Under the pieces are notes generated by a model that ran no database searches, had not been told where the DNA came from, and saw only the letters and a program-made list of their open reading frames with translations. A program made the position numbers and the translations under genes. DNA of 55,604 nucleotides, taken from contig VGSJ01000012.1 of NCBI GenBank assembly GCA_016875015.1, positions 1 to 55,604 on the forward strand, in the 5' to 3' direction. The stretch is from Deltaproteobacteria bacterium (GTDB lineage Bacteria > Desulfobacterota > Desulfobaccia > Desulfobaccales > 0-14-0-80-60-11). Positions 1-55,604 of this stretch are shown one piece after another (positions within the stretch are counted from its first letter, which is position 1; each line of letters begins with the position of its first letter).

Positions 1-119
1 GTCAGTTGAAGACCAGACGCCGGACTCCAATAGCATGTAGTGCCAACCCTTTTTTGCCATGGCTTAACTTACTGATAATCCAAAACTATTTTTTTACAAC
101 TGTCGAAGATGAGTATGAC
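1..119 (+). repeat. Left copy of 119-bp terminal inverted repeat
   Basis: Positions 1-119 recur as the reverse complement at 55407-55525. I find one mismatch by eye (A at 46 here, C in the other copy). Identity ends sharply after GAGTATGAC at 119. The stop codon TGA at 7-9 lies in the frame of the partial ORF that ends inside the other copy. The copy therefore looks like the last few codons plus the 3' untranslated end of a repeated element. An insertion-sequence end is the likeliest reading, but no transposase domain is visible. Confidence 0.8.
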
Positions 120-190
120 ACGGTGAGCAGGGACGAATTACAGCAGTAGTGGGTAAAAACCGGTAACGATATTCACCTATATATTCACTA

Positions 191-226
191 AACAAAAAAA
201 TGGGGTCAGCCAAATCGGCTAACCCC
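191..226 (-). terminator. Rho-independent terminator after tRNA-Lys
   Basis: A 10-bp arm pair with one mismatch (GGGGTCAGCC / GGCTAACCCC) and a five-base loop spans 202-226. On the minus strand it is followed by a T-run at 200-191 (TTTTTTTGTT). It lies about 10 bp past the encoded CCA of the tRNA gene, so it should end that transcript. Confidence 0.8.
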
Positions 227-236
227 TTGATTTTCT

Positions 237-312
237 TGGTAGGCCGTCGGGGGCTCGAACCCCAAACCTAGTGATTAAGAGTCACTTGCTCTACCAATTG
301 AGCTAACGGCCC
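237..312 (-). tRNA. tRNA-Lys (anticodon CUU)
   Basis: The minus strand folds into a 76-nt cloverleaf. The acceptor arms are GGGCCGT / ACGGCCT, the D-arm contains AGCTCAATTGGTAGAGC, and the anticodon arm AGTGA-CTCTTAA-TCACT places CTT at positions 34-36. The T-arm contains GGTTCGAGCCC. The CCA end is encoded at 237-239. The first acceptor pair is G-U rather than G-C, which is slightly unusual. A consensus promoter and a rho-independent terminator flank it, so it is a single-gene transcription unit. Confidence 0.95.
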
Positions 313-332
313 GAACGATTGTTACGGGCTTG

Positions 333-361
333 ATTATCTCTGAGTCTCCGGGCAAAGTCAA
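333..361 (-). promoter_or_regulatory. Sigma-70-type promoter of tRNA-Lys
   Basis: On the minus strand a -35 box TTGACT (361-356) is separated by exactly 17 bp from a -10 box GATAAT (338-333). The expected start point is about 14 nt upstream of the mature tRNA 5' end at 312. Confidence 0.7.
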
Positions 362-896
362 CCCCTAACGAGGGGTACAAGTTGGGGAAAAGGGTCCCGA
401 TTGGGCGCATGGCGCGCCCATCCAACCCCGCGTTTCGCGCTCAATTCGCGCCCCCAAAAGCCTTTGAACCTTACCCCAAAAAGGTTAATCAATTTTCTCA
501 ATCCTCGGCATAATGCCTTCGAATGAGGCTCATGAATTCCCTTGAATCCTCCCTTCACGATCTAAACGAAAGCCGCGCTTCCGGCGCGTCCGTCAAGGAG
601 ACTTCCTCTCGCGGCCCCCTGGCCAAATTTCTGAACCAGGGCGGCAGGACCATGCAACCCAAAGCCAGGTTCATCATTAAGCTGCAGGGGCGAGGCGCCG
701 GCCTGCCCCTACCGACCGCATACCCTTGCCCACCCCGGTTTGGGCACCCATCGCCGGAGGGTTTTAATTCTCATCCGGCCCGAAGGCCTTTTAACCAAAT
801 TGGCAGGCGATGGCCAGTAGGCGCCAGTTACTTGTGGGCGGCGGTTGAGGCGCCGGGTTCAGTCGCTTTTCCCGACCACTGACCACTGCCGGCTGT
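362..896. other. Long gene-free stretch between tRNA-Lys promoter and trmJ
   Basis: About 535 bp lie between the tRNA promoter and the trmJ promoter. A 119-codon open frame on the plus strand at 523-882 has no recognisable domain, and its composition looks like translated repeat-rich spacer. A short direct repeat GACCACTGACCACTG lies at 874-888. I see no RNA gene or convincing terminator here. Confidence 0.5.
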
Positions 897-924
897 TTGC
901 CGGAAGCCCCGGATATGCTAAAGT
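897..924 (+). promoter_or_regulatory. Possible promoter giving a leaderless trmJ mRNA
   Basis: TTGCCG (897-902), a 16-bp spacer and TAAAGT (919-924) resemble -35 and -10 boxes. A start point about seven bases downstream would coincide with the ATG at 931. No Shine-Dalgarno sequence precedes that ATG, which fits leaderless translation. Confidence 0.35.
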
Positions 925-930
925 TATGCC

Positions 931-1701
931 ATGAAGGAGAAACGCAGTGGGGTGGCGCCGTCTGCCCGGGTGTGCCTGGAGCGGGTGGCCATCGTCCTTT
1001 TCCGGCCCCGGCTGGCCGAAAACATCGGCGCGGTGGCCCGGGCCGCCTGCAACATGGGGATCAACCGCCTGGTGGCGGTGGAACCCCTGGACCTGGACCG
1101 GGACCGCATGGCCATGATGGCCACCGGCCCGGCGGAGCGCCTCCTGACGCAGATGGAGGTCCACGACGATCTGGCCCAGGCCCTCTCGCCCTTTCAGTTT
1201 GTCGTGGGCACCACCGCCCGGCTCGGGGGCGTCCGCAACGAATATTTCTCCCCCCGGGAGATGGCCGCCCGCCTGGTGGATATTTCCGCCGCCAACGACA
1301 TCGCCCTGCTCTTCGGGCCGGAGAACTGGGGCCTGACCAACTACGAATTGCCCTTCTGCCACGCCCTGGTCACCATCCCCACCGGGGAGTGCTCCTCCCT
1401 GAACCTGGCCCAGGCCGTCATGGTCATGGCCTATGAGCTTTTCACCGCGGTGAGCGCCAAACCCCGCCCCACCCCCCGCCTGGCCAACTCCCGGGAGCTG
1501 GAATCCATGTACGCCATGCTCCAGGCGACCTTGGTCAAGATCAACTTCATCAGCCACCAGAACCCGGAGCACTGGATGTTCAACGTCCGCCGGCTCTTCT
1601 CCCGGTACGGCCTCCGGGCCCGGGAGGCCCAGGTCATCAAGGGCATCTGCCGCCAGATCGACTGGTATGTGGGTAATAGGCTGGAGAAGATGGAGAAGTG
1701 A
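931..1701 (+). CDS. trmJ: TrmJ-type tRNA/rRNA 2'-O-methyltransferase (SpoU/TrmH family)
   Basis: The 256-aa protein is a cytosolic SPOUT methyltransferase. The three family motifs are present in order: NIGAVAR at residues 31-37, LLFGPENWGLTN from about residue 126, and SSLNLAQAV from about residue 155. The last two form the knotted S-adenosylmethionine site. A C-terminal helical part (residues about 190-250) is typical of TrmJ, which methylates position 32 of tRNAs. The exact substrate cannot be read from sequence. The ATG has no ribosome-binding site and lies right at the expected start of the promoter just upstream. It appears to be a single-gene unit. Confidence 0.88.
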   Translation: MKEKRSGVAPSARVCLERVAIVLFRPRLAENIGAVARAACNMGINRLVAVEPLDLDRDRMAMMATGPAERLLTQMEVHDDLAQALSPFQFVVGTTARLGGVRNEYFSPREMAARLVDISAANDIALLFGPENWGLTNYELPFCHALVTIPTGECSSLNLAQAVMVMAYELFTAVSAKPRPTPRLANSRELESMYAMLQATLVKINFISHQNPEHWMFNVRRLFSRYGLRAREAQVIKGICRQIDWYVGNRLEKMEK

Positions 1702-1749
1702 GGTCTGGGGGGCGGGGCCAAAGCCCAGGGCCTTCTCCCCCCCATCAAC

Positions 1750-2520
1750 CTACAGCCATCCCCACTTCTGGAAAACGGCGTGAGCCGCGGGCGTCTTCAA
1801 AAAGTCGATGAACTGCTGCGCCAGGTCGCGCTGTTTGCTTATGGTGGTAATGGCGATGGGGGTGCCCCGGTAGAGCCTCTGGGCCCGGGGCAGGCGCACC
1901 AGGTCGGTGACTTCCTTTAAGCGGTAGTGCCAGGATTCGTAGGTGATCCAGGCGTCCAGCTCCGGCATGGTCTTCCACTTGTCAATCGCCTCGGCGCTGG
2001 TGGCCACCGACAGCAGGATGTTCTTCTGTATTCCTGGAATGAGGCCGTGGACCCCGGCCAGATCCTCCCACAGGCCCAGTTGCCCCGCGCCGTTGACATC
2101 AACTATCCGCACGCCGTCTTTGGTCAAGTCTTTTAGCGACTTGATCTTCTTGGGGTTGCCGGGGCGCACCAGGATGCCGGCGGGCCGGACATAGAGGGAA
2201 GTGCGGGTCCTCGGGTCCACCAAATCCGGGTACTTGAGCATGAACTCCGTAAGCATGTACTCCGCGCCCCCGAAGATGAGGTCCGCATTCTGTCTGGCCG
2301 GCTCGATCCATTTGGGGGTGGGCCCGGCAGTGACGCGCACCTCAACCCCGTGCGCCTTGGAAAACATCCGGCCACACTCCTGCATGGGACCCAGCGGCCC
2401 CCCTGGGCCGTAGACGTTCAGGACACGGTCCTGAGAATTAATAATTGTCGGCCAACCCCAGAAATACAAGGAAAGAACAGAAAGAAATATACAAAGCACA
2501 ATGAATTTAATTCTTGACAT
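1750..2520 (-). CDS. AcfC-like periplasmic substrate-binding protein
   Basis: The 256-aa protein has an N-terminal hydrophobic signal or anchor (residues about 5-20). The family-typical VYGPGGPLGPM follows near residue 36, then VTAGPTPKWI and NADLIFGGAEYM. This matches AcfC-type relatives of molybdate/sulfate-binding proteins, with a two-lobed periplasmic fold. The ligand is unknown, and no permease or ATPase genes are adjacent, so its transport role is uncertain. The gene is followed by a 130-bp AT-rich gap and points away from uvrC. The assignment to the AcfC group rests on these motifs. Confidence 0.7.
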   Translation of the reverse strand: MSRIKFIVLCIFLSVLSLYFWGWPTIINSQDRVLNVYGPGGPLGPMQECGRMFSKAHGVEVRVTAGPTPKWIEPARQNADLIFGGAEYMLTEFMLKYPDLVDPRTRTSLYVRPAGILVRPGNPKKIKSLKDLTKDGVRIVDVNGAGQLGLWEDLAGVHGLIPGIQKNILLSVATSAEAIDKWKTMPELDAWITYESWHYRLKEVTDLVRLPRAQRLYRGTPIAITTISKQRDLAQQFIDFLKTPAAHAVFQKWGWL

Positions 2521-2656
2521 TCTGTGCCTCCTCGGAATTAGTGTACTGCATATTAACTATAGTATGTTAATTGAAATAAGAAATAAAATAATATAAAAAA
2601 TTGAATTACTTCTTTTATAGATATTTTTTTCATAGGACCATCCTTCTGACTTTGTT

Positions 2657-3493
2657 TTAAGGCTTATAATACATCAACTGCCGGGCAAAGGGGGCCACGG
2701 CCTCTTCCAGGCGGCGCGCCTCCTCCGGGGTCATGGGCACGAAGTCCAGGACCGCGGCGGCCAGTTGCTCCACCTGCTTGGCGGAGTCGGCCCCCACCAC
2801 CGCCAGGGTGACGGACTGGCTCAGGGCATAGGCCATCAGTTCCTTGACTATTTGGTCGGGCTCTTCCGCCATTTGGGGCAACTGTCCCCGGCACAGCGTT
2901 TTCATGGCGATGACCCCCATGCCCTTGGCCATGGCCTCCTGGGCCAGGGGCAGAAAACTGGCGTGCTGCGGCTCCGCCGGGTTCACCGGCAGGAGCACCG
3001 TGTCAAACTCATAGAGCGTCAAGGCCCGGCGCAGGACTTCCGGGTCGTGGTGGCCGGTGACGCCGATGAACCGCACCCAGCCCCGTTCCCGGGCGTGGTG
3101 GAACGCCTCCAGCGCCCCCGTGGGGGCGCCCAGGGCCGCGACTTCGTCCATGGTCCGGATATCGTGCACCTGCCACAGGTCGAGGTAATCCGTATCGAGA
3201 TTCTTCAGCGTAATGGTGAGATGGGCCATGGCCTCTTTAAAGGTGCGCCCGTGGGATTTGCTGGTGAGGAAGATCTGGTCCCGGCGGCCTTTCAGGCTGC
3301 GGCCCAGGTAGGCCTCGCTGCCGGAGTAGGCCCGGGCGGTTTCGAAGTAATTGATGCCGGCTGCCAGGGCCGCCTCAATGACGGCCTGGGCCTGGCGGTC
3401 GTGACCGAAGGTCCGCAACACTCCTTCGCCCCCCAGGCCTAACCTGGTGGCCGAGTGTCCGGTGCGCCCCAGGGTTTTTTGGGGTAACGTCAT
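2657..3493 (-). CDS. Aldo/keto reductase family protein
   Basis: The protein is about 278 aa from the ATG at 3493. That start is chosen because AAGGAG lies 7 nt upstream; an upstream in-frame ATG at 3511 would place this site inside the gene. It opens with TLGRTGHSATRLGLGG, the usual start of AKR proteins. It also has NYFETARAY (catalytic Asp replaced by Glu, Tyr present), LTSKS (Lys) and LWQVHDI (His), then the AKR-type VVGADSAKQVEQ near the end. It should be a TIM-barrel NAD(P)H-dependent oxidoreductase, but the D-to-E change at the tetrad makes the activity unsure. It is a single gene. Confidence 0.82.
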   Translation of the reverse strand: MTLPQKTLGRTGHSATRLGLGGEGVLRTFGHDRQAQAVIEAALAAGINYFETARAYSGSEAYLGRSLKGRRDQIFLTSKSHGRTFKEAMAHLTITLKNLDTDYLDLWQVHDIRTMDEVAALGAPTGALEAFHHARERGWVRFIGVTGHHDPEVLRRALTLYEFDTVLLPVNPAEPQHASFLPLAQEAMAKGMGVIAMKTLCRGQLPQMAEEPDQIVKELMAYALSQSVTLAVVGADSAKQVEQLAAAVLDFVPMTPEEARRLEEAVAPFARQLMYYKP

Positions 3494-3538
3494 AACCCTT
3501 CTCCTTCTCACAATCGTTTCGCGCGATCAGTTAAATGT

Positions 3539-3678
3539 ATGGCGGGCACTGCCCGCCATAATTACTTCCATGCGTCCTACGCACCATTGGCTTATGGTCG
3601 CGGCGGGCACGGAGGCCCGCCCCACCAACTTTGCATCGTTCCGGGTGTTCCATCGGAACTTGGATTACTGCTGGGCCA
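3539..3678. repeat. Palindromic modules upstream of uvrC
   Basis: Positions 3539-3559 form the palindrome ATGGCGGGCA-C-TGCCCGCCAT. Positions 3601-3626 hold a second GC-rich inverted repeat (GGCGGGCACGGAGGCCCGCC). The segment 3610-3678 also contains GGGTGTTCC...GGAAC and aligns along its whole length with 27802-27870. These belong to the dispersed repeat mosaic of this genome. Confidence 0.75.
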
Positions 3679-3753
3679 CGAGCCTCCAAAACCCGGACCA
3701 CGACATGGTTGCCGCCTTCCGTGGCCCGGCGGTCAAGGCTGCCCTCACCCGCC

Positions 3754-3781
3754 TTGACAGCCTGAGGTTGCCTGTTATTCT
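3754..3781 (+). promoter_or_regulatory. Promoter for (near) leaderless uvrC
   Basis: A perfect -35 TTGACA (3754-3759) is followed after 16 bp by TATTCT (3776-3781). The expected start point near 3788 is only about 3 nt before the uvrC ATG at 3791, and no ribosome-binding site is seen. Confidence 0.5.
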
Positions 3782-3790
3782 AAAGATAAG

Positions 3791-5641
3791 ATGTCTGAGC
3801 CAGATGTAAAGCCCGCTTCGACTTACCCGGCCCTGGCCGCGGCCCTGCCCCGCATCCCCAGGGGCAGCGGCGTCTATCTGTTCAAGGACCCCGGCGGCCG
3901 GGTGCTCTATGTCGGGAAAGCAGTGAACCTGAACCACCGCCTGGCCTCCTACCTCAAGACCCCGGACCGTCACGACCCCAAGACTGCCCTGATGTTGAGG
4001 AAAATGGCGCAGGTGGACGTGATCCTCACCGCCACGGGCCGGGAAGCCCTCATCCTGGAGCGCAACCTCATCAAGGAGCACCGGCCCCGCTACAACGTCA
4101 TGCTCCGGGACGACAAAAATTACCTATGCCTCCGTCTTGACCTTAAAGAAACCTTCCCGGCCCTCAGGTTCGTCCGGCGGTTTAACCCGGACGGGGCCTC
4201 CTATTTCGGCCCCTACGCCTCCGGCGGCATGGCCCGGGAGACCCTGAAGGTCATGAAGCAGGCGTTCGGGGTTCGCACCTGCAAGGAGCGGCGCCTGGCC
4301 ACCCGCTCCCGCCCCTGCCTGGAGTATCAGTTGGCGAACTGCCTGGGGCCCTGCGCCGGGCTGGTGACCGAGGCCGCCTACCGCCAGGCGGTGGCCGAAG
4401 CCGTCCTGTTTCTCCAAGGCAAAGGCGGCAATCTCATAAGACGGCTCAAGGCCCGGATGGCCCAGGCCGCCGCGGACCTGGATTTCGAGCGGGCCGCGGT
4501 TCTGCGGGACCGGGTCAAGGCCATCACCGCCACCCTGGAGCGCCAGGACATGGCCCGGCCCCATTTCCGCGACCAGGACGTCCTGGGTCAGGCGGAAGAG
4601 GCGGGCCAAGCCCTCATCGCGGTGCTCCTGGTGCGGGCCGGGCTGGTCACCGGCAGCCGGGAATTTTTCGTCAGGGAACTGCCTGTTGACGGGGACCTGC
4701 TGGGGGCCTTCCTCAAGCAATACTACACCGAGGGCCGGCCGCTGCCCGACGAGATGCTGCTGCCCGCTGAGGTCCCGGATCGCCGGCTCCTGGAGTTTTT
4801 GTTCAGCGACGAAAAGGGCGCCAAAGTTGCCCTGCTGGTGGCCCCGGGGGGCGACCGGGCCCGGCTGCTCGCCCTGGCCGCGGACAATGCCCGGGCCGCG
4901 CTCACGCGCCGCCGGCGGGCACCGGAGCCGACCGAGGCCCTCTCTGACCTGCAAGCCCGCCTGAAACTGCCGAACCTCCCCGCCCGGCTGGAGTGCCTGG
5001 ACATCTCCACCCTCCAGGGGGGCCAAGCGGTGGGGGCGCTGGCGGCCTTTACCCACGGGGTCCCGGACAAATCCCGCTACCGCCGCTTCAAGATCAGGGA
5101 GGTGGCGGGCCAGGACGACTACGCCATGCTCCGGGAGGTGGTCACGCGCCACTACGGCAAGGCGGGCCGGGAGCTGCCGGACCTCCTGGTGGTGGACGGC
5201 GGCCGGGGCCAATTAAACGTGGTGATGCAAACGCTCAAGGAGTTGGGCCTTACAGAAATCCCGGTAGTGGGGCTGGCCAAGGCCACGGAGGCGGGCGGCC
5301 GCCAGGTGCGAGACCGCCTCTTTCTGGCGGGGCGCAAAAAACCCCTCCTGCCCCCGGCCAACGCCCCGGGCTGGCTCCTGCTCCTCCGGCTCCGGGACGA
5401 AACCCACCGCTTCGCCGTCACCTACCACCGGAAGCGGGCCAGAAAGGAACTCCTGGCCTCGGCCTTACAAAAAGCCCCGGGGATCGGCCCGGTCCGCAAA
5501 CGCCGCCTCCTGGAACACTTCCCCAACCTGGAGGCCATCAAAGCCGCCACCGCGGCGGAGATCGCGGCCCTGCCGGGGTTTAATCAGAGACTGGGGGAGC
5601 GTTTGAGAGAATGGCTGGATAGGGCAGGTGAGGGCACGTAG
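3791..5641 (+). CDS. uvrC: Excinuclease ABC subunit C
   Basis: The 616-aa protein is the dual-incision nuclease of nucleotide excision repair, working with UvrA and UvrB. The N-terminal GIY-YIG domain begins at GSGVYLF (residue 25) with LYVGKA at 39-44. A Cys cluster (CKERR...CLEYQLANCLGPC) lies near residues 165-195. The UvrB-binding helices follow near 215-250. The RNase H-like C-terminal nuclease starts at ECLDIS (about 402) with VVDGGRGQL near 468. The protein ends with two helix-hairpin-helix motifs (APGIGPVRKRRLL, LPGF). Length and order are normal. It seems to be expressed alone from the promoter just upstream. Confidence 0.95.
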   Translation: MSEPDVKPASTYPALAAALPRIPRGSGVYLFKDPGGRVLYVGKAVNLNHRLASYLKTPDRHDPKTALMLRKMAQVDVILTATGREALILERNLIKEHRPRYNVMLRDDKNYLCLRLDLKETFPALRFVRRFNPDGASYFGPYASGGMARETLKVMKQAFGVRTCKERRLATRSRPCLEYQLANCLGPCAGLVTEAAYRQAVAEAVLFLQGKGGNLIRRLKARMAQAAADLDFERAAVLRDRVKAITATLERQDMARPHFRDQDVLGQAEEAGQALIAVLLVRAGLVTGSREFFVRELPVDGDLLGAFLKQYYTEGRPLPDEMLLPAEVPDRRLLEFLFSDEKGAKVALLVAPGGDRARLLALAADNARAALTRRRRAPEPTEALSDLQARLKLPNLPARLECLDISTLQGGQAVGALAAFTHGVPDKSRYRRFKIREVAGQDDYAMLREVVTRHYGKAGRELPDLLVVDGGRGQLNVVMQTLKELGLTEIPVVGLAKATEAGGRQVRDRLFLAGRKKPLLPPANAPGWLLLLRLRDETHRFAVTYHRKRARKELLASALQKAPGIGPVRKRRLLEHFPNLEAIKAATAAEIAALPGFNQRLGERLREWLDRAGEGT

Positions 5642-5842
5642 GGGCGGGTTTTAAGCTCGCCTCCACTATCCAGGTGCAGGTTTGTCAGGCGATGATAATT
5701 TGCGTGCTTATCTTGGTGTCCAACTCTTGATGGATTCGTAAAAAGTCAGAAAAGGCTCTATTTATGGAATTCGCTTTCAATAAAATCAATGAGTTACAAC
5801 CCGGTTTTTTGAAAATTCTTACTTTTTACGGAACCATCAGTA

Positions 5843-6178
5843 TTGGTTCTCTTTCTTTGCCAGGGCTGTGTTCATGCTATTATGACAGAAGAGTCTGGAG
5901 TACAATACCCGCCATCATCTAAGGTTGATATTCTTTTAGCGCCTCCTTCCCGCCCTTACAAGCAGATTGCCATCTTAGAAAGCAAGGCTGAAAATTCTAC
6001 AACGGCAATGGCTCGCATAAGAGAAAGGGCCAAAGAAATAGGAGCCGATGCCATAATGCCAATTAACAGGGAAACCAATACAGTGGTTGTAACAGGGTTT
6101 GGTGGGAAGGGGAGCTTTTTTATGGTCCCGATTACAGAAACAAATGTTTCAATGGTGGCAATAAAATACATGGATTAA
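5843..6178 (+). CDS. Small lipoprotein-like protein of unknown function
   Basis: The 111-aa frame begins with TTG at 5843 and reads VLFLCQGC, which resembles the end of a lipoprotein signal peptide with its lipid-bearing Cys. The frame is open back to 5813, but no ATG or GTG exists there, and the charged N-region of a signal peptide is missing. The 5' end may be lost or use an unusual start. The body (AKEIGADAIMPIN) resembles small YbjQ/RcsF-like folds in outline only. It is more AT-rich than its neighbours. Confidence 0.5.
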   Translation: MVLFLCQGCVHAIMTEESGVQYPPSSKVDILLAPPSRPYKQIAILESKAENSTTAMARIRERAKEIGADAIMPINRETNTVVVTGFGGKGSFFMVPITETNVSMVAIKYMD

Positions 6179-6219
6179 TGCCCCATCTGGCCTCCTGGAA
6201 TTGGCTGGCTGGAGAAAAC

Positions 6220-6480
6220 TTAAAAGGGGTTAACCCTACTTAGCTGATAGGACAAACCAAGGCGGGGTCCGGTGTGGCCCTGCCTTTTTTGGCCTATATG
6301 AACGCATGAGAAGGCCCAGGAGAGGCGGTTGGGTAAATTACCAGAAATCTCCTCGCCCCAGAGCTGGGCGCGGCCTTCGATGGGCAGGGCGTCCGCCAAC
6401 GCTTGCGCCGTGGGGGAATCGCCCAGGTAGCCATTGAGCCGCATATTCTCAACCACCACCACAATTTCCGTGGGCATCAC
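6220..6480 (-). CDS. Truncated cyclophilin-like (DUF369-type) protein
   Basis: The 86-aa frame begins with GTG at 6480, whose GTGA overlaps the stop codon of the upstream gene; an ATG at 6477 is the alternative start. Residues about 12-46 read LNGYLGDSPTAQALADALP...GRAQLWGEEI, the start of the TM1367/DUF369 cyclophilin-like fold (full length near 115-125 aa). After GEEI the family pattern stops, and the remaining 40 residues look like translated non-coding sequence. The C-terminal half has probably been lost by deletion. The overlap shows it was once translationally coupled to the 316-aa protein. Confidence 0.6.
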   Translation of the reverse strand: MMPTEIVVVVENMRLNGYLGDSPTAQALADALPIEGRAQLWGEEISGNLPNRLSWAFSCVHIGQKRQGHTGPRLGLSYQLSRVNPF

Positions 6481-7427
6481 GCCTCCTCCATCTCTTCCAC
6501 CACCAGGGCCGCGAGCATCGGGAACAGCAGCTCGTGGTGGCCGGTCAACGCATAGCCTTGCCCCGCACCAATGGTGGCCCGCCGCACCACATTGGTGAGC
6601 GGCCGGTAGTGCTGCACAAAATCCAGGTTCACCGTAGTCAGGGGCGCCACCGGGTGGCCCAGGTTGCGGGCCAGGGTGAGGGCCTTCAGGAAGACTTCCG
6701 GGATGATCACCGCGGAGCCCAGGTTGATAAAGACCCCGTGGTCGAGCTCGCTGACCAGGGCCGCGAACCGGCGAAAATCCAGGTGGGTCGTTGCGCCCAG
6801 GGCTTCCGGAGAAACCGACGGGTGGAGGTGGATGATGTCGGCGCCCACCGCCACGTGCACCGTCAGGGGAACTTCCAGGGCCGCGGCCGCGGCCACCAGG
6901 CTCAGGTCCTTATGGGGAAAATCGCTCTCCAAAAGACGCCGGCCCACCGCTTGGCCCAGGCCCAAACCAAGCTTGGCTCCCCAGGCGATGGCGCGGTTCA
7001 AAAATTCGGCGGTTTCCCGGGCCATGCCGAAGCGCCCGCAGCCCAGGACCTCATCCACGTCCTCCGAGGTGCGGCCCACCATGGCCACCTCGGCGTCGTG
7101 GATGATGCCGGCGCCGTTCATGGCCACGCCGGTGATCAAACCCCGCTTCAGCAGATCGATGAGCACGGGGCTCAAACCTACCTTGATGGGGTGGGCCCCC
7201 ATCCCCAGGAGCACCGGCCGCCCCTGACGCCGGGCCCGCACCCAGGCCGCGGCCACTTCTCGCAAGGCCTCGCCCGCCAGGATCCGGGGCAGGCGGTCCA
7301 CAAACTCCCGGAAGCCGCCCCCTCTCCGCCAGGGGCGGCCAAAGTCCTGGAAGCTGACCTTGGAATGCCGCTCCGACAAACTATAAGTCTTGATGCCGTC
7401 CAGGGAAAGAGGTTCAAGTTTTTTCAT
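6477..7427 (-). CDS. Uncharacterised conserved-looking protein (possible deoxyhypusine-synthase-like fold)
   Basis: I do not recognise the 316-aa protein with certainty. It is soluble, with strikingly regular motifs: VLLGMGAHPIKVGLSPVLID, AMNGAGIIHDAEVAM, HVAVGADIIHLHP and VFINLGSAVIIPEVFLKAL. The layout recalls NAD-binding Rossmann-type deoxyhypusine synthases, but that is an inference from pattern only. The ATG at 7427 opens MKKLEPLSLDG. It is coupled to a truncated cyclophilin-like frame, and a GmhA-type isomerase lies upstream on the same strand. A sugar-related role is possible but unproven. Confidence 0.65.
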   Translation of the reverse strand: MKKLEPLSLDGIKTYSLSERHSKVSFQDFGRPWRRGGGFREFVDRLPRILAGEALREVAAAWVRARRQGRPVLLGMGAHPIKVGLSPVLIDLLKRGLITGVAMNGAGIIHDAEVAMVGRTSEDVDEVLGCGRFGMARETAEFLNRAIAWGAKLGLGLGQAVGRRLLESDFPHKDLSLVAAAAALEVPLTVHVAVGADIIHLHPSVSPEALGATTHLDFRRFAALVSELDHGVFINLGSAVIIPEVFLKALTLARNLGHPVAPLTTVNLDFVQHYRPLTNVVRRATIGAGQGYALTGHHELLFPMLAALVVEEMEEA

Positions 7428-7463
7428 CCGGCCTCCGGGTATTTCCTGGCCTGAAAAGTTCAG

Positions 7464-7514
7464 GGTGCGTTCTACGCATCAATTAATCAGAGGAAATGGC
7501 GGGCAATGCCCGCC
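7464..7514. repeat. Two palindromic modules between gmhA and the 316-aa gene
   Basis: GTGCGT-TCT-ACGCAT (7465-7479) and GGCGGGCA-A-TGCCCGCC (7498-7514) are members of the recurring short-palindrome set. They lie in the gap of about 160 bp between two genes on the same strand. Confidence 0.6.
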
Positions 7515-7586
7515 CTACATATTTCCCCCATCAAGGGGGAGGGAATAAGCCAAGTCATTTAGGCAAGATATATCCGGGACATAACA

Positions 7587-8177
7587 CTATCCCGTAAATT
7601 TTTCCGGGAAGAGCAGGTAGTCCACCAGGTCGCAGAGCACGTGCCCGATGGTGATGTGGACTTCCTGGACCCGGGGGGTGTTCCGGGAGGGCACGATGAG
7701 GGCCGCGTCGGAGGCGGCCGCCACGGGACCGCCGTCGCCGCCGCTCAGGGCCAGGGTCTTGAGACCCAGGGCCCGGGCCGTTTCGAGCCCGGCCACGACG
7801 TTGGCAGAGTTGCCGCTGGTGCTGATGCCCCAGGCCAGGTCCCCGGGCCTTCCTAAAGCGCGCACCTGCTTGGCGAATATCTCCTTAAAATCGTAGTCAT
7901 TAGCCACCGCGGTGAGAATCGAGGTGTCGGTGGTCAGGGCCAGGGCGGCCAGGGGCGGTCGCTCCACCTGGAACCGGTTGACAAACTCCGCGGCCAGGTG
8001 CTGGGCGTCCGCGGCTGACCCGCCGTTCCCGAAAATCAGCACCTTGCCCCCGGACTTGAAGACCTGGGCCAGCAGCTTGGCGGCCCCGGCCACCCGCGGC
8101 CCTTGCGCCTCAAGCACCCGCCGCTTGAGATCTATGGACTCGTTGAACGCCTCCCGAAACCGGGTTTCCAGACTCAT
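7587..8177 (-). CDS. gmhA: Phosphoheptose isomerase (SIS domain)
   Basis: The 196-aa cytosolic protein interconverts sedoheptulose 7-phosphate and D-glycero-manno-heptose 7-phosphate, the first step to ADP-heptose for lipopolysaccharide. The SIS core carries IFGNGGSAADAQHLAAEF, with the catalytic Glu, and STSGNSANV. The late EVHITIGHVLCDLVD holds the catalytic His. The start at 8177 is chosen because GGGAGA lies 5 nt upstream. An earlier in-frame ATG at 8231 lies at the edge of a repeat palindrome and is unlikely. No other heptose genes are adjacent. Confidence 0.88.
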   Translation of the reverse strand: MSLETRFREAFNESIDLKRRVLEAQGPRVAGAAKLLAQVFKSGGKVLIFGNGGSAADAQHLAAEFVNRFQVERPPLAALALTTDTSILTAVANDYDFKEIFAKQVRALGRPGDLAWGISTSGNSANVVAGLETARALGLKTLALSGGDGGPVAAASDAALIVPSRNTPRVQEVHITIGHVLCDLVDYLLFPEKFTG

Positions 8178-8216
8178 GTCTTCTCCCGCCATTTTCCAGG
8201 TTGGGAAAGTTAAATG

Positions 8217-8233
8217 GTGCGCAGTGCGCACCC
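8217..8233. repeat. GGTGCGC-AGT-GCGCACC palindrome upstream of gmhA
   Basis: A perfect 17-bp palindrome lies about 40 bp upstream of the gmhA start. Similar GTGCGC/GCGCAC units occur near 15304, 35629 and 45635. Confidence 0.7.
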
Positions 8234-8280
8234 TGATACGAAAAAACTCGTTTCCAAGCCGTAACTCATGATCCCTTGGC

Positions 8281-8625
8281 TCACCCGAAACAGCGAAAAG
8301 TCGATGGGGCGGGCCTCCGTGCCCGCCGCCTTTGGTGGCACATCGCGGCCTATGGCCGCAACCAAACTGAAAAAATGACCTAATTACTTTGTAAAATCAT
8401 CAGGATACAGGCTAAATCTTGTTGAAAAAACCAGAAACTCAAGTTCAGTAGCACAGGCTTCCAGCCTGTGCGTCGCACCGGCAAGATGCCGGTGCCCCCA
8501 AGAACCTTTCAAGACAGGGGCTTGGGAACCAGGAAAAAAATTCTCCTTCAGTGGCACAGGCCTCTGGCCTGTGGAAAAGGTAACGCTTCCGATACGCCCA
8601 CAGGCTGGAAAGCCTGCGCCACTAT
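8281..8625. repeat. Mosaic of short palindromes between gmhA and the GH57 gene
   Basis: This gene-free gap holds several modules in succession. They are GGGGCGGGCCTCCGTGCCCGCC (8306-8328), a CGGCC-TAT-GGCCG unit near 8346, GCACAGGCTTCCAGCCTGTGC (8451-8471) and GCACCGGCAAGATGCCGGTGCC (8475-8496), then the spacer AACCTTTCAAGACAGG. Two more CACAGG/CCTGTG units lie near 8553-8620. The same modules recur in other gaps of the window in different order. Confidence 0.75.
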
Positions 8626-8648
8626 CACGATACCCCCTCTTGGCCTTC

Positions 8649-11165
8649 TCAAACCAACAATTTCAGATAGCGCGCCGGACTGAAATGTACGGTCTCCATC
8701 AAGGCCACCAGCTGCTTGGCCAGGGTCTGGGCCTTGGGGTCCTGGGAGGCCCGGGCCGCCAGCGCCGGAAACCGGTCCCGCATCAGGGCAAAGAGGTAAT
8801 TCTGGGCCTCGGTGAGTTCCAGGGTGAGAGGCATCCGATCCACGAAACTCAAAAAGTCGTTCAGGCGAGTCACGGTTTCCATGTCGAAGGCGTCGGCCAG
8901 GTCCCGGAGGCGCCGGTGCAGGATGCGCCCCAGAATCTCGGCCCCCTCATGGGTCTCCAGTTGCAGCCCCATGAGCTGGGCATCCTGGATCACCTCCAGA
9001 ATTTCCTCGGAAGCGGCAAGAGAAGTCGGGTCCGGCTCCATCCGGCGCAGAAGTTCCACCAGGCGCCGGTTCAGGGTGATCTCTCCCAGGGCCCGGTACA
9101 GGCGCGGCAGGGGCAGACCTTCCACCGCCATGGCCTTGAGCAAGGGCCGGGTTTGCCCAAAATTATGGGCAATCGCCTCCACCGCCTCTTCCCGGTTGGG
9201 CCGCAACAGGTCCTGGAAGACCTGGAGTTTCTCTTCCTGGAAAATATCATGGATGCTGTAGTAGGTCTCCCCCAGCCGCCGCACCATGAGGGGGATCAAG
9301 TCCTCCGGGGTCTCCTCCAGGACCCGGAAGAACTCCTCCCGCAAGGTGAGAAACTCCTGGGGCGAGGGGTTGGCCTGTCCCTGGGTGCGGTAGAGATAGC
9401 TTCCCAAGAACGCGGTGAAAAACGCCAGGGTCCGGCTCGCCAGGGTGATGCCCGAAGTCAGGCGCAAACGCCCGGCGGCGAACTGCAATGAACCCTGGGT
9501 CTTCTCCTCCAGGTCCATGGGTTCCACCCGGTAGTGGTAAATGTGGTGAGGGCACTGGCGTTCCCGGTCCTTAAGCCACGAAATCACCCACTGGTTGGCT
9601 ACCTTGGGGTAATCCACCACCGCCGGCTTAATCCGCTTCTGGTAAATAGTGAGGCCGTTGCCCTCCTTGGGAACATTGCTCACCGCCCGCTCCAGGATTT
9701 TCAGGAAAGGGGCCTCCAGGGGCTCAGCGGTAAAATCCTGCCCCAACTGCAGGGCCCGGGCGGCGTACTTGATCACCTGCAAGGACTCCAGCCCTGAGAT
9801 ATCCGCAAAGAACCAGCCGCAGCTGGTGTACATCAGCAGAGAGTGGCGCTGCATCTCCAGGAGATTCAGGGCCGCCACCCGGTCGTCCTCTCTCAGGTTG
9901 GGCGCTCCCTGCCGGGCGAAGAAGTCATCAAGGACGCTGTTGCCGCGGTCCAGGATGACGTCCACGTAGGCATTGCGGGCCTGCCAGGGGTCCTGGAAGT
10001 ACTTCTGGCCCTCGGCCTCGAAGATGGCCGCCAGTTTTTCATTCAAAAAATCGAAGGATTCCCGCAAGGGGGTCCGCCAACGCTGATTCCAGCCAGGCTG
10101 GCCGCCGGTGGAACATCCGCAGTTCTCCTTCCAGCGCCCCACCCCGTGGGTGCAGCTCCAGGAGCTGCCTTCGCCCTGAGGTCCCAGGGCAAGCTCCACC
10201 TCCATTTTCGGTGGCGCCAGCGCCAGAAACGCCGCGTAATTGGTGAGTTGGAACCCCTGGGAGGGCAGCACCTGCGTGAGGGCATGGGCCAGGGCCAGCT
10301 CGCCGAATTTCTTGTGGTGCCCGTAATTCTCGCCGTCGGTGGCCACGTGCAGCAGCTGCGGACGCAGGCTGGCCGGCGAAAAACCGTCCGCCAGCCGGGC
10401 CGCCAGCCGGTAGCTGTCGGCGAGCAGGTCCCCGAAGCTGATATCCGCAGCCACCTTGCCGTTATAGAAAAAAACGTCGATGTAGCGCCGCCTCCGGGTA
10501 TCCGCCGCCGCCCCCGGCAAAAAGCAGCGGTAGGCCTGGGTGGTATCCAGGGCGTCCGCCGCCGGGGTCCACTCTCCGCCGGCCAGGGGGCGTACGCGCT
10601 TGGCCTGGTAAGGCGACAGGAGGACGAACTTCATGCCGTGGTCCACCAGGGTGGCCAGGGTGGGGTAGTTCACCGCGGTCTCCGGCAGCCACATGGCCGC
10701 GGCCGGCCGCCGGAACCGGTGCTCGAAGTCCTTGAGGCCCCAAACGACCTGGGTTTCCCGGTCCCGGGCCCTGGCCAGGGGCAGGATGGCATGGTTGTAA
10801 GCCTGGGCCATGGCGTTGCCGTGCCCCAGGGCCGCCAGACTCTGGGCATCGGCCTCCAGGATTCTGGCATAGGTGTCCGGCGCCTGCTCCTTAAGCCAGC
10901 CGATGAGGGTGGCCCCAAAATTAAAGCTGAGATGCTGATAATTGTTGACGATATCCAGGATGCGGCCCTGGCCGTCGTAGACTCGGGCCGCGCCGTTGGG
11001 GCGATAGCACTCGGCGGTGATGCGGGCATTCCAGTCATGGTAGGGGGAGGCGCTGGGCTCCACTTCGATCTGTTCGATCCAGGGATTTTCCCGGGGAGGT
11101 TGATAAAAATGGCCGTGGATGACCAGGTATCCCTGGGGCGAGATTTTTGCCGGTAACCAGTCCAT
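8649..11165 (-). CDS. GH57 family glycosidase with DUF3536 C-terminal domain
   Basis: The 838-aa protein starts at the ATG at 11165 (MDWLPAK), with GGAG about 9 nt upstream. The GH57 opening motif HGHFYQPPRENPW lies near residues 18-30. AMWLPETAVNY (near 157) marks the nucleophile region, and HVATDGENYGHH (near 275) carries the likely acid Asp. The C-terminal half is the helical DUF3536 region found in long bacterial GH57 proteins. No signal peptide is seen, so it probably acts on intracellular alpha-glucans such as glycogen. The precise specificity (amylase, branching or transferase) cannot be assigned. Confidence 0.88.
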   Translation of the reverse strand: MDWLPAKISPQGYLVIHGHFYQPPRENPWIEQIEVEPSASPYHDWNARITAECYRPNGAARVYDGQGRILDIVNNYQHLSFNFGATLIGWLKEQAPDTYARILEADAQSLAALGHGNAMAQAYNHAILPLARARDRETQVVWGLKDFEHRFRRPAAAMWLPETAVNYPTLATLVDHGMKFVLLSPYQAKRVRPLAGGEWTPAADALDTTQAYRCFLPGAAADTRRRRYIDVFFYNGKVAADISFGDLLADSYRLAARLADGFSPASLRPQLLHVATDGENYGHHKKFGELALAHALTQVLPSQGFQLTNYAAFLALAPPKMEVELALGPQGEGSSWSCTHGVGRWKENCGCSTGGQPGWNQRWRTPLRESFDFLNEKLAAIFEAEGQKYFQDPWQARNAYVDVILDRGNSVLDDFFARQGAPNLREDDRVAALNLLEMQRHSLLMYTSCGWFFADISGLESLQVIKYAARALQLGQDFTAEPLEAPFLKILERAVSNVPKEGNGLTIYQKRIKPAVVDYPKVANQWVISWLKDRERQCPHHIYHYRVEPMDLEEKTQGSLQFAAGRLRLTSGITLASRTLAFFTAFLGSYLYRTQGQANPSPQEFLTLREEFFRVLEETPEDLIPLMVRRLGETYYSIHDIFQEEKLQVFQDLLRPNREEAVEAIAHNFGQTRPLLKAMAVEGLPLPRLYRALGEITLNRRLVELLRRMEPDPTSLAASEEILEVIQDAQLMGLQLETHEGAEILGRILHRRLRDLADAFDMETVTRLNDFLSFVDRMPLTLELTEAQNYLFALMRDRFPALAARASQDPKAQTLAKQLVALMETVHFSPARYLKLLV

Positions 11166-11384
11166 GTCTGCTCCGTGTCCGAGAGGTTGTCCCCCCGCCA
11201 TACCCTCGCCGCTTCTGCCCGGGGGAGGCAGAAAGTTCGCACTGGCAAAAAATTGAAGTTACGTCATAATAATGCGGGCGAGGAGTCGAGTCAATCGCAG
11301 GCTGTAAGAGGAGGCGGATAAAACGCCCTTTTCCTCAACCCCCTTTAAAACCGGTCTTTTCTGTGATTTAACCCCGCGATTGGG

Positions 11385-11412
11385 TTGACAAGGGCAGAAA
11401 ATCCGATAAACT
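11385..11412 (+). promoter_or_regulatory. Promoter of rplU-rpmA-obgE
   Basis: A perfect -35 TTGACA (11385-11390), a 16-bp spacer and TAAACT (11407-11412) lie 35 bp upstream of the rplU start. Confidence 0.65.
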
Positions 11413-11447
11413 TGATTGTCTAAAGTTCGTATTTTGTGGAGGCTACA

Positions 11448-11759
11448 GTGTACGCCATTATTAAAACCGGCGGGAAACAATACCGCATCTCCCCCGGGGA
11501 TGTGCTCCGGGTGGAGCGCCTTCCGGGCGAGCGCGGCGATGAAGTGATTCTGGACCAGGTCTTGATGGTGACTGACGGAGTCGCCATTCAGGTCGGCCAA
11601 CCCCTGGTTCCCAACGCCACGGTGCGCACCCAGATCGTGCGCCAGGGCAAAGGCAAGAAGGTCCTGATCTTCAAAAAGAAACGCCGGAAAAATTATCGCC
11701 GCAAGCAGGGCCACCGGCAGCTGTTCACCGCCTTGCAAATCGATGAAATTGTTTTATAA
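11448..11759 (+). CDS. rplU: 50S ribosomal protein L21
   Basis: The 103-aa protein opens MYAIIKTGGKQYRISPGD, the L21 signature. It ends with the basic KKKRRKNYRRKQGHRQ stretch that binds 23S rRNA. The start is the GTG at 11448, because GGAGG lies 5 nt upstream and the alignment begins there; an in-frame GTG at 11436 would precede the ribosome-binding site. It is the first gene of the classic rplU-rpmA-obgE operon, driven by the promoter just upstream. Confidence 0.96.
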   Translation: MYAIIKTGGKQYRISPGDVLRVERLPGERGDEVILDQVLMVTDGVAIQVGQPLVPNATVRTQIVRQGKGKKVLIFKKKRRKNYRRKQGHRQLFTALQIDEIVL

Positions 11760-11858
11760 TTAAGCCAGATGCCAGCCGCGTAACTCTCGGCGAACCCGAC
11801 TGCTGAGGGAACTGCCCGACGAGTAATTTCGTGGCCGCATAGGCGCAGGAGAACAACC

Positions 11859-12116
11859 ATGGCACATAAAAAAGCTGGCGGCAGTTCCCGCAACGGTCGG
11901 GATAGCGCCGGGAAACGCCGCGGGGTGAAAAGGTACGCCGGGCAATCGGTGAAGGCGGGCACCATCTTGGTGCGCCAGGTGGGCACCCGCATCCACCCGG
12001 GGACCAACGTGGGCATGGGCCGTGACTTCACCCTGTTTACCAAAATCGACGGGGTGGTGAAATACGAGGCCTTTGGCAAAGATCGTAAGCGGGTCAGCGT
12101 TTTCCCAACCACTTGA
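11859..12116 (+). CDS. rpmA: 50S ribosomal protein L27
   Basis: The 85-aa protein begins [16 protein letters not shown], the L27 hallmark whose N-terminus reaches the peptidyl-transferase centre. [19 protein letters not shown] and NVGMGRD follow. GGAG lies 7 nt upstream of the ATG. There is no N-terminal extension of the kind cleaved in Firmicutes. A gap of about 100 bp separates it from rplU, and its stop overlaps the obgE start. Confidence 0.97.
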
Positions 12117-13126
12117 AGGCCTTTCCCGATGAGGTCGATATCACGGTCCGGGCCGGCAACGGTGGCCCGGGCTGTGTCAGCTTCCTCCGGGCCCGCTTCC
12201 AGCCCTCGGGCCGACCCGACGGCGGTAATGGCGGAGCCGGGGGCGATGTCATCCTCGAAGTCTCCTCTTCCCTTCGCACCTTAAGCCTTTTCAAGCGCCG
12301 GCGCGTCCTCCAGGCGGAAAACGGCCGCCGCGGCATGGGCAAGGACCGGCACGGCAAAAACGGCGCCCCGGTGATCGTCCCGGTGCCCTCGGGCACCCGG
12401 GTCTTTGACGCCGACACCGGCAGGCTCCTTAAAGACCTCATGGTCCCCGGGGAACGCCTGGCGCTGGCCAAGGGCGGCCGGGGCGGCAAGGGCAACGCCC
12501 ACTTCACCTCCTCCCGGATGCGCTCCCCCCGCTTCTGCCAACCCGGCGAGCCGGGCCGGGAACGCCGCATTCACCTGGAACTCCAGATCCTGGCGGACGT
12601 GGGCCTGATGGGGGCCCCCAATGCCGGAAAATCCACCCTGCTCAAGGCTCTCACCGCCTCCAAGGCTCGAGTCGGCGCCTTTCCCTTCACCACCCTGAGT
12701 CCCCAGCTGGGGGTCATGGGGCCGGAAAATGATCACGAGCCCCTGATCCTGGCGGAAATCCCCGGCCTCATCACCGGGGCCCACCTGGGCAAGGGTCTGG
12801 GGCACCAATTTTTGCGGCACCTGCAGCGCACCAGGCTCCTTATCCAGATCATCGACTTAAGCGAAGTTGACCCGGACGCCCCCCTGGCGCCGCTCCACAT
12901 GCTGGAAGAAGAAATGCGCAATTTTGACCCCTCTTTGCTGGACAAACCGCGCCTGGTGGCGTTAAATAAGATTGACGCGCTGGCCCCGGACTTTCCCCAG
13001 GTCCAGATGGTCCGGGCTTACGAACATACCGGGTGGCGGGTGTTCGCCGTCTCCGCCCAGACCGGCGCCGGGCTCTCCCCCTTGCGGGAAGTCATCTGGA
13101 AATTTTTTGTAAGGGATCAAGATTAG
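12113..13126 (+). CDS. obgE: Obg/CgtA GTPase
   Basis: The 337-aa large-subunit assembly and stress GTPase starts with TTG at 12113, whose TTGA overlaps the rpmA stop, implying translational coupling. The glycine-rich Obg domain spans residues 1 to about 155 ([34 protein letters not shown]). The G domain has G1 [10 protein letters not shown]2 FPFTTL, G4 NKID and G5 SAQTG. G3 reads EIPGL instead of DIPGL, so the Mg-binding Asp of DxxG is replaced by Glu, which is unusual. No extra C-terminal OCT domain is present. Confidence 0.94.
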
Positions 13127-13201
13127 CCTGATAGGCAAAGTCGGCGACAATAGAATCGCCGGTCATAAAAGTTAGGCCACGAGACGCCACGCCCAACGGC
13201 C

Positions 13202-14347
13202 ATGGATCACTTACGACAGCTACGACAGCAATACCTGAGTAAAGCCAGGCGAGTCGTCCTCAAGCTGGGGAGCGCGGTCCTCACCGCGGCCGACGGCCTC
13301 AACCAGCCCCTCATCCAGCGCCTGGTGGGGGAGATCAGCCACCTGCGCTCGGAGGACCGGGAGTTTATCCTGGTTTCTTCCGGGGCCATCGCCGCCGGCT
13401 GCCGCAAGCTGGGGTTCTCGTCCCGCCCCGCGGGCATCCCCCAGGCCCAGGCCGTGGCCGCCGCGGGCCAGAGCGTTATGATGCACACCTACGAGTTGGC
13501 CTTTGCCGAGTTCGGCCTCAAGGTGGCCCAGATTCTTTTAACCCACGACGACCTGGAATCCCGGCACCGCTTCTTGAACGCCCGGAACACCCTCTTCACC
13601 CTGCTTGGCTGGCAGGTGGTGCCCATCATCAACGAAAACGACACCGTGGCCACGGATGAGTTGAAGTTCGGCGACAACGACAACCTGGCCGCCCTGATCT
13701 GCAACCTGGTGGGCGCCGACCTCCTGGTGCTCCTCACCGACACCGACGGCCTCTTCGATCAAGACCCCCGGCAACATCCCGACGCCCGCCTGTTTCACCG
13801 GGTGGAGACCATCAACGCCGACATCGAGCGCGCCGCGGGTAAACGCCCCGGCGCCCTGGGCCGGGGCGGCATGGTGAGCAAGATCCAAGCCGCCAAAAAG
13901 GCCGGGGCCGCAGGCCTCCCCACCCTCATCGCCAACGGCCTCACCCCCGGCATCCTGGAGAAAATCTTTGCCGCCCACGAGGTGGGCACCCTGTTTTTGC
14001 CCCAGGACCAGAAACTCACCAGCCGCCAGTACTGGCTGGCCTATAACGTCACCCCCAAGGGGGCCATCCTGGTGGACCCCGGGGCCCGGAAGGCCTTGGT
14101 GCATGGCCACAAAAGCCTGCTGCCCGCCGGCATCCTGGAGGTCTTCGGAGGCTTCCGCAAAGGCGACGCGGTGCACCTCATGGACACCGACGGCAAACCC
14201 TTCGCGGTGGGGCTCACCAACTACTCCGCCCGGGAGATCGGCCGGATCAAGGGCCGCCAGTCCCAGGAAATCGCCCAATCCCTGGGCCATAAGGCCTACG
14301 ACGAAGTCATCCACCGGGATAATTTGGTCATTTTCCCGGAGGTTTGA
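13202..14347 (+). CDS. proB: Glutamate 5-kinase
   Basis: The 381-aa cytosolic enzyme makes gamma-glutamyl phosphate, the first step of proline synthesis. The amino-acid-kinase domain (residues about 18-265) has VVLKLGSAVLT, SSGAIAAG, NENDTVATDELKFGDND and a C-terminal PUA domain (about 285-375, GAILVDPGARKAL). Product feedback by proline is known for the family. It follows obgE by about 75 bp on the same strand, as in many bacteria. ProA is not in the window. Confidence 0.95.
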   Translation: MDHLRQLRQQYLSKARRVVLKLGSAVLTAADGLNQPLIQRLVGEISHLRSEDREFILVSSGAIAAGCRKLGFSSRPAGIPQAQAVAAAGQSVMMHTYELAFAEFGLKVAQILLTHDDLESRHRFLNARNTLFTLLGWQVVPIINENDTVATDELKFGDNDNLAALICNLVGADLLVLLTDTDGLFDQDPRQHPDARLFHRVETINADIERAAGKRPGALGRGGMVSKIQAAKKAGAAGLPTLIANGLTPGILEKIFAAHEVGTLFLPQDQKLTSRQYWLAYNVTPKGAILVDPGARKALVHGHKSLLPAGILEVFGGFRKGDAVHLMDTDGKPFAVGLTNYSAREIGRIKGRQSQEIAQSLGHKAYDEVIHRDNLVIFPEV

Positions 14348-14365
14348 GGAGAAGAGGGAGGATTT

Positions 14366-14415
14366 GGGGGAGGGGGCAAAGGGCTTTTTCGTAAGTAGCC
14401 CTTTCCCCCTCCCCC
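14366..14415. repeat. Long G/C-tract hairpin after proB
   Basis: GGGGGAGGGGGCAAAGGGCT (14366-14385) pairs with AGCCCTTTCCCCCTCCCCC (14397-14415), missing one base, around an 11-nt loop. No T-run follows directly, so termination is possible but unproven. The sequence belongs to the C/G-tract hairpin family also seen near 15090, 17690, 17860 and 30690. Confidence 0.6.
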
Positions 14416-14445
14416 AGACCCCCTCCCCCGATCCCATAAGGGGAA

Positions 14446-14500
14446 ATTGGTAGCACCGGCGTCCCGCCTGTGCAATTGTCGGGTGGGCACTGCCCACCAT
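14446..14500. repeat. Two short palindromic modules
   Basis: A degenerate GCACCGG...CCTGTGC unit is followed by GGTGGGCA-C-TGCCCACC near 14483-14499. Both are variants of modules repeated elsewhere in the window. Confidence 0.5.
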
Positions 14501-14527
14501 TAGAATTTCCTCTTATATGGTCGAAAA

Positions 14528-14647
14528 ATGACTGAAAACAAATTTTCATTAGTTGACCTTGGAAAGTTATCTAAGCCCATTAGCAAGCTTATCGACACCG
14601 TGAGCCAAGGCATTGGCACTTTATACGAACGCAAAAGGGGAGCCTAA
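14528..14647 (+). pseudogene. 5' fragment resembling a DUF2806 protein
   Basis: A 39-codon frame starts with ATG at 14528 and reads MTENKFSLVDLGKLSKPISK, then LIDTVSQGIGTLYE before a stop. This resembles the N-terminal segment of DUF2806-type proteins (DLG.LSKP..KLI..VS.AIG), which are normally several hundred residues long. Sequence after YE departs from the pattern. It looks like the head of a gene whose body was lost. It is AT-rich against its surroundings. The family match is from memory of the motif and is only moderately secure. Confidence 0.4.
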
Positions 14648-14744
14648 TTGGAATTATTATGTTGATTCTTACAAATATTTTACTGATAATTATGATGTCT
14701 ATTTGTCTTGTCCAATAGAAAAAAAATATAGAAAGAAGTATATT

Positions 14745-14990
14745 ATGAACCTTGATGACGCTATTGTCCTGGAAACCTTTTCCAACCGCATCGAGGCCGA
14801 GATGGCCGCGGGGTTGCTGGAGTCCGAGGGCGTCGAGGCCATGGTCAGGGCCGACGACGCCGGCGGGGCCTATCCCATGCTCCAGTTCGTCCGGGGGGTG
14901 CGCCTCATGGTGTTCAAAGGGGACGAGGCCCGGGCCCGGGAAATCCTGGCCGCCATGGCGGAGGCCGGGGACCTCGTCACCGAACTGTAG
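14745..14990 (+). CDS. DUF2007-type small signal-transducing protein
   Basis: The 81-aa protein reads MNLDDAIVLETFSNRIEAEM...LLESEGVEAMV...GVRLMVFKGDEARAREIL. This is the DUF2007 fold, related to PII-like alpha/beta domains. Its role in the cell is not known. An upstream in-frame TTG at 14613 would add 44 residues from an AT- and Tyr-rich stretch that does not belong to the domain, so the ATG at 14745 is preferred. The base composition changes abruptly there, from AT-rich to GC-rich. Confidence 0.75.
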   Translation: MNLDDAIVLETFSNRIEAEMAAGLLESEGVEAMVRADDAGGAYPMLQFVRGVRLMVFKGDEARAREILAAMAEAGDLVTEL

Positions 14991-15334
14991 TTCTTATACT
15001 GAGTTGCGCTCAAAAGGCTATCTTCTGTAGCCGCAGGCTTTTATATGAGAGTGTAGCTCATGAGGAGTTACCGTGAAAGTCCAAATCCCCCTTTGCCAAA
15101 GGGGGACTTTAAAACCCCCCTTTAAAAAAGGGGGGTAGGGGGGATTTTCAGCCTCGGGGGTGAGACCTTTGTGATTCATGGACGTTTAGCCTGCGCCGGC
15201 ACAGGCAAGGAAGCCTGTGCCACCAAGAAAATGTAAAAAACGCCGTCTTCCCATTTGAATACTCTACCTTTGACATCAAATTGGTATAAGCAGTGAGCAG
15301 CATGGTGCGCACCGCGCACCATGAAATTCCCTGT
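14991..15334. repeat. Repeat-filled gap: C/G-tract hairpins and palindromes
   Basis: The gap holds a TTATACTGAGTTGCGCTCAAAA unit similar to 45699-45720. The hairpins CCCCCTTTGCCAAAGGGGG and CCCCCCTTTAAAAAAGGGGGG lie near 15083-15138. GGCACAGGCAAGGAAGCCTGTGCC lies near 15199-15222, and GGTGCGCACCGCGCACC near 15304-15320. I see no gene. Confidence 0.65.
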
Positions 15335-16093
15335 TTATTTCTCTCGCGGAAAAATAAAAGCCTTAAGGCGCTCGAAATATGTCTTGCCTCCCACCACATA
15401 GGTGTCGTTGTGGTGCGCCCCGTGGATGATATAAAGATCCTTGGGCGAGTTGGCCGCGGCAAAGAGGCGCCGGCCCATCGCCACCGGGATGATCTCGTCG
15501 TCGGCGCCGTGGACGATAAGCACCGGCACCCTGACTTGATCGATTTTCCCCAGGTTGTCGTAGGGTACTTTGGGGCGCCAGTCGAACAGGAAGGGGGCGA
15601 GCATTTTGGCCATGTCCGAGGAGTTGGTGAAGGCCGACTCCAGGATCAGGGCCCGGCAGGGTTTTCGGATGGCCAGGTCCGTGGCCAGGGCGGTGCCCAG
15701 GGAGCGCCCGAACAAGACAATGTCCCCGCCGGGTATCCCTCGGGTCTCGGCCACGTAGCGGTAGGCCGCATCCGCGTCCAAAAAGGTGCCCTCCCGGCTG
15801 ATGCGGCCCTGGGAGCGGCCGTACTCCCGGTAGTCGAAAATGAAGACCTGGACCCCCGCCAGGTCATGGAGCAGCTTGATGTTTTCCAGGCGGTGGCTGA
15901 TGTTGCCGGCGTTGCCGTGGAACCACACGAAGACCGGCGCCCCGGCCTTAGGCACCCACCAGCCGTGGAGCTGGACGCCGTCCGCGGCCTCAAAGAAGAC
16001 GTCCTCGTATTTCAACCCGAAATCCGCCGGGGTGCCGACAAGATAAGGGTCGGGGAAAAAGACGATGCCCTTTTCGGAATATTCCAGGATCAT
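15335..16093 (-). CDS. Alpha/beta hydrolase (BEM46/ABHD13-like)
   Basis: From the ATG at 16093 the protein is 252 aa. It has the serine-hydrolase fold: WFHGNAGN near residue 58 (oxyanion region), GRSLGTA with the nucleophile Ser, VHGADDEIIP with the Asp, and HGAHHNDTY with the His. Bacterial members are of unknown substrate. A TTG at 16171 would add 26 residues without domain support; ribosome-binding evidence is weak for either start. No signal peptide is clear. It stands alone between repeat-filled gaps. Confidence 0.82.
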   Translation of the reverse strand: MILEYSEKGIVFFPDPYLVGTPADFGLKYEDVFFEAADGVQLHGWWVPKAGAPVFVWFHGNAGNISHRLENIKLLHDLAGVQVFIFDYREYGRSQGRISREGTFLDADAAYRYVAETRGIPGGDIVLFGRSLGTALATDLAIRKPCRALILESAFTNSSDMAKMLAPFLFDWRPKVPYDNLGKIDQVRVPVLIVHGADDEIIPVAMGRRLFAAANSPKDLYIIHGAHHNDTYVVGGKTYFERLKAFIFPREK

Positions 16094-16209
16094 GGCGGCC
16101 CCGTTGGCGATGCGTCCCGTTTCCGGCAAGCCCGAAATCTCACAGCCAGGTTCATGACCATCTGACCACAACCGGGCGATGGAAAACTGTAGGCGGATAG
16201 TGTCGGCGG

Positions 16210-16240
16210 CCAGGTAGGGTGCGTTTTACGCACCATGAAG
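16210..16240. repeat. GGTGCGT-TTT-ACGCACC palindrome
   Basis: This palindrome lies near 16217-16233, upstream of the hydrolase gene on its strand. It matches the type found at 19406-19428 and 45740-45758. Confidence 0.55.
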
Positions 16241-16377
16241 TGGCGTGTGCAACGGTCCCGACGCGGCACTCAAAAAAATAAAAAATAAGGATCTGCCTGA
16301 TAGTATACCCTTTTTCGTCGGGATACAAAAAAATAATCCTGGATGGTGACCGTTAAAGGGAGTTCTCCCGATCAGTT

Positions 16378-17322
16378 TCAACCCATAAAAAATCCCACGA
16401 TGTAGCTCAGGGCCAGGACCGAGATGACGATTCCCAGGCCGATGCGGATCACCTGGCCGGAAATGAACTTCTGGAGGCGGGCCCCGATGTACATGCCGCA
16501 GAAACCGCCCACGCCGAAGAGGGCCCCCAGGAGCAGATCGGGATGAATGCCGAGAGCGCAGTAAATCCCTACACCGGCTACCGAGGTTGCCAGGGTGCCC
16601 AAAAGCGCCGCACCGGCAATGGTGTACATGGGGAGCTTAAAGATCGCCGCCAGAAAGGGGGCGATAATGGCGCCGCCGCCGATGCCGTAGGTGCCGCCGA
16701 TGAGCCCCACCACCAGGGCCAGGAGGAACAGGGCCGGGACGTTGAAGTAGAAGGTTTCCCCCAAAAATTCGTAAGCAACCTGCTTGAAGCTCCAACTCAC
16801 GGTCCGGACCCGGGCGGCAGGCGGCAGGCCCCGGCCGGTGCGGTGGCCCGATGCCGCCAGGACCTTCTGGAGGCGTTCCTGGACCTGGGCCTCGAATTCC
16901 TGGATATGGGCTTTCTGGCGTTTGGCCCAGGGGGTCTGCTCATAGAGCAGGCGCAGGCCGATATACAAGAGCACACAGCCCACGAAAAGCTTGAAGTGGT
17001 GGGGATTCGGCAACCAATCTTTGCGAATCAAGGCGCCGAACCAGAGTCCCGGCAGCGTGCCCAGGATGGTGGCGCCGGCCACCGGCCAGTTCATCCGGCC
17101 CTCCCGGATAAAGCGGTAAACGCCGCTGGGGATGGCCACGATGTTAAAGACCAGGTTGGTGGGAGAAACCGCCGGGCTGGTGAAGTTGAGGAAGCTTACC
17201 TGGAAAGGCAGCAGCAGAAAGGCCCCGGAGACGCCGCCCATGGAGGTGAAGGTGGAGACGACCAGGGCGATGAGAGGTGGAATGAGCGGGTTGATTTCCA
17301 CGCCGGACACGGGAAAAAGCAT
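16378..17322 (-). CDS. TauE/SafE family permease (putative sulfite/organosulfonate exporter)
   Basis: The 314-aa integral membrane protein has two repeated hydrophobic blocks: residues about 10-125 with SMGGVSGAFLLLPF, and about 190-312 with GGTYGIGGGAIIAPFL. A charged cytoplasmic linker near 130-180 separates them. This duplicated four-helix arrangement is typical of TauE/SafE. The gene starts at the ATG at 17322, preceded by AGGTGG. Substrates of the family include sulfite, sulfoacetate and other anions; the actual one cannot be told. A sulfur role would suit a sulfate reducer. Confidence 0.88.
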   Translation of the reverse strand: MLFPVSGVEINPLIPPLIALVVSTFTSMGGVSGAFLLLPFQVSFLNFTSPAVSPTNLVFNIVAIPSGVYRFIREGRMNWPVAGATILGTLPGLWFGALIRKDWLPNPHHFKLFVGCVLLYIGLRLLYEQTPWAKRQKAHIQEFEAQVQERLQKVLAASGHRTGRGLPPAARVRTVSWSFKQVAYEFLGETFYFNVPALFLLALVVGLIGGTYGIGGGAIIAPFLAAIFKLPMYTIAGAALLGTLATSVAGVGIYCALGIHPDLLLGALFGVGGFCGMYIGARLQKFISGQVIRIGLGIVISVLALSYIVGFFMG

Positions 17323-18323
17323 AAACCACCTTTTGTGTAATTTTTCACAAAATTAGTCAAAATTGACAACGCTGTCAAGATTAAATTTGGGGGAAAGCGA
17401 GGGGAGGGATCCTTACGCTGGAATGGATCAGACAACCTCTCCATCTTGAGTTGCCTGGCCCAAAGAAGTTTTCACGACAGGTTCTCTCCCGGCTTTCCGG
17501 TTTCCGACAATCACTGGAGCCTTATAGCGTTTGCCATAAATTCCTTCCCCTTGGAGGTTCTCAAATCCCCCTAAATCCAATGCTGTTCACTTAGCACCCG
17601 AGCTTTCAAAAAATCCGGGAACGCATTTATCAACGACAGGGAGAAAGTGATTAATTCCCCCTCACCCTAACCCTCTCCCCCATTGGGGGAGAGGGAATAA
17701 AGAAGGATATCCGGTAATTCTCCCTCTCCCCCCGGCGGGGGGAGAGGGCTGGGGTGAGGGGGGGCATCCTCGCCCCAGCAACCCATCGAAATAGCCAAAC
17801 CTTAAGTGAACCGTATTGCCCCTAAATCCCCCTTTTTCAAATGGGGACTTTCCCAGCAATTCTCTGTAGTTCCCCCCTTTTCTAAAGGGGGGTTAGGGGG
17901 GATTAGAATGATTCCGCTATCGGAAAAAACTTTTGGCAATCGCTATAAAATCCCCCGCCCAGAACCCATTGCGCTATCCAGGTCATGTCTTCAACTTATT
18001 GCCATTATTAATAATTTTCGGATAGCGGCAACCATCCATCCATCCACCCTGTTGGGCCATTTTCCCCCTGATCCACAGAACTGGGGTATTTAGAGTGCAA
18101 AAATCAGGGTTATCCTAATTTACATCAAGTCGCTTCCAGCATAATTATTGGTGAAATTAAAAAAATGCTCTTTTTGAAGGGGCAGTGGTCTGTAGTTTCA
18201 CATTGTTTTTGAACTATTTCCTTGACAATTTGTTACCATTTTTGGAAACATGCTGGTTACAGGGCGCTGAACCGATTGAAGAGGATCTGGGGTGTGATAA
18301 TTTTTCGGAGAAAGGGGGTTATC
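17323..18323. other. One-kilobase gene-free region rich in C/G-tract repeats
   Basis: I see no credible gene here. A hairpin with CCCTCTCCCCC...GGGGGAGAGGG lies near 17670-17692, and a second with CCCTCTCCCCCC...GGGGGGAGAGGG near 17720-17750. AAATCCCCC/AAAGGGGGGTTAGGGGGGATT units lie near 17820-17905. The last 200 bp are AT-rich and include a TTGACA at 18222-18227 that could be a -35 box for the lipoprotein gene, but no good -10 box follows. Confidence 0.6.
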
Positions 18324-18761
18324 ATGAAATTATTGGGAGTAGTAACGGTAATTGCTCTGGTTTGTTCGGGATGCACCGTATCTCACCGTTCTGAGGTAAT
18401 TGACACGGATAAACTTGGCGGATATGCCTCGGGCGCTTATAACGCTAAGAGTCACGGCCCCTCTGGAAAAGTGGCTGTGGGAGGGTCAGGATACGGCGCG
18501 GGCGGGGCTGGCGCGGGCTTTGGCATGGCGTGGATTTGCGCTGAAACCGGGCCCCCCAAGAGTGGCGCCTATGATTTTGCCAGGGCTATTGCCATGATTA
18601 ATTACAGCAAAAAACTGAAGAGCGTCAAATATGATGAAGTCGGTGGGGTCATTGACTACGAATTCGAGACGATGCCGGTCTCTTCTGTGAAAGCCGCCCA
18701 ACCGGGGCCGGGGGCCAAGCCGAAACTACCGCCGTCATTCGGCCATCAACCCATTGACTAG
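18324..18761 (+). CDS. Small lipoprotein of unknown function
   Basis: The 145-aa protein begins MKLLGVVTVIALVCSGCTVS, a signal peptide with lipobox CSGC-type cleavage before Cys17. A Gly-rich segment (SGKVAVGGSGYGAGGAGAGFG) spans residues about 45-70. Later residues NYSKKLKSVKYDEVGGVIDYEFE suggest a small beta-rich domain. It probably resides in the outer membrane or periplasm. GGAG lies 11 nt upstream of the ATG. The next gene follows after a 14-bp gap and is also exported, so the pair likely works together. No family recognised. Confidence 0.7.
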   Translation: MKLLGVVTVIALVCSGCTVSHRSEVIDTDKLGGYASGAYNAKSHGPSGKVAVGGSGYGAGGAGAGFGMAWICAETGPPKSGAYDFARAIAMINYSKKLKSVKYDEVGGVIDYEFETMPVSSVKAAQPGPGAKPKLPPSFGHQPID

Positions 18762-18775
18762 GAAGGGTGGTCTTT

Positions 18776-19330
18776 ATGGACAAGAAAATCATTGCGGTTG
18801 CGGCACTTGCATTCTGGTGTTTGGGTTATCTAGACGCTCATGCTCAAGGGGCAGGCGACTACAGCCGGGAGTTATCGCCGCGGGTTGCCACTGATGCGCC
18901 CAAAGCGGTGGGAGAAAGTGATTTGGTTTTTGACCCTTTGACGCCTGATATTTCGGCGCTGCCCGACTACCGTGATCTCCCCTTCCCCAAGAACTTACAG
19001 ACGCAAGGGGTCGCCCGGCGCTATACCGGAATTATCAAGAATAAGACGCGGTACGAAGTGTCCGTGCCTTCCGAAAACAGCGGCGCGGCCCTGATCATCC
19101 CTGCCAACAGCTGGATAGAGTATACTATCTGGACCCGGCGTGCCGCGGTGACGGCATATCACGACGGCAAGCCGTTTTATTGCCTGAAACTCGCCGCCCA
19201 TCCCAATGAGTATCCCTTCATGTGCAGCAAATACGATTTCATGGCGGAGATCGTCAAACCGGAGGGGGTGGTGGGTCAGTATAAGCCCATGAAAAAGAGG
19301 AAGCGGGTCAAGAAGCAACCCGAGTGTTAA
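18776..19330 (+). CDS. Exported protein of unknown function
   Basis: The 184-aa protein starts at the ATG at 18776, with GGAAGGG upstream. A signal peptide ends near DAHA-Q (residue about 24). The mature part has one likely domain (about 80-160): TGIIKNKTRYEVSVPSENSG, IPANSWIEYTIWTRRA and YCLKLAAHPNEYPFMCSKYDF, with two Cys that could form a disulfide. The tail is strongly basic (KKRKRVKKQ). It appears to form an operon with the preceding lipoprotein gene. I do not recognise the family. Confidence 0.7.
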   Translation: MDKKIIAVAALAFWCLGYLDAHAQGAGDYSRELSPRVATDAPKAVGESDLVFDPLTPDISALPDYRDLPFPKNLQTQGVARRYTGIIKNKTRYEVSVPSENSGAALIIPANSWIEYTIWTRRAAVTAYHDGKPFYCLKLAAHPNEYPFMCSKYDFMAEIVKPEGVVGQYKPMKKRKRVKKQPEC

Positions 19331-19390
19331 TTCGGGGTTGTAAGGATTAGGGGAGGAAAACTTTCCACCCGTCATCTGCCGATAAAATTA

Positions 19391-19430
19391 AGGTAATTTC
19401 TCTTCAAAGGTGCGTCTTACGCACCTTTGC
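19391..19430. repeat. AAGGTAATTT...AAAGGTGCGT-CTT-ACGCACCTTT unit
   Basis: A 23-bp palindrome at 19406-19428 is preceded by AAGGTAATTTCTCTTC. The same composite (AAGGTAATTTCCCTTCGTAGGGTGCGTCTCACGCACC) occurs at 45720-45756, so palindrome and leader form one repeated unit. Confidence 0.7.
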
Positions 19431-19503
19431 ATGAGGATGGTGGCGGGAACGACGGACTAGCCGTATACACTTTTCCAGCCAAATTGTGCTACAATGGCAC
19501 GTG

Positions 19504-20436
19504 ATGGACCGGCGGGAATTTGTCAAGCAGGTGGGGCTAGGCCTGGCCGCAGGCTGGGTCGGGGGCCGGCTGTCCTGGCCGTTGCCGGCCTGGGCCGCGG
19601 AGCCGAAGGTTCGACTGGCGCTTTTGGCCGACGCCCATCTCAAGGACGGCAATGACCGGCGCCCCGAGGCCCTGACTTTGGCCCGGGCGGTGGCGGAGAT
19701 CCGCGGCCTGTCGCCGCCGCCGGACCTGGTGCTCTTCGCCGGCGACCTCGCCCACCGAGGCCGGCCCGACGCCCTGGATTTGGGGAAAGAAATCCTCGCG
19801 GATCTGCCCGCGCCCTTCTGGGCGGTGCGGGGGGAAGGGGATCACGGCCCGGGGGGAAAATCCGCCTGGGTCCGGCGCTGGGGGGAGCCCTGGTTCTCCC
19901 GGGCGTTTCGGGGTTTTCAGGTTCTGGGATTAGACACCTTGCTCAACCCCGCAGCCGGCGGACCGGTCTTTGAGATCGGGGCGGCCCAACGCCAGTGGCT
20001 GGCCCGGGAGTTGGCCCGCCTTTCCCCCGCCACCCCCCTGATCATCTTTTCCCACGCCCCCCTGGCGCGCCTCTTTCACCCGTGGCAGCAGTGGACCGGG
20101 GACGCTCCGGAGATCGCCCCGATCCTGGCGCGTTTTAATCAGGTGCTGTGCGTCCACGGGCACGCGCATGGGGCAGGGATCAGGGGTCAGGGGTCAGGGG
20201 CCAGGAATGATGGTAATGATGCCAATAATTTTTGCAGTTGGTCTTTAACCGGAAACCGAAAACCGAAAACCGAAAACCATCTCTCACTGCCCGCCACCGC
20301 CTGGCCCCGGCCCCTGGCGGTGCAGGGGACGCCGGCGGCCATGCGCCCCGGGCTGGGGCCCCGCGGCTGCGGCTGGGCCTTGGCCACCCTGACCCCCACC
20401 TCCCGGCACTTCCGGCCCTATCTCTGGCAGGCCTGA
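19504..20436 (+). CDS. Tat-exported metallophosphoesterase with an in-frame repeat insertion
   Basis: The 310-aa protein starts at the ATG at 19504; a GTG at 19486 is also possible. MDRREFVKQVGLGLAAG is a twin-arginine signal. The calcineurin-like core has ALLADAHLKDG, LVLFAGDLAHRG, VRGEGDHG (the usual GNHD Asn replaced), IIFSHAPLA and VHGHAHG near residue 220. Directly after that motif, about 40 residues are encoded by intergenic-type repeats: GGGGTCA copies at 20176-20203 and GAAAACC copies near 20247-20279. The reading frame continues to a normal-looking end. The insertion and the lost Asn make activity doubtful. Confidence 0.75.
   Translation: MDRREFVKQVGLGLAAGWVGGRLSWPLPAWAAEPKVRLALLADAHLKDGNDRRPEALTLARAVAEIRGLSPPPDLVLFAGDLAHRGRPDALDLGKEILADLPAPFWAVRGEGDHGPGGKSAWVRRWGEPWFSRAFRGFQVLGLDTLLNPAAGGPVFEIGAAQRQWLARELARLSPATPLIIFSHAPLARLFHPWQQWTGDAPEIAPILARFNQVLCVHGHAHGAGIRGQGSGARNDGNDANNFCSWSLTGNRKPKTENHLSLPATAWPRPLAVQGTPAAMRPGLGPRGCGWALATLTPTSRHFRPYLWQA
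20176..20282 (+). repeat. Dispersed repeat inside the metallophosphoesterase gene
   Basis: This tract joins tandem GGGGTCA units to tandem ACCGAAA/GAAAACC units through a TGATGGTAATGATG segment. GAAAACCG-type tracts also occur in gaps at 27908-27936 and, varied, at 29198-29220. Here the tract is read through in frame. Confidence 0.7.
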
Positions 20437-20559
20437 GACGGTTGAGGGGAGGGGTGCGGGAACACCATTTTCACCCCCTTCAGAAAAAGCAAGGGGCGCG
20501 GCGCGCCCCCTAGGGGCGGTCTACTACCTCTACCCGCTCACCGCCCACTGCTGAAAAAT
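20437..20559. other. Convergent gap between metallophosphoesterase and hflX
   Basis: The gap contains an imperfect GGGGCGCGGCGCGCCCC palindrome near 20494-20510 and a CACTGCTGA unit like that near 32588. It may serve as a bidirectional stop, but no T-runs are present. Confidence 0.35.
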
Positions 20560-22164
20560 TTACTCCACCGAAACGTCTTGAAGCTCGGGTTCTGCCTCGG
20601 GCGGGCCGGTCTCCCGGCGGTTCAGCACCTCCTCCACTTTGGCCTCCAGGCGGGCGATGAGGGGAGGTAAGGTGGTTTCGTTGAGGGCCGAGACGGCCAC
20701 CCCGCGATGCAGGCGGCAGTGCAAGGCCGCCAGGTTGGGGTCCGCCAAGTCCTGTTTGTTGAAGACGGTCAACACGGGCTTGTCCTGGAGGGCCAGCGAC
20801 GTGAGAATGTCGCCCACCACGGCCATCTGCTCGATGAAGCGGGGGTTGCTCAGGTCAACCACGTGGATGAGGAGGTCGGCGTCCTCCAGTTCTTCCAGGG
20901 TGGCCTTGAAGGCTTCCAGGAGATTCTGGGGCAGGTTCTTGATAAACCCCACCGTATCCGTGATGATCACCTCCCTTTCCTTCGGGAAGCGCAGGCGGCG
21001 GCTGGTGGGGTCCAGGGTGGCGAAGAGCCGGTCTTCGGCCAGGACCGCGGCGTTGGTCAACGCATTGAACAGGGTGGATTTCCCGGCGTTGGTGTAGCCG
21101 ATGATGGAGAGGATGGGGAGGTTTTGACGCCGACGGGGCTGACGCCGCTCCCGCCGTTCATTCCTGATCCGGGACAGGTCCTGCTGGAGCCGGTGGAGGC
21201 GTTCCCGGAGGCGGCGGCGGTCCATTTCCAGTTTGGATTCCCCGGGGCCCCGGCCGCCGATGCCGCCCATGAGCCGGGAGAGGGCGTCGCCTTTGCCCAC
21301 CAGCCGGGGCAGAAGGTATTTCACCTGGGCCATCTCCACCTGCAGCTTGCCTTCCCGGCTGCGGGCCCGCTGGGCAAAAAGGTCCAGGATGAGCTGGGTG
21401 CGGTCGATGACCTTGAGCTCGGAGAAGTTGGTGATGGAGCGCACCTGGGACGGGCTGAGTTCGGCGTCGAACACCAGCATGTCGACTCCCTGCTGGAGGG
21501 CCTGAATGACCAGTTCCGAGAGTTTGCCCTTACCCATAAGGAAGCGGGGGTCGAACCGGGGCCGGCGCTGCAGGATGGTGGCCGCCACGTTAAGACCGGC
21601 GGAGCGGGCCAGTTCCTTGAGTTCTTCCAGGGAATCCTCGGCCGCGGGGCGATTGGCTCCGGTGACGCCGATCAGAATGGCCCGCTCCCGGCTTTTCCCC
21701 GCCCCGGCGGGCGCTAGGCGGGAAAATTCCGCTTCCAGGGAAACCACCAGGGCTTCGAAATCCAGACTTAAGGCGCCCACCTGCCGGGCCTTGATGACGG
21801 CCCAACTCTGACCGTCCACCGGCTGGGGCAGGAGGTGGGCAATCTCGATGGCGCCCGGCTGGCCGTCGGCCACGGCGAGTGCGGCCACCGCATCCAGGCG
21901 CAGCAAGGCCAGGTCCATGAGATCGTCATGGCTCAGGGGGCTTAAGTCCAGGTGGGTGTGAATCAGGCGGAGGCCCTTGAGGCGGCCCTTGACGCCCCGC
22001 GCCCGGGGCAGGGTGGGAATGAGCAGGCCCTTGGCGTCCCCCACGATGACGTAGGCCACCGCGCCCTGGCGGTCCACCAGGACCCCGATTTGGCGGCGCA
22101 TCTCGGTGGAAATCTCCGCCAGCTGCCGGGCCAACTCCAGGCTCAGCAGTTGGGCCGGCGGCAC
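20560..22164 (-). CDS. hflX: GTPase HflX
   Basis: The 534-aa frame begins at GTG 22164. It carries the HflX N-terminal domain (HTHLD near 70, RFLMGKGKLSEL near 207, GGRGPGES near 305), a coiled helix pair, and the G domain from about 345: GYTNAGKST, DTVGF, NKQD, SALN. The protein splits and rescues stalled ribosomes in known cases. The N-terminal family sequence continues upstream: the frame up to 22248 encodes GNLTGLKTHQYRALERLYRR before a TAA. No ATG, GTG or TTG exists there; AAGAGG lies upstream at about 22256. The true start may be non-standard (for example ATC at 22242). Confidence 0.93.
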   Translation of the reverse strand: MPPAQLLSLELARQLAEISTEMRRQIGVLVDRQGAVAYVIVGDAKGLLIPTLPRARGVKGRLKGLRLIHTHLDLSPLSHDDLMDLALLRLDAVAALAVADGQPGAIEIAHLLPQPVDGQSWAVIKARQVGALSLDFEALVVSLEAEFSRLAPAGAGKSRERAILIGVTGANRPAAEDSLEELKELARSAGLNVAATILQRRPRFDPRFLMGKGKLSELVIQALQQGVDMLVFDAELSPSQVRSITNFSELKVIDRTQLILDLFAQRARSREGKLQVEMAQVKYLLPRLVGKGDALSRLMGGIGGRGPGESKLEMDRRRLRERLHRLQQDLSRIRNERRERRQPRRRQNLPILSIIGYTNAGKSTLFNALTNAAVLAEDRLFATLDPTSRRLRFPKEREVIITDTVGFIKNLPQNLLEAFKATLEELEDADLLIHVVDLSNPRFIEQMAVVGDILTSLALQDKPVLTVFNKQDLADPNLAALHCRLHRGVAVSALNETTLPPLIARLEAKVEEVLNRRETGPPEAEPELQDVSVE

Positions 22165-22450
22165 CCTGCGGCGATACAGGCGCTCTAAGGCCCGATATTG
22201 ATGGGTTTTTAAGCCGGTGAGATTACCTAATGGACGGTGGATCTTGACTTACCTCTTGAGAGTTTGGAGTTCTTACTTTCCTCCAGGGTACACCTACCTC
22301 CAGAGTTTTTCGCATTTTCAATCCGTAAGGGTGATTTTAACTTCAATTGCTGGAATTGACAATTAATTACCAGCATTAACTTATCATGCCGTAATAGCGC
22401 CAGGCGTCCGGCAGTTCGGATGTCAAGGGCATCGGAATCCTGCGGCGCCA

Positions 22451-23368
22451 TTACCACTCCATCCTGAAAACTGCATCTTGCCAATGAGAGTGAATTAAAA
22501 GTGCATAAAAATTTGGCTCGCCAGGTTTTTTATTGTCTGCAGCTATTGCCTGACGTAACCTTTGATCATATTCCTGGGTTCGAGTCTCACGCAGGTCTCC
22601 GATTTTATGGAAAAACAATGGTTGCGTGATCATCTCCCAATGAAGCTTATTGCATTCAGTCCCTCCCATTCTATAAAGCGTAGAATATGAACAATCTTGA
22701 AAGAGACGCGTAATCAATGAAATTGTCCGCGGGGTGTATTGTCTAACGCCATGCTCCAAGTTCAGCTTAAGGCAGGCCCGTGATGGAAACAAATGAACCT
22801 GCATGACGCTTTTCGATGTGCGTCTAACAAATTCGCGGATATGCTTAAAGTAAGTTAAATCATTTTTAAAGTGCTCGATGGCAGATTGGGAAATAAATAA
22901 GTTAATATCTTCTGGTATATAATCTATAATGTCAGCGCTATCTAATCTATGAAACGATAAATTAGGATAACGTTCCTCCAGAACGTTCCAGTTATCATGC
23001 TGAGAAAGGTCCACGCCAGTGTAGTTCGCAATGATATTTTTGGAGTATGATTGTAATTTTACCCCATAATTGCCTGAGCCGCAACCTGTGTCAAAAATAT
23101 TTATCTCTCCTAATTCTGATCGAATCAACCACCATGGAAGCTGTAACCAAAACAAATCACTTAATTTTCTAGAGGGTGAACTTTTAATATCAGTTTGGCT
23201 CCAGTTTGCTTCTGAAATATCTGCTATAAAATCTCGCGTAAGTAAGGCAGGGTCTTTCGCATTTGAAAAGAAGTTATTATTTGCCCAATTAAGAATAAAC
23301 CATAGAAAGCGATTAGCTTTATTCAATTTCTCGTCAGCATTGAGAGTGTGAACCGATGTACTATTCAT
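22451..23368 (-). CDS. Class I SAM-dependent methyltransferase, AT-rich and probably acquired
   Basis: The 305-aa protein has motif I IFDTGCGSGNYGVKL near residues 89-103, then YTGVDLSQHDNW and SADIIDYIP, which fit a Rossmann methyltransferase. FISQSAIEHF matches the usual post-motif region. The substrate is unknown; lone genes of this kind often modify small molecules or surface glycans. Its AT-rich codon use (many AAT, TTA, ATA) differs sharply from the GC-rich genes around it, suggesting horizontal transfer. It starts at ATG 23368 and has no operon partner. Confidence 0.75.
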   Translation of the reverse strand: MNSTSVHTLNADEKLNKANRFLWFILNWANNNFFSNAKDPALLTRDFIADISEANWSQTDIKSSPSRKLSDLFWLQLPWWLIRSELGEINIFDTGCGSGNYGVKLQSYSKNIIANYTGVDLSQHDNWNVLEERYPNLSFHRLDSADIIDYIPEDINLFISQSAIEHFKNDLTYFKHIREFVRRTSKSVMQVHLFPSRACLKLNLEHGVRQYTPRTISLITRLFQDCSYSTLYRMGGTECNKLHWEMITQPLFFHKIGDLRETRTQEYDQRLRQAIAADNKKPGEPNFYALLIHSHWQDAVFRMEW

Positions 23369-23693
23369 CTGCCTCTTTCCATCAATAACCAGATATTATA
23401 GTTAAAGTTTGTAAACCTAAAGATTGCCTAAACTTAGTTATCTGCATGATCATCATCTCCGGGGCCAACAAATACCGGCAATAAATTCAGAGAACCTGCC
23501 GGGAGGCCGCCCCGTGTAAAAAAATGCTGTTATGAGCGGGAGATAGTCTCATCAGATTAACTTTTTACCTGATTAATCGTCTTGGAATATTTTAGCTTTT
23601 TATTTGAAGGTGTTAAACATAAAACTCTGGGTGAGCCGCTTCAAATAATCTGTTGCAGCAACCGCACCGTTTCCATCAGGCCGGGTTGCAGGA
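23369..23693. other. Gap between methyltransferase and RAYT relic
   Basis: About 325 bp without a gene. The segment near 23480-23515 has GCCGG/CCGGC pairs, and 23580-23690 may contain the decayed 3' flank of the RAYT element. No RNA or promoter is convincing. Confidence 0.4.
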
Positions 23694-23727
23694 CCGTAGG
23701 GCGGGAAAGCGAAGCGCATCCCGCCTT
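23694..23727 (+). repeat. 34-bp REP, copy 1
   Basis: The sequence CCGTAGGGCGGGAAAGCGAA plus GCGCATCCCGCCTT contains the inverted pair GGCGGGA/TCCCGCC around GCGAAGCGC. It is repeated without mismatch in opposite orientation at 24028-24061, with the RAYT relic between. Confidence 0.8.
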
Positions 23728-23781
23728 TCACATCATTCCATCTCAAGACGCCGAACGTTATCATCTGCCGCCTATTCAAGG

Positions 23782-24105
23782 TCATAAATACCGCTTTCGA
23801 ACGTAACGGTGGAAGATAGAATAAGGCCAATCCGCAACCCTCGTCACGTGACCGTGCTTTACCGGATTGTCGTGGAGGTAATCAACGTGACGCTCATAGT
23901 CACCCTCGTGGCGGATGACGTGTTCCCAAAAACGTCGCGGCCAAATGCCCCGCTCTCCCTTCTTCAGGCGCCAGGCGCCGCGCTGAAAGTCTCTCCCCTC
24001 TGGAAATTTGTGCGGCAAATCGGGCTGAAGGCGGGATGCGCTTCGCTTTCCCGCCCTACGGCGGCTTTTTATATTATCGGAGTTAGCCGACAGCTCATGC
24101 GCCAA
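23782..24105 (-). pseudogene. REP-associated tyrosine transposase (RAYT) remnant
   Basis: The 107-codon frame carries the C-terminal third of a RAYT/TnpA_REP protein: GIWPRRFWEHVIRHEGDYER, HVDYLHDNPVKHGHV and DWPYSIFHRYV. The Tyr in DYLHDNPVKHG corresponds to the catalytic Tyr. The N-terminal half with the HUH metal-binding motif is absent, and in its place the frame runs through a REP copy (24028-24061). It is therefore a non-autonomous relic. Intact RAYTs copy or move REP palindromes next to which they lie, so the position between inverted REPs is typical. Confidence 0.8.
24028..24061 (-). repeat. 34-bp REP, copy 2 (inverted)
   Basis: This is the exact reverse complement of 23694-23727. 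It overlaps the 5' end of the RAYT relic's frame. Confidence 0.8.
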
Positions 24106-24168
24106 TGTTGAGCAGAGTCAATAAGGCATCACCAAATTATTTCAGGGTCAAACCTCTTGCCGCCTCTA

Positions 24169-24197
24169 TTGCACCCATGCCGGCAGAGGGTTATAAT
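24169..24197 (+). promoter_or_regulatory. Promoter of the clpX-like/ahbC unit
   Basis: TTGCAC (24169-24174), a 17-bp spacer and a perfect TATAAT (24192-24197) lie 35 bp upstream of the first start codon. Confidence 0.65.
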
Positions 24198-24231
24198 TTA
24201 AAAAAATAGCCAGGCCGGCTTTGCACTGTTT

Positions 24232-26010
24232 ATGCAGCCAGCCAAAACCATCAAGACCATGGAAAAAATCCCCGACCCCAAGGAACTGGAAAAAGAACTG
24301 AGTGATTACCTCACCAAAAAATATGGCAGCCGGATTAAAGTAATGGCGCCGCATTGGGTGGCCAAACCGGAGAAAGACGACGAAGGTCCAGGCAAGGGCG
24401 CCAAACTCGGCCGGATTAAATTTGACTTGAAACCGGAGGAGTTGGAAGCATACCTGCATGAGTACGTGATCAAGCAGGACTTGGCCAAGAGCGTCCTGGC
24501 CACCAAGGTCTGCACCCATTTCAACCGGATCCGTCGTTCCCTGGAGTTAGGCAGAGACCCGGAACCCGGGGTGGGGTCCATTAAAAACAACATCATCCTG
24601 ATCGGCCCCACCGGCGTGGGCAAGACCTACCTGGTCAAACTCATTGCCAAGAAGATCGGGGTGCCGTTCATCAAGGGCGATGCCACCAAATTCAGCGAAA
24701 CCGGCTACGTGGGCGGTGACGTGGAAGACCTGGTCCGGGACCTGGTTTACGCCGCCGGCGACGACGTGGAACTGGCCCAATACGGCATCATCTATATCGA
24801 CGAAATCGACAAGATCGCATCCTCCGGGCACGCCTGGGGGGGACCCGACGTGTCGCGCACCGGGGTCCAGCGGGCGTTGCTGAAGCCCATGGAAGAGACG
24901 GAGGTGGACCTGAAGGTGGCCCATGACCCGGTCTCCCAGATTCAGGCCATCGAGCACTACCGCCGCACCGGCAAAAAGGATAAACGCACCCTCAATACCC
25001 GGCACATCCTGTTCATCGTCAGCGGCGCCTTTAACGGCCTGGACAAGATGGTCAAGGAGCGCATCAGCAAGCAGGAGATCGGCTTCCGGGGTGACATGAC
25101 CTCCCGGGAGTTGGACCGGACTTTTCTCAAGCACGTGACCGCAGAAGACCTGATCAAGTACGGGTTTGAATCGGAATTCGTGGGCCGCCTGCCGGTGATC
25201 GCGGTGCTTTCGGAACTCACGGGCGATGACCTCTTGGCGATCCTGCAGAACCCCAACAACCCCATCATCACCAGCAAAAAGCGGGATTTCGGAGCTTACG
25301 GCATAGACATTACCTTTGAGGGCGAAGCCCTGAAGATGTTGGCGGCCCAGGCCGCCATCGAGAAAACCGGGGCCCGGGGCCTGGTGAGCGTCATCGAACG
25401 GGTGCTCATTCAGTTCGAAAAGCGGCTGCCCTCCACCCAGGTCAAGCATGTGGTGGTCACGCCGGAACTTGTGGAGCACCCTGAAGAGGAACTGGCGCGC
25501 CTGCTGACTGACCCCGAGGACCCCCATCGCCTGGCGAGATTCAGCCAGGCGGCCGTTAAGGAGCGGGAGATCCTGAAAGAGTCCATCAGGCGCCGGGAAC
25601 CGGAGTTGCTCAACCGTTACCGTCTGCCTCTCACCGAGGCCAGGGTGGAATTGCTGGCCGGCCGGTACCATCACTGGGACTGTGACTTGAAAACCGCGCT
25701 GGAAGATCTGGCCCGGCTCTATGACCAGGTGGGCCGTTTCGCAGAAAAGTTTCTGAACAACCACGGGATCGAACTGCATTTTGAACCGGACGCCGTGGAT
25801 GAAATTCTCCAGCAGGCCGTGGCCCGGGACACCTCCGCCCTGGCCGTCTGCCAGGAGATGGCCAAGGACCTGGAATACGCCCTGAAACTGGTCCGGGACC
25901 GGACTTCCCAGGACCAGTTCATCCTGACCCGGGAGGCCATCCGCGACCTGGATACCTATCTTAACCGGGTCATTCGGGAATATTACCAGACCACCCTTTT
26001 CAGGGAGTAG
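24232..26010 (+). CDS. ClpX-like AAA+ unfoldase without zinc domain, with duplicated small domain
   Basis: The 592-aa protein has a full ClpX-type AAA+ module: Walker A GPTGVGKT (125-132), pore loop GYVG (158-161), Walker B IIYIDEID (186-193), Arg finger in FVGRLPV (316-322) and sensor 2 TGARGL (379-384). IGF at 283-285 matches the ClpP-docking tripeptide of ClpX. The N-terminal zinc-binding domain is absent. The C-terminus is about 170 aa longer than ClpX; residues about 512-580 (FEPDAVDEILQQAV...) repeat the layout of the first small domain (FEGEALKMLAAQAA...). It precedes ahbC by 7 bp under one promoter. Confidence 0.88.
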   Translation: MQPAKTIKTMEKIPDPKELEKELSDYLTKKYGSRIKVMAPHWVAKPEKDDEGPGKGAKLGRIKFDLKPEELEAYLHEYVIKQDLAKSVLATKVCTHFNRIRRSLELGRDPEPGVGSIKNNIILIGPTGVGKTYLVKLIAKKIGVPFIKGDATKFSETGYVGGDVEDLVRDLVYAAGDDVELAQYGIIYIDEIDKIASSGHAWGGPDVSRTGVQRALLKPMEETEVDLKVAHDPVSQIQAIEHYRRTGKKDKRTLNTRHILFIVSGAFNGLDKMVKERISKQEIGFRGDMTSRELDRTFLKHVTAEDLIKYGFESEFVGRLPVIAVLSELTGDDLLAILQNPNNPIITSKKRDFGAYGIDITFEGEALKMLAAQAAIEKTGARGLVSVIERVLIQFEKRLPSTQVKHVVVTPELVEHPEEELARLLTDPEDPHRLARFSQAAVKEREILKESIRRREPELLNRYRLPLTEARVELLAGRYHHWDCDLKTALEDLARLYDQVGRFAEKFLNNHGIELHFEPDAVDEILQQAVARDTSALAVCQEMAKDLEYALKLVRDRTSQDQFILTREAIRDLDTYLNRVIREYYQTTLFRE

Positions 26011-26017
26011 GCCTCCC

Positions 26018-27199
26018 ATGATCGGAGTTTCCAAACTTTATTGCGGCGCGGTGGAAGCCGGAGATGTGCTGCGTTACCGGGACCGCCGGGCCCAGGACCT
26101 GCCTTCGCACCTCCTCCAGTTCTCGGCGGACAAAAAGCCGGTGGTGGTCTGGAACGTCACCAGGCAGTGCAACCTCAAGTGCCTCCACTGTTACGCCAAG
26201 GCCACCGCGGGCGCGGCGCCGGACGAACTGGGGCGCGCCGAAGGCCTGGCCCTGCTCCGGGACCTGAAGGATTTTGGCGTGCCGGTGGTGTTGTTTTCCG
26301 GGGGGGAGCCCCTGATGCGGCCTGACCTCCCGGAACTGGTGGCGTTTACCGTGACCCAGGGCATGCGCGCGGTGATCTCCACCAACGGCGCCCTCATCGA
26401 CCGGGAGAAGGCCCGCCAATTGCGCGACCTGGGTCTGTCTTACGTGGGCATCAGCCTGGACGGCCTTGCTGCCACCCACGACCGGTTCCGGGGGGCCCCC
26501 GGGGCCTTTGCCGCGGCCATGGCCGGGGTGCGCCACTGCCAGGAGATGGGCCTGAAGGTGGGCCTGCGCTTCACGGTGAGCCGGCTCAATTATCAAGAGG
26601 TGCCGGCCATGTTCGACCTAGTGGAAAAACATGACATTCCCCGCATCTGCTTCTACCACCTGGTCTATGCCGGCCGGGGCAGCAAGCTGGTGGAAGAGGC
26701 GTTGACGCACGGGCAGACCCGGGCCCTGGTGGACCTGATCTGCGCCCGCACCCGGCGCCTCTTTGACGCCGGCAAAAGCGTGGAAGTGCTGACGGTGGAC
26801 AACCACGCTGACGGCCCCTACATCTACCTCAAGCTGCTCCAGCAAGATCCCCGCCGGGCCGCGGAAGTGCTGGAGCTCCTGAAGATGAACGAAGGCAACA
26901 GCTCGGGCCGGGGCATCGGCTGCGTCAGTTGGGACGGCCAGGTCCACGCCGACCAGTTCTGGCGGCACGAGGCCTTCGGCAACGTCCGGGAGCGCCCCTT
27001 CAGACAGATCTGGACGGATCTGTCCAACCCCCTCCTGGCCCGCCTCAAAGACAAGAAGCTCTACGTCACCGGTCGCTGCGCCGGGTGCAAGTGGCTGGAC
27101 GTCTGCGGCGGCAACTTCCGGGTGCGGGCCGAAGCTCTCACCGGGGACCTCTGGGCCCCGGACCCCGCCTGTTACCTCACCGACGCCGAGATTAGATGA
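26018..27199 (+). CDS. ahbC: AhbC, 12,18-didecarboxysiroheme deacetylase (radical SAM)
   Basis: The 393-aa enzyme removes two acetate side chains from didecarboxysiroheme to give Fe-coproporphyrin III in the siroheme-dependent heme pathway. The start MIGVSKLYCG, the radical-SAM cluster motif CNLKCLHCY (about residues 51-59), FSGGEPLMRPDLPEL and the C-terminal SPASM-like Cys set (GIGCVSWDG, CAGCKWLDVCGG, DPACYLTD) all fit AhbC closely. A second Fe-S cluster is expected from the latter. GGGAG lies just upstream of the ATG. AhbD and AhbAB are not in this window. Confidence 0.9.
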   Translation: MIGVSKLYCGAVEAGDVLRYRDRRAQDLPSHLLQFSADKKPVVVWNVTRQCNLKCLHCYAKATAGAAPDELGRAEGLALLRDLKDFGVPVVLFSGGEPLMRPDLPELVAFTVTQGMRAVISTNGALIDREKARQLRDLGLSYVGISLDGLAATHDRFRGAPGAFAAAMAGVRHCQEMGLKVGLRFTVSRLNYQEVPAMFDLVEKHDIPRICFYHLVYAGRGSKLVEEALTHGQTRALVDLICARTRRLFDAGKSVEVLTVDNHADGPYIYLKLLQQDPRRAAEVLELLKMNEGNSSGRGIGCVSWDGQVHADQFWRHEAFGNVRERPFRQIWTDLSNPLLARLKDKKLYVTGRCAGCKWLDVCGGNFRVRAEALTGDLWAPDPACYLTDAEIR

Positions 27200-27246
27200 T
27201 TTAGCTTTTATAATAACTGCCGATATATTAATATGAGAACCGATAG
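27200..27246. other. Short AT-rich spacer after ahbC
   Basis: The spacer is AT-rich with no terminator hairpin visible. It runs into a decayed coding fragment. Confidence 0.3.
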
Positions 27247-27519
27247 GACAGCACTGATCAGCACTACAATGTCCTCAATTTGGATTTTAGCTGCGCCGCT
27301 ATAAACCCAAAAGAAAGGTTATCTGCCATTGCCAAGAGGTTACATATCGATATAATTGATCCTTCTACATATTTGAAAGATCATTTAGAACAAATTGTCA
27401 GAGAAGGTAATTTTGAGCCATTTTTATTTTACCGCCGAAGATAATCATTTCACCCCAGTCGCCGCAATTATATGGCCGAATACATGCTGACTTATTTTGT
27501 AAAAAATCAACTTTATTGA
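27247..27519 (+). pseudogene. Decayed 3' part of an SGNH-hydrolase-like gene
   Basis: Three adjoining frame segments read as one protein C-terminus. Frame one (from 27247) gives KERLSAIAKRLHIDIIDPST and ends EPFLFY. The next frame gives FTAEDNHFTPV near 27428-27461. The first frame then resumes with RNYMAEYMLTYFVKNQLY and a stop at 27517-27519. The DNHFTP motif resembles the Asp-x-x-His block of SGNH/AlgJ-type hydrolases, like DLYWRQNSHWS in the intact protein at 29307-30569. Two compensating frameshifts and a missing 5' part make it non-functional, barring sequence errors. It is AT-rich. Confidence 0.6.
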
Positions 27520-27654
27520 GCCGTAACCCGGTGACGCGCCGGAGAATAAAGTTGAGCCCATTGCTCTTTTGAGCCAACCGCAACCCAAGCCACTATGATG
27601 CCGGCCTCACCGCGGATATGAGAAAAAGGACTTCGTAAGACCCTCCGGCTCCTG

Positions 27655-27870
27655 TTCCGAAAAGTTCTTCAGCACAGGTTAAAAACCTGTGCTACCATAT
27701 CTTTTCATGCTTTACGGGTGGGCCGATAGGCCCATAAGCAACTGTTCCGAAAAGTTTTTCCGTGCGCACTACGCGCCATTACGCCATGATTGCCGCAAAC
27801 CCGGAGGCCCGCCCCACCGACTTTTCATAGTTTCGGGTGTTCCGAAGGAACTCGGGCTCTTCCCAGGGTA
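27655..27870. repeat. Palindrome mosaic upstream of the FtsX-like gene
   Basis: Modules in order are: CCGAAAAGTTCTT spacer, AGCACAGGTTAAAAACCTGTGCT (27671-27693), TCTTTTCATGCTTTACGGGTGGGCCGATAGGCCCA (near 27699-27733), the CCGAAAAGTTTTTCC spacer, GTGCGCACTACGCGCC, and finally 27802-27870. The last copies 3610-3678 including GGGTGTTCC...GGAAC. The order of modules resembles 36503-36630. Confidence 0.75.
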
Positions 27871-27906
27871 AAATGAGATTGAGAACCGACGCCGCGCGGT
27901 TCTGGC

Positions 27907-27936
27907 GGATGAACCGAAAACCGGAAACCGAAAACC
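27907..27936 (+). repeat. GAAAACCG tandem tract abutting a start codon
   Basis: Four imperfect copies of ACCGAAA/ACCGGAA run directly into the GTG start codon at 27937. No Shine-Dalgarno sequence remains in that space. Similar tracts occur inside the metallophosphoesterase gene and near 29198. Confidence 0.65.
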
Positions 27937-29088
27937 GTGTTAAAACTCACCTGGCGCAATACCGTCCGGCACCCCTTACGGGCCTCCCTCACCATCCTGG
28001 GCATGGCGGTGGCGGTGCTGGCCTTCACCTTGTTGCGCACCGTGGTGGCGGCCTGGTATTCCGGGGTGAACGCCGCCTCCCCGGCCCGCCTGGTAACCCG
28101 TAACGCCATCTCCCTGGTCTTTCCCCTGCCCATCGCCTATCTGCCCAAGGTCCAGGCCGTTCCCGGCATTACCGGGGTGGCTTACGGCTGCTGGTTCGGG
28201 GGCACCTACATCGACGAGCGGCACTTCTTCCCGCAGTTTGCCGTGGACGTCCGCCGCTACTTCCCCATCTTTCCCGAGTACGTCATCCCCGAGAACCAGA
28301 AGCTGGCCTTTTTCCAGGACCGCCGGGGCGCCGCCGTGGGCCGGACCCTGGCGACCCGGTACGGCTGGAAGGTGGGGGACCCCATCGTCCTCAAAGGCGC
28401 CATTTACCCCGGTGAGTGGCGGTTTATCATCCGGGCCATCTATACCGGGGCCGACCCCCAAACCGACGAATCCCGGTTCTTTTTCCACTGGGATTACCTC
28501 AACGAGACTTTGAAGAAAATTGGGTCCAGCCGGGCTGATACCGTGGGGTGGTTCCTCACCAAAGTGGCGCGCCCGGACCTGGCTCCCCTGGTGGCGGCCC
28601 AGGTGGATGGGCTGTTCCAGAACAGCTTGGCCGAGACCCTGACGGAAACGGAAAAGGCCTTTGCCCTGGGGTTTGTCTCCATGACCGAAGCCATTCTCCT
28701 GGCTATCCAGGCGGTGTCCTGGGTGGTCATCGGCGTCATCCTGGTGGTGCTGGCCAACACCATGGCCATGAACGCCCGGGAGCGCCAGGGGGAGTACGCC
28801 GTCCTCAAGACCATGGGCTTCAAGGCCCGGCACCTGGCCGGCCTCATCTTGGGGGAGTCCCTGATCCTGGCCCTGGCCGGGGGCCTGGTGGGGGAGGTCC
28901 TGACCTTCCCGGCGGTACATTTCTTTAAAACCGCCCTGGGTCAGTATTTCCGGGTTTTTCCCCTTACCCGGGCCACCCTGGTCCTCGGGCTGGCGGTGGC
29001 CCTGATGGTGGGACTCCTGGCCGCGCTGCTGCCGGCCTGGCGGGCCGCCCGGATGAGCATTGCCGAAGCGTTGAGGAAGGTCGGATAA
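27937..29088 (+). CDS. FtsX/MacB-type ABC transporter permease, no ATPase partner nearby
   Basis: The 383-aa protein has a cytoplasmic start LKLTWRNTVRHPLRASLTIL and one transmembrane helix (about 18-38). A periplasmic MacB-like domain follows (about 45-255), then three helices (about 270-300, 318-345, 355-375) ending RAARMSIAEALRKVG. This is the MacB/LolC permease layout. Such proteins need a cognate ATPase, but none is adjacent and no periplasmic adaptor is seen. The start is GTG at 27937, preceded by repeat DNA rather than a ribosome-binding site. Confidence 0.85.
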   Translation: MLKLTWRNTVRHPLRASLTILGMAVAVLAFTLLRTVVAAWYSGVNAASPARLVTRNAISLVFPLPIAYLPKVQAVPGITGVAYGCWFGGTYIDERHFFPQFAVDVRRYFPIFPEYVIPENQKLAFFQDRRGAAVGRTLATRYGWKVGDPIVLKGAIYPGEWRFIIRAIYTGADPQTDESRFFFHWDYLNETLKKIGSSRADTVGWFLTKVARPDLAPLVAAQVDGLFQNSLAETLTETEKAFALGFVSMTEAILLAIQAVSWVVIGVILVVLANTMAMNARERQGEYAVLKTMGFKARHLAGLILGESLILALAGGLVGEVLTFPAVHFFKTALGQYFRVFPLTRATLVLGLAVALMVGLLAALLPAWRAARMSIAEALRKVG

Positions 29089-29306
29089 TTTTGCGGGAAA
29101 GGGCTATGGGCAAAAGCCCCTACCCCCTTATACCGCTTTCCGTTTCAAATGCAACAAACTTAATCTGTAACTTGTTGATAATTCATGTTTATTTTAACAG
29201 AAAACGGAAAACAGAAAACTGTATTATAGGGGGTTGGGAGGCCATATTACGGGGATGCGGGGACTTGGGTTATGAAAAATCCCCCGGCCCTCCCCTCAAT
29301 ATATTA
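29089..29306. other. Convergent gap with GAAAAC-type tract
   Basis: The 218-bp gap holds CAGAAAACGGAAAACAGAAAACTG near 29198-29221, a variant of the tandem tract found upstream of this gene. No terminator is clear. Confidence 0.45.
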
Positions 29307-30569
29307 TCAACGAAATTCCCTTAATTTTTCTTCAATATATCTGAGCTTTTCCGGCGTATCCGGCACCTGGACCAGGCGGCGCTCCAGGATATGCCGGGAC
29401 ACCAGGAGACCCACCAGGTGCTCCCCCCGGATGCTCCAGTGTGAATTTTGCCGCCAGTACAGGTCCTTGTCCGGGTTCAGGGTCGGGCGCGGGGTCTTAT
29501 CGGCATAGGTGCGCATGAGTGGCAGCAGATCGAGATAATCGATGCCCTGGGCGGTCAGGAACCCCCCCAGAATCCGGTTGGGCCGTTCCAAATCAATGCC
29601 CTGGTGCGCCGCCAGAAAGGGGTAGACCTGGGTGTTGGTGGGGATCAACACCACCAGCAACCTGGATTGATGGGCCGCGGCCAGGTCTTTAAAGGCCGCC
29701 AGGTTCTGCAAGTGGCGCTTCCAGACCTCCTGGGCCCAGGGCGGCGCGTCCTGAAAAGCCAGAAATTTGTTGGGATTTGCGCCGGCGTTCTTCTCACTCG
29801 GGAAAAATCTCACCAGGGCATCATTGATCAGGTTCATGATAATCAGGTGTTGGTCCAGGTAGTACCTGATCATCTCGCCAAAACTCAAAGGGTGATCGCC
29901 GCTAAACCATTTTTCCCAGGTGGTGTACTTTTTTTCCAACTTATCTTTGGACAGCTTATCCGTCTTGGGATCTTTGTACCGGGTGGACACCACCAGAAAG
30001 CCGTCGATCACCGTGAGGATGGGAAAACAGTGGTCGTCGCTCAAATCATTCCAGAAATAGCCGACGATGATGAGCCGGGGCTGGTGGCGAACCCGGGCGA
30101 TAATCTCGGCCGCCTTGAGCAACTCCTGTTTGGTGCCGTACCCCGAGACCCCGCATTTCAGCACCCGGTAATGCAGCAACTTTTCTATCTGGGTCCCCCA
30201 TTTATCCGGGAACGGGGCATAGCTGTGGGTGAAGCTGTCGCCTACCAGCAGGAGGTAATCGGGCTCGCCTCGGTACGGCTCGTCGAAACACCCCAACTCA
30301 TTGGACCAGACCTCGAACTCCACCCGGTTGTCCACGGACATGCGCTTGCCGCTGACGTTGGGGGCGATGTCAAAGCCCTTTTCTAAATCGGCCTGGTAAT
30401 AGTAACGGAGGTGGCGATCCCGGGTTAACAGGCGCCGATATGAGGTAAAACGGAGGGCGGTCTCCAGGAGAACCATCACCGCCATGACACTGAGGAGTAC
30501 CACCCCGGCGTGGATGGACCACCGGCTCAACCGGGCTCGGGGGTTTCGTTGATTAGCGAAATCTACCAC
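29307..30569 (-). CDS. Membrane-anchored SGNH-hydrolase-like protein
   Basis: The 420-aa protein has one N-terminal transmembrane helix (about 19-42) and an extracytoplasmic SGNH-like domain. LLLVGDSFTHSY (near 106-117) is block I with the nucleophile Ser. GVSGYGTKQE supplies the Gly block, YFWNDLSDD the Asn block, and LYWRQNSHWSIRGEHLV (near 380) the His. Such proteins are often O-acetylesterases or transferases of surface polysaccharides. A decayed relative lies 1.8 kb away. The start is a GTG with GATCAGG upstream, so the start choice is moderate. Confidence 0.75.
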   Translation of the reverse strand: MVDFANQRNPRARLSRWSIHAGVVLLSVMAVMVLLETALRFTSYRRLLTRDRHLRYYYQADLEKGFDIAPNVSGKRMSVDNRVEFEVWSNELGCFDEPYRGEPDYLLLVGDSFTHSYAPFPDKWGTQIEKLLHYRVLKCGVSGYGTKQELLKAAEIIARVRHQPRLIIVGYFWNDLSDDHCFPILTVIDGFLVVSTRYKDPKTDKLSKDKLEKKYTTWEKWFSGDHPLSFGEMIRYYLDQHLIIMNLINDALVRFFPSEKNAGANPNKFLAFQDAPPWAQEVWKRHLQNLAAFKDLAAAHQSRLLVVLIPTNTQVYPFLAAHQGIDLERPNRILGGFLTAQGIDYLDLLPLMRTYADKTPRPTLNPDKDLYWRQNSHWSIRGEHLVGLLVSRHILERRLVQVPDTPEKLRYIEEKLREFR

Positions 30570-30639
30570 CCTGATCTCTCTTGATGTGATAGGGCTGTGA
30601 TAAATAAATTGTATAGGATAAAAAGAGCCATGCCTTGAA

Positions 30640-30745
30640 TATCGGGGGTTTTAAGTCCCCCTTTTTTAAAGGGGGATTTAGGGGGATTATTAATCACTTA
30701 TCTAATCCCCCCTACCCCCCTTTAGAAAAGGGGGGAGAAAAATCC
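30640..30745. repeat. C/G-tract hairpin pair
   Basis: CCCCCTTTTTTAAAGGGGG with GGATTTAGGGGGATT (about 30656-30688) is followed by AATCCCCCCTACCCCCC...AAAAGGGGGG (about 30704-30738). The two halves are inverted relative to each other. They match units near 15085-15145 and 17820-17905. The region lies downstream of cobO and may help termination. Confidence 0.6.
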
Positions 30746-30842
30746 CAAATTTACATGTCATGGTAATTTTGGCGCATCACCCAAGGGGGGACCCGGCGCA
30801 TAAGCACGGCATCACCCCAGCATCCCTGGTATTCTAAGTTTC

Positions 30843-31382
30843 CTACCACTCGATGCCGCGCCGGGCCTGCACTCCGGCCTCGTAGTAGTGTTTCAGGGGC
30901 CGCATTTCCGTGACCAGGTCCGCCAGTTCCACCAATTCCGGGGGGGCCTGGCGGCCCGTCAGGACCACCTCCACCCACGGGGGCCGGTCCCGCAGCACCT
31001 TAAACACCTCCTCGGCGGCCAGGAGGTTGAAGGTCAGGGCCAGGTTGATTTCATCCAGGATCACCAGGTCGTATTCGCCGGCCAGGATCACCTGCCGGGC
31101 CAGGCCCCAGGCCTCCCGGACCAGGGCCAGGTCTTCCGGGTCGGGGGCCCGGAGATTGACCAGCCCCGGGCGACCGAAGGAGCGCAGGGTCAGGTCCGGG
31201 GCCAGGCGTCCCGCCGCGGCTCGGGCCTCCCCGGTCTCCCGGCCCTTCATGAACTGCACCATGTACGCCTGAAGGCCTTGCCCCACGGCCCTGAGCGCCA
31301 ACCCCAGGGCGCAGGTGGTCTTGCCCTTGCCGTCCCCGGTGTACACCTGGATCAACCCCCGGCTCAATCGCGTCTCGGCCAT
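30843..31382 (-). CDS. cobO: Cob(I)alamin adenosyltransferase (CobO/BtuR type)
   Basis: The 179-aa protein has QVYTGDGKGKTTCALGLALR at residues 12-31, the P-loop of the CobA/CobO fold. MVQFMKG, YDLVILDEINLAL and EVVLTGRQAPPEL follow, all family marks. It transfers the adenosyl group of ATP to cobalt in corrinoids. It lies divergently from cobU. The start is the ATG at 31382 (MAETRLSRG). No cobalamin riboswitch is evident upstream. Confidence 0.93.
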   Translation of the reverse strand: MAETRLSRGLIQVYTGDGKGKTTCALGLALRAVGQGLQAYMVQFMKGRETGEARAAAGRLAPDLTLRSFGRPGLVNLRAPDPEDLALVREAWGLARQVILAGEYDLVILDEINLALTFNLLAAEEVFKVLRDRPPWVEVVLTGRQAPPELVELADLVTEMRPLKHYYEAGVQARRGIEW

Positions 31383-31459
31383 GACACATCCTTTTTCGGA
31401 AAAAGTATTTTGAGGGGAGGGCCGGATGCCGGGACGGTTCGCGCGCCGCCCCTACAACT

Positions 31460-31528
31460 CACTTCCCGGGCCAGGCTTTGCGCCTTTTCCTGGACCCCCT
31501 GCTGTTCCGGTGATAAAGTAAAATCCAT
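31460..31528 (-). pseudogene. 5' stub of an acyl-CoA dehydrogenase gene
   Basis: An ATG at 31528 with AAGGAG 7 nt upstream begins MDFTLSPEQQGVQEKAQSLA, then REV. This is the typical N-terminus of acyl-CoA dehydrogenases (MDF.LS.EQ..Q). After about 23 codons the resemblance stops and the frame enters TTGTAGGGGCGGCGCGCG, a repeat-like segment similar to 55351-55366. The rest of the roughly 380-codon gene is missing. The intact start site shows a recent deletion or replacement. Confidence 0.6.
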
Positions 31529-31847
31529 GCTGAACTCCTTGGGCCGGGAGTGATTTTTACGGCTATCATCCCAGATTTGCCGGGCCTGGTCAAGGCGCGC
31601 CTCGGCGCGCCGGACTTTTCCCCGGAAACCGTTATGGACCAGGCCGGGGTTGGCCGCCGCCCCCCCATTAATTTGGCGGCGCAACTTGGCACTTCGCGGC
31701 AATTTAGGATAAAATTTTCCTGTTAGGTACAAAGTCTAACGGATATGCTTTCGTGAAGAATTGAATCCTTGCCGCGGGCGTATTTTTGGGGGTTCTCCTG
31801 GCCCAGGAGATGGCGGCGCCGGCAAGGGGCGCCGGGAATTATCCAGC

Positions 31848-32411
31848 ATGGATAACGCACCGTCATATTTTCGGTTGGCCTTGGTTTTAGGAGGGGCGCG
31901 TAGCGGCAAAAGCCGCTACGGCCTGGGCCTGGCCGCCCGCTGCCCTGCTCCCCGCCTCTTTTTGGCCACCGGCGAACCCCGGGATGCCGAGATGGAGGCC
32001 CGCATCGAAGCCCACCAGAGGGAACGGGGCTCGGATTGGGCGACCCGGGAGGTCCCCCTGGAACTGGCGGCCGCCCTGAACGACGCCCAGGACCATTACG
32101 GGGTCATCGTGGTGGACTGCCTCACCATGTGGGTGTCCAATCTCTTGCTGAGGGAGGGCGCCTCCCAAGGCAGCATCCAGACAGCCTGCGAGCACCTGCT
32201 GGAGACCCTGGCCAAGACCGCCGCCCCCGTCGTCCTGATCAGCAATGAGGTGGGCTGGGGGATTGTGCCGGACAATCCCCTGGCCCGGAAGTTTCGGGAT
32301 CAGGCCGGCTGGCTGCACCAGCGCCTGGCGCAGGTGGCGGACCTGGTGGTCCTGGTGGTGGCGGGGGTCCCGATGCTCATCAAGAGCGATTTTTTCCCGA
32401 CCCGGCCGTGA
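31848..32411 (+). CDS. cobU: Adenosylcobinamide kinase/guanylyltransferase
   Basis: The 187-aa protein carries LVLGGARSGKSRYG (P-loop, residues about 13-26) and ARIEAHQRERGSDW, with the His that is guanylylated. VVDCLTMWVSNLLL and ISNEVGWGIVPDNPLARKFRD follow, all signatures of CobU. It phosphorylates adenosylcobinamide and converts it to the GDP form. The ATG at 31848 is chosen by alignment; only a weak GGGAA precedes it. cobT and cobS follow on the same strand after a repeat-filled gap. Confidence 0.93.
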   Translation: MDNAPSYFRLALVLGGARSGKSRYGLGLAARCPAPRLFLATGEPRDAEMEARIEAHQRERGSDWATREVPLELAAALNDAQDHYGVIVVDCLTMWVSNLLLREGASQGSIQTACEHLLETLAKTAAPVVLISNEVGWGIVPDNPLARKFRDQAGWLHQRLAQVADLVVLVVAGVPMLIKSDFFPTRP

Positions 32412-32444
32412 GCCAGTTTGTCGGGTTCAGGCTTTTCCTGGGAA

Positions 32445-32600
32445 AGGCATGGTGCGCGGTGCGTCTACACGCTGCAAAGTTCATAGTGGCGCCGGCATCT
32501 TGCCGGTGAGGCGCACAGGCTGGAAAGCCTGTGCCACCGATCCTTTCTCTGGTTTACGGGTGAGCCACAGGTTTATAAGGAACTGCTCACTGCTGATAGC
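32445..32600. repeat. Palindrome mosaic between cobU and cobT
   Basis: GGTGCGCGGTGCG, then TGGCGCCGGCATCTTGCCGGTGA (near 32489-32511), GCGCACAGGCTGGAAAGCCTGTGCC (near 32513-32537), TTTCTCTGGTTTACGGGTGAGCC, and GCTCACTGCTGA near 32584 are joined in a row. The order parallels 36503-36630. Confidence 0.7.
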
Positions 32601-32627
32601 TATTCTAGGAATTGAGGTCTTGTTGCC

Positions 32628-33689
32628 ATGATGACGGAATTGTCCCCGATAATTTCCCAGATCGAACCCCTCAACCCCGCCTGGCTGGACCAGGCCCGGG
32701 AGCGCCTGGATTCCCTTACCAAGCCCCGGGGCAGTTTGGGCCGCCTGGAGGAGCTGGCGACCCTCTATGTGGGCATCCGCGGGGAGGTGATGCCCGTCCT
32801 AGAGAAAAAATGGGTGGTGGTCTTCGCCGCGGATCACGGGGTGGTGGCCGAAGGGGTGAGCGCCTATCCCCAGGAAGTCACCTACCAGATGGTCCTCAAC
32901 TTTCTCCGGGGGGGCGCCGGCATCAATGCCTTGGCCCGGCACGCCGGGGCCCGGGTGGCGGTGGTGGATATCGGGGTCAACCACGATTTCGGCCACATCC
33001 CCGAACTCATAGACCGGAAGGTGGCCTACGGCTCCCGTAATATGGCCCAGGAACCGGCCCTAACCCGGGAGGAGGCCCTGCAGGCCCTCCTGGTGGGGGT
33101 CGAAATGGCCGAACAGGCCACCGCCACGGGGGTGGACGCCGTGGCGGCCGGGGACATGGGCATCGGCAACACCACTTCCGCCGCGGCCCTGGCTTCAGTC
33201 TTCACCGGCAAGCCGGTGGCGGCGGTTACCGGCCGGGGCACCGGCATCGAGGACCAGGTCTGGCGCCACAAGGTGGCGGTGATCAACCGGGCCCTGGGTC
33301 TGCACCGGCCGAGCCGCGAAGACCCCGTGGGGGCCCTGGCCGCGGTGGGCGGCCTGGAGATTGCCGGGATCGCCGGCTTTATCCTGGGAACCGCTGCGGC
33401 CCGGCGGCCCCTGGTGCTGGATGGTTTCATCGCCACCGCTGGGGCGCTGGTGGCCACGGCCCTGGCCCCCGCGGTGACCGATTACCTCATCGCCGCCCAC
33501 CGCTCGGCGGAGCCGGGGCACCAGGTCATGCTGGATTTCCTGGGCCTCAAGCCCCTGTTGAATTTTCAGATGCGCCTGGGAGAAGGCACCGGCGCCGCTT
33601 TGGGGTTGAGCCTGCTGGAAGCCGGCGTCAGGGTCTACCGGGAAATGGCCACCTTCGGGGAGGCCGGGGTGGCCGACCAGGAAGCATGA
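32628..33689 (+). CDS. cobT: Nicotinate-nucleotide-dimethylbenzimidazole phosphoribosyltransferase
   Basis: The 353-aa enzyme activates the lower-ligand base by making alpha-ribazole phosphate. KPRGSLGRLEELA (near 27), FAADHGVVAEGVSAYP, GDMGIGNTTSAAA and the C-terminal GEGTGAALGLSLLEA, holding the catalytic Glu, are all present. Length matches the family. Its stop overlaps the cobS start (ATGA at 33686-33689), so the two are translationally coupled. Confidence 0.95.
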   Translation: MMTELSPIISQIEPLNPAWLDQARERLDSLTKPRGSLGRLEELATLYVGIRGEVMPVLEKKWVVVFAADHGVVAEGVSAYPQEVTYQMVLNFLRGGAGINALARHAGARVAVVDIGVNHDFGHIPELIDRKVAYGSRNMAQEPALTREEALQALLVGVEMAEQATATGVDAVAAGDMGIGNTTSAAALASVFTGKPVAAVTGRGTGIEDQVWRHKVAVINRALGLHRPSREDPVGALAAVGGLEIAGIAGFILGTAAARRPLVLDGFIATAGALVATALAPAVTDYLIAAHRSAEPGHQVMLDFLGLKPLLNFQMRLGEGTGAALGLSLLEAGVRVYREMATFGEAGVADQEA

Positions 33690-34429
33690 ACTCCACCCTC
33701 CCCCTGGCCCTCACCTTTCTTACCAAGCTGCCCTGGCCCTGGCGAGGTCCGGCCGATGCGGCGGCCCTGGCCCGCTCCCTGTTTTGGTTTCCCTGGGTCG
33801 GGGCCGCCCTCGGCTTGATTTTCTGGGGGGCTTGGGCGGGCTTACAAAAAATCCTGCCGGACCCGGCGGCCGCGGCCCTGCTCCTCGCCCTGACGGTGTG
33901 GGTCACCGGCGGGCTTCACCTGGACGGCCTGGCCGACACCGCCGACGGCCTGGGCGGGGGCCGCACCCCGGCGGAGGCCCTCCGCATCATGAAGGACTCC
34001 CGGGTGGGCGCCTTCGGGGTCATCAGCCTCGTCCTGGGGCTTATCCTGAAATTTTCCCTGTTCCTCTCTCTATCCACCCAAACCCGCGGGGCCGAAGCCC
34101 TCATCCTCTTCCCGGTGGTCAGCCGCTGGGGCATGGTGCTCCTGGCCTATCTGTCGCCCTACGCCCGGCCGGAAGGGGGCCTGGGACAGGCCATGACCCT
34201 GGGGGTGAGCCCCGGGGTTCTCACCGGCGCCAGCCTCAGCGCCGGGGCCCTGTCCCTCCTGATCCTGGGCGCCCCGGGCCTGGTGCTCTTCGGCGGCGCC
34301 GCCGCCCTGGTCTGGCTGGGCAGCCTCTACTTTCAGCGCCGCTTAGGCGGCATCACCGGCGACGTCCTGGGCGCCACCAACGAAGTCCTGGAAGTCCTGG
34401 TCCTAGCCGGGGCTTTGATGCTGAGATAA
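33686..34429 (+). CDS. cobS: Cobalamin 5'-phosphate synthase
   Basis: The 247-aa integral membrane protein joins adenosylcobinamide-GDP and alpha-ribazole (phosphate), the last step of cobalamin assembly. FLTKLPWPW near the start, the metal-binding GGLHLDGLADTADGLGGG (near 73-90), then MKDSRVGAFG and the closing GDVLGATNEVLEVLVL are diagnostic. Several hydrophobic helices cover the rest. It overlaps cobT by four bases. Confidence 0.95.
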   Translation: MNSTLPLALTFLTKLPWPWRGPADAAALARSLFWFPWVGAALGLIFWGAWAGLQKILPDPAAAALLLALTVWVTGGLHLDGLADTADGLGGGRTPAEALRIMKDSRVGAFGVISLVLGLILKFSLFLSLSTQTRGAEALILFPVVSRWGMVLLAYLSPYARPEGGLGQAMTLGVSPGVLTGASLSAGALSLLILGAPGLVLFGGAAALVWLGSLYFQRRLGGITGDVLGATNEVLEVLVLAGALMLR

Positions 34430-34762
34430 AAGCAAGCTAAGGCAAGGTCCCCACCCCTCCCTCGCCCCGCCAGACTGATTTTATTTGCCGAATAAGCGCT
34501 TCCAGAACCCTGCCCCCTCGGTTTCAAAAGAACCATATTATCCATGGAAACCGCGATGTTTGGGTTTTTGAAGGCGGCAAACGCAGGTGACGGCGGATAT
34601 CTTCCTCCAGATTTTCTTCCGAAATTTCCGGTCCCTGGCCCGCCACCTTGTCGCACCGGCTGGAAGCTCGTGCGCTTGCACCGGCAAGATGCCGGCGCCA
34701 CCAAAAACTTTTCAGGTCTGATAACCTACCAGAGGATGGCCAGGCTTGAAAGGTAATATCCA
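34430..34762. other. Convergent gap between cobS and the L25 gene with palindromic modules
   Basis: The 333-bp gap has no gene. Positions near 34651-34715 hold GCACCGGCTGGAAGC, then GCACCGGCAAGATGCCGGCGCC followed by the spacer ACCAAAAACTTTTCAGG, which are members of the mosaic. The L25 terminator borders it on the right. Confidence 0.6.
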
Positions 34763-34795
34763 AGAAAAAACCGCGGCGCCTTAAGCACCGCGGTT
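34763..34795 (-). terminator. Terminator of the L25 gene
   Basis: The arms AACCGCGG (34795-34788) and CCGCGGTT (34776-34769) on the minus strand close a hairpin. It is followed directly by a T-run ending at 34763. It lies about 45 bp after the L25 stop codon. Confidence 0.8.
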
Positions 34796-34837
34796 CGTGG
34801 TTGGTCAGGGAGATCACTCCCGCTCTGCGGGGACTTT

Positions 34838-35467
34838 TTAGTCTTTCTTTCCGGGTTCGCTCCCCTCAGGAGCGGCTTCCTCTTCGGCCGGGGCCTCTGC
34901 CGCGACTTTCTCTTCCCTGGTGGCGGAGGCGACGACGATCATTTCGGCGGGATCGTCCAGGATTTTCACTTTGTCCGAAATAACGACGTCGCGCACGTGA
35001 ATGCCCGCGCCGACCTCAGTCAAACCTGAGATGTCGATCACGACCCGCGCCGGCAGGTCCTGTGGCATGCACTCGATCTCCAACTCGTTTAGAACGGTGA
35101 CGATTACGGCGCTGAACTCCTTGACCGCCGGAGCCGTGCCGGTCAGTTCGATGCCGACCTTGGTGGTTACCTTCTCAGTCATGGAGATGACCTGGAAGTC
35201 CAGGTGCAGCAGGCGGTTCTTGATATAATCCCTCTGCTTTTGGCGCACCAGCGCCGGGTACTCGGTGCCGTCCAGATCGATCATTACCAGGCTGGACGAA
35301 GTCAGGTGGGACAGCCTCAAGGTTGCCTCGTGGGCGTCCAGCGTGATCGGGGTCGTCTCGATGCGGTGCCCGTACAGTACGGCCGGGAGTTTCCCGGCCC
35401 GGCGCAGGGCCCCCACCTTCTTGCCGAGCACCTCACGTTTGGTGGCCTTCAGAACAACTTTCTGCAT
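34838..35467 (-). CDS. rplY: 50S ribosomal protein L25/general stress protein Ctc
   Basis: The 209-aa protein of the long (Ctc/TL5) form binds 5S rRNA. The L25 domain (about 1-92) has RREVLGKK-like KREVLGKKVGALRRAGKLPAVLYGH and RDYIKNRLLHLDFQ. The C-terminal beta domain (about 95-180) has VVIDISGLTEVGAGIHVRD. The last 25 residues are an acidic Ala/Glu tail (AEAPAEEEAAPEGSEPG). A possible promoter and a strong terminator make it a single-gene unit. The usual neighbour pth is absent. Confidence 0.94.
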   Translation of the reverse strand: MQKVVLKATKREVLGKKVGALRRAGKLPAVLYGHRIETTPITLDAHEATLRLSHLTSSSLVMIDLDGTEYPALVRQKQRDYIKNRLLHLDFQVISMTEKVTTKVGIELTGTAPAVKEFSAVIVTVLNELEIECMPQDLPARVVIDISGLTEVGAGIHVRDVVISDKVKILDDPAEMIVVASATREEKVAAEAPAEEEAAPEGSEPGKKD

Positions 35468-35526
35468 ATTGTCTTACTCCTCGAGCGCCTTTCACTCAAC
35501 GGACCTCGATTGGCTCAGTCCGCCGA

Positions 35527-35555
35527 ATTATCCTCGCTCTTTGTTGAAGGTTAAA
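35527..35555 (-). promoter_or_regulatory. Possible promoter of the L25 gene
   Basis: On the minus strand TTTAAC (35555-35550), a 17-bp spacer and GATAAT (35532-35527) lie 60 bp upstream of the start codon. Confidence 0.45.
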
Positions 35556-35830
35556 AAAGTAGCGACTGCGCACCACTGGCAGGCGGGACGCCCGCCCTGC
35601 TGCTTGGGAAAGGTTTTGTGGAGGCGCCAGTGCGCACCATGGCTCAGCGCATCTGCCGGTTAACTGGCTAACTCAATTATTTAATTAATTATATTACCCT
35701 TAATGGGATGAGCAGTCAAGGGAGGGGCCCGCTTTTAGCGGGTTGGAGGCGGGAAATTGCCGGGGAAATCCCACCAAGGGGGGCTCACCTTCGGCGCCCG
35801 GAGGCGCCCTTGAACTGCCGCCCCTTACGG
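35556..35830. other. Gap between L25 and engB genes with palindromic modules
   Basis: A GCGACTGCGCACCACTGGC unit, GGCAGGCGGGACGCCCGCCC near 35579-35598, GGCGCCAGTGCGCACC near 35622-35637 and an AT-rich TTATTTAATTAATTATATTA segment are seen. I see no gene. Confidence 0.55.
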
Positions 35831-36442
35831 TCAGGCCCCCCCCAGGCAGGTCAGCAGCCGATCCCAGAGCTGGTCCCGGCCTTCCCGGGTGAGGGCCGAA
35901 AACCAGATGACGTCGCCGGGGTCGACCCCGAAGGCCGCGAGGGTTTCGGCAAAGAGTTTCATCTGACGGCTCCGCTCCCCCCGCTTCAATTTGTCGGCCT
36001 TGGTCAGGACCGGGATCACCCGGCGCCCTTGCTCCCTTAAGAATTCCCACAGGAACAACTCCTCGGAGGCAGGAACCCTGCGGCTATCCTGGAGAAAGAC
36101 CACCGCGGCCAAAGACTCACGCCGGGCCAAATATTCCAGCACCAAAGGTCCCCAACTCGCCTTGACGTCCTTCGACACCGCGGCATAGCCAAAGCCCGGC
36201 AGGTCCACGAAATTCCAGCGCTGGTTGATCAGGAAAAAATTCAAGGCCCGGGTGCAGCCGGGCCGGGAACTGGTGCGCACCAGTTTTTTGCGCCCCAGCA
36301 GGCTGTTGATCAGGGTGGATTTCCCCACGTTGGAACGCCCCAGAAACGCCACTTCGGGCAGGTCCCCCGGGGGACACTGGTCGCCCCGGTGGGCGCTGAG
36401 GCTGTACTCGGCAGAGATGATCTTGGGGATAGTCATGGTCAT
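35831..36442 (-). CDS. engB: Ribosome biogenesis GTP-binding protein EngB (YsxC)
   Basis: The 203-aa TrmE-Era-EngA-type GTPase acts in 50S assembly. AFLGRSNVGKSTLINSLLG (near 29-47) is G1, VDLPGFGYA (near 75) is G3, and LTKADK (near 122) is G4, with FSALTREG as G5. RTSSRPGCTRALNFF carries G2. The ATG at 36442 begins MTMTIPKIISAEY; a second ATG two codons later is also possible. It stands alone on its strand, divergent from plsC. Confidence 0.93.
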   Translation of the reverse strand: MTMTIPKIISAEYSLSAHRGDQCPPGDLPEVAFLGRSNVGKSTLINSLLGRKKLVRTSSRPGCTRALNFFLINQRWNFVDLPGFGYAAVSKDVKASWGPLVLEYLARRESLAAVVFLQDSRRVPASEELFLWEFLREQGRRVIPVLTKADKLKRGERSRQMKLFAETLAAFGVDPGDVIWFSALTREGRDQLWDRLLTCLGGA

Positions 36443-36502
36443 AACGGGCGGCCGGCCGGGCCGGAGTTTTGGTTATTATAGCCCGGTTGCTTTGAAAAGT
36501 CT

Positions 36503-36635
36503 TTGGTGGCACCGGTATCTTACCGGTGCGGGTGCACAGGTTGAAAACCTGTGCCACCAACGGTGGCGGGCGCGGAGGCCCGCCCCACCAATCTTTTCAT
36601 GCTTTACGGGTGGGCCATAGGCCCATGAGGAAATG
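36503..36635. repeat. Palindrome mosaic between engB and plsC
   Basis: In order: GAAAAGTCTTTGGTGGCACCGG, CACCGGTATCTTACCGGTG (near 36508-36527), GTGCACAGGTTGAAAACCTGTGC (near 36532-36554), GGCGGGCGCGGAGGCCCGCCCC (near 36566-36587), and CTTTTCATGCTTTACGGGTGGGCCATAGGCCCA (near 36594-36626). This is the most complete example of the module chain. Its partial reverse complement is at 47385-47515. Confidence 0.8.
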
Positions 36636-36698
36636 CCATAAATGTTGACGGGCCTTGCTTTTCCAGGTTAAGGTTAAACTGATAAATTCACCGGGAGG

Positions 36699-37439
36699 AT
36701 GAATTTAGTGGCCTGGGGGTTATGGTTTCATTTCTGGCTGGTGCTGCTCACTTTTTGGGCCGCTAGCCTGGTCATTTCCTGGTCCTACATCGACAGGGAC
36801 AGCCCCATGATCCATCGCGCCTGCCGGTGGTGGGGACGCAACCTCCTCAAGATCGCCCACATCCCGGTCCAGGTGGAGGGTCTGGAGCACCTGGCGCCTG
36901 GACAGGCCTATGTCTTTGCCGCCAACCACCGCTCCAACTTCGATATCTTTGCGCTGGTTGCGGTCCTGCCGGGCCGGTTTCTCTGGGTTGCCAAGAAATC
37001 GCTCTTTGGGATCCCGCTCTTGGGCCAGGCTCTGAGCCGCATGGGCTCCGTCTCCGTGGACCGGGAAAACCTCCGTTCCGCGGTCCAGAGCCTCGACCGG
37101 GCCACGGCCATCGTCAAACGCGGCGTCTCCCTGATCATCTTTCCAGAAGGCACCCGGGCCATGTCCCGGGAGCTTTTGCCCTTCAAGAAAGGGGTGTTCA
37201 TCATGGCCATGAAGGCGGGGCAGCCCATTGTGCCGGTGAGCATCAGCGGCACCCGCTTCATCCAGCCCCGGGGCGCCATCCGGATGAGACCGGGGCCCAT
37301 CAAGGTGGTCATCTCTCCCCCCATCGCGCCGCACACGTTCCGCCGCAAAGAGGAACTCATGGCTGCAGTGCGCCAGGCCATCGACGCCCACTTCGACCCC
37401 GACTTTCCCTATGGCCCCGGAAACTCCGAACTCTCATAG
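36699..37439 (+). CDS. plsC: 1-acyl-sn-glycerol-3-phosphate acyltransferase
   Basis: The 246-aa membrane-associated enzyme adds the second acyl chain in phosphatidic acid synthesis. An N-terminal hydrophobic helix (about 6-28) precedes ANHRSNFDIFAL (near 75, the HX4D motif) and IIFPEGTRAMS (near 147, block III), then IVPVSISGT. GGGAGG lies 5 nt upstream of the ATG at 36699. The 3' end overlaps the RNase J gene by 29 bp, suggesting coupled translation. Confidence 0.9.
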   Translation: MNLVAWGLWFHFWLVLLTFWAASLVISWSYIDRDSPMIHRACRWWGRNLLKIAHIPVQVEGLEHLAPGQAYVFAANHRSNFDIFALVAVLPGRFLWVAKKSLFGIPLLGQALSRMGSVSVDRENLRSAVQSLDRATAIVKRGVSLIIFPEGTRAMSRELLPFKKGVFIMAMKAGQPIVPVSISGTRFIQPRGAIRMRPGPIKVVISPPIAPHTFRRKEELMAAVRQAIDAHFDPDFPYGPGNSELS

Positions 37440-39090
37440 CTGGGTTGACCTGACCTTCCTGGGCGGCCTGGGGGAAATCGGCCTCAACCTGATGACCCTG
37501 GAGACCGACGACTACCTGGTGGTGGTGGACGCCGGCCTCATGTTCCCCGAAGACCACATGCTGGGGATCGACATCGTCATCCCCGATTTCTCCTACCTGC
37601 GGGAACGCCGGGACAAAGTGGCGGCCGTGGTCCTCACCCACGGCCACGAGGATCACATCGGCGCGGTGCCCTTTCTGCTCAAGGAGATCCCCGTGCCGGT
37701 GTACGGTACCCCCCTGACCCTGGCCCTGCTCAAAGAAAAGCTTAGGGAACACGGCCTGCTGGCGGACGCCGACCTGCGGGAGATCAGCCCCGGGGCGCCC
37801 CTGGCCCTGGGACCCTTTGAATTCGAATTCATCCGGGTGTGCCATTCCATCGTGGACGGCGTCGGGTTCGTGGTGCACACTCCCCAAGGCCTCCTGGTCC
37901 ATTCCGGCGATTTCAAGATCGACCAGACCCCGGTTTCCGGGGGCGCCATGGACCTGAACCGCTTCGCCCACCATGGTGAAGCGGGCGTCCTGGCCCTGAT
38001 GTCCGACTCCACCAACGCCGAGCGGCCCGGGTACACGCTTTCCGAGCGGGAGATCGGCATCACCCTGGAGGGCCTCATCCGGGAGGCGCCCGGCCGGGTC
38101 ATCATCGCGGTCTTCGCCTCCCACATCCACCGGTTGCAGCAGATCGTCAACATCGCCGTCAAGTTCGGTCGCCAGGTGCTGTTCAACGGCAGGTCCATGG
38201 TGGTCAACACCCGGCTGGCCAAGGAACTGGGCTACCTGGAAATTCCTCCGGACCTGGAGATCACCGTGGGGGACCTTGCGCGGCTTCCCCCCTCCCGAAC
38301 CATCATCGTGACCACCGGCAGCCAGGGAGAGCCCCTGAGCGCCCTGGCCCGCATCGCCATGGAGGCCCACAAGCAGGTCCACATCCAGGTCGGCGACCTG
38401 GTGATCCTCTCCTCCAAGTTCATTCCCGGCAACGAACGGGCCATCACCACGGTGATCAACAACCTCTATCGCCTGGGGGCCGAGGTGGTGTACCAGGAGG
38501 TGGCGGCCATCCACGTCTCGGGGCACGCCTCCCAGGAGGAGTTGAAGCTGTTGCTCAACCTCACCCGGCCCCGCTACTTCATCCCCATCCACGGGGAGAT
38601 GCGCCACCTCATCAAGCACACCCGGCTGGCCCGGGCTATGGGGGTTGCCGACGACGGCATCCTCCTGGCCACCGACGGGGCCCAGGTCCGCTTCGACTCC
38701 CGGGGCGCGACCTTTAAAGACCGGGTGGACACGGGCCGGGTCTTCGTGGACGGCAAAGGGGTGGGGGACGTCAGCCGCATCGTGCTCCGGGACCGCCGCC
38801 ACCTGGCCGCGGACGGCCTGGTGATCGCCCTCGCCGCGGTGGACCCGGTGGCCGGCAAGATCGTCACCGAGCCGGACCTCATCACCCGGGGCTTCACCCT
38901 GGAAGAAGAGCAGGCGCCCCTTTTGGAGCAGGCCCGCAAGATCTCCCGGGAGATTCTGCTCAAGGCCCTGGCCGAGCCCACCCAGGACTGGCTGGAGGTC
39001 CAGACCCAGGTGAGCAAGGCCTTGAGAAAACTCTTCTTCAAGCACCTGGAACGCCGCCCCATGATCCTGCCGCTGATCCTGACCCTGTAG
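37411..39090 (+). CDS. rnj: Ribonuclease J
   Basis: The 559-aa metallo-beta-lactamase/beta-CASP ribonuclease acts in mRNA decay and rRNA processing. FLGGLGEIGLNLM opens the fold. HGHEDHIGAVPF (near 72-83) binds two zinc ions, HSGDFKID carries another ligand, and SDSTNAERPGY starts the beta-CASP part. VSGHASQEELK and PIHGEMRHL complete the active site. A C-terminal domain (about 450-555) is present. The frame starts inside plsC at 37411 without a clear ribosome-binding site, fitting translational coupling. Confidence 0.93.
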   Translation: MAPETPNSHSWVDLTFLGGLGEIGLNLMTLETDDYLVVVDAGLMFPEDHMLGIDIVIPDFSYLRERRDKVAAVVLTHGHEDHIGAVPFLLKEIPVPVYGTPLTLALLKEKLREHGLLADADLREISPGAPLALGPFEFEFIRVCHSIVDGVGFVVHTPQGLLVHSGDFKIDQTPVSGGAMDLNRFAHHGEAGVLALMSDSTNAERPGYTLSEREIGITLEGLIREAPGRVIIAVFASHIHRLQQIVNIAVKFGRQVLFNGRSMVVNTRLAKELGYLEIPPDLEITVGDLARLPPSRTIIVTTGSQGEPLSALARIAMEAHKQVHIQVGDLVILSSKFIPGNERAITTVINNLYRLGAEVVYQEVAAIHVSGHASQEELKLLLNLTRPRYFIPIHGEMRHLIKHTRLARAMGVADDGILLATDGAQVRFDSRGATFKDRVDTGRVFVDGKGVGDVSRIVLRDRRHLAADGLVIALAAVDPVAGKIVTEPDLITRGFTLEEEQAPLLEQARKISREILLKALAEPTQDWLEVQTQVSKALRKLFFKHLERRPMILPLILTL

Positions 39091-39417
39091 GTCAAGACTC
39101 CCCGCCCCGACTCCTATCCCTCAATTTTCAAGCCCCTTGAATTTAAAAAAATTTTATCCTTACTCTATCTGGTAACCGCAGAGTGGAAATCACTTTAAGG
39201 GTTTTTTTAAGAAATAATAATTAGTTTCGGGCCGGGTAGTTGAGAGTCTGGAAACTGCTGGCGCTCCCTGATACAATAGCACAATATCTGGAAGAAATTC
39301 TTCTTAAATAACTTTTGTCAGGGCCGCCGTATATGTGTTATTCAGGTGTTATAATGAAATAACTGGAAAATCTACGCACCGCGGGTCGCGGGATTATCGT
39401 CTTACTGGGGGGTAAGG
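39091..39417. other. AT-rich gap before the efflux operon, with a possible promoter
   Basis: This 327-bp gap is AT-rich without the usual palindromes. A perfect TATAAT stands at 39350-39355, but the matching -35 region (CCGTAT, 39327-39332) is poor, so an activator, for example a metal-responsive one, could be needed. No regulator gene is near. Confidence 0.4.
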
Positions 39418-40734
39418 GTGGTGAAGTGCAGGCGGTGCCGGTACGTGTTGGCGGCGTGGGGGTTGTGGCTGGTTCTGGTTCCGGGTTTCGTAAGTCAAGC
39501 GGGGGCGTCCGGTCTGCCGCCGGATTTGCAAGCCCTGGTCAATGAGGCCTTGCAGGCAAATGCGGAAATCAAGCAGATGCGGGGGCAATTCACGGCCACG
39601 CGAGAGACCATCCGCCTCGCCGGGGCCCTGGATGACCCGGAGGTCGCGTTCAGCATGAAGGATATTCCCACCGACAACTGGGCTTTTAACCGGGAACCCA
39701 TGACCCAGAAGATGCTGGAATTGTCCCAAAAATTCCCCTTTCCCGGCAAGCGCCGCCTCCGTTCTGAAGTGGCCGGTGAGCAAGCCCACTCCGACGAATA
39801 TGTCTATAAAGACAAAGTCAATGAAATCCGGGCCAAAGTCGTGATTGCCTATTGGGGCTTATCCCTGGCCCAAACCAATTTTAACCTGACCCAGAAGAAT
39901 AAGCAGGTCTGGGAGCAGGTGGTGCAAGTGGCGGAAACCCGTTATAGCGTAGGGCAGGGGATGCAGGCCGACGTGCTCCAGGCCCAGGTGGAGTTGGGCA
40001 ACTACCTGGACCGCCTCTTCCAATGGACCCAAAAACAAGAATCATCCCGGGCGGATATAAACGCCCTGAGATCCAAGCCGCCCCAAACCCCGGTATCTCG
40101 GGCCCAAACTTTGAAGCCCCGGCCTTTCTCCCTGAAATTGGACGAGTTGCTGGCCCAGGCCGAAACCCGGCCGCAGCTCCAAGCCTTAAAATTCATCATT
40201 GCCAAACAGGAAAAGGCGGTGGACCTGGCCCGCAAGGACTATTTTCCCGATGCCAGGATATCGGTAGGCTACGGTTTCCGGGAAACCCTGGCCCCGCCCA
40301 TTAATCAAAAACAGGCGGACATGTTCACCGGCTCGGTTATGTTCAACGTGCCCATCTGGGTCGGCTCCAAGATCAGGCCCAAGATCAGGGAGGAGCAGGC
40401 GAAGCAGGGTGCGGCCAAAGACGCCCATCAATCCGCCTTAAACCAGCTCGAGGCGGCCATCAAGGACCGGCACGCCAAGCTGGAGCGCCTGGCGAAGCAA
40501 GTCTCTCTCTTCGACCAGGGGATCATCCCCCAGGCCCGGCAGGCGGTGGGCGCGGCCCTGGCCTCATATCAGGTGGGGGCCCTGCCTTTCAATCAGCTCT
40601 ATCAAAACCAGATAGCTGTTTATAATGCGGAAATGCAATTAGAGGAATACCTCAAGGACTTCGAAGAAAACTGGGCCGAATTGGAGTGGCTGGTGGGCCA
40701 GGAATTGCCCCGGCCGGCCGGAGGGAAACCATGA
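39418..40734 (+). CDS. TolC-family outer membrane efflux protein (CusC-like)
   Basis: The 438-aa protein starts with GTG at 39418 and has a signal peptide ending near ASQAGAS-G (about residue 31). Two OEP repeats follow with long helices. MLELSQKFPFPGKRRLRSEVA (residues near 101) is the usual marker of metal-efflux OEPs of this type, and NVPIW lies near 313. It forms the outer-membrane channel. Its stop codon overlaps the adaptor gene start (ATGA at 40731), and the RND pump follows, so the three form one operon. Confidence 0.88.
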   Translation: MVKCRRCRYVLAAWGLWLVLVPGFVSQAGASGLPPDLQALVNEALQANAEIKQMRGQFTATRETIRLAGALDDPEVAFSMKDIPTDNWAFNREPMTQKMLELSQKFPFPGKRRLRSEVAGEQAHSDEYVYKDKVNEIRAKVVIAYWGLSLAQTNFNLTQKNKQVWEQVVQVAETRYSVGQGMQADVLQAQVELGNYLDRLFQWTQKQESSRADINALRSKPPQTPVSRAQTLKPRPFSLKLDELLAQAETRPQLQALKFIIAKQEKAVDLARKDYFPDARISVGYGFRETLAPPINQKQADMFTGSVMFNVPIWVGSKIRPKIREEQAKQGAAKDAHQSALNQLEAAIKDRHAKLERLAKQVSLFDQGIIPQARQAVGAALASYQVGALPFNQLYQNQIAVYNAEMQLEEYLKDFEENWAELEWLVGQELPRPAGGKP

Positions 40735-42392
40735 CTCCTGCGTCGCGCTGCAAAACCTGGTGGGGGCTGGGACTGATTCTGGTCTTAGTTATTCTGGGGG
40801 GATTATACTTTTCCGGCTTAGTGCCCCCGCCGTTCGGCCAGCAACAGCCGAAGCCCCTGTGCTATGTCTCGCCCAAGAACCCCAATTTCATCAAAGAGGC
40901 CCCAGGCAAGGACCCCGAAGGCCATGAACTGGTGCCGGTCTATGCCACCCCGGCCTCAGGCCCGCCCCCCGCAACGGGCCCCGCGGTGGCCCCCACCGCC
41001 AAGCAGGAAGGCAAAACTAAGTATTGGCGCTGCCCCATGCATCCGGAAATCGTCCGGGAAGCATCTGGCAAATGCCCGAAATGCGGCATGGACCTGGTGC
41101 CGGTCCGCGAGGAAGAGGCCCCGGCCCCGGCTGCCAAAAAAGAGCGCAAGATCAAGTACTGGGTCTCCCCCATGGACCCCGGCTACGTCCGGGACAAGCC
41201 CGGCAAGGCCCCCTGCGGCATGGACATGGTGCCGGTTTATGAGGACACGGCGGAAGGGGCGGGAACCTCGGGCGCCATTGCGGTTTCGCCCGCCACCCTC
41301 CAATCCATGGGGGTGCGGACCGCCAAGGTGGAAGTCCGCCCCCTATCCCGGGATACCTGGACGGTAGGCGTAGTGAGCCTTAACGAACGCAGCCTGGCGG
41401 TAATCAACACCAAGGTGAACGGCTGGGTGGAGCGCCTCTACGTCAATGCCACCGGCGACCCGGTGCGCCAGGGCCAGGCGCTCCTGAGCATTTACAGCCC
41501 GGAGTTGGTCTCCAGCCAGGATGAATACCTGCTGGCCTTAAAAAATCTCCAGTCCATGGAGAAAAGCCCGGTTAAAGACCTGGTGGAAGGAACCCGCCGC
41601 CTGGCCGCCGCTTCCCGCCGCCGCCTGCAGCTTTTTGATGTCACCCCGGCGCAAATCGCCGACCTGGAGCAAACCGGGAAAGTGAAAAAAAATCTTACCC
41701 TGGTCTCACCGGTGAACGGCATCGTTATGAAGCGCATGGTGGCCCAGGGCGCTTACGTCCAGGCGGGCATGCCCCTGTTGGAGGTGGCTGATCTCTCCAC
41801 CATCTGGGTGGACGCCGATATTTACCAGTACGAACTTCCCTGGATCAAGGTGGGGCAGCCCGTGACCATGACCCTGGACTATATGCCCGGTGAGACCTTC
41901 CAGGGTAAGATTGATTATATCTACCCCTACCTCAAGGAAGCCACCCGCACCGCCAAAGTGCGCCTGCGCTTCCCTAACCCGAACCTCAAACTCAAGCCGG
42001 AGATGTTCGCTTCGATCAAGATCAAATCTCCGGCCACCAAACCGGCGGTGGTGGTCCCCATGGAAGTCGTGCTGGACACCGGCCTCAAACAGCATGTGTT
42101 CATCGCCCTGGGACAGGGGCGCTTCGAACCCCGGGAAGTGAAGCTGGGGGTCTTTAGCGACGACAATAATTATCGGGAAGTCCTCTCCGGCCTCACCGGG
42201 GGCGAGGAAGTGGTCACTTCGGCGCAATTCATGCTGGACTCCGAGTCCCGCTTCCGGGAAGCCATCAAGCTGATGATGCCGGACATGGAAATGGGAGATA
42301 AAAAACCGGGCGAAAAGCCGGCTAGGCCGGAGATGAAGACGGAAGGGACGCCGGCTCCCGCGCCGACCCCGCCGCCCGGGCATAAACATTAA
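40731..42392 (+). CDS. CusB-like RND periplasmic adaptor with three metal-binding-type modules
   Basis: The 553-aa protein starts at ATG 40731, overlapping the TolC-like gene stop. One membrane helix (about 11-29) anchors it. Three tandem modules of about 45 residues follow. The first, near 44, is CYVSPKNPNF...GHELVPVY; the second, near 98, is YWRCPMHPEIV...CPKCGMDLVPV; the third, near 143, is YWVSPMDPGYV...PCGMDMVPVY. Only the second has the full Cys/His set of the heavy-metal-binding domain. The adaptor core follows (barrel-sandwich near 225-380, SPVNGIVMKR). The tail is Met-rich and ends in GHKH. Confidence 0.9.
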   Translation: MTPASRCKTWWGLGLILVLVILGGLYFSGLVPPPFGQQQPKPLCYVSPKNPNFIKEAPGKDPEGHELVPVYATPASGPPPATGPAVAPTAKQEGKTKYWRCPMHPEIVREASGKCPKCGMDLVPVREEEAPAPAAKKERKIKYWVSPMDPGYVRDKPGKAPCGMDMVPVYEDTAEGAGTSGAIAVSPATLQSMGVRTAKVEVRPLSRDTWTVGVVSLNERSLAVINTKVNGWVERLYVNATGDPVRQGQALLSIYSPELVSSQDEYLLALKNLQSMEKSPVKDLVEGTRRLAAASRRRLQLFDVTPAQIADLEQTGKVKKNLTLVSPVNGIVMKRMVAQGAYVQAGMPLLEVADLSTIWVDADIYQYELPWIKVGQPVTMTLDYMPGETFQGKIDYIYPYLKEATRTAKVRLRFPNPNLKLKPEMFASIKIKSPATKPAVVVPMEVVLDTGLKQHVFIALGQGRFEPREVKLGVFSDDNNYREVLSGLTGGEEVVTSAQFMLDSESRFREAIKLMMPDMEMGDKKPGEKPARPEMKTEGTPAPAPTPPPGHKH

Positions 42393-42412
42393 AGGCAGCC
42401 TGACCCCATGAT

Positions 42413-42445
42413 TTCTCGTTCCCAAGCTCAGCTTGGGAACGAGAA
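42413..42445. repeat. 33-bp palindrome between adaptor and pump genes
   Basis: TTCTCGTTCCCAAGCT and AGCTTGGGAACGAGAA are perfect inverted arms around a single C. The element sits in the 70-bp space between two operon genes. Palindromes of this GTTCCCAAGCT type are scattered in many unrelated bacterial genomes. As RNA it could form a stable hairpin and tune the level of the downstream pump. Confidence 0.8.
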
Positions 42446-42462
42446 TAGCCCCCTGACAACCT

Positions 42463-45400
42463 ATGATCGCCAGATTTATTGAAACCTGTATTCGCAACCG
42501 CGTCCTGGTCCTGATCATTTGGCTCTTGATCACTGCCTGGGGCATTTACGCCGCTTACAAACTGCCGGTTGACGCCATTCCTGACCTGTCCGACACCCAG
42601 GTGATCATCTCCACCGATTACCCCGGCCAGGCCCCCCAGGTGGTGGAGGACCAGGTGACCTATCCCCTGACCACCGCCATGCTGGCCGTGCCCAAGGCCA
42701 AGGCGGTGCGGGGTTATTCCCTGTTCGGCCTGTCCCTGGTCTATATCATCTTCGAGGACGGCACCGACATCTATTGGGCCCGGACCCGGGTGCTGGAATA
42801 TCTGAATTTTATCCGGGGCAAACTGCCCTCGGGGGTGAACCCGGCCCTGGGTCCAGACGCCACCGGGGTGGGCTGGGTCTATGAATACGTGGTGGAAGAC
42901 CCCACCGGCAAGCATGACCTGGCCCAGCTGCGCAGCATCCAGGACTGGTACCTGCGCTACCAGCTCCAGACCGTGCCCGGGGTGGCGGAAGTGGCCAGCA
43001 TCGGCGGGTTTGTCAAGCAGTACCAGGTGGTGGTGGACCCCAACAAGCTGGCCGCTTATGGTCTGCCCCTCGCCAAAGTAAAGCAAGCCATCCAGACGTC
43101 CAACCAGGATGTGGGGGGCGGGCTCTTTGAGCAGGCCGGGACCGAATTTATGGTCCGGGGGCTTGGTTACATCAAGAACCTGGCGGACGTCCAGAACATC
43201 GTCGTGGGCGCCGACGGCCAGGGAACACCTGTGCTTATCAAGGACGTCGCCTTAGTCCGTCTGGGCCCGGAGATGCGCCGGGGCCTGGCGGAGGCCAACG
43301 GTCAGGGAGAAGTGGTGGGCGGCATCGTGGTGATGCGCTTTGGGCAAAATGCCCGAGACGTCATCCAGGGGGTCAAGGACAAGCTGGAAGACCTGAAAAT
43401 GGGACTCCCGCCCGGCGTCCGCATCGTCACCGCCTATGACCGCGCCGGCCTCATCGACCGGGCCATTGACACCCTGAAAGAGGCCATCTATCAAGAAATC
43501 GCCATTGTGGCCCTCATCACGGTTCTCTTTCTCCTGCACCTGCGCAGCGCCTTTGTGGCCATCATCAGCCTGCCCCTGGGGGTCTTGATCTCCTTTATCC
43601 TTCAGTACCAGTTCAATATCACGGCCAACATCTTGAGCCTGGCGGGCATTGCCATTGCCATCGGCGACATGGTGGACGCCTCGATGGTGATGGTGGAGAA
43701 CGCCCATAAGAAGATCGAACATGCCCCGCCGGGCGCGCCCCGGGAACCGCTGATCCTGGAGGCCGCCAAAGAAGTGGCCCCATCCCTCTTTTTTTCCTTG
43801 CTGGTGTTGACGGTCTCCTTTTTGCCCATTTTTGCGCTTCAAGGAGAAAGTGGCCGCCTTTTCAAGCCCTTGGCTTTTACCAAGTCTTTCGCCATGGGGG
43901 GGGCGTCAATCCTGGCGATTACGCTCATCCCCATCCTCATGATCTACTTCATCCGGGGAAGAATTCCCAAGGAGGAGCGTAACCCGCTGGCCCGCCTGAC
44001 CATGGCGTTGTATCGACCCGGCCTCAATCTCGCGGTGCGCTTCCCTAAAACCGCCATTTTCCTGGCCCTGGTGATCCTGGCCGTCAGCATTTACCCCTTC
44101 ACCCGGCTGGGCTCCGAGTTCATGCCCCCGTTGGATGAAGGCGACCTGCTCTATATGCCCACCACCATGCCGGGCATCTCCATCACCGAAGCGAAAAACC
44201 TCCTGCAACAGACGGACCGCATTATCCGCACCTTCCCGGAGGTGGACTACGTCTTCGGCAAGGTGGGCCGGGCCGAAACCGCCACCGACCCGGCGCCGCT
44301 CTCCATGATTGAGACCACCATCCGCCTCAAAGACCGGAAATATTGGCGACCGGGCCTGACCACCGAAGGCCTCATTAAGGAATTGGACGCCGCCGTGAAA
44401 TTCCCCGGTTTGGCCAATTCCTGGGGCTTTCCCATCAAGATTCGTATCGACATGCTCTCCACCGGCATTAAAACCCCGGTGGGAATCAAATTATTGGGCG
44501 ATGATTTGAACGTCCTGAGCCGCCTGGGGGGAGAAATCGAGGCCATTTTAAAGCAGGTGCCGGGAACCGCCAGCGTCTTTGCCGAACGCACGGTGGGCGG
44601 GTACTATCTGGACTTCGACATCAACCGTAAGGAAGCGGCCCGGTACGGCCTCACCGTGGGCGACGTCCAGGAAGTCATCACCATGGCCATGGGGGGCGAA
44701 AATATTACCCAAACGGTGGAAGGCCTGGAACGTTACCCGGTGAATCTGCGGTATTTTCAGGATTATCGCAGCAGCCTGCCGGCCCTGAAGCGCATCCTGA
44801 TACCTACTCCCAAGGGACCCCCTATCCCCATGGAGCAGGTGGCCGACATCAAGGTCCACCAGGGGCCGGACATGATCAAGAGCGAAGGCGCCCGGCGCAC
44901 CGCCTCCATCTTTGTGGATATTCGGGATATCGACCTGGGAACCTATGTCCAGAAGGCCAAGGAAGCCATCCAGACTCATTTGAAAATGCCTCCGGGCTAC
45001 AACCTCTTGTGGAGCGGCCAGTTTGAGTACCTGGAAGAGGCCCGCCAGCGGCTGGCGGTTATTTTGCCGATCACCCTGGGACTTATCTTCATGCTCATGT
45101 ATCTGGCCACCGGTTCGATCTTCAAGGTCGTCATCATCATGCTGTCACTGCCCTTCTCCATAGTGGGCAGCGTTTGGCTCCTCTACGTCTTGGGTTACAA
45201 TTGGAGCCTCGGGGTAGTTGTGGGGGTCATCGCCATGCTTGGTCTGGACGCCGAAACCGGGGTAATCATGCTTCTCTACCAGGACATTGCCTATAATCAG
45301 CGCAAGCAAGAGGGCCGCCTCAAAACCCGGGAAGATTTGGTGGACGCGGTGAGGGAGGGGGCGTTGATGCGCCTCCGGCCCAAGCTCATGACGGTGCTGG

Positions 45401-45591
45401 CCAACTTTTTGGGGCTGCTGCCGGTGATGTGGGCCACCGGCGCCGGCTCCGAAGTGGCCAAGCGCATCGCCGCGCCCATGGTGGGAGGAGTTGTGACCTC
45501 TTTTCTCTTGGAACTTTTCGTTTATCCGGCCATTTATCTCTTGTGGAAATGGCACTCCGAGGTGAAGCGGCAAAACTTTCCTCAACCGTGA
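42463..45591 (+). CDS. CusA/CzcA-type heavy-metal efflux RND pump
   Basis: The 1042-aa inner-membrane proton antiporter has a first helix (about 13-31), the HME-type start FIETCIRNRVLVLIIW and VDAIPDLSDTQVII. A first periplasmic loop and a central helix bundle follow with IAIAIGDMVDASMVMVENAH (near 390-409), where Asp/Glu carry protons. The second half starts near 515 with a second loop (ending near 850) and a last bundle (AMLGLDAETGVIMLLY). With the TolC- and CusB-like genes it forms a complete tripartite exporter. Cu/Ag or divalent metal specificity is not decided here. Confidence 0.93.
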   Translation: MIARFIETCIRNRVLVLIIWLLITAWGIYAAYKLPVDAIPDLSDTQVIISTDYPGQAPQVVEDQVTYPLTTAMLAVPKAKAVRGYSLFGLSLVYIIFEDGTDIYWARTRVLEYLNFIRGKLPSGVNPALGPDATGVGWVYEYVVEDPTGKHDLAQLRSIQDWYLRYQLQTVPGVAEVASIGGFVKQYQVVVDPNKLAAYGLPLAKVKQAIQTSNQDVGGGLFEQAGTEFMVRGLGYIKNLADVQNIVVGADGQGTPVLIKDVALVRLGPEMRRGLAEANGQGEVVGGIVVMRFGQNARDVIQGVKDKLEDLKMGLPPGVRIVTAYDRAGLIDRAIDTLKEAIYQEIAIVALITVLFLLHLRSAFVAIISLPLGVLISFILQYQFNITANILSLAGIAIAIGDMVDASMVMVENAHKKIEHAPPGAPREPLILEAAKEVAPSLFFSLLVLTVSFLPIFALQGESGRLFKPLAFTKSFAMGGASILAITLIPILMIYFIRGRIPKEERNPLARLTMALYRPGLNLAVRFPKTAIFLALVILAVSIYPFTRLGSEFMPPLDEGDLLYMPTTMPGISITEAKNLLQQTDRIIRTFPEVDYVFGKVGRAETATDPAPLSMIETTIRLKDRKYWRPGLTTEGLIKELDAAVKFPGLANSWGFPIKIRIDMLSTGIKTPVGIKLLGDDLNVLSRLGGEIEAILKQVPGTASVFAERTVGGYYLDFDINRKEAARYGLTVGDVQEVITMAMGGENITQTVEGLERYPVNLRYFQDYRSSLPALKRILIPTPKGPPIPMEQVADIKVHQGPDMIKSEGARRTASIFVDIRDIDLGTYVQKAKEAIQTHLKMPPGYNLLWSGQFEYLEEARQRLAVILPITLGLIFMLMYLATGSIFKVVIIMLSLPFSIVGSVWLLYVLGYNWSLGVVVGVIAMLGLDAETGVIMLLYQDIAYNQRKQEGRLKTREDLVDAVREGALMRLRPKLMTVLANFLGLLPVMWATGAGSEVAKRIAAPMVGGVVTSFLLELFVYPAIYLLWKWHSEVKRQNFPQP

Positions 45592-45846
45592 TGAACCAGC
45601 AACGCCCTTGTGGTTCAAGCAATTAAGCTTTCGTGCGCACTGCGCACCATTTCACCCGTGGCAGGCACGGAGGCCCGCCCCACCGGTCTTCTCATGATTT
45701 ATACCAATCTGCGCTCAAAAAGGTAATTTCCCTTCGTAGGGTGCGTCTCACGCACCAAGAATGGCGCGTGAGACGCGCTACGGATTTTAGCGCCTTGGAA
45801 AACCACTCTCCGGACCTGAAAATACTTTTCTGAGAGCAACCTGGTA
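45592..45846. repeat. Palindrome mosaic between pump and phosphomannomutase genes
   Basis: GTGCGCACTGCGCACC (45633-45648), GGCAGGCACGGAGGCCCGCCCC near 45660-45681, TCTTCTCATGATTTATACCA, then GCGCTCAAAAAGGTAATTTC with GGGTGCGTCTCACGCACC (45739-45756) and GGCGCGTGAGACGCGC follow one another. The part 45699-45756 matches pieces at 14995-15020 and 19391-19425. It lies between convergent genes. Confidence 0.7.
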
Positions 45847-47196
45847 TCAAGTCATTAGGCCCAGGAGTTCGGCGGTCTTGGTCCTAAGCAGCGCCGGGTC
45901 TTGCCGGGTTTCCACATTGAGGCGGAGGACGGGTTCGGTGTTGGACGGGCGCAGGTTGAAACGCCAGGCGGAGAATTCCAGGCTGAGGCCGTCGGTGCGG
46001 TCGGCCGCGATGGCTTCGGCCTGATAGCGCGCTTCGACGCGTTTCACGGCCGCATCGGGGTCGAGCAATTTGCGGTTGATTTCGCCGCTGCACGGGTAGC
46101 GCCCCATTCTCTCCCGGACCAGGGCGGAAAGGGGCTGGCCGGTGCGGCACATGCTCTGAAGGACCAGCAGCCAGGGGATCATGCCGCTGTCACAATAGGC
46201 GAAATCCCGGAAGTAGTGGTGCCCCGACATCTCCCCGCCGTAGAGGGCGTTTTCGGCCCGCATCCGCTCCTTGATGAAAGCGTGACCGGTCTTGCTCATC
46301 ACCGGGCGGCCGCCGGCCTCCCGCACCATTTCCATGGTATTCCAGGTCAACCGGGGGTCGTGGATGATCGCCGCGCCCGGCTGATGCGTCAGCAGCGCCT
46401 GTGCGATAAACCCCACCAGGTAATACCCCTCGATAAAAGCTCCCTGTTCATCGAAGAAAAAGCAGCGGTCAAAGTCGCCGTCCCAGGCCAGGCCCGCCGC
46501 GGCCTCATGGTCTTTGACCGCCTGGGCGGTGATTCGGCGATTTTCCGGCAGCAGAGGGTTGGGCACCCCGTGGGGAAAGGTCGGGTCCGGGGCGTGGCAG
46601 ATCTTGATGAACCGGAAGGGCAGGTGCGGCTCCAGGGCGTCGAGCACCGGCCCGGCGCAGCCGTTGCCGGCGTTCACCACCACCTTGAGAGGTTTCATAA
46701 CCTGGGGGTCGATGTAGCTCAACAGGTGGCTGATATAGGCATCCAGGCAATCGATGTCTTTCCGGCCCCCCCTAAGTTTGGGGGAGGGCGGCCAGGCCCG
46801 GGCCGCGGCCAGCCGTTCGATCTCGTGAAGGCCGGAGTCGCCGCTCAGGGGCCGAGACTCTTCCCGCACGAACTTCATGCCGTTGTATTCCGGGGGGTTG
46901 TGGCTGGCGGTGACCATGATGCCGCCGTCCAGCCCGAGGTGGGAAGTGGAGAAATAGACCTGCTCCGTGCCGCACAGCCCCAGATCCCAGACCTCCACCC
47001 CGGCGTCGTTAAGGCCTGCGGCCAGGGCCTCAGCCAGGGGGAGGCTGGAGAAGCGCACATCCCGCCCCACCGCCACCCGGGCCGGAGACAGGAACGCGGC
47101 ATAAGCCCGGCCGATCCGGTAAGCCAGGTCCTCGTTGAGTTCCCCGGGAACCCGGCCCCGGACGTCATAGGCTTTAAAACAGCTGAGCTTTCCCAT
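45847..47196 (-). CDS. Phosphomannomutase/phosphoglucomutase
   Basis: The 449-aa alpha-D-phosphohexomutase interconverts hexose 6- and 1-phosphates to feed nucleotide-sugar synthesis. [14 protein letters not shown] opens domain 1. [14 protein letters not shown] (near 98) holds the phosphoserine. [12 protein letters not shown] (near 234) is the Mg loop, GEMSGHHYF (near 320) binds sugar, and [11 protein letters not shown] near the end binds phosphate. The start at 47196 ([11 protein letters not shown]) fits the family; a longer frame to 47316 includes repeat DNA. It is close in layout to AlgC/ManB. Confidence 0.92.
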
Positions 47197-47223
47197 GGCT
47201 AAATCCTGTGGTGTGCAGACGTT

Positions 47224-47250
47224 AATGGCGGGCAGTGCCCGCCCTACATT
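47224..47250. repeat. ATGGCGGGCAGTGCCCGCC palindrome
   Basis: The unit at 47226-47244 matches those at 3539-3559 and 7498-7514, also followed here by CTACATT as at 7515. Confidence 0.65.
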
Positions 47251-47384
47251 TAACTGCGGTGCGAAGCTCCTGGTCGGTGGCGGCTCGCACCATTTTCGGA
47301 TATTTGGTATTATCATGTTCAGGGTTTAAAGGCCAGGGTGAAGCATCTCTTGCGGGTGAATACCGAGCCGTCATCCATGGGGCT

Positions 47385-47520
47385 CTGGCCCACCCGTAAA
47401 TCACGAAATGATTGGCGGGGCGGGCCTCCGCGCCCGCCGCCGTTGGTGGCACAGGTTTTCAACCTGTGCACCCGCACCGGTAAGATACCGGGGCCACCAA
47501 AAACTTTTCAAGACAGGATC
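47385..47520. repeat. Palindrome mosaic upstream of the DegT gene
   Basis: GGCTCTGGCCCACCCGTAAA (47381-47400), GGCGGGGCGGGCCTCCGCGCCCGCC near 47416-47440, GGTGGCACAGGTTTTCAACC (47446-47465), CACCGGTAAGATACCGGGGCC and the spacer ACCAAAAACTTTTCAAGACAGGA follow one another and end at about 47517. The last bases supply an AGGA close to the next start codon. Confidence 0.75.
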
Positions 47521-47527
47521 GAACCGA

Positions 47528-48661
47528 ATGATTCATATCTCCAGGTCGGTGGTGGGAGCGGCCGAACTCGAGGCCATGGGCCGGGTGATGCGCGAAGATG
47601 GCTACCTGGGTATGGGCCGGGAAGTGCGGGCTTTTGAAGAGGAGGTGCGGGAATACTTAGGCGGCCAGGACCGCTCGGTCATCTGCCTCAATTCCGGCAC
47701 TGCGGCCCTGCATCTGGCGGTGCAGGCGGTCACCCGCCCCGGGGATGAAGTCCTGGTCCAATCGTTGACCTTTGTGGCCTCGTTCCAGGCGATCAGCGCC
47801 GCGGGCGCGGTGCCGGTGGCCTGTGAAGTTTACCCGGATACGGTAACCCTGAACCTTGAGGATGCCGCCCAAAGAATTACGCCCCGCACCCGGGCTGTGA
47901 TGCCGGTCCATTACGCCGGCAACCCCGGGGACCTTGAGGCCATCTATGGGTTTGCCCGGCGTTATGGCTTGCGGGTGATTGAAGACGCGGCCCACGCCTT
48001 CGGATGCACCTATCAGGGGCGGAAGATCGGCTCTTTTGGCGACCTGGCCTGCTTCAGCTTTGACGGGCTTAAAAATATCACCAGCGGGGAGGGGGGGGGC
48101 GTGGTCGCTTCGGACCCGAGGGTTATTCAATCAGTTCAGGATGCCCGCCTGTTGGGGGTGCAACGGGACACCGAAAAACGTTATCAGGGGGCGCGAAGTT
48201 GGGAGTTCGACGTCCAACAGCAAGGCTATCGGTACCATATGAGCAATCTGTTGGCGGCCCTAGGAAGGGTGCAACTGCGGCGCTTTGAAGGGGAATTCAA
48301 ACCGCGGCGCATCGAATTGGCGCAAAAATACCGCGTCGCCTTTACCGGCGCGGGAGATTTGCAGCTTTTGCAGGGCGATCCCGGCCCGATTGTCCCCCAT
48401 ATATTTCCCATCCGGGTGCTGAACGGCAAGCGGGATGGGCTGCGGCAATTTTTGCTGGACCGGAAGATTGAATGCGGCATTCACTATAAGCCGAATCATC
48501 TCCTCTCTTTTTACGGGGGGGGCCAGGAGGCGCTGCCGGTTACCGAAAGGGTCTATGAAGAGTTGTTAACTCTGCCCTTGCATGCCGGGTTGAGGGATGA
48601 CGAGATTGATTATGCCATTGCTTCAGTCATTGAATTTTTGTCTCAGGCCGCAGACTGCTAA
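47528..48661 (+). CDS. DegT/DnrJ/EryC1 family PLP-dependent aminotransferase
   Basis: The 377-aa protein starts at the ATG at 47528. An upstream extension is repeat-derived. It shows [16 protein letters not shown] (near 55), [34 protein letters not shown] (PLP-binding Asp) and [18 protein letters not shown], with the Schiff-base Lys. Members aminate keto-sugars bound to nucleotides or act in cell-surface glycan and antibiotic sugar routes. With rmlA directly downstream it probably makes a dTDP-amino sugar. The 17-bp gap to rmlA shows they form an operon. Confidence 0.88.
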
Positions 48662-48678
48662 AGCTACGCCTGGGGAGG

Positions 48679-49620
48679 ATGGACCATAAGATGACCACGA
48701 CCGACAGCCGTCAAGACGCGGCCAAGCCAGAGGGGGATCTTTGCGCCCCGGGGTGGAAAGGCATCATTTTAGCCGGGGGCGCCGGAACCCGGCTCTATCC
48801 CGTTACCAAGGTGGTCAGCAAACAACTCCTGCCCGTCTATGACAAGCCCATGATCTACTACCCCCTGTCAATCCTCATGCTGGCCGGCATCCGGGAAATT
48901 CTCCTCATCTCCACCCCGGAGGACCTGCCCAGATATGAGGGCCTGCTGGGGGACGGGGCTCAATTGGGGGTGCGCTTCACCTATGCGGAACAACCCCGCC
49001 CCGAGGGCCTGGCCCAGGCCTTCATCATCGGCAAGGAATTCATCGGCCGGGACCGGGTCTGCCTCATCCTGGGGGACAATATTTTTTACGGCCATGGGCT
49101 CGAGGCGATCCTGGCGCGGGCCTTGCGGCTGACCAAGGGCGGTCTGGTGTTCGGCTATTGGGTCAAAGATCCGGAAAGGTATGGGGTGGTTGAATTTGAC
49201 GAATCCGGCCAGGTCCTGGATATCGTGGAGAAGCCGGTCAAACCGAGATCGTCCATCGCCGTGTCCGGCCTCTATTTTTATGACAATCGCGTGGTTGACA
49301 TCGCCTCTCGCCTCAAGCCTTCCGACCGGGGAGAATTGGAGATTACCGATGTCAATAAAGCCTACCTGAAAAGCGGGGAACTGCGGGTGGAGGTTTTGGG
49401 CCGGGGTTTCGCCTGGCTGGACACGGGAACCCATGAATCGCTCCTGGAGGCCTCCACGTTCATTGAGACCATTGAGAAACGCCAGGGCCTCAAGATAGCC
49501 TGCATCGAGGAAATTGCTTATCGCCGGGGCTTTATCGACGCCAAGCGCCTGCGCCGGCTGGCCCAACCCATGCGGAAGAATGGCTATGGCCAGTACTTGC
49601 TGAAGATCTTATCGGAATGA
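48679..49620 (+). CDS. rmlA: Glucose-1-phosphate thymidylyltransferase
   Basis: The protein is 313 aa from ATG 48679, or 309 aa from ATG 48691. The second is better spaced from GGGGAGG at 48672-48678, which touches the first [23 protein letters not shown] (near 30-49), [34 protein letters not shown] and [12 protein letters not shown] are diagnostic for RmlA. It makes dTDP-glucose. An N-terminal tail of about 25 residues precedes the domain. rmlB, C and D are not adjacent. Confidence 0.94.
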
Positions 49621-49695
49621 ACCGGCGGCGGGCCGATCTTGCCCGGGAAACCGGCCCGGCCCCCTGATCCCGGAGCTTCCCGTCAGCCGCCGGGG

Positions 49696-50178
49696 CTAAT
49701 ATCGGGAGCCGCCCTCCACGTTTTGGATGATGGAGGCGGCCTCTAACCTCAGGGTCCGGTACTGATTGGTGATAATGCTGAGGTTCGAGAGCTTGCCTTC
49801 CACGTCATTAAGCGCCGTGACCTCGGAGTCAATTTGCCGGCGCACGGCGCGATGCCGGTCGCCGCAGTCGATCTCCCGGGGCACCCTATCTCTCAGGACC
49901 TGTACCTGATTGAGGGCGTCATTACATAACCGGATCGCGATGCTTAATTTTTCGTCCGCCAGCGCCAGTCTCGGGTTTCTCTGGGTTCTGGCCCGGTCTT
50001 GTTTGAGCTCCGCCAGATCATCATAAAGCATCTTTTCGTTCCAGGCGATCCGCTCTTTTACCCGGGTCACCCGGGAATCAAAGTCATAACACATCCGGTC
50101 CGTGCGCCCCGCCAGCGCGGTGCTCGCCAGCAAAGAGCTGAGGCAGAGAAACACCGCCACCCACATTAACTTTTTCAT
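49696..50178 (-). CDS. Exported protein of unknown function, helical
   Basis: The 160-aa protein has a signal peptide MKKLMWVAVFLCLSSLLAST with cleavage after ALA (residue about 23). The mature part is mostly helical and charged (RVKERIAWNEKMLYDDLAEL, VRRQIDSEVTALNDVEGKL), suggesting a coiled coil. It has Cys at about 30, 85 and 105. A GAGGACGAG-type ribosome-binding site (on the minus strand) lies upstream of the ATG. The family is not recognised; it stands alone between convergent rmlA and the divergent exporter operon. Confidence 0.7.
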   Translation of the reverse strand: MKKLMWVAVFLCLSSLLASTALAGRTDRMCYDFDSRVTRVKERIAWNEKMLYDDLAELKQDRARTQRNPRLALADEKLSIAIRLCNDALNQVQVLRDRVPREIDCGDRHRAVRRQIDSEVTALNDVEGKLSNLSIITNQYRTLRLEAASIIQNVEGGSRY

Positions 50179-50432
50179 CTCGTCCTCCTGTTGGTATTGA
50201 TGGAGTTGCCCCGTTCCGATCCTCTTCTCCAGATCACCATATAGGGATGGATGCTAATGGTCAACATTTTTAGGACCATCCTTGAGCCTAAACCAAGCCG
50301 CCCCGGGCAAGATGCCGGCCCTTGACGGCGGCCACGGGACAAGTTATATGAGACTGAATATCAACTCACGCACTTGCAAAAGAGAGCTGCCTGATGGTAA
50401 TTTCGGGGATAAGCAACCGGGAGCGGCGCACG

Positions 50433-51179
50433 GTGAAATTCATTCTCATGGCCATGTTGTTATTAGGATTGATGTGCCCCGCAGCCTGTGGGTCTATTTG
50501 GCCGGGCCAGGAAAAATCGGCGAATGAGATAAAGCTGGCAGGGCGCATCGAGGCGACCGAAACGGATCTGGCGTTTCAGGTCCCCGGCCGGATAGAGGCA
50601 ATCTCCATCGAATTGGGCGAGGACGTCAAGGCCGGCCAGGTGGTGGCAAAGCTGGATGACAAGGTTTTTCGCCATGAGGTGGATGCGGCGGAAGGGGCAT
50701 GGGAAGCCGCCGACGCAACGCCCGGCCCCAAAAAGCTCAAAGATGCGGAGCTCCGGCAGGCGAAGGCGGCTTTGGAATTAGCCAAGCTGCGCTTGACCTA
50801 CGCCACCCTGACGTCCCCGGTGAGCGGCCTGGTCCTGGCGAGGTCAGCCAATCCCGGAGAATTAGCCGCGGTCGGCGCCACCATCATCACCCTGGGTGAT
50901 CTGGATAACGTCTGGTTCGAGGGATATCTGCCGGAAAGGGACCTGGGGAAGGTGCGCTACGGCCAGAAGGCGGCCATCACCATTGATTGGGCGTCCGGGG
51001 AAAAATATTCCGGCGCCATATCGTACATTGCCGCGAAAGCCGAGTTTACCCCCAAGACGGTGGAGACCTACCGGGAGCGGGTAACCATGGTCTATCGCAT
51101 CCGGATTAAATTGCCCAATCCCCAGAGAGCGCTGAAAGTAGGCATGCCGGCCGAGGCAGTCATCTCCCTTGCTAAGTAA
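50433..51179 (+). CDS. HlyD-family membrane-fusion lipoprotein (YbhG-like)
   Basis: From GTG 50433 the protein is 248 aa: MKFILMAMLLLGLMCPAAC is a lipoprotein signal peptide with the modified Cys at 19 and GGGAG upstream. A longer start at ATG 50394 would hide this signal. LAGRIEATETDLAFQVPGRI (near 35) and TLTSPVSGLVLARSANPGE (near 127) are the two lipoyl halves. The hairpin between them is short for the family (about 40 residues). EGYLPERDLGKVRYGQKA starts the barrel. It heads the ABC exporter operon. Confidence 0.87.
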   Translation: MKFILMAMLLLGLMCPAACGSIWPGQEKSANEIKLAGRIEATETDLAFQVPGRIEAISIELGEDVKAGQVVAKLDDKVFRHEVDAAEGAWEAADATPGPKKLKDAELRQAKAALELAKLRLTYATLTSPVSGLVLARSANPGELAAVGATIITLGDLDNVWFEGYLPERDLGKVRYGQKAAITIDWASGEKYSGAISYIAAKAEFTPKTVETYRERVTMVYRIRIKLPNPQRALKVGMPAEAVISLAK

Positions 51180-52110
51180 TACTGCTGAGATTTGCATTCA
51201 AGCCACCGGGTTGACCAAGCGTTTCGGGCCGCGGGTGGCGGTGGACCACCTTGACCTGGAAGTATTCCGGGGCGAGGTCTTTGCCCTCCTGGGGCCTGAC
51301 GGCGCCGGCAAGACCACCGCCATGCGGATGCTGAGCGGTATTTTGCCACAGGATGAAGGCCAGGCCCGGTTATGGGGGTTAGATACCTTGCGGCAAACCA
51401 GGCAGATGAAGGAGCGCCTGGGTTACCTGCCGCAAAGCTTCGGCCTCTATGATGACCTCACGGTCGCGGAAAACCTCATTTTTTATGCTGACCTCTGCCG
51501 GGTTTCCCGGGCCCAGCGGCGGGAACGCATGCCGGAGTTGCTGGCCTTCGCCAATCTCACCCCTTTCCAGGACCGCCTGGCCGCCAAGCTTTCCGGAGGG
51601 ATGCGCCAGAAATTGGGCTTGATCTGCACCCTGGTGCACCGGCCCCGGTTGCTCCTGTTGGATGAACCAACCTCTGGCATGGACCCCGTCTCCCGTCAGG
51701 AATTCTGGTTTATCCTGCATGAGCTCCTGAAAACCGACGTCACCATTTTCCTGGCTACGCCCGATATGGATGAAGCGGAACGGGCCCATCGGGTGGGTCT
51801 GATGTATCAGGGCCGACTCCTGGTGGCCGAAAGCCCGCAAGCCCTCAAAGACGCGTTTGCCGGAGAATTGCTGGAGTTGCGGACTCCGGACCTGAGGGCG
51901 GCCCGGAGGATTCTCTCCGGCCAACCTTATCTCCGGCAGGTACTGGCCATGGGTGACCGGATCGTGGTCACCGTGGACCGGGCCGAGCCGGCGATAGGCT
52001 TCATTGAACAGACGCTGCGCCAGGCCGGGGTCACGGCCATGCAGATTTCCGAGACCGAACCGGGACTGGAAGATGTCTTTGTGCAGATTATGCGCCGGCA
52101 AGAGGGGTGA
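51169..52110 (+). CDS. ABC transporter ATPase, first of pair (YbhF N-half-like)
   Basis: The 313-aa protein starts with TTG at 51169, overlapping the adaptor gene end by 11 bp. Walker A is GPDGAGKTT (near 40), with Asp at the usual Asn position, as in YbhF-type proteins. Signature LSGGMRQKLGL lies near 144, Walker B LLLLDEPTSGMD near 163, and the switch region reads LATPDMDEAE with the H-loop His replaced by Pro-Asp. It may therefore be the degenerate partner in a heterodimer. The last 75 residues form the ABC-2-type accessory domain. Confidence 0.9.
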   Translation: MLSNTAEICIQATGLTKRFGPRVAVDHLDLEVFRGEVFALLGPDGAGKTTAMRMLSGILPQDEGQARLWGLDTLRQTRQMKERLGYLPQSFGLYDDLTVAENLIFYADLCRVSRAQRRERMPELLAFANLTPFQDRLAAKLSGGMRQKLGLICTLVHRPRLLLLDEPTSGMDPVSRQEFWFILHELLKTDVTIFLATPDMDEAERAHRVGLMYQGRLLVAESPQALKDAFAGELLELRTPDLRAARRILSGQPYLRQVLAMGDRIVVTVDRAEPAIGFIEQTLRQAGVTAMQISETEPGLEDVFVQIMRRQEG

Positions 52111-53045
52111 TGGAGACTGACTTTGCCATCGAGGTAAAGAACCTCACCCGTGATTTCGGGGACTTTCGGGCCGTGGACGACCTTAGTTTTCAGGTGCGCC
52201 GCGGCGAAATTTTCGGCTTTTTAGGGCCCAATGGGGCGGGAAAATCCACCACGATTCACCTGCTCACCGGGTTGTTGCAACCCACCTCCGGTTCCGGCCA
52301 GGTGGCGGGACTGGACCTGGCCCGCGAGGCCAAGCGGATCAAGCGGCAAATCGGGTATATGTCGCAACGCTTCTCCCTCTATGAAGACTTGACGGTGGAG
52401 GAGAACCTGCTTTTTTTCGGCGGTATTTATGGACTGTCGCCCGCCAGAGCCAGGGAGCGCGCCCAAGAACTGCTGAGCCTCATGGATCTGTCCGAGAGAC
52501 GCCGCGACCTGACCCGCCACCTGGCCAAGGGTTTGCGGCAGCGGCTGGCCCTGGCTTCGGCCATCATCCATGAACCAGCCATCCTCTTTTTGGACGAACC
52601 CACCAGCGGCGTTGACCCTGTGTCCCGGTGGAATTTCTGGGACCTGATCTATGACATGGCCGACGCGGGGGTGACCACCCTGGTAACCTCTCATTACCTT
52701 GATGAGGATGAGTTCTGCGACAAGCTGGCGCTCCTGCATCAAGGGCGCCTCATCGCCCTGGGCGCCCCCCAAGAACTCAAAGAAACTATGGCGGGAGAAA
52801 TCTTGGCCATCCATTGCGACCGCCTGGATGAGGCCTTTGAGGTGGTGCGGTCCTTGCCTCCGGTGACCTCGGCGGCGATCTTCGGCAACCGCCTCCACGT
52901 GGCCGCCGCCAACCCGGAGCAAGCCCAGGTGATGGTGCGGGAAGCCCTTAAAGCCCGGCAAATTTCCATTCGGCGGTTGACGCCGGTTTCCCCCACCCTG
53001 GAAGACGCCTTTATCGCCATGATTTCCAGGGTTCGAGGGGTTTGA
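52107..53045 (+). CDS. ABC transporter ATPase, second of pair (YbhF C-half-like)
   Basis: The 312-aa protein starts at GTG 52107 or ATG 52110; the former overlaps the stop of the preceding gene. Walker A GPNGAGKST (near 40), Q-loop GYMSQRFSLYEDLTV, and Walker B ILFLDEPTSGVD (near 155) are regular. The signature reads LAKGLRQRLAL instead of LSGG. The H-loop reads LVTSHYLDE, with the His present. It complements the first ATPase: one has a standard signature, the other the standard switch His. In E. coli the two are fused as YbhF. Confidence 0.9.
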   Translation: MMETDFAIEVKNLTRDFGDFRAVDDLSFQVRRGEIFGFLGPNGAGKSTTIHLLTGLLQPTSGSGQVAGLDLAREAKRIKRQIGYMSQRFSLYEDLTVEENLLFFGGIYGLSPARARERAQELLSLMDLSERRRDLTRHLAKGLRQRLALASAIIHEPAILFLDEPTSGVDPVSRWNFWDLIYDMADAGVTTLVTSHYLDEDEFCDKLALLHQGRLIALGAPQELKETMAGEILAIHCDRLDEAFEVVRSLPPVTSAAIFGNRLHVAAANPEQAQVMVREALKARQISIRRLTPVSPTLEDAFIAMISRVRGV

Positions 53046-53049
53046 GCCT

Positions 53050-54183
53050 ATGGATCTGGGGCGCACTTGGGCCATCGCCCGGAAGGAATTCATCCACATT
53101 CGCCGAGACCCCTACAGTCTCATCATGATCATGTTGCTGCCGGTGATTCAGTTACTGATCTACGGGTATGCCCTGACCTTCAACATTAAAGATGTGCCCG
53201 TGGCGGTCTGCAACCGGGACCGAGGGCACCTGGCTGACAAGTTTCTCAACGAGTTCCGGGGTTCGCCCTATTTTAACCTGACGCGTTCGGCTGGCGGCAG
53301 TGAGGCAATTGACCTCCTGCTCGCCGCCCGCCAGGTGCGTTTGGGTTTAGTGTTTCCCCATGATTTCACCCGACTCCTGCAAAGCGGCCGCACCGCCCCG
53401 ATCCAGGCCCTGGTGGACGGCGCCGAACCTAACGCCGCCAACGTTATCCTGGGTTATGTCCAAAGCATCAGCGGCGATTTCAACCAGAAGGTATTGGGGG
53501 ACAGACTGAACCGAGATGGGCTCCCGCGGCTGGAATTGCGCCTGAAACCCGAGTGGCGCTTCTGGTTCAATGAGGACCTGGAGAGCATCAATTTTATCGT
53601 GCCCGGTCTCATCGTGGTCATCATGACCATGGTGGGCACCATCCTGTCGGCCCTGTCCGTAGTGCGGGAAGTGGAACGGGGCGCCATGGAAAGCTTGTTT
53701 GCCACCAGCCTGGAAAAATCAGAACTTCTCCTGGGCAAGCTGGCGCCTTATTTCTGCGTGAGTATGCTGGTGCTGTCTCTGGCCATGCTCATGGGACATT
53801 TTCTCTTTGAAGTCCCCTTGCGCGGCAGCCTGGGGTTGCTCATCGCTCTGTCGGCCATTTACCTCCTGGTGATGCTGGCCCAGGGCCTCCTCATATCGGT
53901 CACCTCGGCCAACCAGTTGCAGGCGTTTCAGACAGCGATGCTCATCAATTTTCTTCCTGCGCTCTTGATGTCGGGGTTCGTCTTTTCCATCCAGCTGATG
54001 CCGTTGCCGCTCCAAATATTGTCCTACCTGGTGCCGGCTAAATACCTGGTGACCATTTCCAAGGGCATCTATTCCAAGGGTATCGGTCTGGACATTTTGT
54101 GGCCGGATGCCTTGATCCTGGTGGGTTTTGCCGCCACGTTTCTGTTAGCTGCCCTGCGGCGCCCCGTGAAAAAGATCAGGTAA
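53050..54183 (+). CDS. ABC-2 type permease, first (YbhS-like)
   Basis: The 377-aa protein has a first helix (about 23-43, SLIMIMLLPVIQLLIYGYAL) and a periplasmic domain (about 48-170). Five helices follow from about 178 (NFIVPGLIVVIMTMVGTILS) to 370. EVERGAMESLFATSLEKSELLLGK is the typical cytoplasmic coupling loop. It starts with ATG at 53050, 4 bp after the ATPase stop. It should pair with the next gene product. The substrate is unknown; relatives export drugs or cations. Confidence 0.9.
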   Translation: MDLGRTWAIARKEFIHIRRDPYSLIMIMLLPVIQLLIYGYALTFNIKDVPVAVCNRDRGHLADKFLNEFRGSPYFNLTRSAGGSEAIDLLLAARQVRLGLVFPHDFTRLLQSGRTAPIQALVDGAEPNAANVILGYVQSISGDFNQKVLGDRLNRDGLPRLELRLKPEWRFWFNEDLESINFIVPGLIVVIMTMVGTILSALSVVREVERGAMESLFATSLEKSELLLGKLAPYFCVSMLVLSLAMLMGHFLFEVPLRGSLGLLIALSAIYLLVMLAQGLLISVTSANQLQAFQTAMLINFLPALLMSGFVFSIQLMPLPLQILSYLVPAKYLVTISKGIYSKGIGLDILWPDALILVGFAATFLLAALRRPVKKIR

Positions 54184-54189
54184 AATATA

Positions 54190-55320
54190 ATGGGCCGACG
54201 CATCTGGCAAATGGTGAAAAAGGAATTCATCCAGGTCTGGCGGGACCGGCGGTTGCGGATTTTCCTGTTTCTGCCCCCCATCGTGCAACTCATTATTTAT
54301 GGCTATGCCATCAACTTCGATATCAAGCAGGTGCCTTTCGCCATCTTTGACGAAGATCGCACCCAGGCCAGCGAGTTCCTGCTTTCCCGGTTCACGGCGT
54401 CGGAATATTTCCGCCTGACGGATTCCATCAACAGCGAGGCGGAACTGCGGAACCTGATCGACCGCAGCCGGATTACCCTGGCGGTGCGCATCCCGAAGGG
54501 TTTTGCCGAAAAAATCAAGGCCAACCAGCCGGCCCCGCTGCAACTCATCCTGGACGCCACCGATTCCAACGCCGCCTTGATTGTGGCTAAATATACCCGG
54601 ACTATCCTCAACGATTACTCTCGCGAGATTCTCCAACAGACCCTCCGGCGCCTGGATTTGCCGAAGCGATTGCAGACACCGGTGGTGATCGAGCCGCGAG
54701 CCTGGCTTAACCCCAACCTGGAGAGCAAAAACGCCTTTGTTCCCGGGGTCATCGCCATGGTGGTGATGCTGGTGAGCCTGATGCTCACCGCCCTTTCGGT
54801 GGTGCGGGAGAGAGAGATCGGCACCATGGCGCAAATCCTGGTCTCCCCCCTCAGCCCCCTGGAATTCTTGTCCGGCAAGACTATCCCTTTCATCCTCATC
54901 TCTCTGGTGGACGTAGCCCTGGTAACCCTGGTGGGCGTCTTCTGGTTCGAGATACCCTTTCAGGGGAGCGTGATAGTGCTCTTTATCGGGACTATGGCTT
55001 TCCTCCTCAGTTCCGTGGGATTGGGCCTGCTGATCTCGACGGCCTGCACCACCCAGCAACAGGCAGTCATGGCCGGCACCTTCGTGCTGACCCCCGCCAT
55101 TCTGCTCTCCGGCCTGATATTCCCCATCGCCAACATGGCCACAATCTTTCAATATATTACCTATGTCAATCCCTTGAGATACTTTATCGTCATCGTGCAG
55201 GGCGTCTTCCTGGGAGGTCGAAGTCTGGCGTCCCTGTGGCCCCAAATGGCTGCCATGGCCGGGCTGGGGGTGGTTTTTCTCAGCCTCAGCATCATCCGCT
55301 TTCGCGGCCGGCTGGCCTGA
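54190..55320 (+). CDS. ABC-2 type permease, second (YbhR-like)
   Basis: The 376-aa paralogue of the preceding permease has the same plan: IFLFLPPIVQLIIYGYAINF (about 20-40), a periplasmic part to about 175, FVPGVIAMVVMLVSLMLTAL, the loop EREIGTMAQILVSPLSPLEF and a final helix near 350-370. It starts with ATG 54190, 6 bp after the preceding stop, and ends the operon of five genes (adaptor, two ATPases, two permeases). Confidence 0.9.
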   Translation: MGRRIWQMVKKEFIQVWRDRRLRIFLFLPPIVQLIIYGYAINFDIKQVPFAIFDEDRTQASEFLLSRFTASEYFRLTDSINSEAELRNLIDRSRITLAVRIPKGFAEKIKANQPAPLQLILDATDSNAALIVAKYTRTILNDYSREILQQTLRRLDLPKRLQTPVVIEPRAWLNPNLESKNAFVPGVIAMVVMLVSLMLTALSVVREREIGTMAQILVSPLSPLEFLSGKTIPFILISLVDVALVTLVGVFWFEIPFQGSVIVLFIGTMAFLLSSVGLGLLISTACTTQQQAVMAGTFVLTPAILLSGLIFPIANMATIFQYITYVNPLRYFIVIVQGVFLGGRSLASLWPQMAAMAGLGVVFLSLSIIRFRGRLA

Positions 55321-55406
55321 TACCAAGTCGCAAACCAACAACAATTTTCTTGTAGGGGCGCCGTGTGTCCGCCCTTGATTGAGGGCGCCGGCTAAAGAAA
55401 TGTAGC
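55321..55406. other. Gap after the exporter operon with a repeat-like hairpin
   Basis: TTGTAGGGGCG near 55351 is followed by GGGCG-type inverted segments (CCGCCC TTGATTGA GGGCG). A related TTGTAGGGGCGGCG lies at 31445-31458 on the other strand, inside the acyl-CoA dehydrogenase stub junction. No clear terminator T-run is present. Confidence 0.4.
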
Positions 55407-55525
55407 GTCATACTCATCTTCGACAGTTGTAAAAAAATAGTTTTGGATTATCAGTAAGTTAAGCCATGGCAAAAAAGGGGTGGCACTACATGCTATTGGA
55501 GTCCGGCGTCTGGTCTTCAACTGAC
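55407..55525 (-). repeat. Right copy of 119-bp terminal inverted repeat
   Basis: The reverse complement of 1-119 with one mismatch. Identity stops at 55407 on the inner side. Toward the window edge the sequence continues into a partial ORF on the minus strand. Confidence 0.8.
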
Positions 55526-55603
55526 CGGTCCCAGAGGGGTGACCGCCGACGGCGGCCGCACCCCGGCGGCGGCGAAGGCGTGGTGGGCCGAACCCACCAG
55601 GTC
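55517..55603 (-). CDS. C-terminal end of an unidentified ORF (partial, runs off the window)
   Basis: The last 28 codons of a minus-strand frame are visible: DLVGSAHHAFAAAG, then VRPPSAVTPLGPVS and TGA at 55519-55517. The stop lies in the 119-bp repeat. If the repeat is an insertion-sequence end, this would be the transposase C-terminus, but no motif supports that and composition alone is GC-rich like the host. The 5' part is outside the window. Confidence 0.35.
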   Translation of the reverse strand, partial: DLVGSAHHAFAAAGVRPPSAVTPLGPVS

Positions 55604-55604
55604 G

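Follow-up and report, generated by a model that had tools for sequence, protein, structure and literature searches.

A paralog of clpX, here called clpX-L, heads a heme operon in a large branch of the Desulfobacterota, and the family of ClpX variants that it encodes is apparently undescribed. In the stretch of DNA analyzed here (the window, 55,604 nucleotides of the deltaproteobacterial contig VGSJ01000012.1) it directly precedes ahbC, a gene of siroheme-dependent heme synthesis, and this old and well-kept gene arrangement suggests that ClpX-L controls heme-making enzymes. Judging from the sequences, we lean towards the view that ClpX-L would be a ClpP-dependent unfoldase that its operon ties to heme synthesis and that probably controls or clears proteins of the heme pathway. 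The original prediction, made from the letters of the window, had noticed the gene pair and proposed a dedicated unfoldase for Fe-S/radical-SAM heme enzymes; our analysis confirms the observation, on stronger grounds than that first reading could have, but supports the proposed mechanism only in part.

The clpX-L/ahbC locus

Both open reading frames were confirmed at the positions first proposed for them (Table 1), on the same strand and with 7 bp between the stop of clpX-L and the start of ahbC; a ribosome-binding-like site for the latter (AGGGAG) overlaps the 3' end of the former. The true start of clpX-L is probably position 24259, giving a protein of 583 residues (MEKIPDPKELE...), since relatives begin there and the upstream ATG is unconserved. 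The single strong promoter that had been assigned to the pair stands in part: its -10 is perfect and the -35/-10 pair recurs at the corresponding position in most relatives within the family, but the element is absent from the list of a consensus scan, because its -35 matches at only three of six positions. We infer that clpX-L and ahbC are co-transcribed. Just upstream of the promoter, on the minus strand (window 23782-24105), lies a fragment that appears to resemble the C-terminus of a REP-associated tyrosine transposase. A few kb 3' of ahbC (window 30843-34429) there are cobalamin genes (a cob(I)yrinic acid adenosyltransferase, a cobU-type gene, cobT and cobS), another tetrapyrrole pathway near the locus and outside the conserved block discussed below.

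The identity of AhbC, which is full-length, is given by a score of 688.6 bits against TIGR04546 (cut-off 650), by a Pfam Radical_SAM match with the CxxxCxxC motif of radical-SAM enzymes (CNLKCLHC) and by a SPASM match just under its cut-off. The rest of the pathway is encoded elsewhere in the genome: the gene for an AhbD-like protein (498 bits against a cut-off of 500) lies beside ahbA on one contig (C16), and a second AhbA/B-like gene lies on another (C126). In this genome clpX-L is still with ahbC, and ahbD and ahbA are on a different contig.

Table 1. Positions in the window of the clpX-L/ahbC locus and of the parts of ClpX-L.
Feature	Position	Strand	Remarks
Promoter, TTGCAC-17 bp-TATAAT	24169-24197	+	perfect -10; weak -35
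clpX-L	24232-26010	+	592-aa ORF as annotated; ClpX paralog
Family-specific N-terminal helix, residues 14-32, PDPKELEKELSDYLTKKYG	24271-24327	+	replaces zinc domain
AAA+ large domain, residues 66-340	24427-25251	+	motifs fully or almost invariant among 86 homologs
Walker A	24604-24627	+	within AAA+ large domain
GYVG pore loop	24703-24714	+	within AAA+ large domain
Walker B	24787-24804	+	within AAA+ large domain, as is the arginine finger
Segment replacing RKH pore-entrance loop, residues 232-256, DPVSQIQAIEHYRRTGKKDKRTLNT	24925-24999	+	from alignments with ClpX and the family
IGF motif, residues 283-285, predicted ClpP docking	25078-25086	+	from family alignment
First small (lid) domain, residues 343-427, sensor-2 GAR	25258-25512	+	Pfam ClpB_D2-small; model
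Helical insert, residues 428-485	25513-25686	+	alignment; AlphaFold2 model
Second small domain, degenerate, lacking the sensor-2 Arg, residues 486-592	25687-26007	+	hhalign; AlphaFold2
ahbC	26018-27199	+	393-aa ORF; 12,18-didecarboxysiroheme deacetylase; radical SAM, CNLKCLHC, SPASM

Anatomy of ClpX-L

The best match of ClpX-L is ClpX, with 328.9 bits (cut-off 359) and 313.7 bits (cut-off 370.75) against the curated NCBIfam ClpX models (TIGR00382/NF003745), both scores being under the respective cut-offs; ClpX chains of the PDB match its residues 67-420 with E ~1e-69. On the tree, the ClpX-L family separates from canonical ClpX with a branch support of 100. The canonical ClpX of the same genome, to which ClpX-L is ~38% identical, is encoded beside clpP on a further contig (C7) and has the four-cysteine zinc domain and the RKH loop (GGRKHPQQEF); its IGF position reads MGF. 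A second ClpP that might partner ClpX-L was not found in the genome, which encodes one full-score ClpP. HslU is likewise a ClpX-related AAA+ ring, but ClpX-L is much closer to ClpX: the HslU model gives it 168 bits, far under the cut-off of 362, and the genome also encodes an HslU of its own. Scores and tree together rule out that ClpX-L is HslU, LonB or a phage protein.

With canonical ClpX it shares the AAA+ core, the small domain and the motifs of the motor. Walker A and B, the GYVG pore loop, the arginine finger and sensor-2 are intact throughout the family (86 homologs from three phyla), and the IGF position is occupied by I, L, M or V followed by GF in all 86, so that the intact ATPase, pore-loop and IGF motifs first read from a single protein are borne out across its homologs. 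The zinc domain, in contrast, is indeed missing, as had been claimed: the first cysteine of ClpX-L is residue 94. The helix that replaces it, which spans residues 16-31 in the AlphaFold2 model, is kept in Desulfobacterota and recognizable in most Verrucomicrobiota, with the consensus PDxKELEKELSDYLxKKYG. Also absent is the RKH loop, which binds the ssrA tag in ClpX; DPVSQIQAIEHYRRTGKKDKR stands in its place, and this replacing segment too is conserved in the family (DPxSQxQAIEHYRKTGKREKR).

A further difference from canonical ClpX is that ClpX-L has a helical insert and a second, degenerate small domain. The insert is present in the Desulfobacterota homologs and mostly absent from those of Verrucomicrobiota and Latescibacterota. 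For the second small domain, profile-profile comparison with hhalign aligned residues 343-427 with 484-592 at a probability of 98 and a score of 71.1, whereas none of 40 column shuffles scored above 17.0; the other parts of ClpX-L tested in this way scored low, except where they overlapped a small domain or the query itself. The order of helices and strands in the AlphaFold2 model is identical in the two copies. Modelled alone, the C-terminal part reached a mean pLDDT of 88.7 and its best 50 PDB matches were all ClpX chains, but with E-values of only 0.03 or above. The duplication suspected from the sequence is therefore upheld by profile comparison and structure prediction alike, and the C-terminal segment does match the ClpX small domain.

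Conservation of clpX-L with heme genes and with dnaJ

ClpX-L was found in 94 of 197 sampled Desulfobacterota genomes, about half, as well as in Verrucomicrobiota and in one Latescibacterota genome. Both ClpX-L and AhbC are encoded by 68 of the 197, ClpX-L only by 26, AhbC only by 31 and neither by 72, a co-occurrence for which a naive Fisher test, ignoring the relatedness of the genomes, gives p = 3e-9. Among the 68 genomes with both, ahbC lies downstream of clpX-L on the same strand and within 830 bp in 48, which come from 19 family-level groups; the gap is below 250 bp in 36 of these 48, and in some of the others a small gene lies between the two. Fuller operons comprise clpX-L, ahbC, hemB, ahbD and ahbA. 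AhbC, HemB, AhbD and AhbA have the same roles here as in the known siroheme-dependent heme operon; the difference is the presence of clpX-L as the front gene. The literature that we searched yielded no description of such a front gene, of the ClpX-L family or of its link to AhbC, and no paper treating ClpX together with AhbC. In the 31 genomes that have AhbC without ClpX-L, the order ahbC-hemB-ahbD-ahbA is often the same.

The association extends beyond ahbC, since clpX-L often precedes hemB in genomes without ahbC, and it remains with ahbC where hemB and ahbD depart. At at least seven loci in genomes without AhbC, clpX-L lies immediately 5' of hemB. When heme-clade loci from different families were compared in pairs, the same genes were found at positions +1 to +3 in 20-33% of pairs but at positions -1 to -3 in no more than 3%. 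Because the downstream genes are shared and the upstream genes are not, the heme arrangement is kept in place and is not residual general synteny; the block has been maintained in ~25 family-level groups amid this turnover of upstream genes. Chance adjacency and an assembly artefact are both ruled out by the 48 of 68 genomes in which ahbC comes next and by the unshared upstream genes. With the pair conserved across the Desulfobacterota and the C-terminal segment recognizable as a ClpX small domain, a genuine and old link between a ClpX paralog and the ahb operon is supported. At about eight of the Desulfobacterota loci collected, neither a heme gene nor dnaJ, the partner described next, adjoins clpX-L.

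Most of the other Desulfobacterota ClpX-L proteins form a sister clade on the tree, in which dnaJ is the next gene downstream, usually within 35 bp; its product has DnaJ and DnaJ_C domains, and no zinc-finger domain was found in it. Between-family pairs in this clade share the same +1 gene in 90% of cases. In one group of the clade, clpX-L and dnaJ are followed by a gene for a LonB-like protease; at least six loci have clpX-L, the zinc-finger-less dnaJ and the LonB-like gene in a row, and most members of one such family carry a deoxyhypusine-synthase-type gene upstream of clpX-L. On the tree the heme-linked genes group together, with 6 label changes in all as against 41.7 in shuffles, which argues that each context, heme or DnaJ, arose once or a few times. 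Since the heme arrangement arose about once, its spread would reflect retention and not repeated gain. The neighbors of the Verrucomicrobiota homologs are varied and unrelated, and AhbC, sought in the genomes of the Verrucomicrobiota loci collected, is missing from most of them.

Possible roles of ClpX-L

With its motor intact and an IGF-type motif in every homolog, ClpX-L is, in biochemical terms, most likely a ClpP-coupled unfoldase, and we infer from these motifs that it would have ATPase and ClpP activity. It would form a hexameric ring, driven by ATP, through whose pore proteins are threaded, with the IGF-type loops passing them on to the ClpP of the cell. The short helix in place of the zinc domain, the new segment in place of the RKH loop and the second small domain would alter the choice of substrates, and the differences at the N-terminus and the pore entrance imply that these are probably not those of canonical ClpX. 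ClpX-L would have come to head the heme operon about once, long ago, in a large branch of the Desulfobacterota, and would mostly have stayed there; most likely as a quality-control and turnover factor produced in coordination with the heme enzymes, it would target one or more heme-pathway proteins or their clients. That such proteins are among its substrates is our conjecture from how persistently it heads the operon. This reading as a whole is further supported by the homology to ClpX, by the separate canonical clpP-clpX pair of the same genome, with its one full-score ClpP, and by the proteostasis genes (dnaJ, lonB-like) to which the sister clade is linked.

Perhaps, however, ClpX-L is a general stress or quality-control unfoldase that merely supplies a promoter and first cistron, for the ahb genes here and for dnaJ elsewhere, an alternative that we regard as possible if somewhat doubtful. 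The dnaJ and lonB-like genes of the sister clade belong to proteostasis, as this alternative would have it, and the varied neighbors of the Verrucomicrobiota homologs, mostly without AhbC, agree with it. Moreover, no alignment column divides the heme-linked from the DnaJ-linked proteins at the 80% level, and sequence identity is the same between the two clades as among heme-clade members; with no residues diagnostic of either clade, nothing points to a specialization for heme enzymes, and co-transcription with the heme genes may only set expression. A similar protein, by description, is ClpX3 of Myxococcus xanthus (MXAN_2743), an extra ClpX copy that is needed at high temperature, its phenotype being heat sensitivity, and that is described as isolated in its genome (PMC11423568); compared with ClpX-L by description only, it likewise has neither N-domain nor RKH motif. 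Against a purely general role stand the retention of the heme block in so many family-level groups despite upstream turnover and the way in which clpX-L keeps hemB when ahbC is lost and ahbC when hemB and ahbD leave. Nevertheless, the dnaJ sister clade, the lack of heme-clade residues and the genomes with ClpX-L but no AhbC speak for broader quality control in which heme enzymes are at most included.

A more novel reading, for which we would argue only tentatively, is that ClpX-L is dedicated to the siroheme-dependent pathway as a controller coupled to it by the operon, acting on the amount or state of AhbC, HemB or AhbD, with a pseudo-receiver as its adaptor in several families. Between clpX-L and ahbC or hemB, eight heme-clade loci from seven family-level groups encode a stand-alone receiver-like protein of ~120 aa; it is degenerate, the phosphorylation Asp being replaced by Arg, Glu or another residue. 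By analogy with CpdR of Caulobacter, a single-domain response regulator that serves as a ClpXP adaptor (PMC8973945), it is a candidate adaptor for ClpX-L. A dedicated controller, if that is what ClpX-L is, would be an independent bacterial counterpart of the control of heme synthesis by mitochondrial ClpX.

That comparison is a loose one. Mitochondrial ClpX activates ALA synthase (ALAS), gripping its N-terminal extension (PMC7077987), and vertebrate CLPX mainly controls ALAS2 turnover while supporting FECH and PPOX (PMC8361296); on these precedents, ClpX-type proteins can activate heme enzymes and can also act on their turnover. What the mitochondrial case and that of ClpX-L have in common is a ClpX-type protein tied to heme synthesis. 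The case of ClpX-L differs in that it concerns the siroheme route and a separate ClpX lineage, with a link known from gene order alone; AhbC, unlike ALAS, has no N-terminal extension to be gripped, and the ClpP-docking motif is kept.

Two more specific mechanisms fare less well. A ClpP-independent remodelling chaperone, working with DnaJ-Hsp70 or a pseudo-receiver adaptor on several cofactor enzymes, would suit the dnaJ gene of the sister clade, the degenerate receiver at eight loci and the added second small domain, but we think it improbable, the conservation of an IGF-type loop in all homologs being unexpected if ClpP were unused. Least likely of all is that ClpX-L, along the lines of the dedicated unfoldase first proposed, activates AhbC (or AhbD) by a partial unfolding that admits the Fe-S cluster or the substrate: gene order and the mitochondrial ClpX-ALAS precedent would favor it, but against it stand the occurrence of ClpX-L without AhbC (26 of the 94 positive genomes) and of AhbC without ClpX-L (31 genomes), the DnaJ-linked sister clade, the comparison of ClpX-L-linked with unlinked AhbC, where no AhbC-specific degron, N-terminal handle or tail and no residue or column tracking the linkage was found, the ability of archaeal (Methanosarcina) AhbC to function in E. 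coli (PMC3942049), and the IGF-type motif of all homologs, which favors proteolysis over activation alone.

We thus retain, as the preferred reading, a ClpP-dependent unfoldase coupled to heme synthesis by its operon. To our knowledge, little is known of how the siroheme-based heme pathway is controlled in sulfate reducers and their relatives, and a ClpX paralog that heads the heme operon in some 25 family-level groups is a concrete candidate regulator. Heme aside, ClpX-L shows the structure of a model motor in altered form, with a second small domain and neither zinc domain nor RKH loop, and these changes make it a test case for the choice of substrates by ClpX. A ClpX-like protein occurs in phages as well: the PHROG family phrog_4339 (552 positions, function not annotated) matches ClpX-L with E 2e-67.
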